The notes under the pieces are model-generated. The model ran no database searches, was not told where the DNA came from, and was given only the letters and a program-made list of their open reading frames with translations. This document shows positions 1 to 64,000 of a stretch of DNA of 64,000 bases, piece after piece. Source of the DNA: Solibacillus silvestris. GTDB taxonomy: Bacteria; Bacillota; Bacilli; Bacillales_A; Planococcaceae. Position 1 is the first letter of the stretch, and each line of letters opens with the position of its first letter. The position numbers and the translations under genes were made by a program. The stretch covers positions 3,442,501 to 3,506,500 of the forward strand of contig CP014609.1 in the NCBI GenBank assembly GCA_001586195.1. Reading direction: 5' to 3'.

Positions 1-828
1 AGAAAGAATTGACTCATACGAAAAGTCAGAACCGTGTGATGAAGCTTTGATCTCAGTTGTTGATGGTTTAAAACCAAAGTCATTGTATACGTATGCGAAA
101 CGAGAATCTTCACCGTTGTCGAAACCAGAGATTTTTTTGTCGTTGTACATTGCTACTAATGCATTTTCATAGCCAGCTGCTTTTTCTTTTACAGCGTCAA
201 CTTTTTCTTGTAATGCAGCTTTTAACTCTTCAGCTTTTTCTTGTTTCCCGAAGATTTCAGCAGCTAAGTCAACTGATTCGTATACACCTTCAACATAGTT
301 TGAGTTATCAGAACCGATGAATACTACGTTTGGTGTAATTTCTTTTAATTCTTCATAGAAAGAACCTTGACGACCTGAGATGAAGATTGCATCCGGGTTA
401 GCAGCTGCTACTTTTTCGAAGTCGATCTGTTTTAAAGAACCAACATCAGTAATTGAATCATTTAAATATTTTTCTTTTAAATGCTCAGGGAAGTTACCTT
501 TACCGCCGTTAGCAGCGATACCAACGATACCTTCAACACCTAATGCATCAAGTGTATCTAAGAAACCATAGTCAAATACTACGATGTTTTTTGGCATTTC
601 TTCAAATGTTACATCTTCAAAAGTAAGGGATTTACCGTCTTCTGTTTCACTACCCGCTGATAATGGAGATACTGTCATTGGGAAAGCAGGAGCTTCCGTA
701 GATGAAGTTGTTTCTTCTGTTTTAGCTGGTTCGTTCGCTTCATCTTTTGTAGATGTTTCTTCGTCTGAACCACAAGCTGCTAACATTAATGTTAATGCTG
801 CTGCCGTTAAAAATTTCCACTTTTTCAT
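1..828 (-). CDS. yclQ: Siderophore ABC transporter substrate-binding lipoprotein (YclQ-like), 3' end cut by window
   Basis: Extracellular lipoprotein that captures a ferric siderophore and hands it to the permease pair encoded just upstream. Seen: a lipoprotein signal peptide with lipobox LAAC (Cys19), a low-complexity Glu/Thr/Ser linker to about residue 45, then a periplasmic-binding fold typical of the FepB/TroA class (segments PKNIVVFDYG, GVEGIVGIA, NPDAIFISGRQG). The start ATG at 828 follows AGGAGG at 839-844. The order permease-permease-ATPase-binding protein is that of Bacillus subtilis yclNOPQ, a petrobactin importer, so petrobactin or a related catecholate is the likely ligand; ligand identity is inference. 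It is separated from the ATPase gene by 184 bases holding a terminator and a Fur-box candidate, so it probably has its own iron-controlled promoter. The C-terminus lies outside the window (276 codons visible). Confidence 0.9.
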   Translation of the reverse strand, partial: MKKWKFLTAAALTLMLAACGSDEETSTKDEANEPAKTEETTSSTEAPAFPMTVSPLSAGSETEDGKSLTFEDVTFEEMPKNIVVFDYGFLDTLDALGVEGIVGIAANGGKGNFPEHLKEKYLNDSITDVGSLKQIDFEKVAAANPDAIFISGRQGSFYEELKEITPNVVFIGSDNSNYVEGVYESVDLAAEIFGKQEKAEELKAALQEKVDAVKEKAAGYENALVAMYNDKKISGFDNGEDSRFAYVYNDFGFKPSTTEIKASSHGSDFSYESILS

Positions 829-838
829 TGTTACTTTT

Positions 839-879
839 CCTCCTAAAATACCCTCAAGCGAGAGTGATAATCGTTTTCA
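839..879 (-). promoter_or_regulatory. Fur-box candidate and RBS upstream of yclQ
   Basis: TGATAAT-C-GTTTTCA at 865-879 matches the 7-1-7 Fur consensus TGATAAT-N-ATTATCA at 12 of 14 positions. It lies 37 bases upstream of the yclQ start, where bound Fur would block transcription under iron sufficiency. AGGAGG at 839-844 is the ribosome binding site. The match is seen; Fur binding is inferred. Confidence 0.6.
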
Positions 880-972
880 ATTAACTAACGTTAGTGTAAA
901 TCAACTGCCTATAGTTGTCAATGAATATTCTGAAACTAATATTCATTCTCAATTAAATTTACAAAATAAATA

Positions 973-993
973 CATAAGCGAGCAAAGCTTATG
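973..993 (-). terminator. Hairpin after yclP
   Basis: Perfect 7-bp inverted repeat CATAAGC / GCTTATG with a 7-base loop, followed on the minus strand by a moderately T-rich run. It probably lowers read-through from the permease/ATPase operon into yclQ. Confidence 0.5.
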
Positions 994-1012
994 CATTTAT
1001 CCGCATTTTTAT

Positions 1013-1780
1013 TTAACTATGTGAATTAAAATATACACAAATACGACAGCCATCTTGTTCCTGCACCGGAATATGCATATCATATACTTCTCGTAATGCT
1101 TCAGAGTTAATAATCTCATTTGTTGGACCATCTTTTACAAGGCGTCCATCTTTCAATGCGACAATCCGATCTGAATATACTGAAGCAAAGTTAATATCAT
1201 GTAAAACAATTACTACTGTTTTGCCTAACTCATCAACAAGCTTGCGTAAAATTTTCATAATTTGAACAGAGTGCTTCATATCCAAGTTGTTTAAAGGCTC
1301 ATCCAGTAAAATATATTCTGTATCCTGAGCGATTACCATCGAGATAAAAGCACGTTGCTTTTGACCACCTGATAATTCATCCAAAAACTTATGTTCCATT
1401 TCACCAAGTGTCATATATTCAATTGCACGGTCGATATGCTGCTCATCTTCTGGAGTCAAACGACCTTTCGAATATGGATAACGGCCAAATGATACAAGCT
1501 CACGAACTGTTAAACGCACATTTAAATGATTTGACTGACGTAAAATAGCAACGCGTTTCGCAAAATCATTGGACTTCATTTTTTTAACATCACTTTGATC
1601 TAAAAATACTTCACCTGTATCTGCATCAAGCAACCGGCTTACCATTGATAATAATGTAGATTTACCTGCTCCATTCGGTCCGATAAACGAAGTAATTGCT
1701 TTCGGCTGAATAGTTAATGATACATCCTCAACAACCGGTTTTTTTCCAAAGCTTTTAGAAAGCCCTTTAATTTCAATCAT
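1013..1780 (-). CDS. yclP: Siderophore ABC transporter ATP-binding protein (YclP-like)
   Basis: Cytoplasmic ATPase that powers ferric siderophore import. Seen: Walker A GPNGAGKST at residues 34-42, signature LSGGQKQR near 138-145, Walker B YILLDEP, and H-loop HD in VLHDINFA. The length of 255 residues is usual for the FepC/FhuC class. The ATG at 1780 overlaps the last codons of the permease gene (which ends at 1777), so the two are translationally coupled. Gene order and length fit yclP of the B. subtilis petrobactin importer. Role by family is firm; siderophore specificity is inferred from the neighbourhood. Confidence 0.93.
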   Translation of the reverse strand: MIEIKGLSKSFGKKPVVEDVSLTIQPKAITSFIGPNGAGKSTLLSMVSRLLDADTGEVFLDQSDVKKMKSNDFAKRVAILRQSNHLNVRLTVRELVSFGRYPYSKGRLTPEDEQHIDRAIEYMTLGEMEHKFLDELSGGQKQRAFISMVIAQDTEYILLDEPLNNLDMKHSVQIMKILRKLVDELGKTVVIVLHDINFASVYSDRIVALKDGRLVKDGPTNEIINSEALREVYDMHIPVQEQDGCRICVYFNSHS

Positions 1781-2733
1781 CCTGCTTTCCTACTTTCCTT
1801 CAGTATTAGGTAAATAAAGTAAAGTCCACCGACAAAGTTAATAATAACGCTGATCGTTGTACTTAACTGGAATACATGCAGTACTAAGAACTGCCCACCG
1901 ACAAGTGCAATAATACTAATTAAACTCGCACCCACTATTAAAACCGAATGCTTGTACGTAGCAAAAAACTGATATGCCAAGTTAGAAACGATTAACCCTA
2001 AAAATGTAATCGGACCAACAAGCGCAGTAGATGTTGCAATTAAAACTGAAGATAAAATTAATACTTTCAATACTATTCTATCATAATTTACACCTAAGTT
2101 TATCGCATTCTCCCGACCTAGTGACATGACATCTAAATCTCGCAATAAACGGTAACCGTAGATAAATGAAGCCCCTAAAATAATGACAGCAATGAATAGC
2201 AGCTCTGTTTTCACATTCATGAAACTAGCGAACAGACGTGTCTGTAAGCTTTCATATTCTACCGGGTCAATTATTACTTGTAAAAACGTTACAAAACTGC
2301 CGAGCAATGTTCCGATTATCATTCCGGCAAGTAAAAGCAGGAAAATCGGATGTTTATCTGCCCTGAACAAGAAACGGTATAAAATCAGTGCGAAAATTAC
2401 CATCGCCAAAATTGATAAACCAAAGTTTAAATAACGACTTACTACAAAGATTGACGCAGAGCCTGCAAAGAAGAAAATAACCGTTTGCACTACTTCATAC
2501 ATCGAATCGACGCCCATCATAGATGGTGTCAGTAAACGGTTATGTGTAACCGTCTGAAATGTAACGGTCGCATATGCAATCGCCGTTCCTGTAATTACCA
2601 TTGCGGCTATTCGCTCTAATCGCTTTGGAAAGGCATAACTGAAACCGCCCTGAATATTGTAAAAAGCAAATAACGCAATACATACCAGTGCGATAATTGC
2701 TAAGAAAATCAACTTCGTACTATTTTTTCGCAT
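1777..2733 (-). CDS. yclO: Iron-siderophore ABC transporter permease (YclO-like)
   Basis: One half of the transmembrane channel (FecCD/BtuC family). Seen: about nine strongly hydrophobic segments across 318 residues, and the family motif region GPITFLGLIVSNLAYQF near residues 240-256, where the coupling helix meets the ATPase. The start lies inside the upstream permease gene (14-base overlap) and the stop overlaps yclP by 4 bases, so yclN, yclO and yclP form one tightly coupled transcript. Paralogous to the preceding gene and of the same length, as expected for a heterodimeric permease. Confidence 0.92.
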   Translation of the reverse strand: MRKNSTKLIFLAIIALVCIALFAFYNIQGGFSYAFPKRLERIAAMVITGTAIAYATVTFQTVTHNRLLTPSMMGVDSMYEVVQTVIFFFAGSASIFVVSRYLNFGLSILAMVIFALILYRFLFRADKHPIFLLLLAGMIIGTLLGSFVTFLQVIIDPVEYESLQTRLFASFMNVKTELLFIAVIILGASFIYGYRLLRDLDVMSLGRENAINLGVNYDRIVLKVLILSSVLIATSTALVGPITFLGLIVSNLAYQFFATYKHSVLIVGASLISIIALVGGQFLVLHVFQLSTTISVIINFVGGLYFIYLILKESRKAG

Positions 2734-3676
2734 ATGCTTTCCCCCTAAATAACATTACTAAGAAGATCGCACTGCCGATTACCGCAACCGTTGTGTTTAC
2801 GGGAATTTCAAACGGGTATACAATTAAACGACTTAAAATATCACACATTAATAGGAATGCTGCACCTAAGAAGATTGTATGCGGAATTGTTTTACGTAAA
2901 TTGTCTCCCATATATAATGAAACCAAGTTCGGTACGATTAATCCTAGGAAAGGTATAATCCCTACCGTTAAGACAACTGTAGTGGAAATAATCGCTACTA
3001 GTACTAAACCAAGATTCAATACGGTACGATAGCTTAAGCCAAGATTTTTGGCGAAATCTTCACCCATGCCAGCAACTGTAAACTTATTGGCATATAAATA
3101 CGCAAGGAAAATTGCAGGCACCGCTACATAAAGCAATTCATAGCGACCTGATACAACAAGTGTAAAACTTCCTAGAAAGAATGTATCTACACTTTGCAGC
3201 ACATCCGCCTCATACGCAAGAAATGTTGAAATGGCACCAATAATATTCCCATACATAATCCCGATAAGAGGTACAAAAATAACGTCCTTGAATTTAATGC
3301 TTTCAAGAAGACGCATGAAAACCATCATACCGATCAGTGCAAATGTAAAACTGAATATAATTTTCTCCATATACCCAACACTTGTAAAAAATATCATTGA
3401 TACAACAATACCTAGCTTTGCCGCATCAAGCGTACCAGACGTTGTCGGCGATACGAATTTGTTACGGCTTAAGCTTTGCATAATTAATCCTGAAATACCC
3501 ATCCCTGCCCCAGCAAGTATAATTGCCATTAATCGCGGTACTCGACTCATTAAGAAAATTTGCATTTTATCTGAATCCCAATCCAATAAATCAGATGGCT
3601 TAATGTCGATAGCTCCGATAAACAATGATAAAAAGGACAGGACGATGGTCGCTACTACGAGCATCCAAAGTCTCAT
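2720..3676 (-). CDS. yclN: Iron-siderophore ABC transporter permease (YclN-like)
   Basis: Partner half of the FecCD-type import channel and first gene of the yclN-O-P transcript. Seen: a hydrophobic N-terminus immediately after MRLWM, the early motif SRVPRLMAIILAGAGMGISG typical of this family, and a coupling-helix region VGIIPFLGLIVPNLVSLYMG near residues 240-260. The ATG at 3676 has GGGAGA a few bases upstream. Fur-box candidates lie about 60 and 105 bases upstream. Length 318 residues, as usual for the family. Confidence 0.92.
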   Translation of the reverse strand: MRLWMLVVATIVLSFLSLFIGAIDIKPSDLLDWDSDKMQIFLMSRVPRLMAIILAGAGMGISGLIMQSLSRNKFVSPTTSGTLDAAKLGIVVSMIFFTSVGYMEKIIFSFTFALIGMMVFMRLLESIKFKDVIFVPLIGIMYGNIIGAISTFLAYEADVLQSVDTFFLGSFTLVVSGRYELLYVAVPAIFLAYLYANKFTVAGMGEDFAKNLGLSYRTVLNLGLVLVAIISTTVVLTVGIIPFLGLIVPNLVSLYMGDNLRKTIPHTIFLGAAFLLMCDILSRLIVYPFEIPVNTTVAVIGSAIFLVMLFRGKAYAKK

Positions 3677-3735
3677 TTCATTCTCCCACTATTCTTTATA
3701 TATTTTATACCTCTATATATTACGTAAATTCTAAA

Positions 3736-3794
3736 TGAAAATGAGAATCATCTCTTTCCCTACATCATTATATAATTGCTAATAATGAAAATCA
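3736..3794 (-). promoter_or_regulatory. Two Fur-box candidates upstream of yclNOP
   Basis: TGAAAAT-G-AGAATCA at 3736-3750 and TAATAAT-G-AAAATCA at 3780-3794 each match the 7-1-7 Fur consensus at 11 of 14 positions. Both are upstream of the yclN start, consistent with iron-responsive repression. Sequence match seen; regulation inferred. Confidence 0.5.
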
Positions 3795-3921
3795 AACAGA
3801 CAATTTATAATAAGTTATTTTAAAAGAAGAATAGACTGAAAAATGTACTTTTAGAGCGTTTCTCCGCTTTAATTACGCATCCTTTCTCTTTATTAATAGG
3901 AAGAAAATTCAAATTAAAAAA

Positions 3922-3947
3922 GACCACAATTATTAAAAATTGTGGCC
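3922..3947 (-). terminator. Intrinsic terminator after menC-like gene
   Basis: Stem of about 9 bp (CCACAATT / AATTGTGG) followed on the minus strand by CTTTTTTAATTT. Lies directly after the stop codon at 3954. Confidence 0.85.
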
Positions 3948-3953
3948 TTACAT

Positions 3954-5063
3954 TTATAATCGATATGTTTTTTTACTTACACTATACTTATTTAATGCTT
4001 CGCGATTCACATTATAGCCAAGCCCTTTTGACTTTGGAACAGTAATGTAGCCATCTGTAACGGTTACTTCAGGTTGAATAATATCTTCATGCCAATAACG
4101 TTCAGAAGCAGCAGTATCTCCAGGCATTATAAAGTTTGCAAGACTTGTCAGTGCAACATTTTGTGCGCGGCCGATACCCGCTTCCAGCATTCCTCCACAC
4201 CACACAGGAATATTGTGTTCCATACAGTAGTCATGGATACGCTTTGCTTCGCTAATACCGCCAACTCGCGCAATTTTAATATTTATCACCCGACAGCTGC
4301 CAAGTTGAACCGCTTTTCTCGTGTCCTCTAATGAAGTAATACTCTCATCTAAACAAACCGGTGTCTTTATTTGTTTTTGCAATAGTGCATGATCGATGAG
4401 GTCATCATGCGCTAATGGCTGTTCAATCATCATTAAATTAAATGCATCCAACTCTTTTAAACGATCGATGTCATCTAATGTATACGCAGAGTTTGCATCT
4501 GCCATTAAAGGAATTACCGGGAATGCCTGCCGAATTGTTCGGATCAGCTCAATATCTTTGCCTGGCTTAATTTTTACTTTAATTCGTTTATAACCTTCAT
4601 CCAAAAACTGCTGAATCGTTTGGATCAGCTGTTCATCTGTAGGCTGTAAACCGATGCTGATTCCTACTTCAATTTTTTCCCGGACTCCTCCAACAGCCGA
4701 TGCCAACGATTGGTTCGTCAATTGAGCATAAATATCCCACACCGCTCCTTCAATGGACGCTTTCGCCATATTATTACGTCGAATCGGACGGAATATTTCA
4801 TACACGTCATCCGGATGCTTTAATTCTTTCCCAAGCAATGCAGGGATTAAAAAATCCTCCAATAAATGAAGCGAAGTTTTAAATGTTTCTTCTGTATAGG
4901 AAGGCTCCTCAAATGCAACCCCCTCGCCCCAACCGACTACACCACTTTCATCTGTCGCCTCAATAACTAAAAAACGCTTGTCTTGCATTGTACCTAAGCC
5001 TGTCGTAAATGGGGTTTTCATTCGCATCACTAGTTCATGAATTGTTACTTTTACTAATTTCAT
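3954..5063 (-). CDS. menC: o-Succinylbenzoate synthase / N-succinylamino acid racemase family enzyme (MenC/NSAR)
   Basis: Enolase-superfamily enzyme of the muconate lactonizing subgroup. Seen: catalytic lysines K164 in the RIKVKIKPG motif and K263 in NIKIARVGG, metal ligands D189 (MADANSAY), E214 (MIEQP) and D239 (CLDES), and the family segment GGMLEAGIGRAQNVA. These positions coincide almost exactly with those of the bifunctional OSBS/NSAR enzymes. Members make o-succinylbenzoate for menaquinone, racemise N-succinylamino acids, or do both. No other men gene lies in the window, and a GNAT gene sits 51 bases upstream, the partner arrangement described for Geobacillus NSAR, so racemase activity is a real possibility. 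ATG at 5063 follows AGGAGC. Family certain; reaction undecided. Confidence 0.85.
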   Translation of the reverse strand: MKLVKVTIHELVMRMKTPFTTGLGTMQDKRFLVIEATDESGVVGWGEGVAFEEPSYTEETFKTSLHLLEDFLIPALLGKELKHPDDVYEIFRPIRRNNMAKASIEGAVWDIYAQLTNQSLASAVGGVREKIEVGISIGLQPTDEQLIQTIQQFLDEGYKRIKVKIKPGKDIELIRTIRQAFPVIPLMADANSAYTLDDIDRLKELDAFNLMMIEQPLAHDDLIDHALLQKQIKTPVCLDESITSLEDTRKAVQLGSCRVINIKIARVGGISEAKRIHDYCMEHNIPVWCGGMLEAGIGRAQNVALTSLANFIMPGDTAASERYWHEDIIQPEVTVTDGYITVPKSKGLGYNVNREALNKYSVSKKTYRL

Positions 5064-5113
5064 ATTTGTTGCTCCTAATAATATTCAGCCGCCGAATCAT
5101 TCACTAATTGATG

Positions 5114-5947
5114 CTAAAGAGCAAATAATGAACGCTTTACAAGTAAGTAATGGCTAATATTATCATCTATTTTGTTTAAATAAATTATTTTATAATTTTG
5201 ATCAAACATTGCCTGTAAAATGTGTCTTGTTTTATAGCGCCAATCTTCTGCTAAAGAGACACTTTCCACTTTGATTTTCTGGAAGTTCGTAGGGATAGGT
5301 AACAGATAGGCATCATGGATAAGTGACTCTTCTTTTTTGAATCTTTGCTCCGGATCCAATGTCGGAAGGCCTACCATATTTTCTTCCCAATTTACTACCG
5401 GCTTTGCTTCATCCAGTAATTCTTCCACTTTCGCATCCCAGCGCAAGTAATCATTATCTACAAGTTGCCATTCTACACAAAGACGATCTGTAGGTAATAC
5501 TCGATTAAACGGATCTTCCATTTCTCCGTAGCAATTTTCTATATAAGTATCGCTGTAACTACGCAATTTTGAAAAGTTTAAAAATCCGCTGCGTGCTTCA
5601 AGAGGGTCAAATGTCCAGCGGCAAGTTCTATAACCGCGCTCTATAGCGATATCCTTTAAGTAATTTTTAAGAAGTTCTCCAACGCCTTGCTCACGATAAT
5701 TACGTTTCACACCAATCATATGGGAATATAAGTATATATTCTCATCCATATATCCAGGGCAACTATAGTTAAAACCAATTATTTCATCATTTAAATATGC
5801 ACCGAGTACAATCCCGCCATTGCGAATCGTCGCAATTGTCTGATGTACTGGAATGCTGCCGACAGCCCAAATTTCATGCTCTAGCTTACGTGCCTCTTCA
5901 ATTTGTTCAATTGTCGTTAACTCTTTAATCATCACTGATTCTAACAT
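5114..5947 (-). CDS. GNAT-family N-acyltransferase paired with the MenC/NSAR gene
   Basis: Predicted cytoplasmic acyltransferase of 277 residues (COG3375-like). Seen: GNAT core in the first 140 residues with the acyl-CoA loop motif RNYREQGVGELL, then a C-terminal extension of about 120 residues not found in minimal GNATs. I choose ATG 5947 because GGGAGG at 5955-5960 is 7 bases upstream; the longer reading from 5980 would place that RBS inside the coding region. In Geobacillus a GNAT next to an NSAR gene succinylates D-amino acids with succinyl-CoA. That substrate is an inference from context; the sequence alone shows only the fold. Probably cotranscribed with the downstream menC-like gene. 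Confidence 0.75.
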   Translation of the reverse strand: MLESVMIKELTTIEQIEEARKLEHEIWAVGSIPVHQTIATIRNGGIVLGAYLNDEIIGFNYSCPGYMDENIYLYSHMIGVKRNYREQGVGELLKNYLKDIAIERGYRTCRWTFDPLEARSGFLNFSKLRSYSDTYIENCYGEMEDPFNRVLPTDRLCVEWQLVDNDYLRWDAKVEELLDEAKPVVNWEENMVGLPTLDPEQRFKKEESLIHDAYLLPIPTNFQKIKVESVSLAEDWRYKTRHILQAMFDQNYKIIYLNKIDDNISHYLLVKRSLFAL

Positions 5948-6306
5948 AATTCTGCCTCCCCTATAGTTACTTTTCTTCATTCTTAAAAACGCCTTGCTTT
6001 ACTTAGTTCTCTCCTCAATCATGCTATGTTACCATGATTTCTGAAAAAGATGTGTAACCATCGGGAATGTTCTACATATATCGGTTACCCGGTTATTTTC
6101 GACCAAATGTAGCGAATTTAACCCAAGCAGGTCTCTTTCGGCAAATGTTTTTGACAACTGCAGAAAGAAGTTAATGTGAAGAATCGATACTTCCTTACTC
6201 AAAGATTTCTTAGCGCTTTGATAAGTATCATCCCAATCCCATTATATACCACATACTACCTTTTTAAGTAGTTAACTTTTATTATTCCTTATTGACCAAA
6301 AGAAAA
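5948..6306. other. Intergenic region, no gene seen
   Basis: About 360 bases without a convincing ORF. It holds the RBS of the GNAT gene and an imperfect long-range hairpin (GATACTT at 6186-6192 with AAGTATC at 6223-6229, inner CAAAG / CTTTG). No T-tract follows that hairpin, so it is not a clear terminator. Confidence 0.5.
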
Positions 6307-6342
6307 AACCTTTATTCGCAGAATTTCTGCAAATAAAGGTTT
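6307..6342 (-). terminator. Intrinsic terminator after peptide transporter
   Basis: Nearly perfect 17-bp stem (AACCTTTATT...GCAGAA) with a minimal loop, followed on the minus strand by TTTTTTCTTTT. Directly after the stop at 6348. Confidence 0.88.
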
Positions 6343-6347
6343 GATAA

Positions 6348-7832
6348 TTACTTAATACCGCGCATTGCTTTAGAGATGATAGGCGAGATTAGGAGGATAA
6401 TAACACCTAATACCACCGATAAACCACCTAATACACCAAAGTAAGTTGTTTCAGATACCATTCCATAAACTCGAACTAACTGTGCGTTAATTGCTTGTGC
6501 AGCAGCTGAAGCTAAGAACCATAACGCCATTGTTTGTCCTGCGAATGCAGCTGGAGCTAATTTCGTTGTAGCTGATAGACCAACCGGTGACAGCAATAGC
6601 TCACCTAATACTAACAGGAAGATTGAGAATACAACCCAAAGTGGATTTACTAACGTATCTTCCGGAGTTAAAACGATTGCTGCGATCATTACGAAGAATG
6701 AAATACCTGCAAAGAATAAAGATAAAGCAAATTTCTTCGGAGTTGATGGTCCGCGATCCGCTAATTTCGTCCACATAATCGCAAACATTGGCGCTAGAAC
6801 AATGATGAATAACGGGTTAAATGACTGGAACCATGCAGCTGGAATTTCAAAGCCCCATAAATTTAAATTTGTACGTGTATCAATGAATGTTGCAATAACT
6901 GTTGAAGATTGTTCAGCAATTGCCCAGAACATTACCGCACAGATAAATAGTGGGATATAAGCTAATAGACGAGATTTTTCGTCTGCATTTGTTTTTGGAC
7001 TACGATACATATAAATAATAAATAGCGTAGGAATCATTACACCTAAGAATGTAATTAACAATGAGAAGTTTTCAATGCTTGCGTTACCTGTTTGGTAAGC
7101 TACGAAACCTAAAATCACAATAATTAAACCACCGATTGTGAAGTTACGAGTCGTCGTTTTCTTCTCTTTATCAGAAAGTGGGTTTGGTGCTACAGAACCT
7201 GCTAAACCAAGGCTCTTTTGTGACATTAAGTAAACAACTAAACCGATGAACATACCTACCGCAGCAACACTGAATCCTGCGTGGAAGCCCCAGTTCTTTT
7301 GGAATAACCCAACTAATAACGGTGCCAGGAAGCCACCCATGTTGATACCCATATAGAAAATAGAGAATCCTGAATCACGACGTGCATCATTTTCCGCATA
7401 CAAGTCACCAACTACCGATGAAACGTTTGGTTTTAATAAACCAGTACCAATAATAATAAAGAACATTGATAAGTATAAGGCTGTTACACCAAGCGGCAAG
7501 GCCAATAATATATGACCAATCATAATTAATATTCCGCCGTAGAATATCGCTTTACGCATACCAGTAATTCGGTCAGCGATCCACCCGCCAATAATACCTG
7601 ACATGTAGATTAATGAACCGTAAATCGACATGATGATGTTTGCTTGCGTACGATCTAATCCTAATCCACCATCTTTAACTGCGTAATACATGTAGAATAG
7701 TAGAATGGCACGCATACCATAATATGAAAAACGTTCCCAAAACTCTGTAAAGAATAGTGTAAACAACCCTTTAGGTTGACCGACAAAACCAGTTTGAGGA
7801 ACGGACTTCACGATTTCTTCTTTTGAATACAT
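6348..7832 (-). CDS. dtpT: Proton-dependent oligopeptide transporter (POT/PTR2 family)
   Basis: Major-facilitator proton symporter that takes up di- and tripeptides across the cell membrane. Seen: the N-terminal POT signature ExxERFSYYGMRA near residues 30-43, the second POT signature FSIFYMGINMGGFLAPLLVG near 157-176, and 12-14 hydrophobic helices over 494 residues. The length fits bacterial DtpT / YclF. Monocistronic: a terminator follows, and 317 bases separate it from the next gene upstream. A CodY-box-like sequence lies 148 bases upstream of the start, which would suit nutrient control. Family firm; peptide size preference not readable. Confidence 0.92.
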   Translation of the reverse strand: MYSKEEIVKSVPQTGFVGQPKGLFTLFFTEFWERFSYYGMRAILLFYMYYAVKDGGLGLDRTQANIIMSIYGSLIYMSGIIGGWIADRITGMRKAIFYGGILIMIGHILLALPLGVTALYLSMFFIIIGTGLLKPNVSSVVGDLYAENDARRDSGFSIFYMGINMGGFLAPLLVGLFQKNWGFHAGFSVAAVGMFIGLVVYLMSQKSLGLAGSVAPNPLSDKEKKTTTRNFTIGGLIIVILGFVAYQTGNASIENFSLLITFLGVMIPTLFIIYMYRSPKTNADEKSRLLAYIPLFICAVMFWAIAEQSSTVIATFIDTRTNLNLWGFEIPAAWFQSFNPLFIIVLAPMFAIMWTKLADRGPSTPKKFALSLFFAGISFFVMIAAIVLTPEDTLVNPLWVVFSIFLLVLGELLLSPVGLSATTKLAPAAFAGQTMALWFLASAAAQAINAQLVRVYGMVSETTYFGVLGGLSVVLGVIILLISPIISKAMRGIK

Positions 7833-7979
7833 TTGAAATCCTCCCGATTAATAAATATTCTGACAATAAACTCTGTCGTCTGTTGTCTGACATTTGAAAT
7901 AATATACTTGAACACTTTAGCCTAATAGTTGATTAAAATCAACAAATAATCAAAATGTTATAATTTTATGTTTTTTCTA

Positions 7980-7994
7980 TATTTTCAGATAAAT
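7980..7994. promoter_or_regulatory. CodY-box-like sequence upstream of dtpT
   Basis: This 15-mer agrees with AATTTTCWGAAAATT at 12 of 15 positions (core ATTTTCAGA). The surrounding region is very AT-rich, so chance matches are likely. CodY control of peptide uptake is established in related bacteria; here it is a weak suggestion. Confidence 0.25.
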
Positions 7995-8100
7995 AAAACA
8001 GATCTTCACATCAAGATTTTTGTATTATAAATCAATTAATTCAGTAATGAAATCATTTTGACTTTTCCTTAGAAAAATAAATTTTCATTAATATAGAAAA

Positions 8101-8138
8101 AGACTAAAGTACAATGTGACTGCAATGTACTTTAGTCT
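8101..8138 (-). terminator. Intrinsic terminator after hflX
   Basis: Perfect 13-bp stem AGACTAAAGTACA / TGTACTTTAGTCT with a 12-base loop, flanked by a T run on the minus strand. Directly after the hflX stop. Confidence 0.9.
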
Positions 8139-8148
8139 TTTGTTTATA

Positions 8149-9429
8149 TTATTGCTTAACAACATAAATTTCATACTTTTGATAATCCGCTTCTTTAAGT
8201 TCAAGCGTCAATAATGTACCCTCTTCTTCATACTCCGTTTCCAGAACGGTTGCCTGCTCATTTAAATAGGAAACAATTCCGCCCTGATTATATGGAATAA
8301 GCATTTGACACGTTATATAATTAGCAAAAATTTGCTGACGAATTAACTGAAGTAACTCCTCAAGTCCTACATCTTCCTTCGCAGAAAGCCAAATATTATC
8401 TCCGCTAACTAACGGATATTCTACATCAGCCAAATCGGATTTATTGTATACATATACAGTAGGAATATTTTCAACATCAATTGCTTTTAATGTCTCATTC
8501 GTTACATCCATCATAAATCGGTATTCCTCATTAGAAACATCGACAACATGCAGCAACAGGTCGGATTCTCGTGCTTCTTCCAATGTTGATCGGAAGGCTT
8601 TTACTAAATGATGCGGCAATTTACTAACAAAACCAACCGTATCAGTCAGTAAAAAGGATTTGTTATCTTCCAGGTCAATATTGCGGACCGAAGTTTCAAG
8701 TGTTGCGAACAACATATCTTTTTCAAACACTTGCTTTGTATCATCTTGCCCTGCCTTTGCAAGTAATTGGTTCATAATCGTGGACTTCCCTGCATTTGTA
8801 TAACCTACAATTGATACGACAGGCACTGCATTTTTACGGCGTTGTTTACGCTGTGTTTCACGCTGCTCTTTAACTACTTCTAACTCTTTCTTGATTTTCG
8901 AAATCTGATCTTCAATTTTACGGCGGTCAAGTTCAAGTTTCGTTTCCCCTGCACCACGGTTTTTAAAGCCGCCGCCTGTTCCTCCCCCTTGACGGGATAA
9001 TGATGCATGGAGCCCAACTAGGCGCGGGAGCATATACTGTAATTGAGCGAGCTCTACTTGTAATTGCGCTTCACGCGTTTTTGCACGGCGACTGAAAATA
9101 TCTAAAATCAGCATTGTACGATCAATTACTTTACATTGTAAATCACGTTCTAAATTACGGATTTGCGATGGTGAGAGCTCATCATTAAAAATAACAATGT
9201 TGGCATCTGTTTCATCAAAGAACGCCTTAATTTCTTCAATCTTCCCTGTGCCTACATAATGTGAAGGTGTGACCCGTTCCAGATTTTGCGTCACCATACC
9301 GACAACTTCTACATCTAAGGCTTGTGCTAAATTCGCCAATTCTTCCATTGAATAATCGAAATGCTCATCCTTTTGTAAATTGACGCCAACTAATACACCG
9401 CGTTCAATCAATACTTCAACATCTTTCAA
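8149..9429 (-). CDS. hflX: Ribosome-associated GTPase HflX
   Basis: GTPase that binds the large ribosomal subunit and helps split or rescue stalled ribosomes. Seen: the HflX N-terminal domain (about 1-140), the conserved glycine-rich linker GGGTGGGFKNRGAGE near 148-162, a coiled-coil region (165-200), then the G domain with G1 GYTNAGKST (209-217), G3 DTVGF (263-267) and G4 NKSD (329-332). Length 426 residues is usual. The start is TTG at 9429, supported by AGGAGG at 9437-9442 seven bases upstream; no in-frame ATG is close. Alone on its transcript, with a strong terminator behind it. Confidence 0.95.
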   Translation of the reverse strand: MKDVEVLIERGVLVGVNLQKDEHFDYSMEELANLAQALDVEVVGMVTQNLERVTPSHYVGTGKIEEIKAFFDETDANIVIFNDELSPSQIRNLERDLQCKVIDRTMLILDIFSRRAKTREAQLQVELAQLQYMLPRLVGLHASLSRQGGGTGGGFKNRGAGETKLELDRRKIEDQISKIKKELEVVKEQRETQRKQRRKNAVPVVSIVGYTNAGKSTIMNQLLAKAGQDDTKQVFEKDMLFATLETSVRNIDLEDNKSFLLTDTVGFVSKLPHHLVKAFRSTLEEARESDLLLHVVDVSNEEYRFMMDVTNETLKAIDVENIPTVYVYNKSDLADVEYPLVSGDNIWLSAKEDVGLEELLQLIRQQIFANYITCQMLIPYNQGGIVSYLNEQATVLETEYEEEGTLLTLELKEADYQKYEIYVVKQ

Positions 9430-9539
9430 ATTTTTGCCTCCTTGCTACCATCTATAGTTTTTTCCCATCGTAACATACAATTCAAAAGCCTGTACAATGA
9501 CAGCATATAAGCGCATTATGATACTATAAGAACAATTAT

Positions 9540-9590
9540 TTTTCTTCATTCATCACTCACCTTTCGCTGGTGAGTGATGAATGAAGAAAA
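9540..9590. repeat. 22-bp perfect inverted repeat (cruciform-type palindrome)
   Basis: Arms at 9540-9561 and 9569-9590 are perfectly complementary over 22 bases with a 7-base loop (TTTCGCT). No T-tract follows on either strand, and it sits between divergent genes (hflX minus, methyltransferase plus), so it is not an ordinary terminator. It abuts the multi-stem element at 9591-9719. Confidence 0.8.
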
Positions 9591-9719
9591 GCCCCGGCAT
9601 ATGTCACAGATTTTTTTAAGGAAAATGAAGTCAGCCTAAATACGTCACATCATGTGACAACGGCTGACTGACCCACATCCTGTGGGCCTCAAAAAATCTA
9701 GACGCAAATACGCCGAGGC
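9591..9719. repeat. Multi-stem palindromic element (possible mobile repeat or structured RNA)
   Basis: Nested complementary arms: outer GCCCCGGC (9591-9598) with GCCGAGGC (9712-9719) and AGATTTTTT (9608-9616) with AAAAAATCT (9691-9699). Inside lie one hairpin AGTCAGCC / GGCTGACT (9629-9636, 9662-9669) enclosing GTCACAT / ATGTGAC (9644-9658), and another CCCACA / TGTGGG (9672-9686). The fold is a closed stem with two internal arms. Such compact palindromes are typical of dispersed intergenic repeats; no second copy is present in this window. Confidence 0.6.
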
Positions 9720-9749
9720 GTAATTGATGAAAAAGAAAAGGCGGTTTTT

Positions 9750-10913
9750 ATGGAATTTGAACAAATGAAAGTGCAGCTTCATGCACTCATTTCTAATAAA
9801 ACACTACTTCAGGCAACAATTAGCCAACCACGTCAGAAGTCTAATGACCTAAAACGGGTCAAACTCAAGCCGGTAGAGATTCGCGGAGACTATATGATCC
9901 AGCTGGAATTTCAATATGAGCGCATTTTAAAACATGAAAATATTACAATTGAAGATTTATCTGTAAAGCTTGATGCTCTCTTTGAACAGTTTCGTCAAGT
10001 ACATGCAGAGTTTCAGGAGCAGACAGTGCAAGTGCAACTCTCTAAGAAAAATAAGGTACTTTGGAAATCCGATCAAAATACAACAGTTAAACAGGTGAAC
10101 TTATCCCATAATCGAAAAAAACAGTATTTATTGGATGATTCCCGTGTTCACCCGTTTTTAGTCCGCTTAGGGGTGCAGACAGAGGACGGAAAAATAAAGA
10201 AACAGAAATACGATAAGTTTAAACAAATCAATCGCTTTGTTGAGTTTATCGATGATTCATTAGCCCATTTGCCGAAAGACAGAACGATTCGCATCTTAGA
10301 TTTCGGTTCAGGTAAATCTTATTTAACATTCGCTTTGTATCATTACTTAAAAATTGAAAAGGGTCTTGATATTCATGTCACAGGCCTGGACCTCAAAAAA
10401 GAAGTAATCGAAGAATGTAATCGGATTGCTGCTGATTTACAATATGAAGATTTACAGTTTTTAGTCGGGGATATTAATGACTTCAATGAAGAAACTGCTG
10501 TAGATATGGTCGTAACGCTTCATGCTTGTGATGTTGCGACAGATATGGCATTAGCCCGTGCAGTAAGGTGGGACGCAAAAGTTATTTTAAGTGTTCCTTG
10601 TTGTCAGCATGAGCTGAACCGTCAGCTGCAGGTACCAGCACTATCAATTATGACACAGCATGGTTTAGTGAAGGAGCGCTTTGCAGCATTAGCTACCGAT
10701 TCAATTCGCGCTGAACTTTTATCACTTGTCGGCTATGATACTCAATTACTGGAATTTATCGATATGGAAAATACACCAAAGAATATTTTAATACGTGCTT
10801 ACCATACCGGAAAGAAGCCAACGAGTGAGCAGCGGTTAAAGTACGACGAATTTGTGCGCTTTTTAAATGCCAAGCCATTTCTAGAAAATGAGCTGCAAGA
10901 TTTACTTCTATAG
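9750..10913 (+). CDS. Class I SAM-dependent methyltransferase (Methyltransf_32-like)
   Basis: Cytoplasmic methyltransferase of 387 residues with unknown substrate. Seen: an N-terminal region of about 150 residues with no recognised motif, then a Rossmann methyltransferase core with SAM motif I ILDFGSGKSYLTFAL near 187-201, an acidic strand-2 end in VTGLDLKK near 215, and a distinctive motif THACDVATD followed by SVPCCQHEL (Cys pair near 283-284). The HACD and PCCQHE pair is typical of the Methyltransf_32 family. RBS AAGGCGG lies upstream of ATG 9750. Monocistronic by spacing. Substrate (RNA, protein or small molecule) cannot be told. Confidence 0.8.
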   Translation: MEFEQMKVQLHALISNKTLLQATISQPRQKSNDLKRVKLKPVEIRGDYMIQLEFQYERILKHENITIEDLSVKLDALFEQFRQVHAEFQEQTVQVQLSKKNKVLWKSDQNTTVKQVNLSHNRKKQYLLDDSRVHPFLVRLGVQTEDGKIKKQKYDKFKQINRFVEFIDDSLAHLPKDRTIRILDFGSGKSYLTFALYHYLKIEKGLDIHVTGLDLKKEVIEECNRIAADLQYEDLQFLVGDINDFNEETAVDMVVTLHACDVATDMALARAVRWDAKVILSVPCCQHELNRQLQVPALSIMTQHGLVKERFAALATDSIRAELLSLVGYDTQLLEFIDMENTPKNILIRAYHTGKKPTSEQRLKYDEFVRFLNAKPFLENELQDLLL

Positions 10914-11115
10914 CAAAATAGTTTTCTCACTTTGTTTTATTTTTTCTATTTTGTGACTAAAATTGATTACTTATTCAACTTTTCCTTTTGTTACAGAATT
11001 GTAAAGATTGATAAGGTTAGAGTAAAATTTGTATAGATTTTTTTAAGTTTTTGTTATGATAATTGAGGTTAATTTTTAAAATTATTTTAATTATATATAT
11101 TCAGGAGGCAATTCC

Positions 11116-11736
11116 ATGTTTAGTTCAAAGAAGCAAGATCCGTTTTTCTCAGCCTTATTGAAAATTGCTGAAAATATGCGTGAAGGTATCCATTATGCAA
11201 ATGATTTCCGCATTGAAACGGTTGCAGACTTAAAGGAAATCAGCATTCGTATGAAACAATACGAAACAGCGGGTGATAAATTAATTCATGAATTAATCGT
11301 CATGCTTAATAAATCATTTATGACACCAATTGAGCGTGAAGATATTTTATCATTAGCGATTCGTATGGATGATGTGTTGGATGGCGCAGAAGGTACGATT
11401 GCACATTTCGAAATGTTTTCATTAACAGAAATCGATGAATCAATGCGTGATTTCCTAGCATATATCGCCAAATCTACTGATGAAATCGTTAAAGCGATGG
11501 AACTTTTAAACAAAAAAGATCTTGTTGGAATGCGCCAGCACGCCATTTTAATTAAAGATTATGAGCGTGAATGTGATGAAGTATTACGTTCTTCTATTAA
11601 AAAACTATTTTTAAACGAAAAAGATCCTATTCGTCTAATTAAATTCAAAGATATTTATGAGCAGCTAGAAGAAATTGCCGACTACTGTCAAACAGTTGCT
11701 AATACAATCGAAACAATCATTATGCGTAATGCGTAA
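11116..11736 (+). CDS. DUF47 / PhoU-like protein partner of phosphate transporter
   Basis: Helical cytoplasmic protein of 206 residues, PhoU-like DUF47 family (TIGR00153 type). Seen: an all-helical, charged sequence beginning MFSSKKQDPFFSALLKIAEN, and the region PIEREDILSLAIRMDDVLDGAEG near 76-98, a hallmark of the family with likely metal-binding Asp/Glu residues. It is followed 19 bases later by a Pit-type phosphate permease; this pairing is very common and the protein is thought to modulate the permease. AGGAGG lies 7 bases upstream of the ATG. First gene of a two-gene operon. Confidence 0.9.
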   Translation: MFSSKKQDPFFSALLKIAENMREGIHYANDFRIETVADLKEISIRMKQYETAGDKLIHELIVMLNKSFMTPIEREDILSLAIRMDDVLDGAEGTIAHFEMFSLTEIDESMRDFLAYIAKSTDEIVKAMELLNKKDLVGMRQHAILIKDYERECDEVLRSSIKKLFLNEKDPIRLIKFKDIYEQLEEIADYCQTVANTIETIIMRNA

Positions 11737-11755
11737 TAAATGAGGAGTCCTTTTA

Positions 11756-12772
11756 ATGAATACACTACTTATCATTACCGTCCTAGTAGTCTTTTTTGCA
11801 CTTGCATTTGACTTCATTAATGGTTTTCATGATACTGCAAATGCGATTGCAACATCCGTTTCAACACGTGCGCTACCTCCTCGAGTAGCGGTAATCATGG
11901 CAGCATTTATGAATTTCTTGGGTGCCATTACATTCGTAGGTGTTGCAAAGGCGATTGCGTCAGATATTGTTGACCCGTTTGCATTATCTACACCTGATGC
12001 ACCATTAATCGGTTCTGTTGTTATTTTGGCCGCTCTATTATCGGCGATTACCTGGAACTTAGTCACTTGGTATTTTGGAATTCCATCTAGTTCTTCTCAT
12101 ACATTGATCGGTTCAATTGCAGGTGCTGCCATTGCAGCATCTGGAGTCGGGGTTTTAAACTATAGCGGATTCACAAAAATTATTATTGCTTTATTAGCAT
12201 CACCAATCATTGCGATTTGTGCCGGTTATTTAATGATGACAATAATGAAATTTATTTTTAAGAATATGAATCTTTATAAAACAAATAAAGGCTTCCGTAT
12301 TATGCAAATTTTCACTGCAGCCATTCAATCATTTACACACGGGACAAACGATGCTCAAAAGGCAATGGGTATTATTACGATGGCACTGATTGCAGCGAAT
12401 TGGCAAACAACGGATGATGTACAAGGCTGGGTACGTTTTGCCTGTGCTTTAGCAATGGGTCTTGGTACATCGATCGGTGGCTATAAAATCATTAAAACAG
12501 TTGGCGGTAAAATCATGAAAATCCGTCCTGTAAACGGTGCCGCTGCGGACATTGCTTCTGCATCCATCATTTTCGGTGCGACATTAATTCACTTGCCTGT
12601 ATCAACAACACATGTTATTTCATCTGCAATTATGGGTGTTGGTTCAGCACAAAATGTAAAAGGCGTAAACTGGGGTATGGCTCGTAAAATTGTCACAACT
12701 TGGATTATTACAATGCCTATTTCTGCTGTGATGGCAGCAATTATCTATACAGTATTAAATCTATTCTTTTAA
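11756..12772 (+). CDS. pit: Low-affinity inorganic phosphate transporter (Pit family)
   Basis: Membrane transporter for phosphate, probably as metal-phosphate with proton symport. Seen: the duplicated PF01384 signatures GFHDTANAIATSVSTRALPP near residues 23-42 and THGTNDAQKAMG near 196-207, plus about ten hydrophobic segments over 338 residues. RBS GAGGAG is upstream. It shares a transcript with the DUF47 gene and ends at a strong terminator. Short bacterial Pit proteins of this length are usual when paired with DUF47. Substrate by family; arsenate or sulfate variants exist but are less likely. Confidence 0.92.
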   Translation: MNTLLIITVLVVFFALAFDFINGFHDTANAIATSVSTRALPPRVAVIMAAFMNFLGAITFVGVAKAIASDIVDPFALSTPDAPLIGSVVILAALLSAITWNLVTWYFGIPSSSSHTLIGSIAGAAIAASGVGVLNYSGFTKIIIALLASPIIAICAGYLMMTIMKFIFKNMNLYKTNKGFRIMQIFTAAIQSFTHGTNDAQKAMGIITMALIAANWQTTDDVQGWVRFACALAMGLGTSIGGYKIIKTVGGKIMKIRPVNGAAADIASASIIFGATLIHLPVSTTHVISSAIMGVGSAQNVKGVNWGMARKIVTTWIITMPISAVMAAIIYTVLNLFF

Positions 12773-12830
12773 AAAAGAGGGCAGGTATGTTTCGAAATTT
12801 TTTTCGGACAAACCTCCCTCTTTTCTTTTT
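12773..12830 (+). terminator. Intrinsic terminator after pit
   Basis: Long stem AAAAGAGGG...CCCTCTTTT continuing into AGGT / ACCT, followed by CTTTTTTTC. Immediately after the pit stop. Confidence 0.88.
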
Positions 12831-12880
12831 TTCTATCAATCCATTACACTGTATTTATGGAAAAAGAAAGGCGGTAATTT

Positions 12881-14998
12881 ATGAAACAGTTTGCAGCATT
12901 CATTACAAAATTCGCAAAACCGATTGTTCTACTATGGTCTGCACTTTTAATTGTTCTTGCAATTTTTGCGCTTCAACTCCCTTCTAAACTGCAAGGGGAT
13001 GGTTTTTTCTACGACGGCGACCACTCGTATGTAACGAACGAGCTATCGGATACATTCAACTTACCCGCAAAAACGATTTTTGTACTGTTTGAAAATAAAA
13101 CAGATGAGGAAATTTCGTCTGCACTTGAAAGTTTAGAAACAATCGAAGAAATTCAATCCATTACATCTCCTGTAGGTGTTGAAGAATTAAACAAAGAAGG
13201 ATATGCCTATGGAATGCTGGAGTTCGATAATACGGTGGATGATTACTTCCCTATTATTGATGAGCTGCGTGAAAAGCTTGGCGATATTAACGGTATCTCC
13301 ATTACAGGAGAACCGGTTATTTCAAAGGATATTAATGTTGCGAGTCAAAATGATTTAATTAAAGCTGAAACGATTGGCCTTCCGATCGCCTTAATCGTTT
13401 TATTGTTAGCATTCGGTACGATCGTAGCTTCTTTACTGCCGATATTAGTCGGCGGTGCTACGGTTGTCATCACACTTGGTCTATTGACTCTATTAGGAGA
13501 TAGTGTGAACTTATCGATTTTCGTGTTAAATATTGTCCCAATGCTCGGGTTAGCCTTAAGTATTGATTTTGCATTGCTGCTTATTAACCGATACCGTGAA
13601 GAACGCAATACACAATCGGTTGAGCAGTCTGTTCAAATTGCTATCCAAACAGCCGGACGCTCAATTATCTTTTCAGCGCTTTGTGTCATGATCGGTCTTG
13701 GCGCAATGATTGTCATAGATGTTGAAATATTCATGAACATCGCGCTTGGCGGATCAATTGTTGTGTTGCTCGCTGTATTAACAGGTATTACACTTTTACC
13801 GGCAGCATTGACGATTTTAGGCGACCGTTTAAATAAAGGCCGTGTTTTCCGTATAAAACCAACTGCCTCTCGTTGGCAGAAGTTCGCCGCCTTTGTCATG
13901 AAACGTCCTGTCACAATTATCGTTGTGGCTATCATCTTGCTATGTGTTGCAATGGTGCCGATTAAGGATATCGAGTTAACTATTCCTTCTACGGAATCAC
14001 TCCCGGAATCCTATGAGTCACGCCAAACGTTCGATACACTCGATGAACAATTCGGTCTCGGCGATAATACACCAGTATTCCTTCTGGCAGAAAATGATGA
14101 AGCCGGTGCTTGGGATACGACAGAAGGCCGCGAGAAAATACTCGATATCCAGCAGCAGTTGTTGGATGATCCGCTTGTTGATCGTGTAACGTCAATGTTT
14201 ACTGTGGCCAATATCGATTCTGTTGAAATGTGGGAAATGGCGAATAGCAACCCGCAAGCACCAGGTGCACTGGAGGAAGTGGCGGAAAACTTTATTCAGG
14301 AAGATAAAATGTATATGGTCGCTTATTTAAATACAGAAGGTTCTTCATTCGAAGCACAGGATTTTGTACGCGACTGGAGTGAAAAGGACTTAGGTGTCGA
14401 TTTCGCCTTATCCGGTCAAGCAAAGTTCAATCAGGAAATCTTTGATGAGATTTCGAGCAAGGTACTCATTGCCATTGCGATCATCATTGTATCAACCTTC
14501 TTTATTTTAATGATTGCGTTCCGTTCGATTTTAATTCCGTTGAAGGCGATCTTAATGAACATCCTTGGCTTAGGAGCGACATTCGGAATTCTCGTCTACA
14601 TTTTCCAGTATGGCCATTTCGGTTTGGAAGCGACGACGATTGTACTGATTATTCCGGTGTTGACCTTCTGCTTAGTGTTCGGCTTAAGTATGGACTATGA
14701 AGTATTTTTAATTTCCCGTATTCAGGAGGAATATTTAAAAGGGGCAACAAATACGAAGGCAACGGTCGATGGACTTGTCTCGACGAGTAAAATTATTACA
14801 TCAGCAGCGCTCATTATGATTGTTATTACCGGTGCATTCGCATTTACGGATGTCATGCCCGTGAAGCAAATCGGTGTCGGTATTGCGATCGCGATTGCCA
14901 TTGATGCAACAATCATCCGCCTGATGCTCGTCCCAAGTTTCATGAAGTTGTTTGGTGACTGGAACTGGTGGCTGCCGTTTAGAAAGAATACTAGATAA
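12881..14998 (+). CDS. MMPL-family RND-type membrane exporter (YdfJ-like)
   Basis: Inner-membrane exporter of 705 residues. Seen: N-terminal helix, an extracellular loop region (about 45-150), a block of five hydrophobic helices (160-315) with the MMPL motif SIDFALLLINRYREER near 226-241, a second helix at about 340, another large loop, and a second helix block with SMDYEVFLISRIQEEY near 606-621. The two repeated halves show RND architecture; the conserved Asp-Tyr/Phe pairs are proton-relay candidates. RBS AAAGGCGG. Monocistronic. Firmicute relatives export lipids or drugs; the substrate here is unknown. Unrelated in close sequence to the second MMPL protein at 37053-39254. Confidence 0.88.
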   Translation: MKQFAAFITKFAKPIVLLWSALLIVLAIFALQLPSKLQGDGFFYDGDHSYVTNELSDTFNLPAKTIFVLFENKTDEEISSALESLETIEEIQSITSPVGVEELNKEGYAYGMLEFDNTVDDYFPIIDELREKLGDINGISITGEPVISKDINVASQNDLIKAETIGLPIALIVLLLAFGTIVASLLPILVGGATVVITLGLLTLLGDSVNLSIFVLNIVPMLGLALSIDFALLLINRYREERNTQSVEQSVQIAIQTAGRSIIFSALCVMIGLGAMIVIDVEIFMNIALGGSIVVLLAVLTGITLLPAALTILGDRLNKGRVFRIKPTASRWQKFAAFVMKRPVTIIVVAIILLCVAMVPIKDIELTIPSTESLPESYESRQTFDTLDEQFGLGDNTPVFLLAENDEAGAWDTTEGREKILDIQQQLLDDPLVDRVTSMFTVANIDSVEMWEMANSNPQAPGALEEVAENFIQEDKMYMVAYLNTEGSSFEAQDFVRDWSEKDLGVDFALSGQAKFNQEIFDEISSKVLIAIAIIIVSTFFILMIAFRSILIPLKAILMNILGLGATFGILVYIFQYGHFGLEATTIVLIIPVLTFCLVFGLSMDYEVFLISRIQEEYLKGATNTKATVDGLVSTSKIITSAALIMIVITGAFAFTDVMPVKQIGVGIAIAIAIDATIIRLMLVPSFMKLFGDWNWWLPFRKNTR

Positions 14999-15010
14999 CG
15001 TTGAATAAAT

Positions 15011-15050
15011 AGTCGTCCGGCCTTTTGTAAAGGGATCGGGCGGCTTTTTT
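15011..15050 (+). terminator. Intrinsic terminator after MMPL exporter
   Basis: Imperfect GC-rich stem (GTCGTCCGGCC against GGGATCGGGCGGC) followed by TTTTTTATTT, 12 bases after the stop. Confidence 0.75.
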
Positions 15051-15066
15051 ATTTCGATCAGGATTT

Positions 15067-15374
15067 TATTAGAACAATTGTCGGAGATATTAGAAGATGC
15101 AGTGAGGTTATTAGAACATCTGTAGTTTTTATTTGAAAACCGGGTGAAACGGGTGACTCTCCTTTCAATTAGAGGGGGTGCCGGGTGACCAATCTTGCGT
15201 TTATTAGAACTTCTCGTGCCGATATTGGAACAACTTGACGGGATATTAGCACTACCATCCCCTATATTAGAAAATCTCGAACACTTATTAGCACATTGAG
15301 CTTGTATATTAGAAAATGAGACTTTTATTAGAACTTTTTAAAATATATTAGACAATTCCACCTGTTTATTAGAA
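15067..15374. repeat. Phased array of TATTAGAA octamers, 21-bp period
   Basis: Octamers TATTAGAA or one-mismatch variants begin at 15067, 15088, 15109, 15130 (TATTTGAA), 15202, 15223 (TATTGGAA), 15244 (TATTAGCA), 15265, 15286 (TATTAGCA), 15307, 15326, 15346 (TATTAGAC) and 15367. Steps are 21 bases in nine cases, 19 and 20 in two, and 72 across one interruption. The intervening 13-mers share no clear sequence. The interruption (15138-15201) contains three GGGTGA copies. The array lies between converging terminators, outside any gene. Confidence 0.85.
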
Positions 15375-15402
15375 AATCATCCACCCCACACTCCCCAAAA
15401 TT

Positions 15403-15442
15403 AAAAAATCCCCTTCGTCACTATAACGATGAAGGGGATTTT
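15403..15442 (-). terminator. Intrinsic terminator after the 74-residue membrane protein gene
   Basis: Stem AAATCCCCTTC / GAAGGGGATTT with a loop of about 14 bases, followed on the minus strand by a T run. Lies 20 bases after the stop at 15462. Confidence 0.88.
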
Positions 15443-15461
15443 AGAAATCAAAGCGACCAAC

Positions 15462-15686
15462 CTAGCCTATATACAGTTGTTCCTCAAACGGCAGCACAAC
15501 TGCATATGCTTCGCTCGACTCTTCGCTTTTGTTTAACTCGATCTGTTTCGGGTCTTTAGGTTCCCACAACATATAAAATGCTTGAATTACAATGACAATA
15601 ACAACGGATGCTACTAAAATTGTACCGACGATAATCTTGACCATTTTATTTCCGGACATTTCTTTCGATGAATTCTGTTGTGCCAT
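15462..15686 (-). CDS. Small single-pass membrane protein, unknown function
   Basis: A 74-residue protein with no family I recognise. Seen: a short polar N-terminus rich in Ser/Gln/Lys, one transmembrane helix at about residues 17-38 (VKIIVGTILVASVVIVIVIQ), then an acidic and polar tail of about 35 residues ending LPFEEQLYIG. Positive charges before the helix suggest N-inside, C-outside. ATG at 15686 is preceded by GTGAGGGA. It lies 20 bases downstream of the next hypothetical gene on the same strand, so the two are probably cotranscribed. Could be an accessory subunit or envelope anchor; no direct evidence. Confidence 0.7.
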   Translation of the reverse strand: MAQQNSSKEMSGNKMVKIIVGTILVASVVIVIVIQAFYMLWEPKDPKQIELNKSEESSEAYAVVLPFEEQLYIG

Positions 15687-15706
15687 TCTTCAATTCCCTC
15701 ACTTAT

Positions 15707-16171
15707 CTATTTTGAAAGTCGGAAACCTTCCTCACGTAAATAAGCGATAGCATCTTCACGCGTACCGAAAGATTCCTCTAAATTTCCTTGATGATAAATA
15801 TTCCAAGAACGATCATTAAACTCCAGCTCTAGTTTCGTTCCTTCACGCGATGTCCACGTCTCGACAATCGGTAAAATCTCTTCTTCTTCCTCAGATAAAT
15901 AGTTGATTGAGTCGCGCACTATTTCACGTAACGCTTCCTCGCTGTAGTCACGAATATTGACTAGTCCGTTGTCGCCCGCTTCTTTTTCATATTTCAATAA
16001 GTCGCCGACGAAAACAAAGCCATTGCCGTTTGGATGCAACTTTTCTACAACAATCGATTTTTCGTAAAGGCTTCCTTCAAAATGATAATTCACACGTTTT
16101 AATGAAATTTCCTTTTTAGTCAACTGAGGAAATGATTCGATAATTTCTTGTTTTTGTTCAAATGTTAGCAT
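15707..16171 (-). CDS. Conserved-looking hypothetical cytoplasmic protein
   Basis: A 154-residue acidic soluble protein I do not recognise. Seen: a mixed alpha/beta composition, two beta-rich stretches (VNYHFEGSLYEKSIVVEKL and TKLELEFNDRSWNIYHQGN), a Glu cluster EEEEEILPIVE near residues 95-106, and a final segment GTREDAIAYLREEGFRLSK that reads like a two-helix end. No signal peptide, no membrane segment, no catalytic motif. RBS AAAAGGAGC precedes ATG 16171. Likely first gene of a two-gene operon with the small membrane protein downstream. Good RBS and clean spacing make it a real gene. Confidence 0.7.
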   Translation of the reverse strand: MLTFEQKQEIIESFPQLTKKEISLKRVNYHFEGSLYEKSIVVEKLHPNGNGFVFVGDLLKYEKEAGDNGLVNIRDYSEEALREIVRDSINYLSEEEEEILPIVETWTSREGTKLELEFNDRSWNIYHQGNLEESFGTREDAIAYLREEGFRLSK

Positions 16172-16230
16172 TGTCTGCTCCTTTTAAATGTCTTTTCAAT
16201 TATTAAGTATACCGTGTCCGGCGAGAATTA

Positions 16231-16265
16231 AAAAGCGAAGCATATGCTTATCACATATGCTCCGC
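16231..16265 (-). terminator. Intrinsic terminator after AI-2E-type permease
   Basis: Stem GCGAAGCATATG / CATATGCTCCGC (12 bp, one mismatch) followed on the minus strand by TTTTTAATT. Confidence 0.85.
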
Positions 16266-16286
16266 AACTTAGCCATATAAACTAGG

Positions 16287-17375
16287 TTATACCGTCTTAT
16301 TGGCAGTCTCCTTAATCTGTTTGCGTTCTTCATAAATATTTTGAACGATTACTTTAATGACGCAGTACGTAGGGATCGCAATCAGAATTCCGATAAACCC
16401 GGCAATATTACCTGCTGCCAATACGATTGAAATGACGGTCAACGGGTGTATATCCAAAGATCGTCCCATAACATTTGGTGTGATTAAGTTACTTTCTACT
16501 TGCTGTGCAACAAGCGTAATAACACCAACCCAAATAACGGAAATCGGATCATAAATCAATGCTACAATCACTGCCGGTACAAGTGAAATCCACGGACCGA
16601 TAAATGGAATCATATTCATGAAAAATGCAAATAAAGCAAGTAATAATGAATATTCCAAACCAATGATTAAATAACCAATGTACATCATGATTGCGAGTAA
16701 AAAGCTTACCAATACTTGTCCTTGTACATAGCTTCTTAATACTTTATCAATGTCTTCTAATGTTTTTTTCACCCATGTACGGCGTTCCCCGGAAAATATA
16801 CCATAAATTTGAGGAGCGAATTTTTCATGGTCTTTCAACATAAAAATAAAGAAAAATGGAGCTAATACTAATGTTAATGTGACGGTTACCGCCCCACTTA
16901 AGAAAGAAACAAGATATTTACTACTTGTGACAGCAATGTCTTGTATCGAATTGGTTACAGATGCTATAAACTCTTCTACTTGCGGAGGTAACATCGGAAT
17001 ATTTTCCTTATTATCTAAAATAAAATCAGCTGCTTCTTCAATATCCTTCGCGATCGTCGGTGCATTTTCAACAAGTCTGTTTACTTGGTTTGCAATTGGA
17101 GTACCAACCAAAATTAAAAAGCTTGCGAATAAACCCGCTATTATAAGAACAATCGTTATTAAACTACCCCATCTCGGCATACCCCGTTTTTCCAATATAC
17201 GCTGCAATGGCTCTGAAATATAATAGAGCACCCCTCCGAGTAATAACGGTACAAGGATTGTTGTAAAAATAATGATAATCGGATTAAATATCGAATGAAT
17301 TTCAATAAAGTATTTAATAATTAATAATGTTAATAAAATACCTACGCCAACTTGGAACCACAGTTTTCTTGTCAT
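16287..17375 (-). CDS. AI-2E family transporter (PerM/UPF0118-like membrane protein)
   Basis: Polytopic membrane protein of 362 residues. Seen: an N-terminal pair of hydrophobic helices with the family start pattern (IIIIFTTILVPLLLGGVLYYISEP, about 34-57), a central soluble segment (105-150), and C-terminal helices containing the family hallmark MIPFIGPWISLVPAVIVAL near 255-273 and QQVESNLITPNVMG near 290-303, with the HPLTV motif shortly after. Related proteins were proposed as AI-2 exporters, and others act as Na+/H+ antiporters, so transport of something is likely but the substrate is open. ATG 17375 follows GAGAGTGAG. Monocistronic. Confidence 0.88.
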   Translation of the reverse strand: MTRKLWFQVGVGILLTLLIIKYFIEIHSIFNPIIIIFTTILVPLLLGGVLYYISEPLQRILEKRGMPRWGSLITIVLIIAGLFASFLILVGTPIANQVNRLVENAPTIAKDIEEAADFILDNKENIPMLPPQVEEFIASVTNSIQDIAVTSSKYLVSFLSGAVTVTLTLVLAPFFFIFMLKDHEKFAPQIYGIFSGERRTWVKKTLEDIDKVLRSYVQGQVLVSFLLAIMMYIGYLIIGLEYSLLLALFAFFMNMIPFIGPWISLVPAVIVALIYDPISVIWVGVITLVAQQVESNLITPNVMGRSLDIHPLTVISIVLAAGNIAGFIGILIAIPTYCVIKVIVQNIYEERKQIKETANKTV

Positions 17376-17477
17376 CGGCTCACTCTCTTTCCCAAACTTT
17401 CTTTTACTTTATATTTTTACTATAACTATGTACGTTTTAGCATGCCATAAAGGTTCATAAAATACAAAAAATAAAAA

Positions 17478-17516
17478 AGGTTTCTTCCGCAAAGGAGTCT
17501 TTGCGGAACAAACCTC
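17478..17516 (-). terminator. Intrinsic terminator after M3 oligoendopeptidase
   Basis: Stem AGGTTTCTTCCGCAAAG with its complement, loop of about 5 bases, followed on the minus strand by TTTTTTATTTTT. Confidence 0.9.
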
Positions 17517-17523
17517 TTAACTT

Positions 17524-19227
17524 TTATAGCTTTTTATCGTCAATTGAATTTAAATAGTCTTCGATTGTGCCTACAACCGACTCCACACAGCCTTCGTCAA
17601 ATGGCGAGATTAAGCCCGCTTCTTCAACAAGTTTTGTGAAAGCAAATGACCCGCCTAGACTGCATAAATGCAGATAGTCTTTCCAAGCACCATCAAAGTC
17701 TTCGCGTGAACGTTTCCAAAACTGGAATGCACAAATTTGCGCTAACGTGTAGTCAATATAATAGAATGGGCTTGAATAAATATGACCTTGTCGTTGCCAA
17801 AAAGCTCCGGATTCCAAGTAGTCATGTCCATCATAATCGCGATGCGGTAAATATTTCGCCTCGATTTCTTTCCATGCAGCATTGCGCTCTGCTGGTGTCA
17901 TTTGTGGATTTTCATACACGACATGCTGGAATTCATCTACTGCTACACCGTATGGTAAGAATAGTAACCCGCTGCTTAAATGCGAGAATTTATACTTATC
18001 TGTTTGGTGCTTGAAGAATAGCTCCATCCAAGGCCATGTAAAGAATTCCATACTCATAGAATGAATTTCTGCTGATTCATATGTCGGCCATAAGTATTCC
18101 GGAATTCCAATATTTCGGCTTGAATACACTTGGAATGCATGTCCTGCCTCATGTGTCAGTACATCAATATCTCCGGATGTGCCGTTAAAGTTCGAGAAGA
18201 TGTACGGTGATTCGTAGTCTTCGATAAACGTACAGTATCCGCCGCTTTCCTTACCTTTTTTCGCAACTAAATCCATCAGGTCATGCTCGATCATATAGTT
18301 GAAGAACTCGCCTGTTTCCTTAGATAGTTCTTCGTACATTTTTTTACCGTTATCGATAATCCATTGCGGGTCACCTTGAGGTACGGCATTTCCTGTTAAG
18401 AATGTTAAGCCTTCATCATAGAATTTAAAGTCTTCCACACCGATGCGTTCTGCTTGGCGCTCATACAGTTTTGTTGCAAGCGGTACGATACTTTCACGCA
18501 CTTGCTCGCGGAATTTGGCAACCATCTCTGCATTGTAGTCAACACGGTTCATATTGACATAGCCAAGTTCTACATAGTTTTTGAAGCCTAATTTTGTCGC
18601 AATTTCATGGCGAAGCTTCACTAAATCATCATAAATCTGATCGAACTTTTCTTTGTTTGAAGCATAGAAATCTGCACTCGCTTCACGTGCCGCTTTACGT
18701 ACTTCACGTTCTGTCGATTCTGCATATGGTCCCAGCTGTGCCAGCGTCAATGTTTTGCCGTCAAACTCAATCTGAGCAGAAGCAACTAGCTTGCTGTATT
18801 CAGAAGTTAATCTGTTTTCCTTTTGCATAAGCTCGATTACTGCAGGCGAGAAACCTTTTAATAAGTTTTCAGCTAATGCAAATAGTTGCGTACCCCATTT
18901 TTCTTCCAGTTGTGCACGGAATGGCGACTTCACGAGTTCCGTATAGTAATTAAATACAAGCTCATCTGCCATTGGACTTACTTCATCAAAATAGTCACGC
19001 TCTTTTTGGTAATATTCATCATTCGTATCGATTGATGCACGTACATAGACGATATTGGCCATTGTAGAAAATGTGTTGCGAATCGCATTTAATTTTTCGA
19101 TGACCTCGCTTTGTTCATCTACTGTAGTTGCAGCTTTAAACTCTTCTAATAATGCTGCTGTCTGTTCTTTCATTTGTTCTAGATCCGGACGTTTATAATC
19201 AAAGTCTTTAAATGTTACCAAACTCAT
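17524..19227 (-). CDS. M3 family oligoendopeptidase
   Basis: Cytoplasmic zinc metallopeptidase that cleaves oligopeptides (M3 clan, PepF-related but of the shorter M3_not_pepF type). Seen: 567 residues, helical throughout; zinc motif HEAGH with His359, Glu360, His363 and third ligand Glu387 in YESAEIHSMSMEFF. Family region CTFIEDYESPYIFSNFNGT precedes the active site, as usual. ATG 19227 is preceded by GGGGTGA. Monocistronic, with strong terminator. Likely recycles peptides from protein turnover or peptide uptake; exact specificity unknown. Confidence 0.93.
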   Translation of the reverse strand: MSLVTFKDFDYKRPDLEQMKEQTAALLEEFKAATTVDEQSEVIEKLNAIRNTFSTMANIVYVRASIDTNDEYYQKERDYFDEVSPMADELVFNYYTELVKSPFRAQLEEKWGTQLFALAENLLKGFSPAVIELMQKENRLTSEYSKLVASAQIEFDGKTLTLAQLGPYAESTEREVRKAAREASADFYASNKEKFDQIYDDLVKLRHEIATKLGFKNYVELGYVNMNRVDYNAEMVAKFREQVRESIVPLATKLYERQAERIGVEDFKFYDEGLTFLTGNAVPQGDPQWIIDNGKKMYEELSKETGEFFNYMIEHDLMDLVAKKGKESGGYCTFIEDYESPYIFSNFNGTSGDIDVLTHEAGHAFQVYSSRNIGIPEYLWPTYESAEIHSMSMEFFTWPWMELFFKHQTDKYKFSHLSSGLLFLPYGVAVDEFQHVVYENPQMTPAERNAAWKEIEAKYLPHRDYDGHDYLESGAFWQRQGHIYSSPFYYIDYTLAQICAFQFWKRSREDFDGAWKDYLHLCSLGGSFAFTKLVEEAGLISPFDEGCVESVVGTIEDYLNSIDDKKL

Positions 19228-19352
19228 TCACCCCATCTGTTCACTTCATTCGGAATTCGAAATTCCCTCTTTTATTATTTATGATTATGGCAAAAATTGC
19301 AATTATTTTCAGAATATTTATCCAGCTTTATTTTAGGTTAATAGACATAAAA

Positions 19353-19385
19353 ATAAGCAGCCGAGAAAAGGTCTCGGCTGCTTAT
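19353..19385 (-). terminator. Intrinsic terminator after chemoreceptor
   Basis: Perfect 14-bp stem ATAAGCAGCCGAGA / TCTCGGCTGCTTAT with a 5-base loop, then TTTTTATG on the minus strand. Confidence 0.92.
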
Positions 19386-19393
19386 TCCGGTTT

Positions 19394-21142
19394 TTATACC
19401 TTGAACTTATTCATTTCCAATACGACTTGTTGTGAATGGCTATCCAATTCTTCAACCGCTTTTGTTAGATCATCGACTACGAGAGTTTGTTCATCTGAAG
19501 CAAGTGCCAAATGTTTGGCGTAGTCTGATGTATCATTTACTAAGCGACTCATCTCCTCAGTTGAAGCTAGAATTTGCTCTGCACCAGCAGACATTTGCTC
19601 GACAACTGCTGAATCGTCCTGAATTCGGTTGTTGACATTCAATACGGAATTCAAAATTTGGTTTAAACGCTGACCAATTTCACCTACCGCCATCGTTCCT
19701 TCTTTAACATCTGTAGTTGTCAGATCAATCTCAACTAGTAAACGATCCGTTATATGCGAGAAGTTTTGCAGATGATCTGAAATCTCCTCCGCTGATGATC
19801 TGGACATTTCCGCCAGTTTCTTTACTTCATCTGCTACAACGGCAAAACCTTTTCCGGCTTCCCCGGCACGCGCCGCTTCAATTGCAGCGTTAAGCGCAAG
19901 TAAATTCGTCTGATCCGAAATATTCGTAATGACGGTCACCATTTCTTTAATCGAATGGAAGTTTTGCCCCATTTCCCTCACTAGCTTAGCCGTATTTTCT
20001 ACCGATTTTTCTACCCCTTGAATCTGGTCAACTACCTTTCCGGAACTTTGTGCGCCATCTTCAACAAGGCTCGTCATATCGGAAGAAACTTCAGCAATCT
20101 CATTAAATGTATCGGCCAGTTTCTGAATGCCGATTGCCATTTCATTCATCGCAGCATTTACTTCATTATTGCTTACTTGCTGTAATGTCCCGCTGTGTGA
20201 AATCGTGGCGATATTTTCTACCATTTTTTCATTTGATGTGTTCACACGTTCTGTAGATGTTTCAATTAAATCGACTACTTCTCCCAGCCCATCTGTACGT
20301 TCCTTTAATACTTGGAATGTTGCAGATAACTCGACTAGTGAACTTTGGAAATTTTTAGCGAACGCTGTAACTTCATTATTCGTTTTAAAACTCAGCTTGT
20401 CCAACGTAGCCTGTGATTCAACAATATCACCTGAAGCTAGATTTTCTGCTGCCTTATTTAATGTTTGTAGTGGGGATAATGCCCGACGGATATAGGTATA
20501 AATCCCAATTAAAGCTACGATAAATATAATAATGAAAATGAGCGCTATAAGTGGGACAATCTCTTTTGCTACATTCTCTGTTAAAGAACTGATATACGAA
20601 GCATCGATATCAACACCTAAATAGGCAATCGTTTCTCCTGCATCATTTTTAATTGGAACAATGCCGGTAATATATTCACCGAAATCACTGCTTAAAAGGT
20701 CTGATGCAAATTGGCCGTCTTCGATAACGCGCTCAATATGCTCGTATTTTGTAGAACCTGATGGGTCACCCAGTTTCCCGGCGTTTTCAGTATCATCTGC
20801 CGACATGCCATCAACTAAAAAGGAAATCTCCCCATTTTCTTCTGGTACAAAATAGGTGTAGGCATACATGACACCATTGTATTCACGTAATTCATTTAAC
20901 TGTTCACGTAATTCCCAATATGTTGCATTTTCACTTGGTTTTTCAATAAGCTGCTCATACTTTTGTACATCTATGTATTTTACGATATTGCTAGCTACTT
21001 CAATCGTACGTTCTTTTACGGATGATTGAACTGAACGCGCTGAGTTATATTGAAGCATAATGACGGTTAATAGCAAAATAACGGCGAAAATACTGCCGAT
21101 CATCAGTATTATTCTACTACCTAATTTGTCCATTCTTTTCAT
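19394..21142 (-). CDS. Methyl-accepting chemotaxis protein
   Basis: Transmembrane chemoreceptor of 582 residues that passes ligand signals to CheA/CheW. Seen: TM1 at about 10-31, an extracellular sensing region (32-194) that looks Cache-like ([20 protein letters not shown]), TM2 at 196-216, HAMP at 217-270, then a long coiled coil with the conserved signalling hairpin [19 protein letters not shown] at 410-428. No C-terminal NWETF-type CheR tether. ATG 21142 follows AGGAGA; the codon at 21133 is an alternative. Monocistronic. Ligand unknown; a second, partial receptor lies at the right edge of the window. Confidence 0.93.
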
Positions 21143-21310
21143 AGCCTATTCTATCTCCTAGTATAATATTTAATTGTTTAATTTATTTTGAATTAAAGAT
21201 TATTTAAATGCAACTTCTTTTCGTGAATCCTTTATATTATTAATGAATAATAAGTAAATAGAACTACCCATTTCCCGTTAGTTTCCAAAAGTAAATGAAG
21301 ACAGAAAAAA

Positions 21311-21335
21311 AGCCCAAAGAATCATCTTTGGACTT
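21311..21335 (-). terminator. Intrinsic terminator after YebC-family gene
   Basis: Stem AAGCCCAAAG / CTTTGGACTT, loop AATCAT region, then TTTTTTTCTG on the minus strand. Confidence 0.85.
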
Positions 21336-21341
21336 AGATTT

Positions 21342-22061
21342 TTATTCGCCTAAATCAGCATTGTGGTAAACGCGTTGCACGTCTTCCAAATCTTCCAATG
21401 CATCAATCATTTTTTCAAACTTCACTAAATCATCACCAGTTAAAGCCACATCCGTCATTGGCAGCATCGTTAACTCTGCTACAGTAAAGTCTTCGATGCC
21501 CGCTCCTTTAAATGCTTCTTGCGTTGCATGGAACTGTTCCGGCTCAACATATACGATAATTGTGCCTTCTTCATCCATAATGTCACGCATATCTAAATCA
21601 GCTTCCATTAAAATTTCAAGAATTTCATCTTCTGATTTACCTTCAATTCCGAATACAGCTGTATTTTGGAACATATGCGCCGCTGAACCAGATACGCCCA
21701 TATTACCGCCATTTTTACCGAATGCTGCACGTACTTCAGAAGCTGTACGGTTTACGTTGTTTGTTAATGCATCAACGATTACCATTGTACCTGCTACCCC
21801 AAAACCTTCGTAGCGTAATTCATCAAATTGCTCATCTCCGCCACCTTTTGCTTTGTCGATTGCTTTTTCAATAATATGTTTTGGTACAGAATACGTTTTT
21901 GCACGTTCCAAAACCGTTTTCAGTGCACGGTTTGATTCCGGATTTGGTTCACCTGATTTTGCTGCTACATAAATTTCACGACCGAATTTAGCATAAATAC
22001 GACTATTTGCTGCGTCTTTCCCAGCCTTTTTATCTTTAATGTTATTCCATTTACGACCCAT
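21342..22061 (-). CDS. yeeI: YebC/PmpR family regulator or translation factor (YeeI-like)
   Basis: YebC-family DNA/ribosome-associated protein of 239 residues. Seen: N-terminus [20 protein letters not shown], the diagnostic start of the YeeI branch; the glycine motif KAKGGG near 73-78; RYEGFG near 86-91; and [18 protein letters not shown] near 118-135. I start at ATG 22061 rather than GTG 22070 because the family begins at MGRKW and GAGAGTG is correctly spaced. Members were described as transcription regulators, and YebC-class proteins also relieve ribosome stalling at polyproline; which applies here is not visible. Monocistronic. Confidence 0.92.
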
Positions 22062-22181
22062 TTTATTCACTCTCTTTCATACTCTATTAGTAACGTTATT
22101 TAAAAACGAAAAAATATATTTAACTTATTTATTATACATAAACTTGAAATAATTTTAAATTACTCTGCATAAAAAAATTAA

Positions 22182-22215
22182 AAACCTATAGCACCATTTG
22201 GCATGCTATAGGTTT
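22182..22215 (-). terminator. Intrinsic terminator after zinc peptidase
   Basis: Perfect 12-bp stem AAACCTATAGCA / TGCTATAGGTTT with a 10-base loop, then TTAATTTTTTT on the minus strand. Confidence 0.9.
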
Positions 22216-22218
22216 CGT

Positions 22219-23082
22219 TTATAATTTTGATGCCTCTAAGCTAAATGTATCGCCGCCTTGAAGTGTCCCGGCATTATATCCTTTTTTGAACCAGCGCATC
22301 CGTTGCTCGCTTGTACCATGTGTAAAGCTTTCCGGTACGACATATCCTTGCGCTTCCATCTGTAGTGTATCATCGCCAATGGCATTTGCTGCCGTTAATG
22401 CCTCCTCAAAATCGCCTTCTTCCAAATAGCCCTTGTCTTGGACATGATGTGCCCATACACCCGAGTAATAGTCAGCCTGAAGTTCCAAACGTTTCACTGC
22501 TTCATTGTACTTGGCTTGTGATACTTTTCCGTTTAACGCATGTACCTGTTCGGATGTGCCCAATAATGTTTGGACATGGTGCCCGACTTCATGCGCGACT
22601 ACATAAGCCATCGCAAAATCACCCGGTGCATCAAACCGGTTTTTTAATTCTTTATAAAAACTTAAATCAATATACAGCTTATAATCTGCCGGACAATAAA
22701 ATGGCCCGACCGCAGCACTTTGCATTCCGCATCCGGAGCTTACACTATCCGTAAACAATACGAGCGTCGGATTTTTGTAAGTTAATCCATTGTCAGCAAA
22801 CAATTGTTGCCATATATCCTCTGTATCCGCAAGTACTACCGAAACGAACTCCGCCAGTTCCTCTTCTTCAGCGGTCGGTTCATAGTTTTCAGAAGTTGCA
22901 CCGTTTTGCGTAATGCTCTTTGATACTTCCGAAACAACATCCCCTGCATCTCCGCCATTGAGCAATGTGAAAATAATGGCAATAATTATCCCGACGCCGC
23001 CAAGACCTCCACCGATTTTCCCGGCACTCATCCCACGGCGGTCCTCCACATTACTGCTTTTCCGTCTTCCTTTTACATCCAT
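22219..23082 (-). CDS. Neutral zinc metallopeptidase (YpfJ/Zn_peptidase PF04228 family)
   Basis: Membrane-anchored zinc peptidase of 287 residues. Seen: a short cytoplasmic N-terminus with the family motif NVEDRRG, one transmembrane helix at about 23-42, a linker, then the catalytic domain with CGMQSAAVGPFYCPAD and the zinc motif HEVGHH at 164-169; a distal ELQADYYSGVWAHH supplies the third ligand. ATG 23082 is chosen because GGAGGGG at 23089-23095 is 6 bases upstream; the GTG at 23097 would swallow that RBS. The catalytic domain faces outside. Physiological substrate unknown. Monocistronic. Confidence 0.9.
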   Translation of the reverse strand: MDVKGRRKSSNVEDRRGMSAGKIGGGLGGVGIIIAIIFTLLNGGDAGDVVSEVSKSITQNGATSENYEPTAEEEELAEFVSVVLADTEDIWQQLFADNGLTYKNPTLVLFTDSVSSGCGMQSAAVGPFYCPADYKLYIDLSFYKELKNRFDAPGDFAMAYVVAHEVGHHVQTLLGTSEQVHALNGKVSQAKYNEAVKRLELQADYYSGVWAHHVQDKGYLEEGDFEEALTAANAIGDDTLQMEAQGYVVPESFTHGTSEQRMRWFKKGYNAGTLQGGDTFSLEASKL

Positions 23083-23174
23083 AGTGTTCCCCTCCACCTA
23101 AAACAGGCATTCTTTGCCCTATAATTACCCTATTTACGATTTCATATAACTTCTAATTTTAATTTGTAAAACAA

Positions 23175-23213
23175 AAGAAATCGAAGTAGTTTTCAATTCC
23201 ACTTCGATTTCTT
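23175..23213 (-). terminator. Intrinsic terminator after the yfkJ-like gene
   Basis: Stem AAGAAATCGAAGT / ACTTCGATTTCTT (13 bp) with a 13-base loop, followed on the minus strand by TTGTTTTAC. Ends the four-gene run 26158-23246. Confidence 0.85.
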
Positions 23214-23245
23214 TCTAAACTTCGCCTAATACAAAAATAACTACC

Positions 23246-23704
23246 TTATAAATCGGCTTCGATCTTTTTCAGCAATGCCTCGCAGCCTTCTACACATAGA
23301 TCGTACGTTTCCTGGAAATCCCCTGTATACCATGGATCCGGAACATCTTTTTTATGTGTCGTCAAATCAAGGAAGCGGAACACTTTTGCATCAGCTTCAG
23401 CACGCAGCATTTCGATTGTATTTTTCACGTTGCTTTCATCCATACATACAATATAGTCAAAGCTGTCTAAATCGGAAGTGCATAACTGTCTTGCAAGCAT
23501 ACCGGTTGTCATAATTCCGTATTCCTGTAATTTTGCCGTCGTTCCTTTATGTGGCGGTTCTCCAATATGGTAATTGCTCGTGCCGGCTGAGTCGACTGTA
23601 ATTTTATCCGTCAAACCACGTTTAGCGATTAAATCACGCATAACAGCTTCCGCCATCGGAGAACGGCAAATATTGCCCAAACATACGAATAGTACTTGCT
23701 TCAT
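23246..23704 (-). CDS. yfkJ: Low-molecular-weight protein tyrosine phosphatase (YfkJ-like)
   Basis: Cytoplasmic phosphatase of 152 residues that hydrolyses phosphotyrosine (and possibly phosphoarginine) on proteins. Seen: active-site P-loop CLGNICRS with nucleophile Cys8 and Arg14 right after the N-terminus, and the acid/base DPW motif (VPDPWYTG) near residue 120, both in place. Start at ATG 23704 rather than TTG 23725 because LMW phosphatases begin a few residues before the P-loop and GGGGTGG is upstream. Last gene of a minus-strand run, 54 bases after the plsC-like gene. Confidence 0.92.
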   Translation of the reverse strand: MKQVLFVCLGNICRSPMAEAVMRDLIAKRGLTDKITVDSAGTSNYHIGEPPHKGTTAKLQEYGIMTTGMLARQLCTSDLDSFDYIVCMDESNVKNTIEMLRAEADAKVFRFLDLTTHKKDVPDPWYTGDFQETYDLCVEGCEALLKKIEADL

Positions 23705-23758
23705 CTCTTTTCCACCCCTAATCAAAGAAGCCGCACGAAAGATTCTGCGCAGCTCCTG

Positions 23759-24361
23759 TTATTTTACTTCCGGGTGCATTTCCTTCAAATGTGCTGTCAA
23801 TCGGTTCAGCTCATCTTCCAAAAATTGAACAGATTGTTCACGGCCTTCTTTTCCTGCCCCAACTGTAAATGGCTTCCCGTAAATTAAATAGCCTTTTTGG
23901 CGTTTGAATACACCTTTTGCATTTTTCGGACCGATATATGCAGCCGGCAAGATTTCAGTCTTCGCCAACTGGGCAATTGTCACTGCGCCGGCTTTTAGTT
24001 CCGAGTTTTCCGAACTTCTCGTTCCACTCGGGAAGATTCCGACTACTTTTCCTTCTTTAATAAGCTGTCGCGGGATTTTAATAACACTTGGTCCCGGATT
24101 ATCGCGATCTACCGGGAATGCGTTCAATCTCGTAATGAGCCAACCTAATCCTTTGACATCAAATAATTGTTTCTTAGCCATAAAATGTACTTCTTTAGGC
24201 AGCATAGATATTCCTAGATTCAAAATATCGATATAGCCATTATGTGTACAGGCAACGACAAAGCCGCCTTCTTTCGGTATATTTTCTTTCCCGTATACCT
24301 TAGCCTTTGACCCGTTAACCCCTAAAATTCCATACACAACTCTTGCAATAAATTTATACAC
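23759..24361 (-). CDS. plsC: 1-acyl-sn-glycerol-3-phosphate acyltransferase (PlsC family)
   Basis: Membrane-associated acyltransferase that makes phosphatidic acid for phospholipid synthesis. Seen: acyltransferase motif I HNGYID (H40-x4-D45), motif III FPSGTRS at 110-116, and motif IV region ILPAAYIG near 137-144; 200 residues, normal length. The usual HxSxxD serine is replaced by glycine (HNGYID), which retains the His-Asp pair. The start is GTG at 24361, with AGGTAGGA upstream; the nearby ATG at 24368 is out of frame and closed by a stop. Part of the rlmA-SDR-plsC-yfkJ run. Confidence 0.9.
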   Translation of the reverse strand: MYKFIARVVYGILGVNGSKAKVYGKENIPKEGGFVVACTHNGYIDILNLGISMLPKEVHFMAKKQLFDVKGLGWLITRLNAFPVDRDNPGPSVIKIPRQLIKEGKVVGIFPSGTRSSENSELKAGAVTIAQLAKTEILPAAYIGPKNAKGVFKRQKGYLIYGKPFTVGAGKEGREQSVQFLEDELNRLTAHLKEMHPEVK

Positions 24362-24427
24362 GTTTCATTCCTACCTTATCGTTAATCTCACTTTATTTTA
24401 ATTGAAAGTAATACCATCATTCAATCA

Positions 24428-25315
24428 CTACTGTTTTGCCGTCGTTCCCGCAATTTGCTCGATTAATGGAGACAGCCAATCCTCAAGCTGACTAAACGAA
24501 AATCCTAATTGCTCCGCCTTGTCATTTTTCATATACCATGTTGCAGGTATGGCATATGGTGAACGGATTTCCTCTGTCCCAAGTAATGCTATTTTAGCGC
24601 GCTCCCCTGTCTTTTCTTCAATAAGAGAAATAAGGTCTTTTAACGAAATAACCCCATTTGCTATCGCATTAATTGGACCTTCCACATCTTCATTACCTGC
24701 CCACTGTAAAAATCGAGCGGCTTCTGTTGCCTGAATGAAGGACATTTCCGCATCCATGTTTAAAAATCCAATCGGTTCCTTATTAATAATGCGCTCAATA
24801 TGGAAATGCAAACGGCGCGTATAATCATCTTCTCCCATGACAATCGGGAAACGGACCGCGACTACAGGGAACTCCGCATATTTATAAAATACCGCCTCTG
24901 CCAGACGTTTGCCTTCACCATACGTAAATTCATGTGTGTCTCCCATGATGATGCCATATGAAGTCGGATCAAAATCTTCTTCCGAATGCGGCTTTCCATC
25001 AGCCTCATATACAGCTAATGTAGAGGTGAAGACGAGCTTGCCGATTTTACCATTGAACAGATCGCATAGCTGTTTTGCCTCATTTGGCGAATAGCAAATA
25101 TTATCATATACAATATCAAATATACGATTTTCCAATGCCTTCCCAAAAGCCTCCGTATCTTTACGATCCACTTTAATATGCTCCACTGCATCGCCAAAGG
25201 GATTTTCCGACATACCGCGTGTGACAATTGTTACTTCATGCTTTTGCTCCAATAAAAGCTCCACTAATTTACGGCCAAAAAATCGTGTCCCGCCTAATAC
25301 TAAGATTTTCTTCAT
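24428..25315 (-). CDS. NAD(P)-dependent epimerase/dehydratase (extended SDR family)
   Basis: Cytoplasmic Rossmann-fold protein of 295 residues. Seen: nucleotide-binding motif GGTRFFGRKLVE at 8-19, an acidic stretch at the second strand end, and a mid-region TSTLAVYEADGK where extended SDRs carry the catalytic Ser; the usual YxxxK appears as YGEGK in FTYGEGKRLAEAVFYKY near 133-150. The start codon overlaps nothing but lies 7 bases after the rlmA-like stop, indicating one transcript. Substrate cannot be read: family members act on nucleotide sugars, flavonoids or mRNA-like ligands. Confidence 0.85.
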   Translation of the reverse strand: MKKILVLGGTRFFGRKLVELLLEQKHEVTIVTRGMSENPFGDAVEHIKVDRKDTEAFGKALENRIFDIVYDNICYSPNEAKQLCDLFNGKIGKLVFTSTLAVYEADGKPHSEEDFDPTSYGIIMGDTHEFTYGEGKRLAEAVFYKYAEFPVVAVRFPIVMGEDDYTRRLHFHIERIINKEPIGFLNMDAEMSFIQATEAARFLQWAGNEDVEGPINAIANGVISLKDLISLIEEKTGERAKIALLGTEEIRSPYAIPATWYMKNDKAEQLGFSFSQLEDWLSPLIEQIAGTTAKQ

Positions 25316-25321
25316 ATACGA

Positions 25322-26158
25322 TCACTCCATTCCAATTAATAAATCTAAATCAATTGTAATTTCCTGTAATTGAATACTTTCTTTATCGTTAATATGCCAG
25401 CCCATCGGTGTCATTTCAAGCAGGTTTTGTACTAAATGTGCTTCAAGTGGTACTGTATAGGTAATTCTTTTTACTTCTGCATTTGCAAAACTTGCTTTAA
25501 AACGCTCAACTGTTTCGGCATTTGTATAGCTTTCCTTTTCCGAATTTGCAAACGCCTGTTTACGCAGTTCTTTTAAGTAATTTTCCTGTGGCACAACTTT
25601 AATTACTTTACCGCCCCGTTTTAATAGCCGTTTAAATTCATCGTAATTTGCAGGTGACAAAATATTTAAAATCGCATCAAAAGATTGCTCGTTGAATGGA
25701 CTATTGGCTAAATCACCTACACACCATAGCTGTTCAGGATTATACTTTGCCGCTGCGATTATTCCTTCTTTAGAAATATCAATTCCTACACCAACAGGGC
25801 GATCAAGCTGTTCGCAAATACGATGTAAATGAGAACCTTCACCACAACCTGTATCTAAAATTACCGGCTGTTCTACTGTGATTTCCCGGGCAATGGCGGC
25901 TTGTAACCGATCATAGATTCCTGCTTGAATGACAGTATGGCGAGACTCGAATAATTCTTTTCCATACATTGATTGGATAGGTCGATTTAACATATAAACA
26001 TAGCCTTGTTTTGCCACATCAAATGTATGATTCGATAGACAGCTCATTTTTCCTTCATTGCTTATCTCTATTCCCTGTTGGCATATAGGACAAGCAAAAA
26101 GTTGGCTATTGAATTGAAATTGCTGAATACTTAACGCTCGTTTTGATAATAGACCCAT
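25322..26158 (-). CDS. rlmA: 23S rRNA (guanine-N1)-methyltransferase-like protein (RlmA family)
   Basis: SAM-dependent methyltransferase of 278 residues expected to modify G745/G748-type positions in 23S rRNA. Seen: an N-terminal zinc ribbon FACPICQQGI...MSCLSNHTFD (Cys22, Cys25, Cys38, His42 approximately), the RlmA-type GYVYML segment, then SAM motif I VILDTGCGEGSH near 103-114 and ILSPANYDEFKRLLKRGG near 166-183. RBS AAGGAGG precedes ATG 26158. First gene of the run that continues with SDR, plsC and yfkJ. In relatives loss or presence changes macrolide/tylosin response; the exact base is inference. Confidence 0.87.
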   Translation of the reverse strand: MGLLSKRALSIQQFQFNSQLFACPICQQGIEISNEGKMSCLSNHTFDVAKQGYVYMLNRPIQSMYGKELFESRHTVIQAGIYDRLQAAIAREITVEQPVILDTGCGEGSHLHRICEQLDRPVGVGIDISKEGIIAAAKYNPEQLWCVGDLANSPFNEQSFDAILNILSPANYDEFKRLLKRGGKVIKVVPQENYLKELRKQAFANSEKESYTNAETVERFKASFANAEVKRITYTVPLEAHLVQNLLEMTPMGWHINDKESIQLQEITIDLDLLIGME

Positions 26159-26213
26159 TATGGATCCTCCTTCATATGTGTTCGCTAGTATCGTACCATA
26201 AACTCATTCAAAT

Positions 26214-26242
26214 AAAAAAAGGAAATAGTGGTCACTACTCCC
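26214..26242 (-). terminator. Intrinsic terminator after polysaccharide deacetylase
   Basis: Stem GGAAATAGTG / CACTACTCCC using G-U pairs, followed on the minus strand by TTTTTTTATTTG. Confidence 0.8.
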
Positions 26243-26259
26243 TTCAAATACTTTTCAAT

Positions 26260-27138
26260 CTATAATAGTTGGCTCGTTGTCACAAATTCATAGCCTTCTT
26301 CTTTCAAATACAATATAACTTCCTCTAATGCATCTGCTGATTGCTGATGAATATCGTGCATCAAAATAATCCCATTGTCCTTTGCTTGTGATTTTAAATT
26401 TGCCAATGTCTTTTTCGGTGTTTTATGCTGCCAATCAAGTGTATCAATATTCCACAGAACCGGCTTTATATCATCGATCGATTCCCTTACATTTTCATCT
26501 ATTGCTCCAAACGGCGGTCGATACATCGTAGGCGTCTTTCCTGTTGCATCACAAATTGCCTCGTTTGCTCGGTCGATTTCTGCTCGCATTTGTTGTGCGT
26601 TTAGCTTCGTCAAGTTTTTGTGGCTCCACGTATGATTGGCAATTTCATGACCGAAAGCATCCGCTTTTTTCACGACATCAGGATATTTTACAACGTTTTG
26701 ACCGAGCACAAAGAATGTTGCCTTCACTTCATACTTTTGCAGTGTCATTAAAATTTGATCGGTCACATTTTTATGTGGACCGTCATCGAACGTAAGTGCA
26801 ATTTTTTTATGAACGGCCTGTTGTTCTGGAGGTTGTTGTTGTTCATTTTCTTGTACAACATCGGCCTGCGTATTATCCAATATATTTTCAACCTTTATGT
26901 ATGTTGTACAATTTCTGCCCGGTGCCCCTCCGTCATTCATATAAAACGGCATCATTTTATTTAGGCTGCCGGTTGGCTCGTTTATATAACCTTTGGAAGC
27001 GGATGGCTCATAATAAGCAGCATTCATCGAAACCGCTTTATTACTTGCGTAAGTTGACGGTGTATCGATCCATAGGCGATATCCAACAACTATTAATATT
27101 CCACATAATATGCTGAGCACTGTTATTTTTTTGCCCAT
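26260..27138 (-). CDS. Polysaccharide deacetylase (CE4 / NodB domain), membrane-anchored
   Basis: Cell-surface N- or O-deacetylase acting on peptidoglycan, teichoic polymers or exopolysaccharide. Seen: an uncleaved-type N-terminal membrane anchor (residues 5-23), a linker rich in Gln/Glu (91-110), and a NodB domain with motif 1 TFDDGP (116-121), motif 2 HTWSH (169-173), motif 3 RPPFGA, motif 4 LDW, and motif 5 LMHDIH. All metal and catalytic residues are present, so it should be active. RBS AAAGGAGGG precedes ATG 27138. Monocistronic. Substrate unknown. Confidence 0.93.
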   Translation of the reverse strand: MGKKITVLSILCGILIVVGYRLWIDTPSTYASNKAVSMNAAYYEPSASKGYINEPTGSLNKMMPFYMNDGGAPGRNCTTYIKVENILDNTQADVVQENEQQQPPEQQAVHKKIALTFDDGPHKNVTDQILMTLQKYEVKATFFVLGQNVVKYPDVVKKADAFGHEIANHTWSHKNLTKLNAQQMRAEIDRANEAICDATGKTPTMYRPPFGAIDENVRESIDDIKPVLWNIDTLDWQHKTPKKTLANLKSQAKDNGIILMHDIHQQSADALEEVILYLKEEGYEFVTTSQLL

Positions 27139-27236
27139 TCTACTACCCTCCTTTCCTCTTCTATTTATTAGACGTATGAAGAGAGCAAAAAGTTAATAAA
27201 ATATTGGATTTTTTTATAAATTTTTCCCATAAAAAT

Positions 27237-27262
27237 AGCAAAGTAGAAAAAACTACTTCGCT
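27237..27262 (-). terminator. Intrinsic terminator after NERD protein
   Basis: Stem AGCAAAGTAG / CTACTTCGCT with a 6-base loop, followed on the minus strand by ATTTTTATG. Confidence 0.82.
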
Positions 27263-27266
27263 CTGT

Positions 27267-27935
27267 TTACTTTGTCGGTGTGTCGGTTTTTGAATGTAAT
27301 GTCGTATTTTTCCCGTGCATAAAGGCTTCTAATGTTGTGTACACATTTTCAATCTCTGTTTCTGATAATCGTTTTCCTTCAAGTGTTTTTGCCCATTTTT
27401 TTAATTCCGCCATTTTTAGCACTTCTACATTTGAAGATTGAACTTCAACCTGCTGAAATGAGCAACCATTCGTAAAAACTACGAGCGTTTCAAAAAATGT
27501 ACCGTCTACTTCAGGCAGCTGGTCTTTTAATACATGAGTTAAACGTTTAGTTTCATGGATAGGGTTATTAAATACTTGTTTTTTATTTTTATGTAATAGC
27601 TCAATCCATTCTATACCCTGCTCCCGTCCATTAATCCAGCCTGATTTATCTTTCACTTTTACTACATAGATCCCTGATTCATGAAGTAAAAGTGCATCAA
27701 TTGTTTGGACTTCATTATGAACAGGAAGTTGGAGATTCACCATTACTTTTTTTATACCTTGAACATGCTCCAATTCCTTTACTAGCTGATAGGATGTTCG
27801 GACACTCTTATTCATAAGCACATCAAAATAGGAATAGCCGGTCAATTGATAAAATGTTGTATTGTCATGAGTATATAATTTAAAAATAAAGTAACCAATA
27901 ATCGCAATTAGAACGACCAACAAAAATAAGGTCAT
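27267..27935 (-). CDS. NERD-domain membrane protein
   Basis: A 222-residue protein with an N-terminal transmembrane helix (about 3-20) and a nuclease-related domain (NERD). Seen: the NERD pattern LQLPVHNEVQTIDALLLHESGIYVVKVKDKSG (roughly residues 70-101, here abbreviated in function), with the acidic and Lys positions of the PD-(D/E)xK-like core, then NPIHETKRL near 126. The tail is polar. I start at ATG 27935 because AAGGAG sits 8 bases upstream; GTG 27944 overlaps the RBS. NERD proteins are predicted DNA-processing enzymes, but no role is proven for this subtype. Confidence 0.83.
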   Translation of the reverse strand: MTLFLLVVLIAIIGYFIFKLYTHDNTTFYQLTGYSYFDVLMNKSVRTSYQLVKELEHVQGIKKVMVNLQLPVHNEVQTIDALLLHESGIYVVKVKDKSGWINGREQGIEWIELLHKNKKQVFNNPIHETKRLTHVLKDQLPEVDGTFFETLVVFTNGCSFQQVEVQSSNVEVLKMAELKKWAKTLEGKRLSETEIENVYTTLEAFMHGKNTTLHSKTDTPTK

Positions 27936-27993
27936 TGCGTTCACTCCTTGTCTGCGTCATCGCAGTTCATATTAGATAACACTAGTGCCATTA

Positions 27994-28713
27994 CTAAATT
28001 TCTATAGGCTGTTGATAGTTGGCTTTATGACTGTTTATAATCGGTAAAAGCTGATCCAGCTTTTGTATTTCATAAGTTGGCCGAATTGTTGATGGTACCG
28101 CATTAAACGGATTAAGCCAGCATGTATCGATTCCGGCATTTGCGCCACCGATAATATCAGCACTGTAGGAATCACCAATGATCATCGCCTTGTTCGGGTC
28201 GAAATTTGGAATTCGTTCAAAAACATAATCAAAAAATGGCTTCATCGGCTTTTGATAGCCTGTATTTTCCGAAACGAAAACTTGCTTAAAATAAGGTCCC
28301 AAGCCTGTCACTTGGAGGCGTTTCATTTGTGTCTCGGCCAACCCATTCGATGTGATATACAGTTCATACTCAGGTTCCAATGTATGAATCAGTTCCAATG
28401 CGCCTTCAACAAACACTTTACTTTCCGCTAAATAGCCTCTGTACTCAGCGTCCAATGCCTTGCCATCTACTTCAATGCCAAAATGCTCAAATGTCTTGCC
28501 AAATCGGGTTTCCATTAAAATGTCACGAGTGATCAGCCCTTCTTCAAGCGAGCGCCATAAGCCCGTATTAATTTTTCGGTAAACATCCTCGGTCTGGGGT
28601 GTCAATGGAAGCTGATATGCTTCAAATAACTTCGGCAGTGCCAACTTTTCGGCAGCTTTAAAATCCAATAATGTATCATCCAAGTCAAATAATAAAAATT
28701 GATATTCCTTCAT
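27994..28713 (-). CDS. yfnB: HAD-superfamily noncanonical pyrimidine nucleotidase (YjjG/YfnB-like)
   Basis: Cytoplasmic HAD phosphatase of 239 residues that removes phosphate from noncanonical (d)NMPs, a house-cleaning role. Seen: motif I DLDDTLLDF with catalytic Asp10 and Asp12, cap domain (about 16-95), motif II ITSNGLAETQ near 119-128, motif III Lys in QKPMKPFFDYVF, motif IV IIGDSYSADIIGG near 176-188. This set is that of the YjjG family. ATG 28713 follows GGAG. Lies 50 bases downstream of nothing on its strand; divergent from the TSUP gene at 28846. Confidence 0.9.
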   Translation of the reverse strand: MKEYQFLLFDLDDTLLDFKAAEKLALPKLFEAYQLPLTPQTEDVYRKINTGLWRSLEEGLITRDILMETRFGKTFEHFGIEVDGKALDAEYRGYLAESKVFVEGALELIHTLEPEYELYITSNGLAETQMKRLQVTGLGPYFKQVFVSENTGYQKPMKPFFDYVFERIPNFDPNKAMIIGDSYSADIIGGANAGIDTCWLNPFNAVPSTIRPTYEIQKLDQLLPIINSHKANYQQPIEI

Positions 28714-28845
28714 TTGTGTACTCCGTTTCTATTATACTAATATATTAGCTTATCATAATCGAATCACAATTTTAACTATTTACACTACTCCTAATTTTCG
28801 ATAGCATGAGAGTATTGCTCTATGTAAAGAAAGAAGGGTTCTTTT

Positions 28846-29616
28846 ATGGGATTTGAGTTAGACCCACAACTAGTTATTATTTTAATTTGTTTTGGTTTTT
28901 TAGCAGCATTTATCGATTCTGTTGTGGGAGGCGGTGGCCTTATTTCCCTGCCTGCATTAATGTTTGCCGGGCTAAGTCCCTCTGCAGCTGTTGCAACAAA
29001 CAAACTGGCCGGGACGATGGGATCATTAACGAGTACTATTACTTTTTATCGGTCTGGAAAGCTTGATATTAAATCCGTAATGAAGTATTTCCCATGGGTT
29101 TTTATTAGTTCCATGATTGGGGCTTGGATTGTCCATTTACTTGATCCAAACTTATTGAAACCATTAATGCTGATCATGCTGGCAGCTGTAGCAGTCTATA
29201 CAATATTCAAAAAAGATTGGGGCAGCATTTCGGCGGTTAAAACTCTTTCAAAAACAAAGTATATTTTATTTTTCCTAGTGATTTCACTAATTGGTTTTTA
29301 TGATGGATTTTTAGGTCCTGGTACTGGGTCATTCCTGATTTTTGCATTTCTAATGGTCGGATATGATTTTTTAAAGGCAGCCGGTAATGCAAAACTTCTT
29401 AATTTCGGGAGTAATATCGGGGCACTTTTAATGTTTATCTATTTAGGGCAAATCAATTATACATATGGCTTGATTATGGGGGCCGCTCAAATTGTCGGAG
29501 CAATTGTCGGTTCACGGTTTGCGATTAAACGCGGAAGCGGCTATGTGCGTGTCCTTTTCATTATTGTTACGATTACGCTACTTGCGAAAAATGGATATGA
29601 TTTTTTCATGAAATAG
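28846..29616 (+). CDS. TSUP family permease (TauE/SafE-like)
   Basis: Membrane protein of 256 residues from the sulfite/organosulfonate exporter family. Seen: the first-half family motif FIDSVVGGGGLISLPALMF near residues 23-41, the repeat equivalent YDGFLGPGTGSFLIFAFLMV near 152-171, and about eight hydrophobic segments. RBS AAGAAGGG lies upstream. Divergent from the HAD nucleotidase gene and closed by a terminator, so monocistronic. Substrates in the family include sulfite, sulfoacetate and small organic acids; none can be assigned here. Confidence 0.9.
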   Translation: MGFELDPQLVIILICFGFLAAFIDSVVGGGGLISLPALMFAGLSPSAAVATNKLAGTMGSLTSTITFYRSGKLDIKSVMKYFPWVFISSMIGAWIVHLLDPNLLKPLMLIMLAAVAVYTIFKKDWGSISAVKTLSKTKYILFFLVISLIGFYDGFLGPGTGSFLIFAFLMVGYDFLKAAGNAKLLNFGSNIGALLMFIYLGQINYTYGLIMGAAQIVGAIVGSRFAIKRGSGYVRVLFIIVTITLLAKNGYDFFMK

Positions 29617-29625
29617 AATGTATCG

Positions 29626-29653
29626 GATGTCCAATTATTGGGCATCTTTTTTT
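29626..29653 (+). terminator. Intrinsic terminator after TSUP permease
   Basis: Stem GATGTCC / GGGCATC extended by AA/TT pairs, followed by TTTTTTTATTTT. Confidence 0.88.
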
Positions 29654-29660
29654 ATTTTAA

Positions 29661-29684
29661 AAAAAGCTCCGAAAATCGGAGCTG
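29661..29684 (-). terminator. Intrinsic terminator after DinB-family gene
   Basis: Stem AGCTCCGA / TCGGAGCT with a 3-base loop, then TTTTTAAAAT on the minus strand. Back to back with the plus-strand terminator. Confidence 0.87.
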
Positions 29685-29689
29685 AGTTC

Positions 29690-30160
29690 TTATTGCATTT
29701 CTTTTGTCGGTCCCATTACTGGAGGTACCGGTAAACCTGCTTGGCGTAGTAATACTGTCATTTGGCCAATATGATGCGTTTGGTGTGTGATCACTTTGCT
29801 AAGTAGCTCACCGCGCTTCATCATACCACCAAATGCAGGTACCTCTTCTAAAAGCTGCTCCTCTGTTAATGTTGCCGCTTCTTTTTTATAAGCTTCGCGC
29901 ACCATTTCATACTTCTCCACAATTTCCGTCATTGTCACCGGTTGTGGCATATCAGGGCCTGGACCCGGAATCTGCAATCCTGCAAAATGGCCGAATGCGC
30001 CTGCTACACTTACTAAATGCCATGATAACCATCCTAATGAATTGTGATCATCTACGATGGCGATATGCATTTTGTCATCTGGAATGGCTTGCATTACTTT
30101 CAATGCTCCTTTTGATGAGATTGCCCAATCTTTTACAAAATCTTCTGCTACACGATACAT
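29690..30160 (-). CDS. DinB-family metal-binding protein
   Basis: Four-helix-bundle protein of 156 residues (DinB/YfiT superfamily). Seen: metal-ligand histidines in SLGWLSWHLVSVAG (first) and ITHQTHHIGQMTVLLRQAG (second and third), the arrangement typical of the fold. I start at ATG 30160 because AAGGGGAA is correctly placed upstream; the longer reading to 30196 adds a stretch without family similarity. Relatives include bacillithiol or mycothiol S-transferases and damage-induced proteins, so a thiol transferase role is possible but not shown. Confidence 0.87.
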   Translation of the reverse strand: MYRVAEDFVKDWAISSKGALKVMQAIPDDKMHIAIVDDHNSLGWLSWHLVSVAGAFGHFAGLQIPGPGPDMPQPVTMTEIVEKYEMVREAYKKEAATLTEEQLLEEVPAFGGMMKRGELLSKVITHQTHHIGQMTVLLRQAGLPVPPVMGPTKEMQ

Positions 30161-30244
30161 TAACAATTCCCCTTTACAACGATTTATTTTTATCATACCG
30201 AATAAGAACGGATTGCGCTATAAATCAACATTTTAGATTTTTAA

Positions 30245-30751
30245 TCAAGGTATATAATCCAGTAAGATGCTCCATATTTCAACTTTTTCATCAAAGGTTT
30301 TAATATTCTTCCCTGGAATCGGGCTTGTAGATGGCATTTTTTTATATGCCCGTCCATCCAATACTTGGAGCCCAATATGTCTTTTAAAAACATCAAAGCT
30401 TTTCCCGCCATTAAATAGGACAAGCTGTATTTGCGGGTATTTTTTAAACAGCTCCGAAAAGTTATTCGGTATTTCATTTTTTATTGTTGCATCAAGACTT
30501 CCTTCACGTTCACAGCTTTCGATGGAATCCCATAGCCCGATACAATGTTTACGAAGAAGTGCGATTCTTTCGTTATAGTCTTCCGGAATATCGATTGCTA
30601 GAAGCTTTCCTATAATTGGCCAAAAATGATTCCGTTGGTTGCCGTAGTATTGCTGTTTTTCCAGTGACTGCTTTCCTGGCATTGAGCCAAGAATAAGCAC
30701 TTTTGTTTTCCCATCCACAATCGGAGGTAATATATTTTGGATTAGCTCCAT
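30245..30751 (-). CDS. Uracil-DNA glycosylase superfamily protein (hypoxanthine-DNA glycosylase type)
   Basis: Predicted DNA repair glycosylase of 168 residues. Seen: motif A LILGSMPGKQSLEKQQYYGN near residues 19-38, where Asn follows the tyrosine pair, and the C-terminal motif PSTSPIPGKN near 139-148 in place of the HPSP loop. Family 6 (HDG) proteins have exactly the GSxPG...QYYGNxxNxFW start (here QRNHFWPII follows). They remove deaminated bases such as hypoxanthine. ATG 30751 is preferred: GGGAG is spaced 5 bases away. No neighbours in repair; monocistronic or with nothing obvious. Confidence 0.87.
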   Translation of the reverse strand: MELIQNILPPIVDGKTKVLILGSMPGKQSLEKQQYYGNQRNHFWPIIGKLLAIDIPEDYNERIALLRKHCIGLWDSIESCEREGSLDATIKNEIPNNFSELFKKYPQIQLVLFNGGKSFDVFKRHIGLQVLDGRAYKKMPSTSPIPGKNIKTFDEKVEIWSILLDYIP

Positions 30752-30790
30752 CACAACTCCCACCATTCTTTACTGTTATTTTAATGATAA

Positions 30791-30819
30791 AAGAACCACA
30801 TATAAGTATGCGGTTCTTT
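30791..30819 (-). terminator. Intrinsic terminator after amidohydrolase
   Basis: Stem AAGAACCACATA / TATGCGGTTCTT with a short AAG loop, then TTTATCATT on the minus strand; the T-tract is short. Confidence 0.7.
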
Positions 30820-30826
30820 CACTCTA

Positions 30827-32407
30827 TTATTCTTTTTTATATACAATTGATCCATTAACAACGGTCAATAATGCATTGGCCTGTAAAATTTCTTCAGCGC
30901 TGCAGTTCATTAAATCCGTATCGAGTATTGTAAAATCGGCATCATACCCTTGTCGGATATATCCGCGTTCGTCTTCTTTAGAAATTGCTTCGGCACTGCC
31001 AACGGTGTACATTTTCACTGCCTCAAAACGGGTAAGCTTTTGTTCAGCATTATAGCCTTCATGTGTATCTTTCGGTTTCTTTCTCTCCACTGCCGCATAT
31101 ATTGTTTCAAATGGACTCATCGCTTCAATCGGTGCATCAGTACCTGCCGCACATATTAAACCTTCTTCTATAAACGTTTTCCACGCATAATGATGACCAG
31201 GGCGATTTTCACCAAGCTTCTCTGTTACCCATGGATAATCCGATGTAACAAAGGCCGGCTGCAAATCCAATATAATCGACAGCTTCTTCATTCGGGCAAG
31301 ATGTTCTTCCGACACGATGCAGCAATGAATCAGGCGATCGCGCTTCCCGTCAGCTACAGGATATTTCTCTAAATATTGAAGCACCTGTTCCATTGCGCCA
31401 TCACCGATTATATGAATGGCTACGGCTTCATTATACTTCCGCGCTAATTTTATGAGTGCTTCCATTTGTTCATCCGTATGAATGAGCATCCCTTTATTAT
31501 GTTCATCATTTGCATATGGCGTCAATAATGCAGCCGTAGAGCCACCTAATGAACCATCCGCAAAAATTTTCATCGCACCGGCCTCGATGAATGGCTCATC
31601 AAATTGTGCATTGTCTGTTACCATTTCCTCAAATACCGTATGATGACGCAATAAATTGACACGGAAATGCTTTCGTTCACCTATTACGCTATGATAGGCA
31701 GTCAGCGGATTCGTATAATGGCCGTAATAGCCCATCTCTTCTGTATGCCCACCGGTTAAACCATAGGATTGCATATGTTCAATGGCCAGCTGCAATACTT
31801 CCGCTAAACTTTCAATATAGCTTTCTCCCTCTTGTTTGAATAGTGATGACACTAGATTCGTTGCCTGTTCATACAACAGTCCGTTCAGCTCACCGTTTTC
31901 ATGGCGTCCAATCTTTCCGCCTTCGGGATTTTCAGTATCTATTGTAATACCCGCTAAATGAAGTGTGGTTGAATTCACTAAAGCAACATGGTGGCACACA
32001 CGATTAAGGAATAGAGGGTTTTTTGTTACTGCATCCAATTCCTCTTTCGTTGGAATACGGCCATCTGTAAATTGATTTTCATTCCATCCGTCCCCAATGA
32101 GCCACTGCCCATCCTGTAGTTGGCTTGCCGCATTTTTAACCAGTTGCACAAGCTCTTCCCCACTTGTTGCTACTGTCAAATCAAGACGCATCAACTTTTC
32201 ACCGTGTCCTATCATATGGAGATGACTATCTACAAAGCCGGGGTACATAACTGCGCCCTGCAAGTCGATAACGTCATCTGCATATACTAGTAAATCGTCG
32301 AAAGCCCCTGTCTCCACGATCTTACCATCTTGTACAAGCACTGCCTGAACGGTCGCCCCTTCTTGCTCCATCGTATATATTTTGCCATTAGTCCATAGCT
32401 GCCTCAT
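30827..32407 (-). CDS. YtcJ-type metal-dependent amidohydrolase
   Basis: Cytoplasmic amidohydrolase of 526 residues (amidohydro_3, YtcJ/NfdA group). Seen: metal-binding motif PGFVDSHLHMIGHG near 56-69, KIFADGSLGGSTAALL near 287-302 (the usual carbamylated/metal Lys region), AVAIHIIGDGAMEQ near 335-348, and a C-terminal Asp in AAGTDAPIEAMSPFETIYAA. The family hydrolyses amides or formamides; substrate unknown. The gene starts 17 bases after the stop of the lipoprotein gene, so both are likely on one transcript ending at the hairpin near 30800. Confidence 0.88.
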   Translation of the reverse strand: MRQLWTNGKIYTMEQEGATVQAVLVQDGKIVETGAFDDLLVYADDVIDLQGAVMYPGFVDSHLHMIGHGEKLMRLDLTVATSGEELVQLVKNAASQLQDGQWLIGDGWNENQFTDGRIPTKEELDAVTKNPLFLNRVCHHVALVNSTTLHLAGITIDTENPEGGKIGRHENGELNGLLYEQATNLVSSLFKQEGESYIESLAEVLQLAIEHMQSYGLTGGHTEEMGYYGHYTNPLTAYHSVIGERKHFRVNLLRHHTVFEEMVTDNAQFDEPFIEAGAMKIFADGSLGGSTAALLTPYANDEHNKGMLIHTDEQMEALIKLARKYNEAVAIHIIGDGAMEQVLQYLEKYPVADGKRDRLIHCCIVSEEHLARMKKLSIILDLQPAFVTSDYPWVTEKLGENRPGHHYAWKTFIEEGLICAAGTDAPIEAMSPFETIYAAVERKKPKDTHEGYNAEQKLTRFEAVKMYTVGSAEAISKEDERGYIRQGYDADFTILDTDLMNCSAEEILQANALLTVVNGSIVYKKE

Positions 32408-32424
32408 CTTCCGCTATCCCCCAT

Positions 32425-32934
32425 CTACATATCAAAATCTTGTCGTGCATATGGTTCACCTATATTCATATGATCGAGAATCGGTTCATCTGATCCTTTA
32501 TAAATAAACGTGATATCCTGCAATTCAGGTAAATTCTCAAAATAAGAGCGTGCTAACGTTTCAACAAACATATTGGCACCTGCAGAACCTTGAATCGTAT
32601 ATATATCGTCACCTAAATTAAGCACTAAGCTCTTATCCTTATTTTCCATTGTATAGTCAAGCAACACTACATCATGCTCATTTACTGTTGAAAAAATAAA
32701 TGGCACCAGTTCTTCGTCATCGCTATTGAAATTTTCTTCAAATGGAACGGTATTCTCTGCATTCTCATCTGATTTATATAATGTAATCTTTTCCTCTTTC
32801 ACTTTAGAGCTACCTTGTGTCACATTGTCTGTATTATTTCCCGGGACATTATTTACATCATCACTCATCTCTTTTGTCCCGCACGCTGCGAGCACGAGCG
32901 CAAATAACATGACCAATAACAATTTCTTCATCAT
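32425..32934 (-). CDS. Lipoprotein, possibly GerMN-like
   Basis: Surface lipoprotein of 169 residues. Seen: signal peptide MMKKLLLVMLFALVLAAC with lipobox Cys18, a low-complexity Asn/Asp/Ser linker (19-48), then a compact domain beginning KITLYKSDENAENTVPFEEN. The pattern beta strand, LVPFIFSTVNEHDVVLLDYTMEN, and FVETLARSYFENLPELQDI resembles GerMN sensor domains found in sporulation and envelope lipoproteins; I am not certain. ATG 32934 has GGAGTGAGG upstream. First gene of a pair with the YtcJ-type amidohydrolase. Confidence 0.72.
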   Translation of the reverse strand: MMKKLLLVMLFALVLAACGTKEMSDDVNNVPGNNTDNVTQGSSKVKEEKITLYKSDENAENTVPFEENFNSDDEELVPFIFSTVNEHDVVLLDYTMENKDKSLVLNLGDDIYTIQGSAGANMFVETLARSYFENLPELQDITFIYKGSDEPILDHMNIGEPYARQDFDM

Positions 32935-33103
32935 TGCCTCACTCCTTTTGATGTATTACTTTCAAGATACAGAATAAATAAACAATTTTCAAACTTCCGA
33001 TGACTTTCTCAGTACTTGTTACGCTCAAAATATAGCTAAGTTTATCTAAATATAAGTAAACCATTAAATTTCAATACTGAAAATAAAATGTTTTCAAAAA
33101 ATA

Positions 33104-33132
33104 TTGACAATGGTAATTACCTCCAATATTAT
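33104..33132 (+). promoter_or_regulatory. Strong sigma-A promoter for the exporter leader
   Basis: TTGACA at 33104-33109, 17-base spacer, TATTAT at 33127-33132. The spacer contains the perfect palindrome GGTAATTACC (33112-33121), a possible repressor site. Lies 46 bases before the leader-peptide start. Confidence 0.8.
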
Positions 33133-33177
33133 TAAGGAACACTAAATAAATTAAAACAAGGAAAGGAGTTTAGGGAT

Positions 33178-33276
33178 ATGATGACACCAATTGTAAAGTT
33201 ACCAATTTCAACAGCGACAATTTCATATTGCCCTAACCTGAACTTTTGTTTTAATTTCGCACGTACTTGTAAATAA
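33178..33276 (+). CDS. 32-residue leader peptide upstream of the ABC exporter
   Basis: Short ORF with an excellent ribosome binding site (GGAAAGGAG at about 33160-33169) and ATG ATG start at 33178. The product begins MMTPIVKLPISTATISYC, ends FCFNFARTCK and holds three cysteines. The stop TAA (33274-33276) is 3 bases before the first terminator hairpin. In B. subtilis the small ORF bmrB precedes bmrCD and controls it by ribosome-mediated attenuation; position and layout match here, although I cannot claim sequence similarity. A secreted or modified peptide is an alternative, since an exporter follows, but no processing enzyme is present. Confidence 0.7.
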   Translation: MMTPIVKLPISTATISYCPNLNFCFNFARTCK

Positions 33277-33279
33277 AAA

Positions 33280-33310
33280 GCACAGGTGTGGACTCCCCCT
33301 GTGCCCTTTT
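33280..33310 (+). terminator. First leader hairpin (attenuator terminator 1)
   Basis: Stem GCACAGG (33280-33286) / CCTGTGC (33298-33304) followed by CCTTTTCGTTTTG. Its loop side contains AGGTGT, complementary to the 5' arm of the second hairpin. Confidence 0.75.
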
Positions 33311-33316
33311 CGTTTT

Positions 33317-33353
33317 GACACCTTTTCGAAAAATCGGAATAGGTGTCTTTTTT
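33317..33353 (+). terminator. Second leader hairpin (attenuator terminator 2)
   Basis: Stem GACACCT (33317-33323) / AGGTGTC (33341-33347), extended inside by TTTCGA / TCGGAA, followed by TTTTTTTG. A textbook terminator lying 174 bases upstream of the ABC exporter gene. Confidence 0.88.
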
Positions 33354-33434
33354 GTTTGCATTGGCCGTGTTTTTAAATATCCGCGGAAAATGTACGATGC
33401 ATTTTAGTGTAACAACATTTTAGGAGGGCTTTAT

Positions 33435-33491
33435 ATGACTATCATTTGGCAGCGAAAACTATTAAAAATGGATCGATACGATGATGGGTAG
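33435..33491 (+). CDS. 18-residue mini-ORF before bmrC-like gene
   Basis: ATG at 33435 is preceded by AGGAGGG (33422-33428) at good spacing; the product starts MTIIWQRKLLK and ends with Gly-stop (TAG 33489-33491). It lies after both leader terminators and 36 bases before the exporter start. It may be a second leader peptide or simply assist ribosome loading. RBS quality is the only support for translation. Confidence 0.45.
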   Translation: MTIIWQRKLLKMDRYDDG

Positions 33492-33527
33492 CAACACGAT
33501 CAACAATGAAGAAAGAAGGTATACGTA

Positions 33528-35270
33528 ATGTTTAATGTATTTGTGAAATTAAAGTGGTTTTTAAAACTGTACCGTAAGCAATATACAATTGCGATTGTGC
33601 TCCTTATGCTGGCGAGCTTTATCGAAGTCTTGCCGCCATGGATTTTAGGGGAAGCCATTGATGACATGACAAATGGAGATATGGATCAGATGCAGCTGCT
33701 GAAGTATGTAGGCTTCGTTATTGGCGCTGCCATCGTGAGCTACGCTTTAAACTTCATCTGGCAATACCAGCTGTTTGGCGGTTCGATCGCACTGGACCGT
33801 ATATTACGTAAAAAACTGATGCACCAGTTTTTAAAAATGACTCCTACATTTTATGAAAAAAACCGTACCGGTGACTTAATGGCAAAAGCTACAAACGACT
33901 TGAATGCCGTAACATTGACAGCTGGCTTTGGTATTATGACACTCATTGATTCCACGGTCTATATGGCATTGATTATTTTAGCAATGGGCTTTTTCATTTC
34001 TTGGAAGCTGACATTTTTCGCGATGCTCCCGATTCCTGTCATGGCTCTAATCATTCAATATTTAGGAAAAATTGTTCATGAACGTTATATGAAAGCACAG
34101 GATGCATTCGGAGAGATGAATGACAATGTGTTGGAATCTGTTGCGGGAACTCGCGTAATCCGCGCGTACGTTCAAGAAGGAAAAGATGAAGAACGCTTCG
34201 CTGAAATGAGCGAAAACATTTTTGCCAAAAATATGCGCGTCGCTTATATTAACGGACTCTTTATGCCAATCACAAAAATTGGAACTGGCATTTGTTATGT
34301 CATCGCATTGGGCTATGGTGCTGTTCTTGTCTCAAATTCTGAGCTAACGGTCGGTCAGCTCGTTTCATTCAACGTATATTTAGGTTTGGCAATTTGGCCA
34401 ATGTTTGCTATTGGCGAGCTGATCAATGTCATGCAGCAAGGGAGTGCTTCACTTGACCGTGTACAGGACACATTGGAATATGAAGCGGATGTACAAAACC
34501 CTCCTTCACCAATGACGCACCAAGTACCAAATTCTATCGGGTTTTCTGAGTTTACATTCCAGTATCCTCTATCTCAGGTAAAAAACTTGCAGCAAATCTC
34601 ACTGAATCTGAAAAAAGGGCAGACACTCGGTATTGTCGGTAAAACAGGTGCAGGGAAAACAACATTTATTCGCCAACTGTTACGTGAATATCCGTTAGGC
34701 AATGGGCAAATCGCCATTAATGATACGGACTTGGCACAAATGACAAAAGAACAAATATTGGACTGGATCGGCTATGTGCCACAGGACCATGTACTATTTT
34801 CCCGCACAATCCGCGAAAACATTTTATTCGGGAAAGAGGATGCTACGATTGGCGAAATCGAGGAAGCCATTCGTTTAGCAGACTTTGAAAAAGATTTATC
34901 AAATTTACCGCTTGGCATTGAAACACTTGTCGGTGAAAAAGGCGTATCTTTATCAGGTGGTCAAAAACAACGTGTATCAATCGCACGTGCCTTAATTAAA
35001 GATCCGGAAATTTTAATTTTGGACGATTCTTTATCAGCAGTCGATGCGAAAACAGAATCAAAAATCATTGAAAATATACAAACAGAGCGCGCTGGAAAAA
35101 CGACGATCATTTCAACTCACCGCCTGTCAGGTATTCAGCATGCGGATGAAATAATCGTGCTGGATGATGGTTATATCGTTGAACGAGGTACACATGAAGA
35201 GCTTCTACGCTTAGGTGGTTGGTACAAAGAGCAGTTTGACCGCCAGCAGCTTGAGGAGGTGGAGCAATGA
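33528..35270 (+). CDS. bmrC: ABC exporter half-transporter, degenerate-site subunit (BmrC/YheI-like)
   Basis: Half-transporter (580 residues) of a heterodimeric multidrug exporter. Seen: six-helix ABC membrane domain (about 15-310), then an ATPase domain with Walker A GKTGAGKTT near 375-383, signature LSGGQKQR, Walker B LILDDS and H-loop STHRL. The catalytic glutamate after Walker B is Asp (DDS), the mark of the noncanonical site in BmrC, LmrC and TM287-type proteins. It overlaps the partner gene by 4 bases. RBS is a modest GAAGGT. Control by the upstream leader is inferred. Family members export drugs such as antibiotics acting on ribosomes. Confidence 0.88.
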   Translation: MFNVFVKLKWFLKLYRKQYTIAIVLLMLASFIEVLPPWILGEAIDDMTNGDMDQMQLLKYVGFVIGAAIVSYALNFIWQYQLFGGSIALDRILRKKLMHQFLKMTPTFYEKNRTGDLMAKATNDLNAVTLTAGFGIMTLIDSTVYMALIILAMGFFISWKLTFFAMLPIPVMALIIQYLGKIVHERYMKAQDAFGEMNDNVLESVAGTRVIRAYVQEGKDEERFAEMSENIFAKNMRVAYINGLFMPITKIGTGICYVIALGYGAVLVSNSELTVGQLVSFNVYLGLAIWPMFAIGELINVMQQGSASLDRVQDTLEYEADVQNPPSPMTHQVPNSIGFSEFTFQYPLSQVKNLQQISLNLKKGQTLGIVGKTGAGKTTFIRQLLREYPLGNGQIAINDTDLAQMTKEQILDWIGYVPQDHVLFSRTIRENILFGKEDATIGEIEEAIRLADFEKDLSNLPLGIETLVGEKGVSLSGGQKQRVSIARALIKDPEILILDDSLSAVDAKTESKIIENIQTERAGKTTIISTHRLSGIQHADEIIVLDDGYIVERGTHEELLRLGGWYKEQFDRQQLEEVEQ

Positions 35271-37006
35271 GTACATCAAAACGACTGTACCTGTATGCTT
35301 TGAAATTTAAAAAACCGATTTTAATCGGATTAGCCTTATTAACAATTGCCGTTGCAACAGATATTGCCGGACCGTTCATTGCCAAATATATTATCGATCA
35401 TCATATGGAACCGGGTAATCTGGAAGTAGAACCGATTGCAATCTTATTATCGATTTTCTTCTTATTGTCTGTTCTGACAGCAGTGTTCCGATATTTAATG
35501 TTCATCTTTTTACAACGAGGTGCAAACTTCGTTATCCAGCAGTTACGGAAGGATGTTTTCGGTCATATTCAAAAGCTACCAATTGAATACTTCGATAACC
35601 TGCCGGCCGGTAAAGTTGTAGCCCGTGTCACAAATGATACAGAGGCAATCCGCAACCTGTATGTAACTGTACTTTCGCAATTTGCGAACAGCTTTATTAC
35701 CATTGCAGGGGTATATATAGCATTATTTATACTAAATTGGAAAATGGCACTGTTTGCTCTATTGCTTGTTCCGATTGTTTATATTTGGATGATTTTATAC
35801 CGGAAATTCGCTTCCCAGTACAACCATATTATTCGAACAAAAATTGCGGACATTAACGCAATGATCAACGAATCGATTAATGGGATGACGATTATTCAGG
35901 CATTCCGCCGTGAAGAACAGATGAAGCAAGAGTTCGACGAGATGAATGATGAACATTACAAATACAACCGTAAGCTTTTATTGCTGGACTCTGCGACATC
36001 ACATAACCTCGTAAATATTTTACGTCTTGGAATGTTTGCAGTTTTCGTTTATTACTTCGGCACCCAATCAATGACAATGCCTGAAGCAGTATCAGCCGGT
36101 ACGCTATATGCGTTTGTTGATTATATTACACGCCTGTTCAATCCGATTACGAACTTAGTCAACCAGTTCTCTCAGCTGGAACGATCTTTAGTTGCAGGAT
36201 CTCGGGTATTTGAACTGCTTGATCAGCAAGGGGAAGCTGTAAGTACAGAACGAATCGAACGCTATAAAGGAAATGTTGTGTTTGATCATGTATCATTCGC
36301 CTATAAAAATGATGAATATGTATTGAAAAATATTCACTTTGAAGCAAAAGAAGGCGAAACGATCGCACTTGTCGGTCATACAGGTTCAGGGAAAAGCTCA
36401 ATTATGAATTTACTGTTCCGCTTCTACGACCCGCAAAAAGGCCGAATTATCATTGACGGGAAAGATATTACGAAACTTCCTCGCCAAGCGATTCGCGAAC
36501 ATATGGGAATCGTATTGCAGGATCCGTATTTGTTCACCGGAACGATTGCCTCGAACATTAGCCTAAATGATAAGCGGATTTCAAGAGAAACTGTTGAAAA
36601 AGCGCTAGAAGCAGTCGGTGGCGAACGTGTTTTATCGAAATTTGAAAAAGGAATTGATGAGCCTGTTATTGAAAAAGGAAGTACCCTTTCTTCCGGACAG
36701 CGCCAGTTAATTTCGTTTGCGCGTGCGCTTGCATTTGATCCGGCTATTCTTATTCTGGATGAGGCGACATCGAATATCGACTCAGAAACAGAGGAAATTA
36801 TTCAGCACGCAATGGATGTATTGAAAAAGGGACGTACGACATTTATTATCGCCCACCGACTTTCCACTATTAAAAATGCAGATAAAATTTTAGTATTGGA
36901 CCGTGGTGAAATTGTTGAACAAGGCAGCCATGATGAACTTGTCGCACTTGGCGGTAAGTATGAACTTATGTATCGCCTGCAATCCGGTTCATTAACTTCT
37001 TCATAA
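35267..37006 (+). CDS. bmrD: ABC exporter half-transporter, canonical-site subunit (BmrD/YheH-like)
   Basis: Partner half-transporter of 579 residues. Seen: six-helix membrane domain, Walker A GHTGSGKSS near 370-378, Walker B LILDEATSN with intact catalytic Glu, H-loop IIAHRL, and a variant signature TLSSGQRQL in place of LSGGQ. Walker A/B of this subunit pair with the intact LSGGQ of its partner to form the active site, while the variant signature pairs with the partner's Asp site. It is shorter than B. subtilis YheH, which carries an extra insertion. RBS GGAGG lies inside the upstream gene; the 4-base overlap indicates coupling. Confidence 0.88.
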   Translation: MSTSKRLYLYALKFKKPILIGLALLTIAVATDIAGPFIAKYIIDHHMEPGNLEVEPIAILLSIFFLLSVLTAVFRYLMFIFLQRGANFVIQQLRKDVFGHIQKLPIEYFDNLPAGKVVARVTNDTEAIRNLYVTVLSQFANSFITIAGVYIALFILNWKMALFALLLVPIVYIWMILYRKFASQYNHIIRTKIADINAMINESINGMTIIQAFRREEQMKQEFDEMNDEHYKYNRKLLLLDSATSHNLVNILRLGMFAVFVYYFGTQSMTMPEAVSAGTLYAFVDYITRLFNPITNLVNQFSQLERSLVAGSRVFELLDQQGEAVSTERIERYKGNVVFDHVSFAYKNDEYVLKNIHFEAKEGETIALVGHTGSGKSSIMNLLFRFYDPQKGRIIIDGKDITKLPRQAIREHMGIVLQDPYLFTGTIASNISLNDKRISRETVEKALEAVGGERVLSKFEKGIDEPVIEKGSTLSSGQRQLISFARALAFDPAILILDEATSNIDSETEEIIQHAMDVLKKGRTTFIIAHRLSTIKNADKILVLDRGEIVEQGSHDELVALGGKYELMYRLQSGSLTSS

Positions 37007-37011
37007 AAAAG

Positions 37012-37048
37012 AAGCGTATAGCCCCCTTCATTAGGGAGCTGTACGCTT
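37012..37048. terminator. Bidirectional terminator between bmrD-like and MMPL genes
   Basis: Stem AAGCGTA...TACGCTT with inner CCCT / AGGG, flanked by A-run before and TTTTTGC after. Serves the convergent genes ending at 37006 (plus) and 37053 (minus). Confidence 0.88.
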
Positions 37049-37052
37049 TTTG

Positions 37053-39254
37053 CTATTCTTTAAGCTTTTTATTCGGCCAGTATGACCACTTACCAAATAC
37101 CGTAATAAGGGCTGGTACGAGCAATGGACGTACGACAAACGTATCAAGCAGTACCCCAACCGCTGTAACAATACCGAATTGTACTAATAGCTGAATTGGT
37201 AATGATGCCAATACTAAGAATGTACCCGCTAAAATCAGACCCGCTGACGTAATAACTGCACCTGTTGAAGCAATACCATTTGAAATAGCCTGCTTATGCG
37301 CAGCGCCGCGTTTACGGTTTTTCCATATATCAGAAATCATGAAAATATTATAGTCGTTACCTAATGCGATAATAAATACGAAACTATATAGCGGAATCGA
37401 ACTTGCCATTGCTTCGTGTCCTAAACCGTAATGGATGATCAGCCAACCTGCACCTAAAGCAGAGAAGAAGGATATCACTACTGTTACCATTAATTGAATT
37501 GATGTAATTAGAGCTCGTAAGTAAGCTAATAATACGATGAAAATAATAATAATCATAACAGGCTGAATAATGTTTTCATCGCCCGACTGAACAACTTTTG
37601 TATCTAGTTGAGAGCTTGTTTCGCCCCCTATCCAGAATTGGCCGTCTTTCAGATTGCTATCCGCAAGAATTCCCTTAACATCGTCTTTCATTTGCTCAAC
37701 ATCATCCATTGCTTCATTCGAATATGGATTTTTATCCAAATCGATTTCATAAAGTTGGATATTGTTATTTGTCTCACCTGTACGCATTTCTTTTACTACA
37801 CCGACATATGGAAGCCTTAACAGTTGCTCTGTAATGTCCAGATCAGTACCTTCACTGTCTATTAATAACTGAACCGGTGCCAATTCACCTGGTGTAAAGT
37901 TTTCTTCAATAATTTTAAATCCTTCACGTGAAGGCATATCTTCAGGGAATGAAGATATTAAATCGTAATTGTATTTAATATTTGTGGAAGCGAATGCTAA
38001 ACCGATTAAAACCGCTCCCGCTACAATAATGACAAGCCATGGTTTTGATGTAACAAATTCACCAATCGCACGCATATAACGGTGATTTGGTTTACGTGGT
38101 TTATACGGTTTGTTTTTCTTTTCTGCATTCGCTTTTTCAGCTTCCTCCGTACGAGGAACAAACGGCCAAAATGCTGCACGGCCTAAAATGCCAAGAACGG
38201 CAGGGAGCAATGTAACTACGGCAAATCCTGTAATTAATACACCAAAGCTAAATGGAACGGCAAAACGCTGGAATGCGCCGTAATCTGCCAATGCCAATGT
38301 CGCTAAACCGATTACAACTGTTAAACCACTCATTACAATTGCGCCTGTTGATTCACGAACAGCCGATGCCAATGCCGTAAATTTATTATCTTCAGTCAAC
38401 AATATGTCTCGATAACGTGTAATTAAAAATAAACAATAGTCCGTACCTGCACCAAACAGTAAAACAATCATAATCGCTACCGCTTGCGCATCTTTATCGA
38501 TCCATCCATTTTCAGCCATAGCACCCAGTAAAGGACTTACAACTAAATATGCAATCCCTACTACTACTAACGGGATAATCGCTAAAATTGGCGAACGATA
38601 AATTACTAATAAGATGACTAAAATTATAATTACAGTGGCAATCATAAGTTGTACGTCAGCTGCTTTGAAAAGATCTGTCGCATCAATTGAGATACCAACT
38701 GGTCCAGAAAATCGGGCATGAAGTCCTTTATCTTCCAAGTTTGTATCATACGGATTTTCACCGAATTGGCTTTCTGTACGTTCTTGAATAATCGCTAAAT
38801 TTTCTTTTAAAACATCTGAGTTTTTCTCAGTTGAGAAGAAAACAGGTGTGACAAGTGCTGCACCGTTCTCAGAAAGTGAACCCATTAATGCTGTAACGGG
38901 AAGTTCATGGAATGGCGGAATTGTTTCCTGCCCATCTAACGGCTCATCTGCCAGTTGTTTGTATAACCCTTGAATATTTGTCAGATCTTCTTCTGTAAGA
39001 CCTGATTCATTGTACCAAGTAATTAATAGTGGTATACCACTATCTGACGAGAATTCTTCTTCCATAATGTTTCCTGCTTGAATCGAAGTATAAGTATCAG
39101 GGATTTCATCACCCGAATAGTTTTCAACACTATTAACTTGCGGGAAGATAAGTGCAAACACAACCGCAAACATAATCCATAATGCAACAACTATCCAACG
39201 AGTTTTTTTACCGCCCATTACACTTCCCCATTTTTCCAATGGATGTTTAGCCAT
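37053..39254 (-). CDS. MMPL-family RND-type membrane exporter (YdgH-like)
   Basis: Membrane exporter of 733 residues. Seen: first helix at about 19-36, an extracellular loop (37-180), helices with the MMPL motif GAGTDYCLFLITRYRD near 272-287, a cytoplasmic charged linker rich in Glu/Lys (about 370-395), a second loop, and the second motif ALGNDYNIFMISDIWKNRKR near 635-654. Both Asp-Tyr pairs of the proton relay are present. ATG 39254 follows GGAGGGGGG. It is divergently arranged with a MerR-B12 regulator, which may control it. B. subtilis YdgH is the nearest described type; substrate unknown. Confidence 0.88.
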   Translation of the reverse strand: MAKHPLEKWGSVMGGKKTRWIVVALWIMFAVVFALIFPQVNSVENYSGDEIPDTYTSIQAGNIMEEEFSSDSGIPLLITWYNESGLTEEDLTNIQGLYKQLADEPLDGQETIPPFHELPVTALMGSLSENGAALVTPVFFSTEKNSDVLKENLAIIQERTESQFGENPYDTNLEDKGLHARFSGPVGISIDATDLFKAADVQLMIATVIIILVILLVIYRSPILAIIPLVVVGIAYLVVSPLLGAMAENGWIDKDAQAVAIMIVLLFGAGTDYCLFLITRYRDILLTEDNKFTALASAVRESTGAIVMSGLTVVIGLATLALADYGAFQRFAVPFSFGVLITGFAVVTLLPAVLGILGRAAFWPFVPRTEEAEKANAEKKNKPYKPRKPNHRYMRAIGEFVTSKPWLVIIVAGAVLIGLAFASTNIKYNYDLISSFPEDMPSREGFKIIEENFTPGELAPVQLLIDSEGTDLDITEQLLRLPYVGVVKEMRTGETNNNIQLYEIDLDKNPYSNEAMDDVEQMKDDVKGILADSNLKDGQFWIGGETSSQLDTKVVQSGDENIIQPVMIIIIFIVLLAYLRALITSIQLMVTVVISFFSALGAGWLIIHYGLGHEAMASSIPLYSFVFIIALGNDYNIFMISDIWKNRKRGAAHKQAISNGIASTGAVITSAGLILAGTFLVLASLPIQLLVQFGIVTAVGVLLDTFVVRPLLVPALITVFGKWSYWPNKKLKE

Positions 39255-39435
39255 AACATAGCCCCCCTCTTCTTCTTTTTAGCTCTCCAAATATTACAAG
39301 GTACTCATGACATTTTATGGTACCCTTAACTCAAGTTATACAAACATTGTACAATATACGAAAAACATTTGACAAGTACTTTCTTTTTCGGTTGAATAGA
39401 GTTTAATAAAGGATCACTTTAGGAGGTGGTAAAAT
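39255..39435. promoter_or_regulatory. Divergent promoter region between MMPL and MerR-B12 genes
   Basis: About 180 AT-rich bases between divergent starts. Contains the inverted pair GGTAC (39300-39304) and GGTACC (about 39319-39324), the palindrome TTGTACAA (39345-39352), and TTGACA at about 39370 upstream of the regulator. These are candidate operator and promoter elements for a MerR-type protein; assignment is tentative. Confidence 0.45.
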
Positions 39436-40308
39436 ATGACTAAAAAGACTTATTCGATACAACAAGTATCCAGCTTAACAAATCTTTCTAAACAACTGAT
39501 CCGAAAATGGGAAGATCGCTACCAAATCATTCAACCCGATAGATTAGACAATGGCTATCGAGTGTATACGGAAGATGAAGTTCAGACGTTAATGCAGCTG
39601 AAACAATATATAAATAGCGGTATGACAATCAAACAGGCGGTAGATCACTACATTAAAAATAAGGATATACCAGAAGCAGACCCTGTATCATTCTTCCACA
39701 AAGCACTGATCCAGGCTGGTACAGAAGCAAATGAGCATGAAATTTTGCATTTGCTAGAACAAGCCCACCATAAATTCGGAGTAGAGAAGCTGATTCAGGA
39801 CATTGTTGTTCCCTTCCTTCATGAAGTCGGACAGCTATGGTGTGAAAAAGCATGGGGAGAATATCAAGAAGCTATTAGCAGTCAAACAGTGCGTGACTTT
39901 TTAAGCCACATTCGTCGACACTTTTTTGTTCCGGACGATGCGCCACTCGCGTTAGGGAGCTGTCTACCTGGAGAGAGACATGAAATCCCAATGCAAATTT
40001 TGCTTATTCAATGTATGTTGCGAGGTTACCGTACATTAATGCTCGGTCCTTCACCTGCTCCAACAGCAATACAATCTGCCATCGCCCTGAAGAAGCCGGC
40101 TATTGTTTTGCTAACCGGATCAACTGAGATTGCATACAACGAATTTGCCCAATCCGTTCACACACTTGAAAAATTAGCACAAGTTCACGAACATATTTCA
40201 TTTTTTATAGGGGGTGCAGGTACAGAACGATTTTATGAACAGTTCCAATTAAAAGCATTAAAATTAGCACGAACAATTGAGGATATCCTTCCTCCCGCTA
40301 ACCTTTAG
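39436..40308 (+). CDS. MerR-family regulator with cobalamin-binding domain (CarH/LitR-like)
   Basis: Transcription regulator of 290 residues. Seen: N-terminal MerR winged helix (YSIQQVSSLTNLSKQLIRKWEDRY, residues 6-29), then a four-helix B12-binding cap with Trp135 and Glu145 at the W-x9-E spacing used by CarH, and a Rossmann B12 domain with GERHEI whose His182 aligns with the lower axial ligand. The His that follows the Glu in CarH is Ala146 here. CarH/LitR proteins sense light through adenosylcobalamin and release DNA on illumination. The divergent MMPL exporter is the obvious target. RBS AGGAGGT precedes ATG 39436. B12 binding is likely; light response is inference. Confidence 0.85.
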   Translation: MTKKTYSIQQVSSLTNLSKQLIRKWEDRYQIIQPDRLDNGYRVYTEDEVQTLMQLKQYINSGMTIKQAVDHYIKNKDIPEADPVSFFHKALIQAGTEANEHEILHLLEQAHHKFGVEKLIQDIVVPFLHEVGQLWCEKAWGEYQEAISSQTVRDFLSHIRRHFFVPDDAPLALGSCLPGERHEIPMQILLIQCMLRGYRTLMLGPSPAPTAIQSAIALKKPAIVLLTGSTEIAYNEFAQSVHTLEKLAQVHEHISFFIGGAGTERFYEQFQLKALKLARTIEDILPPANL

Positions 40309-40323
40309 GAATATTGTATACTG

Positions 40324-40359
40324 AGCTCACTGTATTTTCCATTTACAGCGAGCTTTTTT
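40324..40359 (+). terminator. Intrinsic terminator after MerR-B12 gene
   Basis: Stem AGCTCACTGTA / TACAGCGAGCT with one mismatch, then TTTTTT. Confidence 0.87.
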
Positions 40360-40383
40360 CTGCTTGTTTCCAGGAATCAAAAA

Positions 40384-40415
40384 TTGACCACTTTGCTTAT
40401 TCGCAAAATGGTCAA
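40384..40415 (-). terminator. Intrinsic terminator after the 73-residue hypothetical gene
   Basis: Stem TTGACCACTTTGC / GCAAAATGGTCAA (13 bp, one mismatch) followed on the minus strand by TTTTTGATT. Confidence 0.85.
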
Positions 40416-40452
40416 TCTTTAGACTGTATATACTGTTTTTTGATTTTTAACT

Positions 40453-40674
40453 TTACGCATCTTTCGTTTCATCCGGCTGGTTTTTACGTTCACTGCCTGA
40501 TGTCGTTTTCGTGTTTGCATTATGTTTCTCATCTTTTACTTGATCATTTAATTCTTCCACCGGGATTGGATCCACAAATTTCATTTCCTCATCTATATCG
40601 AAAATGCTTTCCTTTTCGGTATTTAATAAATCCGGATTATCAAGCTTTTTATGCTTTATTTTTTCGTCTCTCAT
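40453..40674 (-). CDS. Small hydrophilic hypothetical protein
   Basis: A 73-residue, highly charged protein without recognised domain. Seen: basic start MRDEKIKHKKLDNPDLL, acidic middle (EKESIFDIDEEMKFVDPIPVEEL), and a low-complexity polar tail ending DETKDA. No signal peptide or membrane segment; probably disordered. AGGAGG is 9 bases before ATG 40674 and a good terminator follows, so it is very likely a real monocistronic gene. Function unknown; such small acidic proteins in bacilli are often spore or stress related, but nothing here proves it. Confidence 0.65.
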   Translation of the reverse strand: MRDEKIKHKKLDNPDLLNTEKESIFDIDEEMKFVDPIPVEELNDQVKDEKHNANTKTTSGSERKNQPDETKDA

Positions 40675-40760
40675 TGATAAAAGCCTCCTTTTCGAATAGT
40701 CTCCTATCCTTTACCCGAAAAAAGAGATCGTTACACTTTTACTTTCAAATACATGTCTTC

Positions 40761-41054
40761 TTAACTTTTAAAATCTAAGCCTTTCTCTGCCAACGCATGT
40801 TTTAATGTGGGCAATGTCGCAGGTCCAATACCATGCAATTTTAAAATTTCTTTTTCCGTATAATCAGCAAGCTGCGCCAACTCGGTAATCCCTGCGTTTA
40901 TCAGCGCATTACATGCAGGTGAGGATAAGCGAGATAAAAATCCTTCTGACGGTTTATTCTCCTGCTCACATTTAGGGCATGTTCCACAATCAGTACTTTT
41001 ATAATACCGATGACCCACCGGACAAATGCGCAATGTCCTTTCCCTTTTCACCAT
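40761..41054 (-). CDS. Zinc-ribbon plus RpoA-CTD-like helix-hairpin-helix protein
   Basis: A 97-residue small protein. Seen: an N-terminal zinc ribbon CPVGHRYYKSTDCGTCPKC (residues about 11-29), then a helical domain with the pattern LSSPACNALINAGITELAQL and KLHGIGPATLPTLKHAL that closely resembles the C-terminal domain of RNA polymerase alpha, a DNA-contacting helix-hairpin-helix fold. I start at ATG 41054 because GAGGAG at 41064-41069 lies 9 bases upstream; TTG 41075 would contain the RBS. Likely a nucleic-acid-binding accessory factor; the target is unknown. Confidence 0.78.
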   Translation of the reverse strand: MVKRERTLRICPVGHRYYKSTDCGTCPKCEQENKPSEGFLSRLSSPACNALINAGITELAQLADYTEKEILKLHGIGPATLPTLKHALAEKGLDFKS

Positions 41055-41116
41055 TCCCATCAACTCCTCTTTCAATTAAAGTTTTATCTACTCTTCATTA
41101 TTCTACCGTTCAAAAA

Positions 41117-41149
41117 AATCCGTTGCACGATTTTACGTACAACGGATTT
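41117..41149 (-). terminator. Intrinsic terminator after ahpF
   Basis: Stem AAATCCGTTG with its complement CAACGGATTT, short loop, followed on the minus strand by TTTTTTTG. Confidence 0.88.
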
Positions 41150-41153
41150 CAAT

Positions 41154-42710
41154 TTATGCTTTTACAAAATCACGTGAATCAACATTTCGAATCATATAGT
41201 CAAATGCCCCTAAAGCTGCTGTTGCGCCAGAACCCATTGAAATGACAATTTGCTTATACACCGTATCCGTGCAATCACCTGCAGCAAAGACTCCCGGAAT
41301 ATTTGTAGCCCCGTGGTTATCTACAATAATTTCACCATGCGCATTCATGTTTACCGTCCCTTTAAGGAACTCTGTATTTGGCAATAAACCAATTTGAATG
41401 AATACACCTTGTAATTCAATATGCTTTTCTTCACCAGTAGCAACGTCTTTATACATTAAACCATTCACTTTATCCGTTCCTGTAATTTCAGTAGTTAAAG
41501 CATTCGTAATGACTGTAACGTTTTTTAAACTGTAAACGCGCTCTTGTAACACTTTATCCGCCTTCAACTCACTGTTACGCTGTATTAGCGTAACATGATT
41601 TACAATACCCGCTAGGTCGATAGCCGCTTCTACACCAGAGTTACCGCCACCGATTACCGCTACATCTTTCCCTTTAAAAATCGGACCGTCACAATGCGGA
41701 CAATACGCAACACCCTTATTTTTAAATTCTTCCTCACCAGGCACCTCTAGTTGACGATAACGAGCACCCGTAGAAAGGATAACTGTTTTCCCTTTTAATA
41801 CCGCGCCATTTTCTAACGTTACTTCAATAAAATCTTTTTTCTCGATCTTTGCAGCACGTTGGGATTTCATCACATCGATATCATAGTCTAATACATGCGC
41901 TTCTAAGCTTGATACAAATGCCGGACCTTCTGTTGCCTTTGTTCCAATAATGTTTTCGATCGATAACGTATCGTTAACCTGACCACCGAAGCGATCGGCT
42001 ACAATACCTGTACGAATCCCTTTACGCGCCGAATAAATAGCGGCTGCAGAACCGGCAGGACCGCCACCTACTACTAATACATCAAAAGCTTCTTTATCTG
42101 CAAATTCCGAGCCGTCTGATACTTCACCTAACTTTGTTAAAATATCTTCCAGCTCCATACGACCACCACCGAAGTTTTCGCCGTTTAAATATACAGTAGG
42201 CACCGCCATAATATCTCGCTCTTTAATTTCAGATTGGAATGCTCCACCTTCGACCATCGTGTTCGAGATATTCGGATTTAAAACCGCCATAATGTTTAAC
42301 GCCTGCACTACATCCGGGCAGTTGTGACAAGTTAAACTTACATACGTTTCAAACTTCAACGGCTGTTTGATCGCCTGAATACGCTTTACAACTGCTGCAT
42401 CAATTTTTGGTGCACGTCCTGAAACTTGTAAAAGCGCTAAAACTAATGATGTAAATTCATGACCAAGTGGTAACCCGGCAAATGTAATACCAGATTCTCC
42501 TTCGCCTACTTTATTAATACTGAAACTTGGTGTACGTTCTAATAAAGCATGTTGCACCGTAATACGAGGAGACATCTTTTCCAACTCTTCAACTAAATTG
42601 AGCATTTCTTGCGATGTCTTGTCGTCATTAACACTCACTTTAATTAATAAATCACCTTCCAGCATTGATAAATACTGTTGTAATTGCGCTTTAATTTGAT
42701 TATCTAACAC
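41154..42710 (-). CDS. ahpF: Alkyl hydroperoxide reductase flavoprotein subunit AhpF
   Basis: NADH-dependent flavoprotein that re-reduces AhpC. Seen: the tandem thioredoxin-fold N-terminal domain with redox pair CHNC (Cys128, Cys131), FAD motif VVGGGPAGSAAAIYSARKG near 208-226, second redox pair CPHC near 345, and NAD motif VIGGGNSGVEAA. Length 518 residues is usual. The start is GTG 42710, set by alignment with B. subtilis AhpF (start region VLD.NIKAQL); it lacks a clear RBS and is overlapped by an upstream ORF (42700-42768). Downstream of ahpC with a partial terminator between them. Confidence 0.93.
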   Translation of the reverse strand: MLDNQIKAQLQQYLSMLEGDLLIKVSVNDDKTSQEMLNLVEELEKMSPRITVQHALLERTPSFSINKVGEGESGITFAGLPLGHEFTSLVLALLQVSGRAPKIDAAVVKRIQAIKQPLKFETYVSLTCHNCPDVVQALNIMAVLNPNISNTMVEGGAFQSEIKERDIMAVPTVYLNGENFGGGRMELEDILTKLGEVSDGSEFADKEAFDVLVVGGGPAGSAAAIYSARKGIRTGIVADRFGGQVNDTLSIENIIGTKATEGPAFVSSLEAHVLDYDIDVMKSQRAAKIEKKDFIEVTLENGAVLKGKTVILSTGARYRQLEVPGEEEFKNKGVAYCPHCDGPIFKGKDVAVIGGGNSGVEAAIDLAGIVNHVTLIQRNSELKADKVLQERVYSLKNVTVITNALTTEITGTDKVNGLMYKDVATGEEKHIELQGVFIQIGLLPNTEFLKGTVNMNAHGEIIVDNHGATNIPGVFAAGDCTDTVYKQIVISMGSGATAALGAFDYMIRNVDSRDFVKA

Positions 42711-42768
42711 TGCACAAGCTGCTGTATGAACACCACTTACCGTTCTCTCCCGAAAAATAAGCGGCCAT
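42700..42768 (-). CDS. 22-codon upstream ORF overlapping the ahpF start
   Basis: ATG at 42768 follows an AGAGAGAG purine tract; the product begins MAAYFSGENGKWC and stops at 42700-42702, that is 8 bases inside ahpF, in a different frame. Since ahpF itself has no visible Shine-Dalgarno sequence, termination of this ORF could feed ribosomes to the ahpF GTG. Translation is not proven; it could be chance. Confidence 0.4.
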   Translation of the reverse strand: MAAYFSGENGKWCSYSSLCSVR

Positions 42769-42856
42769 TCTCTCTCTAATACAGCAAACCCTTCACCTCT
42801 TTCATATTAAATTAGAAGATAGAGAGCTTACCTTTCTTTTCCCTATTTAAAAACAG

Positions 42857-42896
42857 AGCGACAAAAATCAAGCCGTAACGGTTGTTTTTTGTCGCT
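42857..42896 (-). terminator. Terminator-like hairpin between ahpC and ahpF
   Basis: Stem AGCGACAAAAA with its complement TTTTTGTCGCT around a CCGTTACGG-containing loop, followed on the minus strand by CTGTTTTTAAA. Likely sets a lower ahpF level than ahpC. A second small hairpin AATTACGC / GGCGTAATT lies at 42912-42931. Confidence 0.75.
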
Positions 42897-42937
42897 TACT
42901 TGTTGTTATTTAATTACGCAAAGGCGTAATTGATTTC

Positions 42938-43501
42938 TTAGATTTTACCTACTAAATCTAAGCTTGGTGTTAAAGTTTCGCCGCCTTCTTCCCATTTAGC
43001 TGGGCAAACTTCACCTGGATTGTTACGTACATATTGAGCTGCTTTAATTTTGTTCACTAAAATCGAAGCGTCACGGCCGATGCCGCCAGCATTAATTTCT
43101 AATGCTTGTACAATACCGTCTGGATCGATGATGAATGTACCGCGCTCTGCTAAACCATCTTCTTCGTTTAATACGTCAAATGCCTTAGAAATTGTATGAG
43201 ATGGGTCGCCAATCATGATGTACTCAATTTTGCCAATTGTTTCAGAAGTATCGTGCCATGCTTTGTGAGTGAAGTGTGTATCAGTCGATACTGAGTAAAC
43301 TTCCACTCCTAAAGATTTTAAAGTAGCATATTCGTTTTGTAAGTCTTCCAACTCAGTTGGGCAAACGAATGTGAAGTCTGCTGGGTAGAAGCATACTACT
43401 GACCATTGTCCTTTGAAGTTTTCTGAAGTTACGTCGATGAATTCACCTTTTTGGAATGCTTTCGCTGCGAATGGTGCGATTTCTTTACCGATTAATGCCA
43501 T
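42938..43501 (-). CDS. ahpC: Alkyl hydroperoxide reductase peroxiredoxin AhpC
   Basis: Typical 2-Cys peroxiredoxin (187 residues) that reduces hydrogen peroxide and organic hydroperoxides. Seen: peroxidatic Cys47 in DFTFVCPTE, resolving Cys166 in GEVCPAKW, and the [20 protein letters not shown] segment of the AhpC branch. Start at ATG 43501 with GGAGGAA seven to eight bases upstream; the longer reading to 43522 is not supported. Two PerR-box-like sequences lie 30-60 bases upstream of the start, fitting peroxide induction. ahpF follows on the same strand. Confidence 0.95.
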
Positions 43502-43531
43502 TTTAAAATTCCTCCTATACATATATCAATG

Positions 43532-43561
43532 AAATAATTATTATAAAATAATTATTATTAC
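43532..43561 (-). promoter_or_regulatory. PerR-box candidates upstream of ahpC
   Basis: AAATAATTATTATAA (43532-43546) matches the PerR consensus TTATAATTATTATAA at 13 of 15 positions. An overlapping second copy just beyond it matches 12 of 15. AT-rich context makes some matches likely by chance, but position before ahpC, a classical PerR target, supports it. Confidence 0.55.
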
Positions 43562-43900
43562 CATCTAGAATTATCTTATATTAGTAATATTTCGTCAACC
43601 TTCAGCGACCTAAATTCATGGAATTCTTCTTTAAAACCTACAAATTAATGTCACACAGTAAAGCATCAATATTGTTAATACAAGAAAATCGTCCTTTAAA
43701 ATAAAATTTTGTCTATAATACATTATTTTTGTATATTTCATTTTAATGGAGATAATTATCCTATAACTAATATTCTTCCCTCACACTTTAACTGACAGCT
43801 AGTACTCTTTCTAATAGTTGCCATTCTCGATTAACATATGATCCTTCTTATAAACGAGAAAAATAGACATTTCTTCTCTCGATATTACCTTACAAATAAA
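43562..43900. other. Intergenic region, nothing clear
   Basis: About 340 AT-rich bases between the ahpC promoter and the terminator of the small paralog genes. No ORF with an RBS, no strong hairpin. Confidence 0.5.
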
Positions 43901-43940
43901 AAGGCCTATGCAGAAAGCTTTCACTTCCTACATAGACCTT
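43901..43940 (-). terminator. Intrinsic terminator after small paralog pair
   Basis: Stem AAGGCCTATG / CATAGACCTT (one mismatch) with a 20-base loop, then TTTTTATTTG on the minus strand. Confidence 0.8.
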
Positions 43941-43947
43941 TCTTTAA

Positions 43948-44070
43948 TTAATTTGTAAATGACAGCACAGCATTTTTGTATTTCGCTAAAAATGCAGCAG
44001 CCTCGCTTTTGGTTGTGTACTCGAACATACGAATGTCATTTGGATTATTGAACACTGTTACTACCCACAT
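43948..44070 (-). CDS. 40-residue small protein, paralog A
   Basis: Short ORF too small for usual gene calling. The product starts MWVVTVFNNPNDIRMFEYTT and ends LAKYKNAVLSFTN. AAAAGGAGC lies upstream of ATG 44070. It is a clear paralog of the next gene: identical through the first nine residues, with the same length and conserved positions WVVTVFNN, DIR, FEYTTK, EA, KY, NA and LS. A beta strand, turn, strand, helix, strand fold is suggested by hydrophobic spacing. Function unknown; conservation between copies and good RBSs show that both are coding. Confidence 0.78.
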   Translation of the reverse strand: MWVVTVFNNPNDIRMFEYTTKSEAAAFLAKYKNAVLSFTN

Positions 44071-44095
44071 ATTGTTTCCGCTCCTTTTAAAGTCT

Positions 44096-44218
44096 TTATT
44101 TTGTATATGATAAGATTGCATTTGTATATTTTTCTAACTTGGACGTCGCTTCATTTTTTGTCGTATATTCGAATATACGGATATCGTTTATATTGTTAAA
44201 TACCGTTACTACCCACAT
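44096..44218 (-). CDS. 40-residue small protein, paralog B
   Basis: Second copy of the small protein family, 25 bases upstream of paralog A on the same strand. Starts MWVVTVFNNINDIRIFEYTT and ends LEKYTNAILSYTK. RBS AAGGAG lies in 44227-44232. Differences from paralog A are mostly conservative in the core (Met/Ile, Val/Ile, Phe/Tyr) and free in the helix (AAFLA versus TSKLE), the pattern of purifying selection on a fold. The pair probably forms one transcript ending at the hairpin 43901-43940. No similarity to a named family that I recognise. Confidence 0.78.
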   Translation of the reverse strand: MWVVTVFNNINDIRIFEYTTKNEATSKLEKYTNAILSYTK

Positions 44219-44234
44219 GTTTCATTCTCCTTTT

Positions 44235-44556
44235 TTATAAAACTGTATTATAAATAGTCGATTGTTCCGTGACAGTTGCAAATTGTTATATAACACTCTT
44301 TCTGTTTTCTATTTTACTCTAATTTATTTAAAATGAAACCTTAAAATCCCTCTTTTCACAATGTGTTCATAATTTATCTGATTTCTTTGAACACTTTGTG
44401 AAGGTCCTGGATTCAAGGTTTTAAACAAAAAACAGAAGAATAAACAGTAAGCCAGCAAGTTCTGTTCTAGTACAGAATAATAACGCTTACATATAAAATT
44501 GCGTTCATATTCAATTGGCCATTTTTTCATTTTCAATACTGAATGAAAATAAAAAA
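44235..44556. other. Intergenic region with a long imperfect inverted repeat
   Basis: No coding gene supported. TTCACAATGTGTTCA (44355-44369) and TGAACACTTTGTGAA (44388-44402) are complementary at 14 of 15 positions with an 18-base loop. No T-tract follows. Possible operator pair or RNA hairpin. Confidence 0.5.
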
Positions 44557-44580
44557 GGAATGTATAAAATTATACATCCC
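44557..44580 (-). terminator. Intrinsic terminator after DUF948 gene
   Basis: Stem GGAATGTATAA / TTATACATCCC with a short loop, then TTTTTTATTTT on the minus strand. Confidence 0.85.
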
Positions 44581-44587
44581 TTTCCCA

Positions 44588-44989
44588 TTATGCTTTCCGC
44601 TGAATAATACCCATTGCAGTATTGGTCCAACGTTCTACTTCGGCTTGTCTGTTTGGATCATTGTTCGCTTTCTTCATAACCTTCGCAGTCGCATCGTGTG
44701 AGACATCACTCACTTGGTTTAATACATCACCTGTATGTTTGATAGATTGAATGACAGACTGGACAGATTCTTTTTTAAATTCGATATCTGCTTTCATACG
44801 ATCGACTGTTGTTGTTAATTTTGTTGTTTCCGTTTGAATTGGGTTCAGCTGATTTTTCATTCCTTCAGCATGTGCCAATAACAGAGTTACAACTTTTTTT
44901 ATCGGTCCAATTACTGCAACAATACAGACGATTAACAGAACTACAGCAATTCCTAATATAACGAGAGCTGCTAAAAACCATGGATTCAT
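44588..44989 (-). CDS. DUF948 membrane protein (YtxG-like)
   Basis: A 133-residue protein with one N-terminal transmembrane helix (about 4-28) followed by a long amphipathic coiled-coil region (35-115) rich in Thr, Lys and Asp. Seen: MNPWFLAALVILGIAVVLLI start and the DUF948 pattern of a helix followed by repeating TTKLTTTVDRMKADIEFK-type heptads. YtxG in B. subtilis lies in a general stress operon with YtxH and YtxJ; those partners are absent here. GGAGG precedes ATG 44989. Role unknown, probably envelope stress. Confidence 0.82.
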   Translation of the reverse strand: MNPWFLAALVILGIAVVLLIVCIVAVIGPIKKVVTLLLAHAEGMKNQLNPIQTETTKLTTTVDRMKADIEFKKESVQSVIQSIKHTGDVLNQVSDVSHDATAKVMKKANNDPNRQAEVERWTNTAMGIIQRKA

Positions 44990-45116
44990 ATAATATGCCT
45001 CCTTATTAAAATTCCTTTATTCCTTACTTATACCCAACTTACTCCTAACAATACACTAAATACTTTGTCATGTAAGTTAAAAAGAAACGGAAAATTTCAT
45101 TTAAATATGCCTGCTT

Positions 45117-46679
45117 TTATAGATAACGTCTTGCACCTGAATAGTTCTTTTTGTAAACACCGTTGTTCATCGATTCGATTTTTACTTTTGATGCGTAATG
45201 TGGTGCATGTAACATTTTACCGTCACCGATATAAAGTCCAACATGGTACACTTTCCCTTTGTCGCCATTATACGCAAAGAATACAAGGTCCCCCGCCTTT
45301 AAATTCTTCTTTGCAATGGCTTTCCCACCAGTTGCCTGATAGAATGAATCCCTCGGAATCATGATGCCGTGTGTACGGAATACTGCATATAAAATACCCG
45401 AGCAGTCATAGCCCCACGAAGAGGTTCCTGCCCATAGATACGGTAAATCCAAATAACGCTTCGCTTCATTAATAATTGTAGTAGCTGTCGGTTTTGGAAC
45501 TTCGCTATAGGATGTATGCGATTTGGCTGCACTTTTCTTTAATAGTTTAACCCCGTCACCTGGTGTCTCTACATAATAATATTTCGCAGTCTCATCAATG
45601 ACCGGCAAAATTGTTGCATAGCTAATTTGTAAATATTTTGTTTTCGCATCTTTTTCTAATAGATTCGTTTTATCTACAGTAACAATCGCAATGGCGCAGT
45701 CATCATAGTTTTTATTCGTTGCCACAACATGAGACTGTGGAACCCATCCAGGATAACCTGCTTTTAAATACGGTACATATTGATCTTTTGCCGCAATACG
45801 TTGCCATTTTCCTTTTGTTTCAAGCAACGTTACTTCATCGCCATATAATGCCTGGGTATCCGTACGTCCAACGAGCCATTTCTTTTGCGACAGGCTTAAT
45901 GATGAAATCCATTTTTGCATTTCTACCGGATTTTTTGTCGAAGGGTAATCAACAGCACGTGCCTGGTTAGGTTTATTCCATAAATTCGTTACTGCGACAT
46001 CGACTACATAACGTTTTTTCGCCTCTTCTTTTACACAACTTTGGAACACAGGCTGTTCAGGTTCGGTAGGTCTTAGTGATGGCTCAACTATTCTTGCAAG
46101 ATACGAAATAAAATTCCCGCGCGTCATCATATCACTTGGATTGAACTTTTCGTTTTTTGCCGGGAATACAATTTTGTTTGCTACTAAAGCTTCAATCGCA
46201 GTTGCTGCACTATGATTTTTTGTAATATCCGAATATGGAATGGTTGTCTGTCCAGATAAATGAAACGCAGGTGCCAATATTTTCACCGCCTGTGCACGCG
46301 TTAATTTTGCATCCGGTATAAACTTCCCTTCATACCCTGTCATCATCCCAAGCTCAGTAATTGTTGCAATGACAGGCATTCGAGGATCTTCTGCCGGAAT
46401 GTCTAAATATGAAGGAATTGCACTCATTTCTAAATCGATTTGCAGTGTGCGTACGATAAACTCCGCCACTTCATACCGCGTAATTGGATCATCGGCACGA
46501 AAAGTACCATTTGGCGATTGTATTACTCCACCTAAATTATTTAACACTGTAAGCTCTTCATTAAGTTTAGAGTCACTTTTCACATCCGTAAATATTTGGG
46601 CATAGCCTGTATTTGCGGCAGCCGCAACCAACAGACAAATTACCCCAAATTGAATTAAAACTTTCCTGATTATATTCAT
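45117..46679 (-). CDS. S-layer-anchored cell wall hydrolase: three SLH repeats plus NlpC/P60
   Basis: Secreted surface enzyme of 520 residues that cuts peptide bonds in peptidoglycan stems. Seen: signal peptide to about residue 28 (ending NTGYAQ), three SLH repeats (about 29-80, 90-140, 145-198) for binding pyruvylated wall polymer, an SH3-like middle (220-390), and a C-terminal NlpC/P60 domain with catalytic Cys426 (WGYDCSGILYAVF), His479 (VYHVGLYIG) and His491. I start at ATG 46679, whose product begins MNIIRKV; the longer reading adds a non-signal-like stretch. Monocistronic. Confidence 0.92.
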   Translation of the reverse strand: MNIIRKVLIQFGVICLLVAAAANTGYAQIFTDVKSDSKLNEELTVLNNLGGVIQSPNGTFRADDPITRYEVAEFIVRTLQIDLEMSAIPSYLDIPAEDPRMPVIATITELGMMTGYEGKFIPDAKLTRAQAVKILAPAFHLSGQTTIPYSDITKNHSAATAIEALVANKIVFPAKNEKFNPSDMMTRGNFISYLARIVEPSLRPTEPEQPVFQSCVKEEAKKRYVVDVAVTNLWNKPNQARAVDYPSTKNPVEMQKWISSLSLSQKKWLVGRTDTQALYGDEVTLLETKGKWQRIAAKDQYVPYLKAGYPGWVPQSHVVATNKNYDDCAIAIVTVDKTNLLEKDAKTKYLQISYATILPVIDETAKYYYVETPGDGVKLLKKSAAKSHTSYSEVPKPTATTIINEAKRYLDLPYLWAGTSSWGYDCSGILYAVFRTHGIMIPRDSFYQATGGKAIAKKNLKAGDLVFFAYNGDKGKVYHVGLYIGDGKMLHAPHYASKVKIESMNNGVYKKNYSGARRYL

Positions 46680-46870
46680 ATTCCTACGCTCCATTTCCAC
46701 TTAGCCCCCTATAGTATTAAATTTTACCTAGAATTGTATGATTTTACCTTTCTTTCTAAATATAATAGTATTTATTGTAATTTTTTTCTATGTTATTTCG
46801 TCACTATTTTTAGATTTTTACAAATTTTTATTATTAAGCCTTATATAATTGGTTCATTTTTAGTTGGAAT

Positions 46871-46886
46871 TTTTTCACGTGAAACA
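46871..46886. promoter_or_regulatory. parS-like ParB (Spo0J) binding site
   Basis: TTTTTCACGTGAAACA matches the Bacillus parS consensus TGTTTCACGTGAAACA at 15 of 16 positions; only the second base differs (T for G). The central CACGTG palindrome and the right half are perfect. parS sites load ParB for chromosome segregation and are usually origin-proximal. Confidence 0.65.
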
Positions 46887-46887
46887 T

Positions 46888-46927
46888 AATGTGACAACTT
46901 TCGCTAAGTTAGCACATTATTTTTTTG
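46888..46927 (+). terminator. Plus-strand terminator without an upstream gene
   Basis: AATGTG-CAACTT / AAGTT-CACATT stem with loop TCGCT, followed by ATTTTTTTG. No plus-strand gene precedes it, so it ends either antisense transcription or a short RNA. Confidence 0.6.
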
Positions 46928-46989
46928 TACTACAGGCTCCTTTTAGTTAACAGCGAATTCATTATATTAATATTTTTCAAACGTTTTTA

Positions 46990-47020
46990 TTGCATGTTAC
47001 GTTACGTCAGCTTTTATACT
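46990..47020 (+). promoter_or_regulatory. MerR-type promoter with 19-bp spacer
   Basis: TTGCAT (46990-46995), 19-base spacer containing the repeated GTTACGTTACGT, then TATACT (47015-47020). The over-long spacer is the hallmark of promoters untwisted by MerR-family activators. The encoded MerR protein is the first gene downstream, so autoregulation is likely. Confidence 0.65.
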
Positions 47021-47040
47021 ACATATAAGGAGTGAGGAAT

Positions 47041-47775
47041 ATGTATTCAATCGGGGAATTTTCTAAAAAGACCGGCATTACAATTCGGACTTTACGTTAT
47101 TACGGAGAAAAGGGGTTACTAAAACCTGCCCGTATTTCTGAAGGCGGTCAGCGCTATTATAATGACGCTAATATCATAACTGTCCAAAAAATTGTGACTT
47201 TCAAATATCTTGATTATTCTCTAGAGGAAATTAAAGAGCTGCTCAAAAAAGATGATTCTTTGCTCCAATCTTTGGAACATCAAAAATTGCAGTTACTAAA
47301 GAAGAAAAAGCAGCTGGAACAAATGCTTGCAACGATTGATACAGCTATTCATATCCATCAGGGAAATATCGCCGTTGATTCTACTACATTACTGCTCGTT
47401 ATTCACAGTTTACTGACAGAGGATGCGCAAAAGGATTATTTGAGGCAATATATTTCAGAGCCGCTTATTGAACGTATATACAATTTTCTAGATATAAATT
47501 TTATCGAAATAAATCGACGTTATATTGAAAGTCTCCATGAAATTAAGCAGGCTTATCAGGCTCCACCGGAAGACACGATGCTAAAAGAACTGATCGAACG
47601 GCTATTTTCTATTATTCCGCAAGAATTAACCAAAAGTATTGCACAGGAATTTGAAAAGCATGCAACCGTAGATTTTGATAATTGGCTTTTTGCGATTCCG
47701 CTTACTAGTGAAGAAGAAAATTGGCTATTGGAGCAAGCTGCAAGATTGAACATATTAGAGGAGGTTATTACATGA
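47041..47775 (+). CDS. MerR-family transcriptional regulator of the adjacent ABC exporter
   Basis: Activator of 244 residues. Seen: MerR winged helix MYSIGEFSKKTGITIRTLRY at the N-terminus, coiled-coil dimer helix (about 78-112), then a TipAS-like helical effector region of about 120 residues, unusually long for a pure metal sensor and suited to drug binding. AAGGAG sits 8 bases before ATG 47041. Its stop overlaps the start of the ABC exporter (ATGA), so both are one operon and the exporter is the likely target. Ligand unknown. Confidence 0.88.
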   Translation: MYSIGEFSKKTGITIRTLRYYGEKGLLKPARISEGGQRYYNDANIITVQKIVTFKYLDYSLEEIKELLKKDDSLLQSLEHQKLQLLKKKKQLEQMLATIDTAIHIHQGNIAVDSTTLLLVIHSLLTEDAQKDYLRQYISEPLIERIYNFLDINFIEINRRYIESLHEIKQAYQAPPEDTMLKELIERLFSIIPQELTKSIAQEFEKHATVDFDNWLFAIPLTSEEENWLLEQAARLNILEEVIT

Positions 47776-49484
47776 ACGTTAAACTAAAGCAATTATGGGA
47801 GCTCATTAAAAAAAGTAAATTCCCCAAAAAACTCGTCATCATTGTTTTTGTATTAAGTATTATCGAAACACTTGCTTCGCTTGCTGTACCATTATTTACA
47901 ATGAATATGATCAACGATTTTTCGACGACAGGTTTTGCATGGACAGCAGTCACTGCCGTTGCACTTATTTTAGTCGTGCAGGCGGTTCTTAGTGGTTTTA
48001 CCTATTTTCTAATGCGTATGCTCGGTGAACGGATTGTTGCGAATTTACGAAACACACTTTGGCAGCATATTTTATATTTAAAAACACCTTACTTTGATGC
48101 ACACGAATCCGGTGAAACGATGAGCCGTATTACGCAAGATACGAGTGTCGTAAAAGAACTCGTGACCGACCATCTCGTAAGCTTTGTATCGGGCATTTTT
48201 TCTATTATCGGCGCGATTGCCATTTTACTGTGGATTGACTGGAAAATGACTCTGCTTATGTTAATCGCCGTACCTCTTGCAATTTTTGTGACATTGCCAC
48301 TTGGACAAAAAATGCATAAGATTGCCAAGGCTAATCAGGATGAGCTTGCTTCATTCAGTGGACACCTGGGACGTGTGTTATCTAATATCCGACTTGTAAA
48401 ATCTTCGCAAACCGAAACTTTGGAAAAAGAACGTGGTGAAACTCGCATTGAGCAGCTTTACCGATTTGGTTTAAAAGAAGCGAAAATCCTGGCTATTTTA
48501 TCCCCGATCATGACACTCATTATGATGATTGTCCTAATACTTTTATTCGGATATGGGGGCACACAAGTATCTTCAGGAGCGATTTCTTCAGGGGAGCTTG
48601 TTGCGATAATGATTTACCTTGTGCAAATCATCATTCCTTTTACACAAATGGCAACATTTTTTACAGCATTACAGAAAGCACTTGGTGCAACAGAACGTAT
48701 TCAAGCAATCATTGCGCAGGCAACCGAAAAGATATCCGGCCTTTCAATTCCTGCGTCTGCACAAAATATTATTTTTCAAAATGTAAAGTTTCAATATGCT
48801 GACCAGCCCATTTTAAAAGGAATGAACTTTACGATTCCCTCTGGCAAAACAACGGCATTTGTTAGCAGTAGTGGCGGCGGGAAAACGACGATGTTTTCAT
48901 TAATCGAGCGTTTTTATGAAGCAACAGAGGGCAAAATTTTATATGGGCAGACAACTATTGAACAGTATGATTTATACGAATGGCGGAAACTGTTTGGCTA
49001 TGTGACGCAAGACGCCCCCCTTATGAATGGCTCGATTCGTGAAAATGTTTTGTATGGTCAACACGATGCAACAGACGACCAAGTTGTGGAAGCATTGCGG
49101 GCAGCATATGCCTACGATTTTGTAATTGCACTTGAACAAGGACTCGAAACCGAAGTTGGTGAAGGTGGCATTAAACTATCAGGCGGCCAAAAGCAACGGA
49201 TTGCAATTGCCCGTGCGATTCTACGCGACCCTCAAATATTATTGCTTGATGAGGCGACATCGAATTTGGACAATGAATCTGAACGTGAAGTCCAGCTTGC
49301 TTTACAGGCATTGATGAAAAACCGAACGACTGTCATTATCGCACATCGTCTTTCTACAATTACAAATGCCGACCAGATTTTACTATTTGAAGACGGGCAG
49401 CTGTCAGGCGCAGGTACACACGAGGAGCTTATTAACTCACATTCATACTACAAGCAGCTATGGTCTAAAATGCAAGTGATTTAG
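47772..49484 (+). CDS. Homodimer-type ABC multidrug exporter (BmrA/LmrA-like)
   Basis: Full half-transporter of 570 residues expected to work as a homodimer. Seen: six-helix exporter domain (about 20-300), Walker A SSSGGGKTT near 355-363, Q-loop VTQDAPL, signature LSGGQKQR, Walker B LLLDEATSN with intact Glu, and H-loop IIAHRL. GAGGAGG within the end of the MerR gene is its RBS and ATG 47772 overlaps the MerR stop. The coupling shows drug-inducible export. Substrate unknown; BmrA relatives move cationic and amphiphilic drugs. Confidence 0.92.
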   Translation: MNVKLKQLWELIKKSKFPKKLVIIVFVLSIIETLASLAVPLFTMNMINDFSTTGFAWTAVTAVALILVVQAVLSGFTYFLMRMLGERIVANLRNTLWQHILYLKTPYFDAHESGETMSRITQDTSVVKELVTDHLVSFVSGIFSIIGAIAILLWIDWKMTLLMLIAVPLAIFVTLPLGQKMHKIAKANQDELASFSGHLGRVLSNIRLVKSSQTETLEKERGETRIEQLYRFGLKEAKILAILSPIMTLIMMIVLILLFGYGGTQVSSGAISSGELVAIMIYLVQIIIPFTQMATFFTALQKALGATERIQAIIAQATEKISGLSIPASAQNIIFQNVKFQYADQPILKGMNFTIPSGKTTAFVSSSGGGKTTMFSLIERFYEATEGKILYGQTTIEQYDLYEWRKLFGYVTQDAPLMNGSIRENVLYGQHDATDDQVVEALRAAYAYDFVIALEQGLETEVGEGGIKLSGGQKQRIAIARAILRDPQILLLDEATSNLDNESEREVQLALQALMKNRTTVIIAHRLSTITNADQILLFEDGQLSGAGTHEELINSHSYYKQLWSKMQVI

Positions 49485-49488
49485 CATG

Positions 49489-49521
49489 AAAAGTGCTCGA
49501 AGGAAACTTCGCAGCACTTTT
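49489..49521 (+). terminator. Intrinsic terminator after ABC exporter
   Basis: Stem AAAAGTGCTCGAAG / CTTCGCAGCACTTTT with a GAAA loop, followed by a short T/C run. Confidence 0.82.
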
Positions 49522-49534
49522 CCCCCTATAGAAA

Positions 49535-49568
49535 AACACGCCAAAAGTTAATTTACTTTTGACGTGCT
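49535..49568 (-). terminator. Intrinsic terminator of the PadR operon
   Basis: Stem AACACGCCAAAAGT / ACTTTTGACGTGCT with one mismatch, followed on the minus strand by GTTTTTC. Confidence 0.82.
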
Positions 49569-49579
49569 GTATTTCATTT

Positions 49580-49936
49580 CTAAGCTTTCAATTGAGCAAA
49601 CTGTATATGCTTACAATGTTTTTTCAAGATATCCAATACTTCATTTAAAAAACTAATTTCATCTTTTTCAACCATCCAGGCGTTTTCATCATGCTGAGCA
49701 ACATACGTACTGCTTACATATGGGGCATTTTCTGCTGTAATGAGACGCACATAGCCGAATGTCATACCGGCTTCCTTGTAATCGACTCTCAATATGTCAT
49801 TGTATGAAATTGTTTTCATCCTAGGCTTTGATTTATTTATAAATAGAAACTTTTCGCCAGCATAGTCAATTGTTATATCCGTTTTATCAAGCGACACCTT
49901 ATAGCCACCAAATAATTTAAAGCTAAATGTTTTCAT
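49580..49936 (-). CDS. Hypothetical PH-like domain protein of the PadR operon
   Basis: A 118-residue soluble protein. Seen: beta-rich sequence (MKTFSFKLFGGYKVSLDKTD, then DITIDYAGEKFLFIN, TISYNDILRVDYKEAGMTFGYVRLIT) ending in an amphipathic helix, the order expected of a bacterial PH or DUF4429-like fold. No catalytic residues or signal peptide. I start at ATG 49936, with GGAG upstream. Lies 76 bases after the HAAS-DUF4097 gene on the same strand and shares its terminator. Family assignment tentative. Confidence 0.6.
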   Translation of the reverse strand: MKTFSFKLFGGYKVSLDKTDITIDYAGEKFLFINKSKPRMKTISYNDILRVDYKEAGMTFGYVRLITAENAPYVSSTYVAQHDENAWMVEKDEISFLNEVLDILKKHCKHIQFAQLKA

Positions 49937-50012
49937 CGTTAACGACTCCATTTCAACTATCATTAGTTTTATTATACGGATTGTACCGATGAATTTCTAA
50001 CTTTTACATAGA

Positions 50013-51059
50013 TTACTGTGCTAAAAGATCCTCCACCATAATTTTCCCATTGCTCGTTTTTAATTGAATTGTGTGTTCTTTAGTGCCATGGGAATAATGC
50101 GATGTTTTTTCATTATAAATGGATACGGATCCCCATGCTGTCCAACTATCAATTTCAATATTTTGAAGTTTTCCTTCTGTACTTAATATGATTTGCCCAT
50201 TATCAGATACAAAATTCAATGGTGATTGAACAGATTTTAGCTGGGCAACAATTCGGCCATTTCGTGACTGCGCATGAATTTTGCCTACCACATTTTTAAT
50301 CTCAACACGTCCGTTATCAGATTCTAACTGAAGCTCTTGACCCATTACATCCTCTGCAATAATCCTTCCATTATTGGAACTAGCTTTTACATGTTCAATA
50401 TTCGTTTCTGTAAGCACCACTCGCCCATTAGCCGAATGAGCATCAAGAACTTTCCCTTGAATATGGTCTGTTAAAATACGGCCGTTATCTGATTTTAGAT
50501 AAAATTGCTGTGCGATAGTTTCAGACACCTTAATCCGTCCATTGTCATTATGAATCACAAGCTTTTCATACTGTTTTTTAGGCAGATAAACCACTGTATC
50601 AATTGTGTTGATTGTCCCTACTATTGTAATGAACCAAAAACGACGGACCTGCTCCTGACGCTTTATAGAGATGAAAAGTGTGTCATCTTTTATTAGCATG
50701 GATGCTTCAGTCAACTGGTCCTTATCCTTTGTTTCAATAAGTGCCTCGTCAGCATCAGTTGGAACAATTACAACATTCACACCATTAGCCTCAATATCTA
50801 CATTTCGATACGGAATTGGCTTATCATTTTTCATAACCGCCACATGTTCCATAAAGTCTTCTTCATCATATGAAGCAAGGAGCTCTTCAGCCAGCTCTTC
50901 AATATTTCCGAATGATTTTATAATTTCTTCAGTTGTCTTTCCTTCTGCACGGCCATTTTCGAAGTATTCTTCAAAGTCTCTGCGTATGTCATCTCTTTCT
51001 TGCTGTTGTAATTTTACTAAATGGTTATCAAGTAAATCTAAAAACTGTTGTTCATTCAT
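50013..51059 (-). CDS. HAAS-DUF4097 protein with SDNGR-type beta repeats
   Basis: A 348-residue protein of the PadR-linked HAAS class. Seen: N-terminal helical HAAS domain (MNEQQFLDLLDNHLVKLQQQ, then FEEYFENGRAEG), then from about residue 95 a beta-helix of DUF4097 type with eight repeats of an NGR/NGK motif (NDNGRIKV, KSDNGRILT, SANGRVVL, SNNGRIIA, ESDNGRVEI, SRNGRIVA, SDNGQIIL, SNGKIMVE). No transmembrane helix. ATG 51059 is 2 bases after the PadR stop, with GGGAG upstream. HAAS proteins partner PadR regulators in envelope-stress sensing; mechanism unknown. Confidence 0.83.
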   Translation of the reverse strand: MNEQQFLDLLDNHLVKLQQQERDDIRRDFEEYFENGRAEGKTTEEIIKSFGNIEELAEELLASYDEEDFMEHVAVMKNDKPIPYRNVDIEANGVNVVIVPTDADEALIETKDKDQLTEASMLIKDDTLFISIKRQEQVRRFWFITIVGTINTIDTVVYLPKKQYEKLVIHNDNGRIKVSETIAQQFYLKSDNGRILTDHIQGKVLDAHSANGRVVLTETNIEHVKASSNNGRIIAEDVMGQELQLESDNGRVEIKNVVGKIHAQSRNGRIVAQLKSVQSPLNFVSDNGQIILSTEGKLQNIEIDSWTAWGSVSIYNEKTSHYSHGTKEHTIQLKTSNGKIMVEDLLAQ

Positions 51060-51061
51060 TT

Positions 51062-51376
51062 TTATTTGCTCCCTTGAATTAAAGTATTTACACCCGAAAT
51101 AAAACTTTCCCATTCATTACGTAAGCTCTGTAGTTGTTCAATCCCTAGTTCGGTAATCTGATAATATTTACGCGGCGGGCCTTCTGTTGATTCCATTAAA
51201 TATGTTGTAAAAAGACCGTCTTTTGTTAACCTGCGTAACAGCGGGTATACCGCTCCTTCTGATATTTCAATTTGTGTAGAAATTGCTTGCACAAGCTCAT
51301 ATCCATACATATCTTTCTTTTCTAATAAGGCGAGGACACATAAATTCAACACGCCTTTTTTAAATTGAGGATTCAT
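51062..51376 (-). CDS. PadR-family transcriptional regulator
   Basis: Winged-helix repressor of 104 residues. Seen: PadR core GVLNLCVLALLEKKDMYGYELVQAI (first helices), then GAVYPLLRRLTKDGLFTTYL with the recognition helix and wing, and EGPPRKYYQITELG near 64-77, all family hallmarks. It heads an operon with the HAAS-DUF4097 gene (2-base gap) and the PH-like gene. A cluster of TAGTGT half-sites lies upstream (51387-51446), suggesting autoregulation. Effector unknown; in relatives the operon responds to cell-envelope antibiotics. Confidence 0.9.
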   Translation of the reverse strand: MNPQFKKGVLNLCVLALLEKKDMYGYELVQAISTQIEISEGAVYPLLRRLTKDGLFTTYLMESTEGPPRKYYQITELGIEQLQSLRNEWESFISGVNTLIQGSK

Positions 51377-51386
51377 TATTTCACCT

Positions 51387-51446
51387 CACTACTATTTAAT
51401 ATAGAATAGTGTAGCAAACACTACTGTTCATTGCAAGGTAGTGTAC
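51387..51446 (-). promoter_or_regulatory. Cluster of TAGTGT half-sites before padR operon
   Basis: Inverted repeat TAGTGT-AGCAA-ACACTA at 51407-51423, an outer pair CACTACTATT (51387-51396) with AATAGTG (51405-51411), and a further GTAGTGT at 51438-51444. At least four copies of the half-site in 60 bases directly upstream of padR make an operator likely. Confidence 0.6.
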
Positions 51447-51453
51447 AAAAAAT

Positions 51454-51484
51454 AATTGTGCTAAGATTTATCCTCAGCACAATT
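51454..51484 (-). terminator. Intrinsic terminator after membrane protein gene 51493-52155
   Basis: Perfect 9-bp stem AATTGTGCT / AGCACAATT with a 13-base loop, followed on the minus strand by ATTTTTTG. Confidence 0.85.
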
Positions 51485-51492
51485 TTCGTTCG

Positions 51493-52155
51493 TTAAAACC
51501 TTCTATATGGTCTGTCGTTCGAATAATGGATTGCCGTCCACATTAACGTCGCGATTAATACTAACTCAAAGGCATTTGTAATCGCGTCACTACCAATATC
51601 AATCGGAACTGCACTACCGATTGTCATAACAATTGTACCGACAAGCATCCACCACCATTTTCTTTTCCGGGCAAGCATGATCGCAGCGATTAATAAGGCC
51701 ACAAGAACAATCAAAATCATTGGGGGCGGTCCAGAAGCTGCTTCTGTTGTACTGTAGCTTAGTACACCATACGATTCCTCCGGCGCTAGTTCCAGCCCAC
51801 TCAGTTCCGCAAAATATTCAACAATCATTGCAACAACCCATAAAGCGCCAAATGTAAACGAAACCCATTCCTTATAGGCAAAATGAAGGTTTGCCTCTTT
51901 CATTATAAACAGGGAAAAAAGTATTAAAGTAGGTGTGAATATTGCATGGAGCCAAAATCTGCCATAACTTAGGTTTTCAAGCAGCTCTCCCTCTCCGATA
52001 ACATGGCCTAAAGCTAATATTGCATTATCATAAATTAGGGCAGCAATAACTAAAAATAAAATGGCGGATGCAGTTTTTTTATGTTTTGCCATTCCCCAGA
52101 CGAAGATGGCAATATAGGCAATCGTGAAAAGTCCGAATATATAAGGATCCATCAT
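51493..52155 (-). CDS. Polytopic membrane protein, unknown function
   Basis: A 220-residue membrane protein with six or seven hydrophobic segments. Seen: N-terminal TM (YIFGLFTIAYIAIFVWGM), several helices carrying His/Glu (LHAIFTPTLILFSLF, GALWVVAMIVEYFAEL), a polar Pro/Ser loop GVLSYSTTEAASGPPP near 134-149, and a C-terminal basic tail SNDRPYRRF. AGGAGGGGT precedes two adjacent ATGs; the second (52152) has better spacing. No family recognised; the composition suggests an integral sensor or transporter fragment. Monocistronic, with terminator. Confidence 0.72.
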   Translation of the reverse strand: MMDPYIFGLFTIAYIAIFVWGMAKHKKTASAILFLVIAALIYDNAILALGHVIGEGELLENLSYGRFWLHAIFTPTLILFSLFIMKEANLHFAYKEWVSFTFGALWVVAMIVEYFAELSGLELAPEESYGVLSYSTTEAASGPPPMILIVLVALLIAAIMLARKRKWWWMLVGTIVMTIGSAVPIDIGSDAITNAFELVLIATLMWTAIHYSNDRPYRRF

Positions 52156-52276
52156 ACCCCTCCTTTTAATTACTATTCTTTCCCCTTTACCCCAAAATTA
52201 AGTTATTAAATATTTCAAGATTAGAAAGGGGCACGAGCGGGAACTATTCTTTAGATGAATAAAGGGGGAACTATTT

Positions 52277-53488
52277 ATGGAATTACACAATGGTTTATTA
52301 TTTTGGCCGACTACACTTGTAAAAGAACCGCACACGAACCCACCAATTAAACCTCATTATGACGCGATTATCGTAGGTGCGGGAATGAGCGGGATATTGA
52401 CGGCGAAAGCACTAATTGATGAAGGATTATCAGTAGCCGTTATAGAACGAAATGAACTCGGCTCAGGCAGTACTTCGGCCAATACAGGACTACTTCAATA
52501 TTCAAATGATATTCAATTACACGAACTTTGCGATTTAATTGGAGAAGAGGATGCTGTACGTTTTTATAAACTATGCTTGGAGGCAGTTGACCAGCTTGAA
52601 AAAACTGCCCAGCCGTTAAAAGATCAGGCAGATTTCATTCGACGTCCGAGCATCTGTTTTGCCAGTGAAAAAAAAGACGTATCAAAACTTGAGCAGGAAT
52701 GCGAGATTTTAGTAAAGCACGGATTCTCTGCTGAGTTTTGGAATGAACTTGTCGTAGAAAAGCGCTTACCATTTAAAGCACCTGCTGCTCTGTACACAAA
52801 TAATGATGCGGAAATGAACCCTTACAAATTCGTTGTTTCGTTAACTGAACAGCTTATTACTAAAGGACTAGATTTATTTGAAAATACGTACGCCAATATT
52901 ATAGAGGACGAAGGAAATGACATTATTTTGCACACAATGAACGGCATTTTTAAAACATCCCGTATTATATACACGACCGGATATGATCGTCTTCCTTATG
53001 GAAAAATGAAGGGGGCTGACATTAACCGTTCCTATGCGATTGTGACAGAGCAAAAACCAACCTTTGAGAGCTGGTATGAAAATGCACTCATTTGGGAAAC
53101 TGCCCGCCCATATTTGTATATGCGAAAAACGGTAGATCACCGCATTATAATCGGAGGATTAGACGAAAAAAAAGCCAATCCTGCCAAGCATGAATCAAAA
53201 GTGGAAGCAATGGCAAATATGCTGCTTGATAAACTTCATGAATTAATACCTGGCGAAACCTTTCATGCACCGTATAAATATTGTGCTTCCTTCGGTGAGT
53301 CATTAGACCATCTACCATTCATCGGACAGCACCCAGAACAGCCAAATCACTATTACCTGCTTGGATTTGGAGGGAACGGCACGGTTTATAGCATGCTTGG
53401 TTCCCAAATAATTGCTGATTTAATTATGAATCGACCGAACGACGATGCACGTCTTGTGACATTGGACCGGAAATATGGAATTAAATAA
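52277..53488 (+). CDS. FAD-dependent oxidoreductase (DAO family)
   Basis: Flavoprotein of 403 residues, D-amino-acid-oxidase-like fold. Seen: FAD-binding motif AIIVGAGMSGILTAKALIDEG near 31-51, ERNELGSGSTSANTGLLQ (about 58-75) with the GSGxTxxNxG contact typical of glycine/sarcosine oxidase relatives, and a C-terminal LLGFGGNGTVYSMLGSQI near 367-384. RBS GGGGGAA precedes ATG 52277. No membrane segment. Substrate probably an amine or amino acid; not readable. Monocistronic. Confidence 0.87.
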   Translation: MELHNGLLFWPTTLVKEPHTNPPIKPHYDAIIVGAGMSGILTAKALIDEGLSVAVIERNELGSGSTSANTGLLQYSNDIQLHELCDLIGEEDAVRFYKLCLEAVDQLEKTAQPLKDQADFIRRPSICFASEKKDVSKLEQECEILVKHGFSAEFWNELVVEKRLPFKAPAALYTNNDAEMNPYKFVVSLTEQLITKGLDLFENTYANIIEDEGNDIILHTMNGIFKTSRIIYTTGYDRLPYGKMKGADINRSYAIVTEQKPTFESWYENALIWETARPYLYMRKTVDHRIIIGGLDEKKANPAKHESKVEAMANMLLDKLHELIPGETFHAPYKYCASFGESLDHLPFIGQHPEQPNHYYLLGFGGNGTVYSMLGSQIIADLIMNRPNDDARLVTLDRKYGIK

Positions 53489-53570
53489 CCATAAAGTCCC
53501 CTATTGCTGGAATTCTATTTTTAATTCCGCTTCTTTGTTATAAGCTATTAAGTAAAAGGGGTGCTTTTTT

Positions 53571-53972
53571 GTGGTTTTTAAATCAAAAGTGGATATTTGG
53601 ATGGCGTTCATATTTATTCTTGTGCCATCCTCAATGATATACGGGGTCATTACCGAGCCAAGTGCTGTTTTACTGCTTGTTACGGCATTCATTATTGTTT
53701 TATTATGCATACTGTTTTTCGGTACCAAATACGTAATTGAAGCGGATGAACTCATCGTTTACGGTGGTATTTATAAAAAGCGAATTCCGATTAAGCAAAT
53801 ACGAAGCTTGCGTCCATCGAAAAATCCTCTATCGGCTCCGGCAATGTCGATCGACCGTATTGAAATTACATTTGATCCGCATATTCAGGTCATTCTTATA
53901 TCCCCAAAAGAAAAGGAGCTGTTTGTAAAAAAGCTTCTTGAAATCAATCCAAGTATTACACTCAAGTCGTAA
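53571..53972 (+). CDS. Membrane-anchored bacterial PH-like domain protein
   Basis: A 133-residue protein with two transmembrane helices (IWMAFIFILVPSSMIYGVIT and AVLLLVTAFIIVLLCILFFG, about 11-54) and a cytoplasmic domain of the bPH type (KYVIEADELIVYGGIYKKRI, then IPIKQIRSLRPSKNPLSAPA and ISPKEKELFVKKLLEINPS). GTG 53571 is the start; RBS AAAAGGGG lies upstream. Such proteins occur as single or tandem units of unknown role. Convergent with the EAL gene. Confidence 0.78.
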   Translation: MVFKSKVDIWMAFIFILVPSSMIYGVITEPSAVLLLVTAFIIVLLCILFFGTKYVIEADELIVYGGIYKKRIPIKQIRSLRPSKNPLSAPAMSIDRIEITFDPHIQVILISPKEKELFVKKLLEINPSITLKS

Positions 53973-53976
53973 GAAG

Positions 53977-54014
53977 TCCACGCAAATTGTATCAGCAATC
54001 TGCGTGGATTTTTT
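53977..54014. terminator. Bidirectional terminator
   Basis: Stem TCCACGCAAATTG / CAATCTGCGTGGA (one mismatch) with a short loop, then TTTTTTAC. Serves the bPH gene (plus) and, by its A-run, the EAL protein gene ending at 54013 (minus). Confidence 0.85.
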
Positions 54015-55716
54015 ACACGAGTATCCCTTTTTCACTTAAACGTTTTGAAAAATCATCAATTGTTAAAGGACGACTATAATAGTAACCCTGTACAAATTCA
54101 CAATCAAATTCCCGTAAAAGGTGTAAATCTGCATGTTCCTCAACACCTTCCGCCACTACTTTTAAATTAAGTGCCCGTGCCAAAGAAATCATCGCGGAAA
54201 CCATGGCAATGTCTGCGTTGTTCTTATACATTTCGTGAATGAACGTACGGTCGATTTTTAATAAATCTACCGGAAATTTCTTTAAATAGCTTAATGAGGA
54301 ATAGCCAGTCCCAAAATCATCAATAGCTAACGTAATATCCATTTCACTTAATTGCTTGATCGTATGGAGCAAATCTGAATTTTGATCTAAGAAACTCATT
54401 TCTGTTATCTCGATTTCCAGTGCGCTTGGAGAAATTTCATGCTGCTGTAAAATTCGATTTAAGCGCACAATAAAGTTTTCTGCTTTCAAATGGTTCGGTG
54501 AAATATTAACAGCCACACGGAGGTTTAAATTATATCGTTCATTCCATTCTGTTACTTGGCGACCTGCTTTAGCAATAACCCACTCACTAATATCACTGAT
54601 CAAACCAAACTCTTCCGCAAATGGTATGAACTGATCCGGTGGTACGAAACCAAGCTCATCATCAAACCAGCGAATCAGGGCTTCCATGCCTTCAATTTTA
54701 TTTGTTTGCAAATTCACTTTCGGTTGATAATACAGTTCAAATGCCTCTTTTTTAATGGCATCATGTAACTTTGTTTCCAATGTTAGTAGTTGATTATACG
54801 AAAAACGCTGTTGCTTTTTATAAATGACAAAACCTTTGTTATTGCTTTTTTTCGCCTCATACATCGCAATATCAGCATATTTTAAAATGTCTTGTGCCGA
54901 ATAGCCATGTTCCGGGTAATTTACCGCCCCGATACTGATCGAAGCATAAAAAGTATGGTTATTTAAATTAAATTGGCTTTTAAATAGTGCTTGTATATCC
55001 TCTGCAGCACTTTCCAGTAGATCTGAATTTCTTAAAATACAGATGAATTCATCTCCGCTCAAACGATAAAAAGTTATAAACGGACTAGTCAATGTTTTTG
55101 TTCGCTCCGCAATTTCTGCTAAAAACATATCCCCGACATGGTGCCCTAAACCATCATTTATATTTTTAAACCGATTGACATCAAATAACATGAGTGAAAA
55201 TGGCTGTTGTTCAACTTCGATTAGCGTTTTTAAATCATTAAGCAACATCCGGCGATTTGGCAGTCCTGTCAGATCATCATGGTGTGCAATATGTATCATT
55301 TCCCCAATCTTCTTTTGTGCGGTAATATCTGTACGAATCGAAATATACTGATAGGGCTTTCCTTTCGCATTCAAAAACGGTACAATCGTCGTCTGTACCC
55401 AATAGATTGAACCATCCTTTGCGCGGTTACACACTTCTCCGTTCCATGTCTTGCCTGAACCTATCGTACGCCACATTTCCTTAAAAAAAGTTTTGGGATG
55501 ATAGCCTGAATTTAAAAGACGGTGATCTTTACCAATGAGTTCACAACGTTCGTATTTGGAAATTTTACAAAATCGGTCATTTACAATTGTGATAATGCCT
55601 TTTTGATCTGTAACTGCCAAAATGGACGATTCGTCTAATGCAACTTTAATATTTTGTAATTCTTCTACAGTCAATTGCATTGAACCTAGTACATTTGTAT
55701 CTTCTATTTTTACCAT
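54013..55716 (-). CDS. PAS-GGDEF-EAL cyclic-di-GMP enzyme
   Basis: Signalling protein of 567 residues that makes and/or degrades cyclic-di-GMP. Seen: PAS domain (about 22-135, with [20 protein letters not shown] and a PAC end), GGDEF domain (140-300) with the site SGDEF at 220-224, a permitted variant, and EAL domain (315-560) with EAL at 345-347, [29 protein letters not shown] and AEGVE all intact, so phosphodiesterase activity is likely. No membrane segment. ATG 55716 follows GGTGGG. PAS ligand (heme, flavin or redox) is unknown. Confidence 0.92.
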
Positions 55717-56111
55717 CTACCCACCAACTTCTATTTAGTGATTCTTTTCTAGTGCGTTTTCGGAAAATTTGCATTCTTTAATTCATAATTATAGTTCTTA
55801 TTTAATGATTTTGGTAGTTCTTTTAGATTATATCGCCTTTTTTTCATAATTTTTTATTTTTTCCATTTCATTTTATAAATAAAAATATTAGTTTTCTTTT
55901 TTCCAACTGTAAATTTCTAGAAATATTTAATAGAGATTCTCTATTAAATGTTCAAAAACCTCTTCTTTCGGTGGAATATTCTGATAAAATGATAGTAATT
56001 TCCAGTGAAAGGATTGATGAAAATGAAAATATTTATGAAGGTGATTGAAAAGTAATCTTTCGACTCTTTTCAATCAGATGAACATCAAATTATTTTGAAA
56101 AGAGGAAAACA
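55717..56111. other. Intergenic region with a mini-ORF and hairpin
   Basis: Divergent region of 395 bases. It contains a 12-codon ORF (56017-56055, MKMKIFMKVIEK) with a GAAAGGA-type RBS, overlapping a hairpin with a perfect 10-bp stem GATTGAAAAG / CTTTTCAATC (56043-56075). The pair looks like a leader before the GNAT gene. No T-tract. Confidence 0.45.
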
Positions 56112-56654
56112 ATGTACACAGATCAGGAATTAACTATCCGACCAATAACAGAACAAGATATGGAACGCTTATGGGAACTGATATATAAAGATGAACAGCC
56201 CGAGTGGAAAAAGTGGGATGCGCCGTACTATCCGCATAGAGCGATTCCTTATGAACAATTTATCCAGACAAATCAGGATTGGATCGGGGATGAAAGCTTT
56301 TGGGTCATTGAAGTATCGGGAGTCGTTCGCGGAATTATCTCCTACTACTGGGAACACGAACCTTCAAAGTGGCTGGAGATGGGCATTATCCTGCATGAAG
56401 GGCATTTATGGGGAAAAGGCATCGGAACTCGAGCATTAAAATTATGGATTGCCCATTTATTTCATACAATGCCATTAGTGCGTGTTGGTTTTTCGACATG
56501 GTCAGGCAACGAACGCATGATTCGTGTTGGCGAAAAGCTCGGAATGCAGCTAGAAGCAAGAATTCGTAAAGTCCGCTATTACGAAGGGCATTATTATGAC
56601 TCGATTCGCATGGGGTTACTTAGAGAAGAATGGGAAGCTTTGAATAACGACTAA
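56112..56654 (+). CDS. GNAT N-acetyltransferase (RimJ/RimL type)
   Basis: Cytoplasmic acetyltransferase of 180 residues. Seen: start ELTIRPITEQDMERLWELIY, typical of the RimJ/RimL class, the acetyl-CoA loop HEGHLWGKGIGTRALKLWI near 96-114, and ARIRKVRYYEGHYYDSIRMG near 153-172, the closing signature of the same class. AGAGGAAA precedes the ATG. The M20 amidohydrolase follows after 19 bases, suggesting one transcript. Substrate unknown; class members acetylate protein N-termini or small amines. Confidence 0.87.
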   Translation: MYTDQELTIRPITEQDMERLWELIYKDEQPEWKKWDAPYYPHRAIPYEQFIQTNQDWIGDESFWVIEVSGVVRGIISYYWEHEPSKWLEMGIILHEGHLWGKGIGTRALKLWIAHLFHTMPLVRVGFSTWSGNERMIRVGEKLGMQLEARIRKVRYYEGHYYDSIRMGLLREEWEALNND

Positions 56655-56673
56655 TTTTTCAGGGGTGGAGAAG

Positions 56674-57846
56674 ATGAGCGTAAAAGAGAAACTGCAAGCA
56701 AACTATGAGAACATGGTTGAAATTCGAAGACATCTGCATATGTATCCGGAGCTTTCATTCAAAGAAGTTAATACACCAAAACTAATTGCTGAAAAGCTTC
56801 GTTCTTTTGGTATTGAGGTAAAAGAAAATGTTGGCGGAAATGGCGTCGTTGGCCGCTTAGAAGGCGCTTACGACGGACCGACAATTGCGTTCCGCGCCGA
56901 TTTTGATGCACTTCCGATTCAAGATGAAAAAGAAGTACCTTACAAATCGAAAGTCGATGGAGTAAGCCATGCTTGTGGTCATGATATCCATACAGCCGCA
57001 CTGCTCGGTTTAGCAAAATCACTTGCTGACAACCATGATGCGCTTCACGGCAATATTGTATTCATCCATCAATTTGCGGAAGAAGTCGTACCAGGCGGTG
57101 CAAAAGCTATGGTAGAAGCAGGTTGCCTGGAAGGCGTCGACTATGTGTACGGTTCACATGTATCTTCATGGAGCGAATTAGGTACTGTACTGTTTTGTGA
57201 AGGCTACGCAATGGCGGCTGCGGACTTCTTTGAGCTTACTATTCAAGGTAAAGGCGGACATGGCGCATCACCTCATGAAACAATAGACCCGATTGTTGCA
57301 GCGGCACAGTTTGTATTTGGAGTGCAGCCGATCGTCAGCCGAAATACAGATCCAATTGAATCTGCTGTTATTACAATCGGAAAAATTGAAAGTGGCACAG
57401 TCGGCAATGTCATTCCCGATAAGGCCCATTTAACGGGGACTGTTCGTACATTCAATCCAGCAATCCGCGATATGGTGGAGCAAAAGTTAAACAACTTATG
57501 CAAAGCGATTGAAATTCAGTACGGGGCCAAACTGGAATTTAACTATACACGTGGTTATGACGCTGTATATAATCACCCGGCCGAAACAGCTATGCTTCGA
57601 GAAGCTGTTTCAATCAACCTGCCAGATTTGCAAGTACTAAATGCCCCACCTCGCATGGGAGCAGAAGACTTCACCTATTATTTACAGGAAAAGCCGGGGA
57701 CGTTTTTCTTCACAGGTGGCGGCAATAAGGAAATTGAAGCTGTCTATCCACATCACCATCCAAAATTCGATGTGGATGAACAGTCCATGCTGAATATTGC
57801 CAATGTGTTTGTGGAGGCATTGAAGCTTCATGGGGTTGTAAAATAA
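56674..57846 (+). CDS. M20-family N-acyl amino acid amidohydrolase
   Basis: Cytoplasmic metallo-amidohydrolase of 390 residues (aminoacylase/hippurate hydrolase type, M20D). Seen: metal ligands Cys101 and His103 in SHACGHDIHTAALLG, Glu136-137 in QFAEEVVPGG, His162 in GSHVSSW, and the lid-domain segment GKGGHGASPHETIDPI. ATG 56674 is chosen because GGGGTGGAG is upstream; the 56665 reading starts with GTG. Follows the GNAT gene. It could be the L-desuccinylase completing the MenC/NSAR route at 3954-5947, although it lies 51 kb away. Family firm, substrate open. Confidence 0.9.
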   Translation: MSVKEKLQANYENMVEIRRHLHMYPELSFKEVNTPKLIAEKLRSFGIEVKENVGGNGVVGRLEGAYDGPTIAFRADFDALPIQDEKEVPYKSKVDGVSHACGHDIHTAALLGLAKSLADNHDALHGNIVFIHQFAEEVVPGGAKAMVEAGCLEGVDYVYGSHVSSWSELGTVLFCEGYAMAAADFFELTIQGKGGHGASPHETIDPIVAAAQFVFGVQPIVSRNTDPIESAVITIGKIESGTVGNVIPDKAHLTGTVRTFNPAIRDMVEQKLNNLCKAIEIQYGAKLEFNYTRGYDAVYNHPAETAMLREAVSINLPDLQVLNAPPRMGAEDFTYYLQEKPGTFFFTGGGNKEIEAVYPHHHPKFDVDEQSMLNIANVFVEALKLHGVVK

Positions 57847-57893
57847 AATTAATTTTAATTTTAGCTATCATGTTCTAAAAGGAGGTTATAGAG

Positions 57894-58454
57894 ATGAAAA
57901 AAGAAAAAAATGAGCTGCTGGAATGGATCAAAGTTATCGCCATAACCGCCTTGTTTGTTGTAGCAATCCGGACGTTTATTTTCACTCCGATCGATGTGAA
58001 AGGTGCTTCCATGATGCCGACATATGAAGACGGAGACCGGATTATCGTCAATAAAATCGGAAAGACGCTTCATGATTTTGAGCGATTTGATGTCATTGTA
58101 TTCGATGGTTTAGAAAGTGAGTATTTTATTAAACGAATTATCGGCCTTCCAGGTGATCAAATCGAATATAAAGACGATGTACTTTATATAAATGGTCAGA
58201 AAGTCGATGAGCCCTATTTGGATGAATATAAATCTTCTCTTAACGATCCAGGTGATTTGACTCCTGACTTCACGCTGGAAAATCTGGCAGGTGTATCAGA
58301 AATTCCGAATGACTATTATTTTGTAATGGGCGACAATCGCCGCAAAAGTAGTGACAGCCGAGATCCACGCATTGGTCTTGTCTCAAAGGAACATATTCTT
58401 GGCTCTACATCTATCCGATTTTACCCGCTCGACTCATTAGGTTTGGTGAAATAA
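57894..58454 (+). CDS. lepB: Type I signal peptidase (Sip-type)
   Basis: Membrane serine-lysine protease of 186 residues that removes signal peptides of exported proteins. Seen: one N-terminal transmembrane helix (about 11-30), catalytic Ser39 in GASMMPT, Lys80 in FIKRIIGLPGD, and the box-E motif MGDNRRKSSDSR near 143-154. The single TM marks the Gram-positive Sip class. AGGAGG lies before ATG 57894. Monocistronic with a strong terminator. Multiple signal peptidases are usual in bacilli, so it may be one of several. Confidence 0.94.
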   Translation: MKKEKNELLEWIKVIAITALFVVAIRTFIFTPIDVKGASMMPTYEDGDRIIVNKIGKTLHDFERFDVIVFDGLESEYFIKRIIGLPGDQIEYKDDVLYINGQKVDEPYLDEYKSSLNDPGDLTPDFTLENLAGVSEIPNDYYFVMGDNRRKSSDSRDPRIGLVSKEHILGSTSIRFYPLDSLGLVK

Positions 58455-58470
58455 TCCGAAAAACACACTT

Positions 58471-58506
58471 GCCGTGATTGCTTTCATTAGCAATTGCGGC
58501 TTTTTT
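58471..58506 (+). terminator. Intrinsic terminator after signal peptidase gene
   Basis: Stem GCCGTGATTGCT / AGCAATTGCGGC with one mismatch and loop TTCAT, then TTTTTTG. Confidence 0.88.
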
Positions 58507-58608
58507 GTATTTAATTAAGCATAAAATAAATTACATAATGACATATATAAATTGCATTTAGAATTATATATTGTATAATAAGCTTAACAATAAATTTGGG
58601 GAGGGAAT

Positions 58609-59139
58609 ATGATGGGATTTTGGAACAAAAAAGTGGTCGATGAGCGCGTGTACAACATGCAAAATAAAATTTACCGGGAAATATATTTACTCACGATGAT
58701 GATTGTTCTCGTGTCGATTGGGGTTAAATTTTATCGCTTCGGAGTAAGTATGGAGTCAGTTACTACAGAGATAGTCATTTTAATAGGTGTCAGTTTATAC
58801 TACGGCTTCCGTTCCTCACAACTTGGAGTATTTTCGGATGAAGTTGAACTTCATGATGCCAACAGCAAATTTTCATACAGCACAAAACAGCTAATCATCG
58901 GTATTGGCATGGGGCTGGTTATCGCACTTTTCATGGGGATTAATAGTGCGTACCAGTATGCAGACAGTTCATCTCAGGCTATTGAATATTTCTTTTTAGT
59001 ATTTTTCGTTTCAATCATTATTTACGTTCCATTTTATTTACTGCTTTTATTTGCTGCCTATAAAAGTGCCTTGAAAAAAAGCCAAAAGGTAAACAGCAAA
59101 ATGCTTGAAGAAGATGATGATGTGGGGCGATACCAATGA
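58609..59139 (+). CDS. DUF6773-like membrane protein
   Basis: A 176-residue membrane protein with four hydrophobic segments in two pairs (about 25-45, 50-65, 92-112 and 120-145) and a short cytosolic N-terminus MMGFWNKKVVDERVYNMQNK, a start typical of this family. Promoter seen: TTGCAT, 16-base spacer, TATAAT before the gene. Its stop overlaps the start of the XRE regulator (59136), a pairing common for these membrane/HTH modules, where the small regulator is thought to control the operon. Function unknown. Confidence 0.78.
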   Translation: MMGFWNKKVVDERVYNMQNKIYREIYLLTMMIVLVSIGVKFYRFGVSMESVTTEIVILIGVSLYYGFRSSQLGVFSDEVELHDANSKFSYSTKQLIIGIGMGLVIALFMGINSAYQYADSSSQAIEYFFLVFFVSIIIYVPFYLLLLFAAYKSALKKSQKVNSKMLEEDDDVGRYQ

Positions 59140-59339
59140 AAAATATCCGCTTAAAGATGGCCCGGATTGAACATGATCTATCACAGGATGAGCTCGCAAA
59201 AAAGGTTGGGGTCACACGCCAAACAATCGGACTCATTGAGCTTGGCAAATACAATCCGACATTAAGTGTATGTATCGCAATATGTAGAACATTGAATAGA
59301 ACTTTGGATGAACTATTTTGGGATGAACAATCCGAATAA
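59136..59339 (+). CDS. Small XRE-family (Cro/CI-type) HTH regulator
   Basis: A 67-residue single-domain repressor of the YozG/YgzD class. Seen: helix-turn-helix KMARIEHDLSQDELAKKVGV and RQTIGLIELGKYNPTLSVC, with C-terminal CRTLNRTLDELFW. It overlaps the membrane protein stop by 4 bases, so both are translated together. Probably represses its own operon or a nearby one; target sites not identified. Confidence 0.9.
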   Translation: MKNIRLKMARIEHDLSQDELAKKVGVTRQTIGLIELGKYNPTLSVCIAICRTLNRTLDELFWDEQSE

Positions 59340-59353
59340 AAGCAATCATTATA

Positions 59354-59392
59354 AAAAGGAGCATAAAAGTTTTTTCACTTTTACGCTCCTTT
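59354..59392. terminator. Bidirectional terminator
   Basis: Stem AAAAGGAGCATAAAAGT / ACTTTTACGCTCCTTTT (17 bp, one mismatch) with a T-rich loop. A and T runs flank it, so it closes both the XRE gene and the lipoprotein gene ending at 59400. Confidence 0.9.
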
Positions 59393-59399
59393 TAATTTC

Positions 59400-60458
59400 C
59401 TATAATTCTAGCTTATACAATTGATCATCCTTTTCTTCTGGTGTACCTCGCCCGTCCGTATTATTCGTAATCCAGTACAATATATTCTCTTCAATCCATA
59501 CATCGCGGATTCTGCCTACATTATTGACGATTTCTTTTACTTCTTTTGACTTTAAATCGAATTCGAGCAATGCTGTCCCCCGGAGTGCCGCAACATATAG
59601 TTTGTTGTCATAGAATGCTATACCTGAAGGGGCCCATGTACTTTCACTCCCCGAGGTGAACAAAGGGGATATGAATCCTTCTTGCTCTTCCTCTCCTTCA
59701 ATTATAGGCCAGCCGTAATTTTGTCCAGCTTCAATTTTATTAATTTCATCATGTGCGCTTTGCCCATGCTCACTTGCATACATTGTTCCATCAGTTGACC
59801 AGGTGATGCCTTGCGGGTTTCGGTGTCCGTAGCTGTGCACGTATAAATGCGGAAAAGGATTATCGTCTGGAATGCTTCCGTCCAAATTCATGCGCAATAT
59901 TTTCCCGCTAAGTGTAGTCAGGTCCTGTGCAGTTTGTGGATTCGATGCATCACCTGCTGTCACATAAAGCTTTTGATCCGGGCCGATCTTTACGCGTCCG
60001 CCGTGATGATATTTACCACTAGGTATTTGATCAAGAAGTAACCGCTTCTCCCGCCAGCTATCATTCTCCTGTTGAAGCACTACAATTCGATTATACTGCT
60101 CACTCGCTGTTTCATACGTATAATAAGCGTAGGCTTCATTTGACTGTACAAAATCCGGCGCCAGTACAAAGCCAAGCAGCCCTGCCTCAGATGCAGTGGA
60201 AAGTGTTTTTTCAAGTTTTACAGCCTGCCTTGTCATTTCCCCTTGCTCTACTTTTACAATATGCCCTGTTCGCTCCGTTATATAAAAAGTGTCTCCAAGT
60301 TTATTAATAGCCCATGGTGCTTCAAGATTGGTAGCGATTGTTTTGTATTGTTCTATACTTTGAGAGTTATTTGCGACGGTAGAGGGTTGTATTTCATTTG
60401 TGGAACATCCTGTTAAACATAACAACGTAATCCCTACTCCAACAAATGATTTCTTCAA
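59400..60458 (-). CDS. PQQ-dependent sugar dehydrogenase-like (GSDH) lipoprotein
   Basis: Surface lipoprotein of 352 residues, six-bladed beta-propeller of the glucose/sorbosone dehydrogenase (GSDH) family. Seen: lipobox LTGC with Cys18, the family motifs NLEAPWAI, GGRVKIGPDQKLYVTAGD, SYGHRNPQGITW and EHGQSAHDEIN, plus Trp/Gly repeats of propeller blades. The start is TTG 60458, supported by GGGAGG 7 bases upstream; no ATG is nearby. Members use PQQ where available, but Firmicutes often lack PQQ synthesis, so it may bind another ligand. Confidence 0.87.
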   Translation of the reverse strand: MKKSFVGVGITLLCLTGCSTNEIQPSTVANNSQSIEQYKTIATNLEAPWAINKLGDTFYITERTGHIVKVEQGEMTRQAVKLEKTLSTASEAGLLGFVLAPDFVQSNEAYAYYTYETASEQYNRIVVLQQENDSWREKRLLLDQIPSGKYHHGGRVKIGPDQKLYVTAGDASNPQTAQDLTTLSGKILRMNLDGSIPDDNPFPHLYVHSYGHRNPQGITWSTDGTMYASEHGQSAHDEINKIEAGQNYGWPIIEGEEEQEGFISPLFTSGSESTWAPSGIAFYDNKLYVAALRGTALLEFDLKSKEVKEIVNNVGRIRDVWIEENILYWITNNTDGRGTPEEKDDQLYKLEL

Positions 60459-60504
60459 AGAAAAACCTCCCTTTGCGATACATATTGTTTCGTCATTTCC
60501 TACA

Positions 60505-60942
60505 CTAAAAGTCTATAAAAAATGGGTGTTTCGTTGCATCCAAGCAATATTCTATTCTTTGTCGAAAGTTTCCGGCTGTCACCATTTCAAGGGCCTCTTC
60601 AATCGGAAAATACCCAACTTCCAAACTTTCTGGAGAAGTTGTCGTTGTCCCCCCGATTGGCTTCGCCAAGAACAGCGTATTGCAAATAGATTTCTCTACA
60701 TTTTGAAAGATACCGCAGAATTTGAGTATTTCCACATCAATTCCCGATTCTTCTTTTGTTTCCCTAATCGCAGCAGCTGTCAAAGACTCGCCTTCTTCTA
60801 CTTGGCCACCCGGCATCTCCCAACCTCTTTTAGGTCCTTTAATAAGCAGAATCTCATTTTTACTGTTCAGCACAATTGTTGCTGCAGACACAATATGTTT
60901 CGGGGTTGTATTTATTACTTGCTGAATTTGTTCCAATCTCAT
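60505..60942 (-). CDS. NUDIX hydrolase
   Basis: Cytoplasmic pyrophosphohydrolase of 145 residues. Seen: the NUDIX box GGQVEEGESLTAAAIRETKEESGI at about 44-67 with the REx2EE core (RETKEE), preceded by GPKRGWEMP. Start ATG 60942 follows AAAAGGA. Members remove nucleoside diphosphate derivatives or oxidised nucleotides; substrate unreadable. Monocistronic. Confidence 0.9.
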   Translation of the reverse strand: MRLEQIQQVINTTPKHIVSAATIVLNSKNEILLIKGPKRGWEMPGGQVEEGESLTAAAIRETKEESGIDVEILKFCGIFQNVEKSICNTLFLAKPIGGTTTTSPESLEVGYFPIEEALEMVTAGNFRQRIEYCLDATKHPFFIDF

Positions 60943-61042
60943 CAGTCCTTTTAAAAGTATCTATATCGCATATTTTAAAAGGTTCTATAGAGGAAATTTA
61001 AAACCCTGCCATTACGAGAATCTTTCTTTAATCCTGCATTTT

Positions 61043-61305
61043 CTAATTAACAAACAACGATACAAACGCAACGCCAAATATAATTACTGATACAACCCAA
61101 AAGAGAATTCCTGACTGTTTATTTTGAGTCCGGTCCGTCTGTATTCTCTAAATCCTATTATCCCAAACATCGCACTCATAAAGATAAACATAAGCGGCTG
61201 CAGGTGGAAGCGATCTGTAACCAAACTATAAATACAAATCAACGTTGCCATAAATGCAAAAGTTAGTTGAAAGGCAACAAGTATATCAACTTTCATATCC
61301 TTCAT
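61043..61305 (-). pseudogene. DUF3953-like small membrane protein, frameshifted
   Basis: From ATG 61305 (RBS GGGAG, 6 bases upstream) the frame runs 73 codons to a stop at 61084-61086 and ends in a non-hydrophobic tail. In a second minus-strand frame the sequence continues smoothly: TQNKQSGILFWVVSVIIFGV and then AFVSLFVN-stop at 61043, supplying the final transmembrane helix these proteins carry. A single-base indel around 61125-61145 best explains this. Two TM segments precede it. Whether the mutation is real or a sequencing error cannot be told; the 73-residue product alone would lack the last helix. Confidence 0.7.
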
Positions 61306-61337
61306 TTGTAACTCCCACCTCAATTCATGATATGAAA

Positions 61338-61886
61338 CTAAATAAGTTTCCCCTTAAAATATTCTTCAGCTAAAATAGCTAAATAATCCATATCTTCATA
61401 AACATTCTCTTTTAAAAATTCCTGTCTGTGGCGGCCTTCCCATTCCATTCCGGACTTCTCCATCACTTTTCTTGAAGCGATATTTCTAACCATGCAGCGG
61501 CTGTAAATTCTATTTAACTGATGTTCCTGAAATCCGTAATCAATTATTTTTTTGCAAGCTTCTGTTGCATAGCCATTGCCCCACTCCGACACATCGATAA
61601 AATAGCCCACTTCTGCATTGCGGTGGTTTTTTGAAACCGTAACGAGCCCGCAATTCCCGATATAGCGGCCGCTCTCTTTTAAAAACACTGCAAATTCATA
61701 GGCCGTTCCTTGCTCAAAGCTTTTTTGCAAATAGGAAATCCACTGATCTACAACTTCACGTGGATACGGATGCGGAATCATGACCATTGTATCCGCAATC
61801 TCCCTATGCTTTACTACTTCAAAAATTGCATCTGCAACTTCAACTTCATATGGCTTTAATATGAGTCTGTCCGTTTCTAAAATCAT
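61338..61886 (-). CDS. GNAT N-acetyltransferase (RimJ/RimL type)
   Basis: Acetyltransferase of 182 residues. Seen: start MILETDRLILKPYEVEVADA, the RimJ/RimL beginning; IGNCGLVTVSKNHRNAEVGYFID; the CoA loop VSEWGNGYATEACKKIIDYG near 108-127; and RYIGNC / GMEWEGRHRQEFLKENVYED near the end. GGGGATGAGGAA precedes ATG 61886. It follows a second GNAT gene after 17 bases, so both are one transcript. Substrate unknown. Confidence 0.87.
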   Translation of the reverse strand: MILETDRLILKPYEVEVADAIFEVVKHREIADTMVMIPHPYPREVVDQWISYLQKSFEQGTAYEFAVFLKESGRYIGNCGLVTVSKNHRNAEVGYFIDVSEWGNGYATEACKKIIDYGFQEHQLNRIYSRCMVRNIASRKVMEKSGMEWEGRHRQEFLKENVYEDMDYLAILAEEYFKGKLI

Positions 61887-61903
61887 TTCCTCATCCCCCT
61901 AAG

Positions 61904-62353
61904 TTATTGAATGAAATATTCCATGTAAATATCATTTTCCTTAAAACCGACTTTTTTGTATAACGGTTTTCCCATCGGCGAAGAAATTAAAAATATGTGT
62001 TGTACACTTCTTCCTTTTGCTTCTGCCAACAGTCGCTCAACCAATTGTTTGGCAAGCCCCCGACCTCTGCTTTCCGGCGTTGTGTACATATTTAAAATAT
62101 ACCCGCGAATGCCTGTAGGATTGAAATAACTAGGGGGAAAGGAAATAAACTGAATGCCCCCTGTAGCGATTACACTTTTCTCTTCCTCAATGATCCATTG
62201 AACAAATTGGTCAGCGTTCAATTGCTTCTCAAAAAAATTTCTTAATTGTTCATCGATATTGGGAGATACCGTTTGCCCTTCCTCCACTAATAATCGCTTA
62301 CGTAAATCTATTAATAATTCCATATCATCTGTAGTAGCCAATCGATATTCCAT
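61904..62353 (-). CDS. GNAT N-acetyltransferase
   Basis: Acetyltransferase of 149 residues. Seen: N-terminus MEYRLATTDDMELLIDLRKR, substrate strand ATGGIQFISFPPSYFNPTGIRG, acetyl-CoA loop TPESRGRGLAKQLVERLLAE near 91-110, and the C-terminal IFLISSPMGKPLYKKVGFKE. This pattern is generic GNAT. AAGGTGG precedes ATG 62353. First gene of the GNAT pair. Confidence 0.88.
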   Translation of the reverse strand: MEYRLATTDDMELLIDLRKRLLVEEGQTVSPNIDEQLRNFFEKQLNADQFVQWIIEEEKSVIATGGIQFISFPPSYFNPTGIRGYILNMYTTPESRGRGLAKQLVERLLAEAKGRSVQHIFLISSPMGKPLYKKVGFKENDIYMEYFIQ

Positions 62354-62388
62354 TCAAATCCACCTTCCTAATTTTATTGCAAGCTCTT

Positions 62389-62753
62389 CTATTTCCTATC
62401 TATAATGACGAGCTTTTTCGTCTTGAACTTTTCTGAAACAGCATAAATAAGTGTAATTATAAGCGCTGTAATACACGGATAACCTACCATCACAACAATG
62501 TTTGTATGTTCGACTAAACTGAATTCTCCCCACTCAAGCCATAGACGCCAGCCCATTCCGAGAGCACTGAATATTAACGAAATGAAAAAAACCAGTACCG
62601 TTTTGTGAATGAAGAGCCTAAATCAAATCCCTTTAAATTTGGAATCACATAAGTAAAGGATATTCCCGTAAAAAACAGAATCGTAATGAGATTGAAAATT
62701 ATAAAATGTTTTCTATTCTTTTCTATTTTTTTATAATCATCTGTACCGAACAT
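62389..62753 (-). pseudogene. Small membrane protein gene, frameshifted
   Basis: ATG 62753 (RBS AGAGGTG) opens a frame of 59 codons (MFGTDDYKKIEKNRKHF then a TM helix) that stops at 62574-62576. A second frame takes over near 62600-62622 and runs on as HKTVLVFFISLIFSALGMGW, then RLWLEWGEFSLVEHTNIVV, a further TM, and KFKTKKLVIIDRK-stop at 62389. Together they make a plausible three-TM protein of about 121 residues. A one-base indel separates the halves. No family recognised. Confidence 0.68.
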
Positions 62754-62884
62754 TCAATTCACCTCTTTTACTTATTGTAACAATTAATGGAATATATAGG
62801 AGCAGCAAATCATTATTTGCACTCGGAAACTTTCCGAATTTTCTAACGTCTGTTTTTCATATATCTGAATGGAGGGGGATTAAT

Positions 62885-63343
62885 ATGCAGAAATTAAATT
62901 CAATCTTTTTAAGAACGTTTATTATTTCAACTGGTGTACTTGTATTATCATTATGTGTATTTATTTTACCGGGTGTGGCTCAGGAAACTGCGCATTTAAA
63001 TCCGGAAGTCGCCTACCTGCAATATCCGATTTTGTTAGGTATGTATGCGACCGCAATTCCATTTTTCTATGCGCTTTATGAAACATTGAAGATGATTGCT
63101 ATTATTGAGCGTGAATCCATTTTTTCAATTCGTCTTGAACAAGGGTTAAACTATATTAAATATTGCGCTTACGTTATTCTCGTTTTGTACATTTCGGGCT
63201 TCCTTCTGCTCGATTATACAAATGCACTGCCTCCGTTAGTGGCGGTGATTGGTATTGTTATCATTTTAATTACGATTCTTGTTGCTACAGGTGCTGCATT
63301 TTTAAAATATGTACTTATAAAAAGTCGATTGAATGTGAATTAA
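62885..63343 (+). CDS. DUF2975 membrane protein
   Basis: A 152-residue protein with four transmembrane helices (about 10-30, 46-65, 92-112 and 118-142), the architecture of DUF2975. Seen: MQKLNSIFLRTFIISTGVLV start, YPILLGMYATAIPFFYALYE in helix 2, and RESIFSIRLEQGLNYIKYCA in the conserved loop. GGAGGGGG precedes the ATG. DUF2975 proteins are often followed by a small XRE regulator; none follows here. Function unknown. Confidence 0.85.
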   Translation: MQKLNSIFLRTFIISTGVLVLSLCVFILPGVAQETAHLNPEVAYLQYPILLGMYATAIPFFYALYETLKMIAIIERESIFSIRLEQGLNYIKYCAYVILVLYISGFLLLDYTNALPPLVAVIGIVIILITILVATGAAFLKYVLIKSRLNVN

Positions 63344-63344
63344 A

Positions 63345-63379
63345 AACAACCACTCCGATCATCTTTCGGAGTGGTTGTT
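63345..63379. terminator. Bidirectional terminator
   Basis: Perfect 14-bp stem AACAACCACTCCGA / TCGGAGTGGTTGTT with a 7-base loop. Closes the DUF2975 gene (plus) and the chemoreceptor (minus). Confidence 0.88.
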
Positions 63380-63385
63380 CGATTT

Positions 63386-64000
63386 CTATGATTTTATTTC
63401 ACTAATATCCAATAGCTTTTCTGCGGTGCTGTTAACATTTCCGTAGGCATCGTTCAGTTCATGCATACTTGTGGCAAACTGTTCTGTAAATGCTGCGATT
63501 TGACTTGTCGATCCATTAACTTCCTCGATGGAAGTACGGATTTTAGTAAGCTGCGCAGCAATTTTTTCTGCGCTATCTTTGCTATTCTGCGCCATTTTTT
63601 GAATTTCCTTCGCTACGACGGCAAATCCTCTTCCATGCTCGCCAGAACGAGCCGCTTCAATCGATGCATTTAATCCTAAAATTTGTGATTTTGATGCAAT
63701 TCCTTTTACAAGTTCGACCATTTGGTTTATTTCCCCAATATCGGCCGTCATCATTTCTGTTGATGTGACAAGGCCATCCAAGCGGTTTGATACATCCATG
63801 CTCGCCGCCGTTAACTCTTCGTTCGTTGCAGTCATTTCCTCTACCGCACTCGATAATTCTGTCGCTAATTGACGCATAGAATCCATCTTCTTGTTTGAAA
63901 TAGTGGCACTTACTACACCTATTATGTCTGCTCCATCAAAAATTGGCTGTGCTGATGAAATATAAGCAAACCCAAATCTTTCCGGACCCTTTTCTTCTCT
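63386..64000 (-). CDS. Methyl-accepting chemotaxis protein, N-terminus cut by window
   Basis: C-terminal 204 residues of a chemoreceptor. Seen: a sensor-like end (FGFAYISSAQPIFDGADIIG), then a helical linker and the signalling domain with ASKSQILGLNASIEAARSGE near visible residues 107-126, a variant of the usual QTNLLALNA tip. The open frame continues past position 64000. The short signalling region and lack of HAMP point to a soluble YfmS-type receptor. Confidence 0.85.
   Translation of the reverse strand, partial: REEKGPERFGFAYISSAQPIFDGADIIGVVSATISNKKMDSMRQLATELSSAVEEMTATNEELTAASMDVSNRLDGLVTSTEMMTADIGEINQMVELVKGIASKSQILGLNASIEAARSGEHGRGFAVVAKEIQKMAQNSKDSAEKIAAQLTKIRTSIEEVNGSTSQIAAFTEQFATSMHELNDAYGNVNSTAEKLLDISEIKS

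Follow-up and report, generated by a model that had tools for sequence, protein, structure and literature searches.

The closest described relative of the locus reported here is the bmrB-bmrCD operon of Bacillus subtilis, in which bmrCD is induced by lincomycin, erythromycin and chloramphenicol and in which control by lincomycin requires both a terminator and translation of the leader (PMC4191407, accessible part). As given there, readthrough is reduced and induction lost when translation of the leader is blocked, codon optimisation also reduces readthrough, and the leader gene bmrB, 162 bp long with an annotated GTG start, ends 119 bp before bmrC; a chromosomal in-frame bmrB fusion gave no signal, and a plasmid fusion did. 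In B. subtilis, translation stress is gauged with reporters of bmrC (yheI), which respond to several kinds of translation inhibitor (accessible parts of PMC5039519 and PMC8670375). It is also possible that the small RNA Bas28 (rhaX-yheI), observed in strain FZB42 (PMC4634765, accessible part), is the trace of a terminated leader of the bmrB type.

We analysed a stretch of 64,000 nucleotides, hereafter the window, from the 3.99-Mb genome of Solibacillus silvestris. Judged by its predicted proteins, an exporter operon in this window (Table 1) is the orthologue of bmrCD, since (i) its first product is 60% identical to B. subtilis YheI/BmrC over 580 positions, (ii) the second has YheH/BmrD, a longer protein (681-residue chain), as its best match of solved structure, and (iii) the next best BmrC copy in the same genome is only 44% identical. 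That copy belongs to a second heterodimeric exporter pair (C1:1817686-1821175; 44% and 30% identical to the BmrC of the window), and the 44% subunit is without the uORF2 motif described below in its upstream region. The operon is adjoined by a convergent gene for an MMPL-family RND transporter (37053-39254), which scores below the curated cut-off of its family, and a match to the Rfam family RF01690, Bacillaceae-1 RNA, lies at 9620-9686 (74 bits). Our main reading, which we hold at a probability of roughly 0.78, is that the bmrCD operon is preceded by a ribosome-sensing attenuator and then by a second conserved upstream reading frame, uORF2, that most likely adds a translational layer.

Table 1. 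Features of the bmrCD upstream region and operon, in window coordinates
Feature	Coordinates	Strand	Remarks
Sigma-70-type promoter	33104..33132	+	TTGACA-17-TATTAT; 11/12 consensus matches
Segment 1, SD and start region of uORF1	33163..33180	+	AAGGAGTTTAGGGATATG; pairs with late leader
uORF1, 32-codon leader ORF	33178..33276	+	MMTPIVKLPISTATISYCPNLNFCFNFARTCK, then stop; SD AAGGAG
Segment 2, late leader	33223..33248	+	TCATATTGCCCTAACCTGAACTTTTG; partner of segment 1 or segment 3
Segment 3, 5' arm of hp1	33278..33292	+	AAGCACAGGTGTGGA; pairs with 33231-33246 at -11.7 kcal/mol
hp1 (segments 3:4)	33280..33304	+	-13.1 kcal/mol; weak T tract CCCTTTTCG
hp2, main intrinsic terminator	33317..33353	+	hairpin 33317-33347, -15.8 kcal/mol; T tract TTTTTT 33348-33353
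uORF2, 18 codons	33435..33491	+	MTIIWQRKLLKMDRYDDG, then TAG; SD AGGAGGG 33422-33428; stop 36 nt before bmrC
bmrC orthologue	33528..35270	+	580 aa
bmrD-like partner	35267..37006	+	579 aa

An initial annotation of this DNA had proposed an attenuator ahead of a heterodimeric ABC exporter, composed of a strong promoter, a 32-codon reading frame with a good ribosome-binding site (uORF1) and two hairpins beginning 3 nt behind its stop codon. All of these parts are confirmed, and the proposal itself is supported, in that the exporter is orthologous to BmrC/BmrD and relatives repeatedly show an SD-led leader ahead of a terminator. Folding of 33150-33370 is better than that of any of its 200 dinucleotide shuffles (z -4.84). 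Promoter-like sites are barely more frequent in the whole stretch (5) than in shuffles (3.3 expected), and hence it is the quality of the match that counts and not the number; TTGACA is also present at nine further loci (L009-L017). A terminator pattern search called one site, 33285-33305, which is an overlapping register of hp1; hp2, which is bulged, was not called. In the regions upstream of the orthologue that were read in 16 genomes of the genus, uORF1, hp1 and hp2 stand ahead of bmrC without exception, and the arrangement is thus not due to chance. Of the scorable cells of hp2 in the genus alignment, 118 of 119 are paired, with the whole hairpin contained in 8 of 16 rows and the other rows cut by the stretch chosen; the hp1 pairs as folded in the window reach only 82 of 158 cells, because the 3' arm of hp1 is out of register in this alignment, and relatives form hp1 in other registers. 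Over 33305-33347, the sequence of hp2 is conserved beyond the needs of a terminator, CCCTTTTTCGTTTTGACACCTTTTCG being nearly invariant in the genus, and arms resembling GGCATATCG...CGGTATGCC are seen by eye in many Bacillaceae. Between the promoter and the leader SD, the probable RNA start GGAACACTAAATAA (33136-33149) is strongly kept in several genera.

BmrC orthologues at E <= 1e-195 occur in 222 of 261 genomes of the family. We read 193 upstream regions, 190 with distinct last 300 nt. The family contributed 93 of them, namely the 30 with the best scores, 40 selected for coverage of its genera and another 23; a further 20 represent 18 other families, and 80 are named loci among the matches listed in one scan. 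Six paralogues of the 44% type were kept out. Among the 137 loci that have both uORF2 and a called terminator, 126 show a short leader ORF with a strong SD and an ATG start ahead of that terminator, and an SD-led leader is also found before the terminator in 38 of 51 loci without uORF2; uORF1 of the window, a predicted ORF, has the same place relative to its ribosome-binding site and intrinsic terminator. Leader tests were made on 125 of the 139 uORF2-bearing loci, the rest being without terminator, leader or a long enough segment, and on 102 loci after repeats had been removed; a few of the automatic leader calls look wrong (e.g., L224).

Two complementarities of the leader RNA are conserved with covariation, one between the leader SD and the late leader (1:2) and one between the late leader and the 5' arm of hp1 (2:3). 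Pairing of the SD and start region with the late codons is among the best 5% of shuffles at 77 of 125 loci (6 expected; mean z -2.58), and at 44 of 102 loci it beats at least 95% of pairings with segments of other loci (5 expected), the swapped partners having been taken from other genera or, for named loci, from any other locus. The letters that pair differ by lineage, for example GGAGGTATGACAAA with GTTGTTCATACCTTCC in L075 and GGGTTACGTGATG with TCATATACGTAACC in L204. For the late leader and the hp1 zone, 26 of 102 loci fall in the best 5% (5 expected; mean z -0.80), whereas three negative-control pairings in the same analysis gave 9, 4 and 7 of 102 (mean z -0.12, +0.10 and +0.04). Ensemble folding, run without a shuffled control, forms 1:2 at 101 and 2:3 at 76 of the 102 loci, and 2:3 energies across the 16 genus genomes, likewise without shuffle control, range from -9.7 to -13.0 kcal/mol. 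The excess of 1:2 is absent in g7 (2 loci), in f37 (1) and at the single loci L045, L046 and L184. In several loci of Rossellomorea only one terminator was called, and it is complementary to the late leader (e.g., L203, z -3.4). The window itself is a middling case for both pairings: its 1:2 duplex of -13.7 kcal/mol is equalled by 13 of 200 shuffles and narrowly misses the best 5%, the mean over the 16 loci of the genus is weak (z -1.18), and its 2:3 pairing is unremarkable when taken alone (z -0.8).

Taken together, the two complementarities lead to the classical chain 1:2, 2:3, 3:4. By analogy with the B. subtilis operon, for which switching is proven in print, an untranslated leader would pair its SD with the late codons, so that hp1 and hp2 would form and transcription would stop; under fast translation the ribosome would cover segment 2, with the same outcome. 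A ribosome slowed or stalled by antibiotic early on uORF1 would instead cover segment 1 and leave segment 2 free to pair with the emerging 5' arm of hp1, whereupon hp1 would be lost and RNA polymerase could continue into uORF2 and bmrCD. The reduced readthrough from an untranslated leader in B. subtilis is as 1:2 pairing predicts, and the chain is able to explain what has been published on that operon. This switch model is weakest here where RNA polymerase has to pass hp2 on induction. Equilibrium folding gives hp2 a probability of 0.95 for the unoccupied RNA and for all 18 ribosome positions modelled, and pairing of the hp1 zone with hp2 is not enriched over the 102 loci; the model thus does not account for escape from hp2. 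As candidates for mutually exclusive structures, 1:2 and 2:3 have covariation across loci behind them; a link from them to hp2 was not found in the window. Freeing segment 2 changes the pairing of the hp2 5' arm of the window little (0.24 vs. 0.16), and a domino from hp1 to hp2 (segment 4:5), tried as a route past hp2, gave no result.

Three other readings of the leader have to be weighed against this model. As hp2 is always formed in the folding model, the hairpins could be regarded as a constitutive double terminator that insulates the exporter from the promoter and, without any sensing, permits a weak basal readthrough; such insulation would, however, leave the conserved SD-led ORF, the covarying 1:2 and 2:3 pairings and the published regulation of the orthologue (PMC4191407, accessible part) without explanation, so that we regard it as most improbable. 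A simple means of disarming hp2 is offered by the switch of the initial annotation, in which a ribosome stalled near the uORF1 stop lets AGGTGT in the 5' arm of hp1 (33284-33289) pair with ACACCT in the 5' arm of hp2 (33318-33323) and both terminators are broken at once. The hexamers do lie at these positions and are complementary, all six pairs are intact in 5 of the 16 genus genomes, and an extended hp1:hp2 complementarity is visible by eye in g18. Yet in the other 11 genomes one or two of these pairs are lost with ACACCT unchanged (82 of 96 cells paired), so that compensation is absent; over the 102 loci, the hp1 zone and the 5' arm of hp2 are not complementary in excess (mean z +0.08, with 8 loci in the best 5% where 5 are expected). 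In the folding model the hexamers have no role: a ribosome on the stop codon covers the 5' arm of hp1 and removes hp1, but hp2 stays at 0.95. On these three grounds we rejected the hexamers as the switch, a reading that we hold to be very unlikely.

It was also claimed that the leader peptide defines an inducer range of its own, that is, uORF1 would encode an antibiotic-specific arrest peptide whose C-terminal FCFNFARTCK stalls the ribosome. A conserved arrest sequence is the mark of antibiotic-specific arrest leaders like ErmCL. Within the genus there are signs of peptide constraint: SYxP is kept in 15 of 16 genomes, the peptide is matched at E <= 0.01 in 9 of 16, and among the six closest genomes amino-acid changes are almost absent from codons 15-32 (pN 0.008 vs. 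pS 0.093) but not from codons 1-14 (0.117 vs. 0.111). The constraint on the late codons is ambiguous for the peptide, however, because the same nucleotides are segment 2 of the RNA switch and are needed for 1:2 and 2:3. Moreover, while ORF and hairpins are kept throughout the genus, no uORF1 peptide shared between genera was found; a search of 151 genomes with the peptide gave matches at E <= 1 in 75, for the most part probably due to chance. Within the genus itself the frame is shifted in L045 and the stops are moved in L050-L053, so that five of 16 copies are frameshifted or shortened. The response of B. subtilis reporters to several kinds of translation inhibitor (accessible parts of PMC5039519 and PMC8670375) also speaks against an inducer range peculiar to the peptide. 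An arrest peptide that sets its own inducers is therefore improbable in our view, and we prefer to read uORF1 as the ribosome-sensing part of the RNA switch.

The leader of the B. subtilis group deserves a second look in this light. Eight of its loci were read (L179-L186; strain 168 is not among them). In B. spizizenii (L183), the region from -303 to -125 relative to bmrC holds a 53-codon GTG frame of the BmrB type, with a 4-base SD match and its end 125 nt before bmrC, and, overlapping it in another frame, the ATG ORF MPRNLRVCKTVSYWCGKPHVLFD with a 7-base SD match. All five of the closest loci (L179-L183) retain this ATG ORF together with its 1:2 pairing (GGTTTGC with GCAAACC), whereas, by reading, a long BmrB-like frame is open through the terminator in two of these five and in four of all eight. 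As far as these sequences can tell, the annotated BmrB frame is thus probably not the conserved leader, although it may well be translated, as the plasmid fusion gave a signal and the chromosomal one none. If the conserved frame does differ from the annotated one, past constructs will need to be reread.

Between the terminators and bmrC lies uORF2, which is absent from the initial annotation. It was defined by its C-terminal pattern (Asp/Glu at -3 or -4; Gly, Asp or Ser at -1), by an SD and by a stop 10-130 nt from bmrC; the identity of the stop codon, the spacing within this range, codon third positions and the next base were outside the definition. Such a frame is found at 139 of 190 distinct loci, as compared with 0.2% of dinucleotide shuffles, and in all 16 genus genomes. 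It starts with ATG in 131 and stops with TAG in 133 of the 139, and its stop lies at a median of 34 nt before bmrC (interquartile range 31-37; 28-44 nt in 114). Among 136 non-redundant copies, 125 have 17-20 codons with the start placed by the SD rule, the base after the stop is T or C in 128, and the last Gly uses all four codons (third-position entropy 1.94 bits). The corresponding residue counts, Gly in 126 and Glu/Asp in all 136, are partly built in, since the pattern itself favours acidic and Gly endings, and we therefore recounted the best-SD small ORF with a stop 25-45 nt before bmrC, regardless of peptide and stop codon. This rule yields an ORF at 125 of 190 loci, 119 of them with TAG; of 122 non-redundant ORFs, 117 have Glu/Asp at -3 and 105 have Gly at -1. 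In the count by pattern, the other SD-led small ORFs of the zone use TAG, TGA and TAA 28, 29 and 24 times (by subtraction). The definition by pattern fails at 51 of 190 loci, among them all four of g10, all three of g16, 11 of the 18 other families and six loci of the B. subtilis group (L179-L183 and L185), where an ORF without a good SD ends in EGG with TGA; two of the three g16 loci have ORFs ending RDD or RDG with TAG.

The constraint on uORF2 appears to lie on the end of the peptide and on the stop codon, because eight tests of RNA pairing among the bmrC SD, uORF2, its SD, the upstream sequence and the bmrC start gave mean z of only -0.02 to +0.08. Folding around uORF2 is not in excess either (z +0.27), and a role for the region in RNA pairing was accordingly rejected. 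Readthrough of the stop into bmrC was likewise rejected, since the spacing is not linked in frame to bmrC (54/49/36 by remainder modulo 3). The motif is specific to its place: the window genome has one match, at bmrC, and of 60 matches over 61 genomes 27 are at bmrC (by reading of their places) and 33 elsewhere, equal to the 33 of a backward control, so that uORF2-like ORFs before other genes were dismissed. The motif was found before none of seven paralogous exporters (43-46% identical). The end of uORF2 overlaps with an out-of-frame ORF, MMGSNTINNEERRYT (33481-33528), whose TAA shares bases with the ATG of bmrC (TAATG); ORFs similar to it are seen by eye in a few genus genomes and in none of the other genera looked at. 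No report of uORF2 was found in the literature as far as covered, from which most subscription papers are missing, and it is apparently undescribed.

In the likeliest reading, uORF2 would be a second, translational control layer that acts at the step from its own termination to initiation at bmrC; a stall at UAG is one possible form of it, and plain coupling or a small protein are others. That uORF2 is no sensor, and instead either specifies a small functional protein belonging to the exporter or merely supplies bmrC with ribosomes through termination-reinitiation, is an alternative that we take seriously and place somewhat short of even odds. Its uniform length and stop-to-start spacing speak for this, as does the ratio pN/pS, which, taken over the final six codons together, is only moderately low (0.53; preceding six, 0.73). 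On the other hand, the N-terminal half of uORF2 differs between genera, the spacing is not frame-linked, and bmrC and uORF2 have SDs of similar strength (-11.0 and -10.6), so that coupling would not be essential; nor does simple coupling need an acidic residue at -3, Gly at -1 or TAG in place of TAA. Peptides that arrest termination in the manner of TnaC are short and are constrained both at the C-terminus and in the choice of stop codon; conserved C-terminal residues and a fixed stop codon, by which the class is judged, are both found in uORF2. It is thus tempting, if doubtful, to speculate that uORF2 is a widely kept sensor of the termination stage, in which a nascent chain of ∼18 residues ending [ED]-[SGD]-G would slow RF1 at a UAG ∼34 nt before bmrC. 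The state of termination would then set exporter translation or mRNA life behind an attenuator that reads elongation, two different ribosome sensors would stand in series, and BmrB would be a misassigned frame. The signature itself is strong, a constrained C-terminus and stop codon at 139 of 190 loci, and, if the speculation is true, nascent-peptide control of termination is directly testable in a laboratory strain; were uORF2 to act at its UAG stop, a well-studied resistance operon would possess an undescribed second control point.

How the locus relates to known leaders can now be stated. We know of no sequence similarity between TnaC-type peptides and uORF2, and of no [ED]-x-G-UAG ending in the ermB leader. 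Two small ORFs in one antibiotic-responsive leader are nevertheless what ermB offers with ermBL and ermBL2, although that leader controls ermB by translational attenuation (PMC8274638, accessible part), unlike the transcription attenuator proposed here. With vmlR the locus would share an upstream ORF placed within an anti-antiterminator stem, antibiotic stalling that leads to an antiterminator, and a translational layer added downstream; in vmlR the uORF is of 3 codons and a hairpin that sequesters the SD precedes the gene (PMC9226507, accessible part), whereas the second layer here would be an ORF, for which no sign of pairing to the bmrC SD was seen. In its ending uORF2 looks like a termination-arrest peptide of the TnaC type (PMC8429421, accessible part), its own arrest being putative. 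Closest of all is bmrB-bmrCD, with which the locus shares an orthologous exporter, a leader ORF and an intrinsic terminator between leader and bmrC, and for which three competing structures have been proposed and induction by 50S-targeting drugs reported in B. subtilis (PMC4191407, accessible part). It differs in that the leader described there is a 53-codon GTG frame containing the terminator, whereas the conserved SD-led frame here, as in the relatives of B. subtilis that were read, is shorter, begins with ATG and stops before the terminator, and in that two terminator hairpins are present in the window. uORF2 would fall in the 119-bp gap between bmrB and bmrC, and the accessible part of that report makes no mention of it. 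Our reading would give the operon of the window a ribosome-sensing attenuator of the bmrB type and, most likely, a translational layer behind it.
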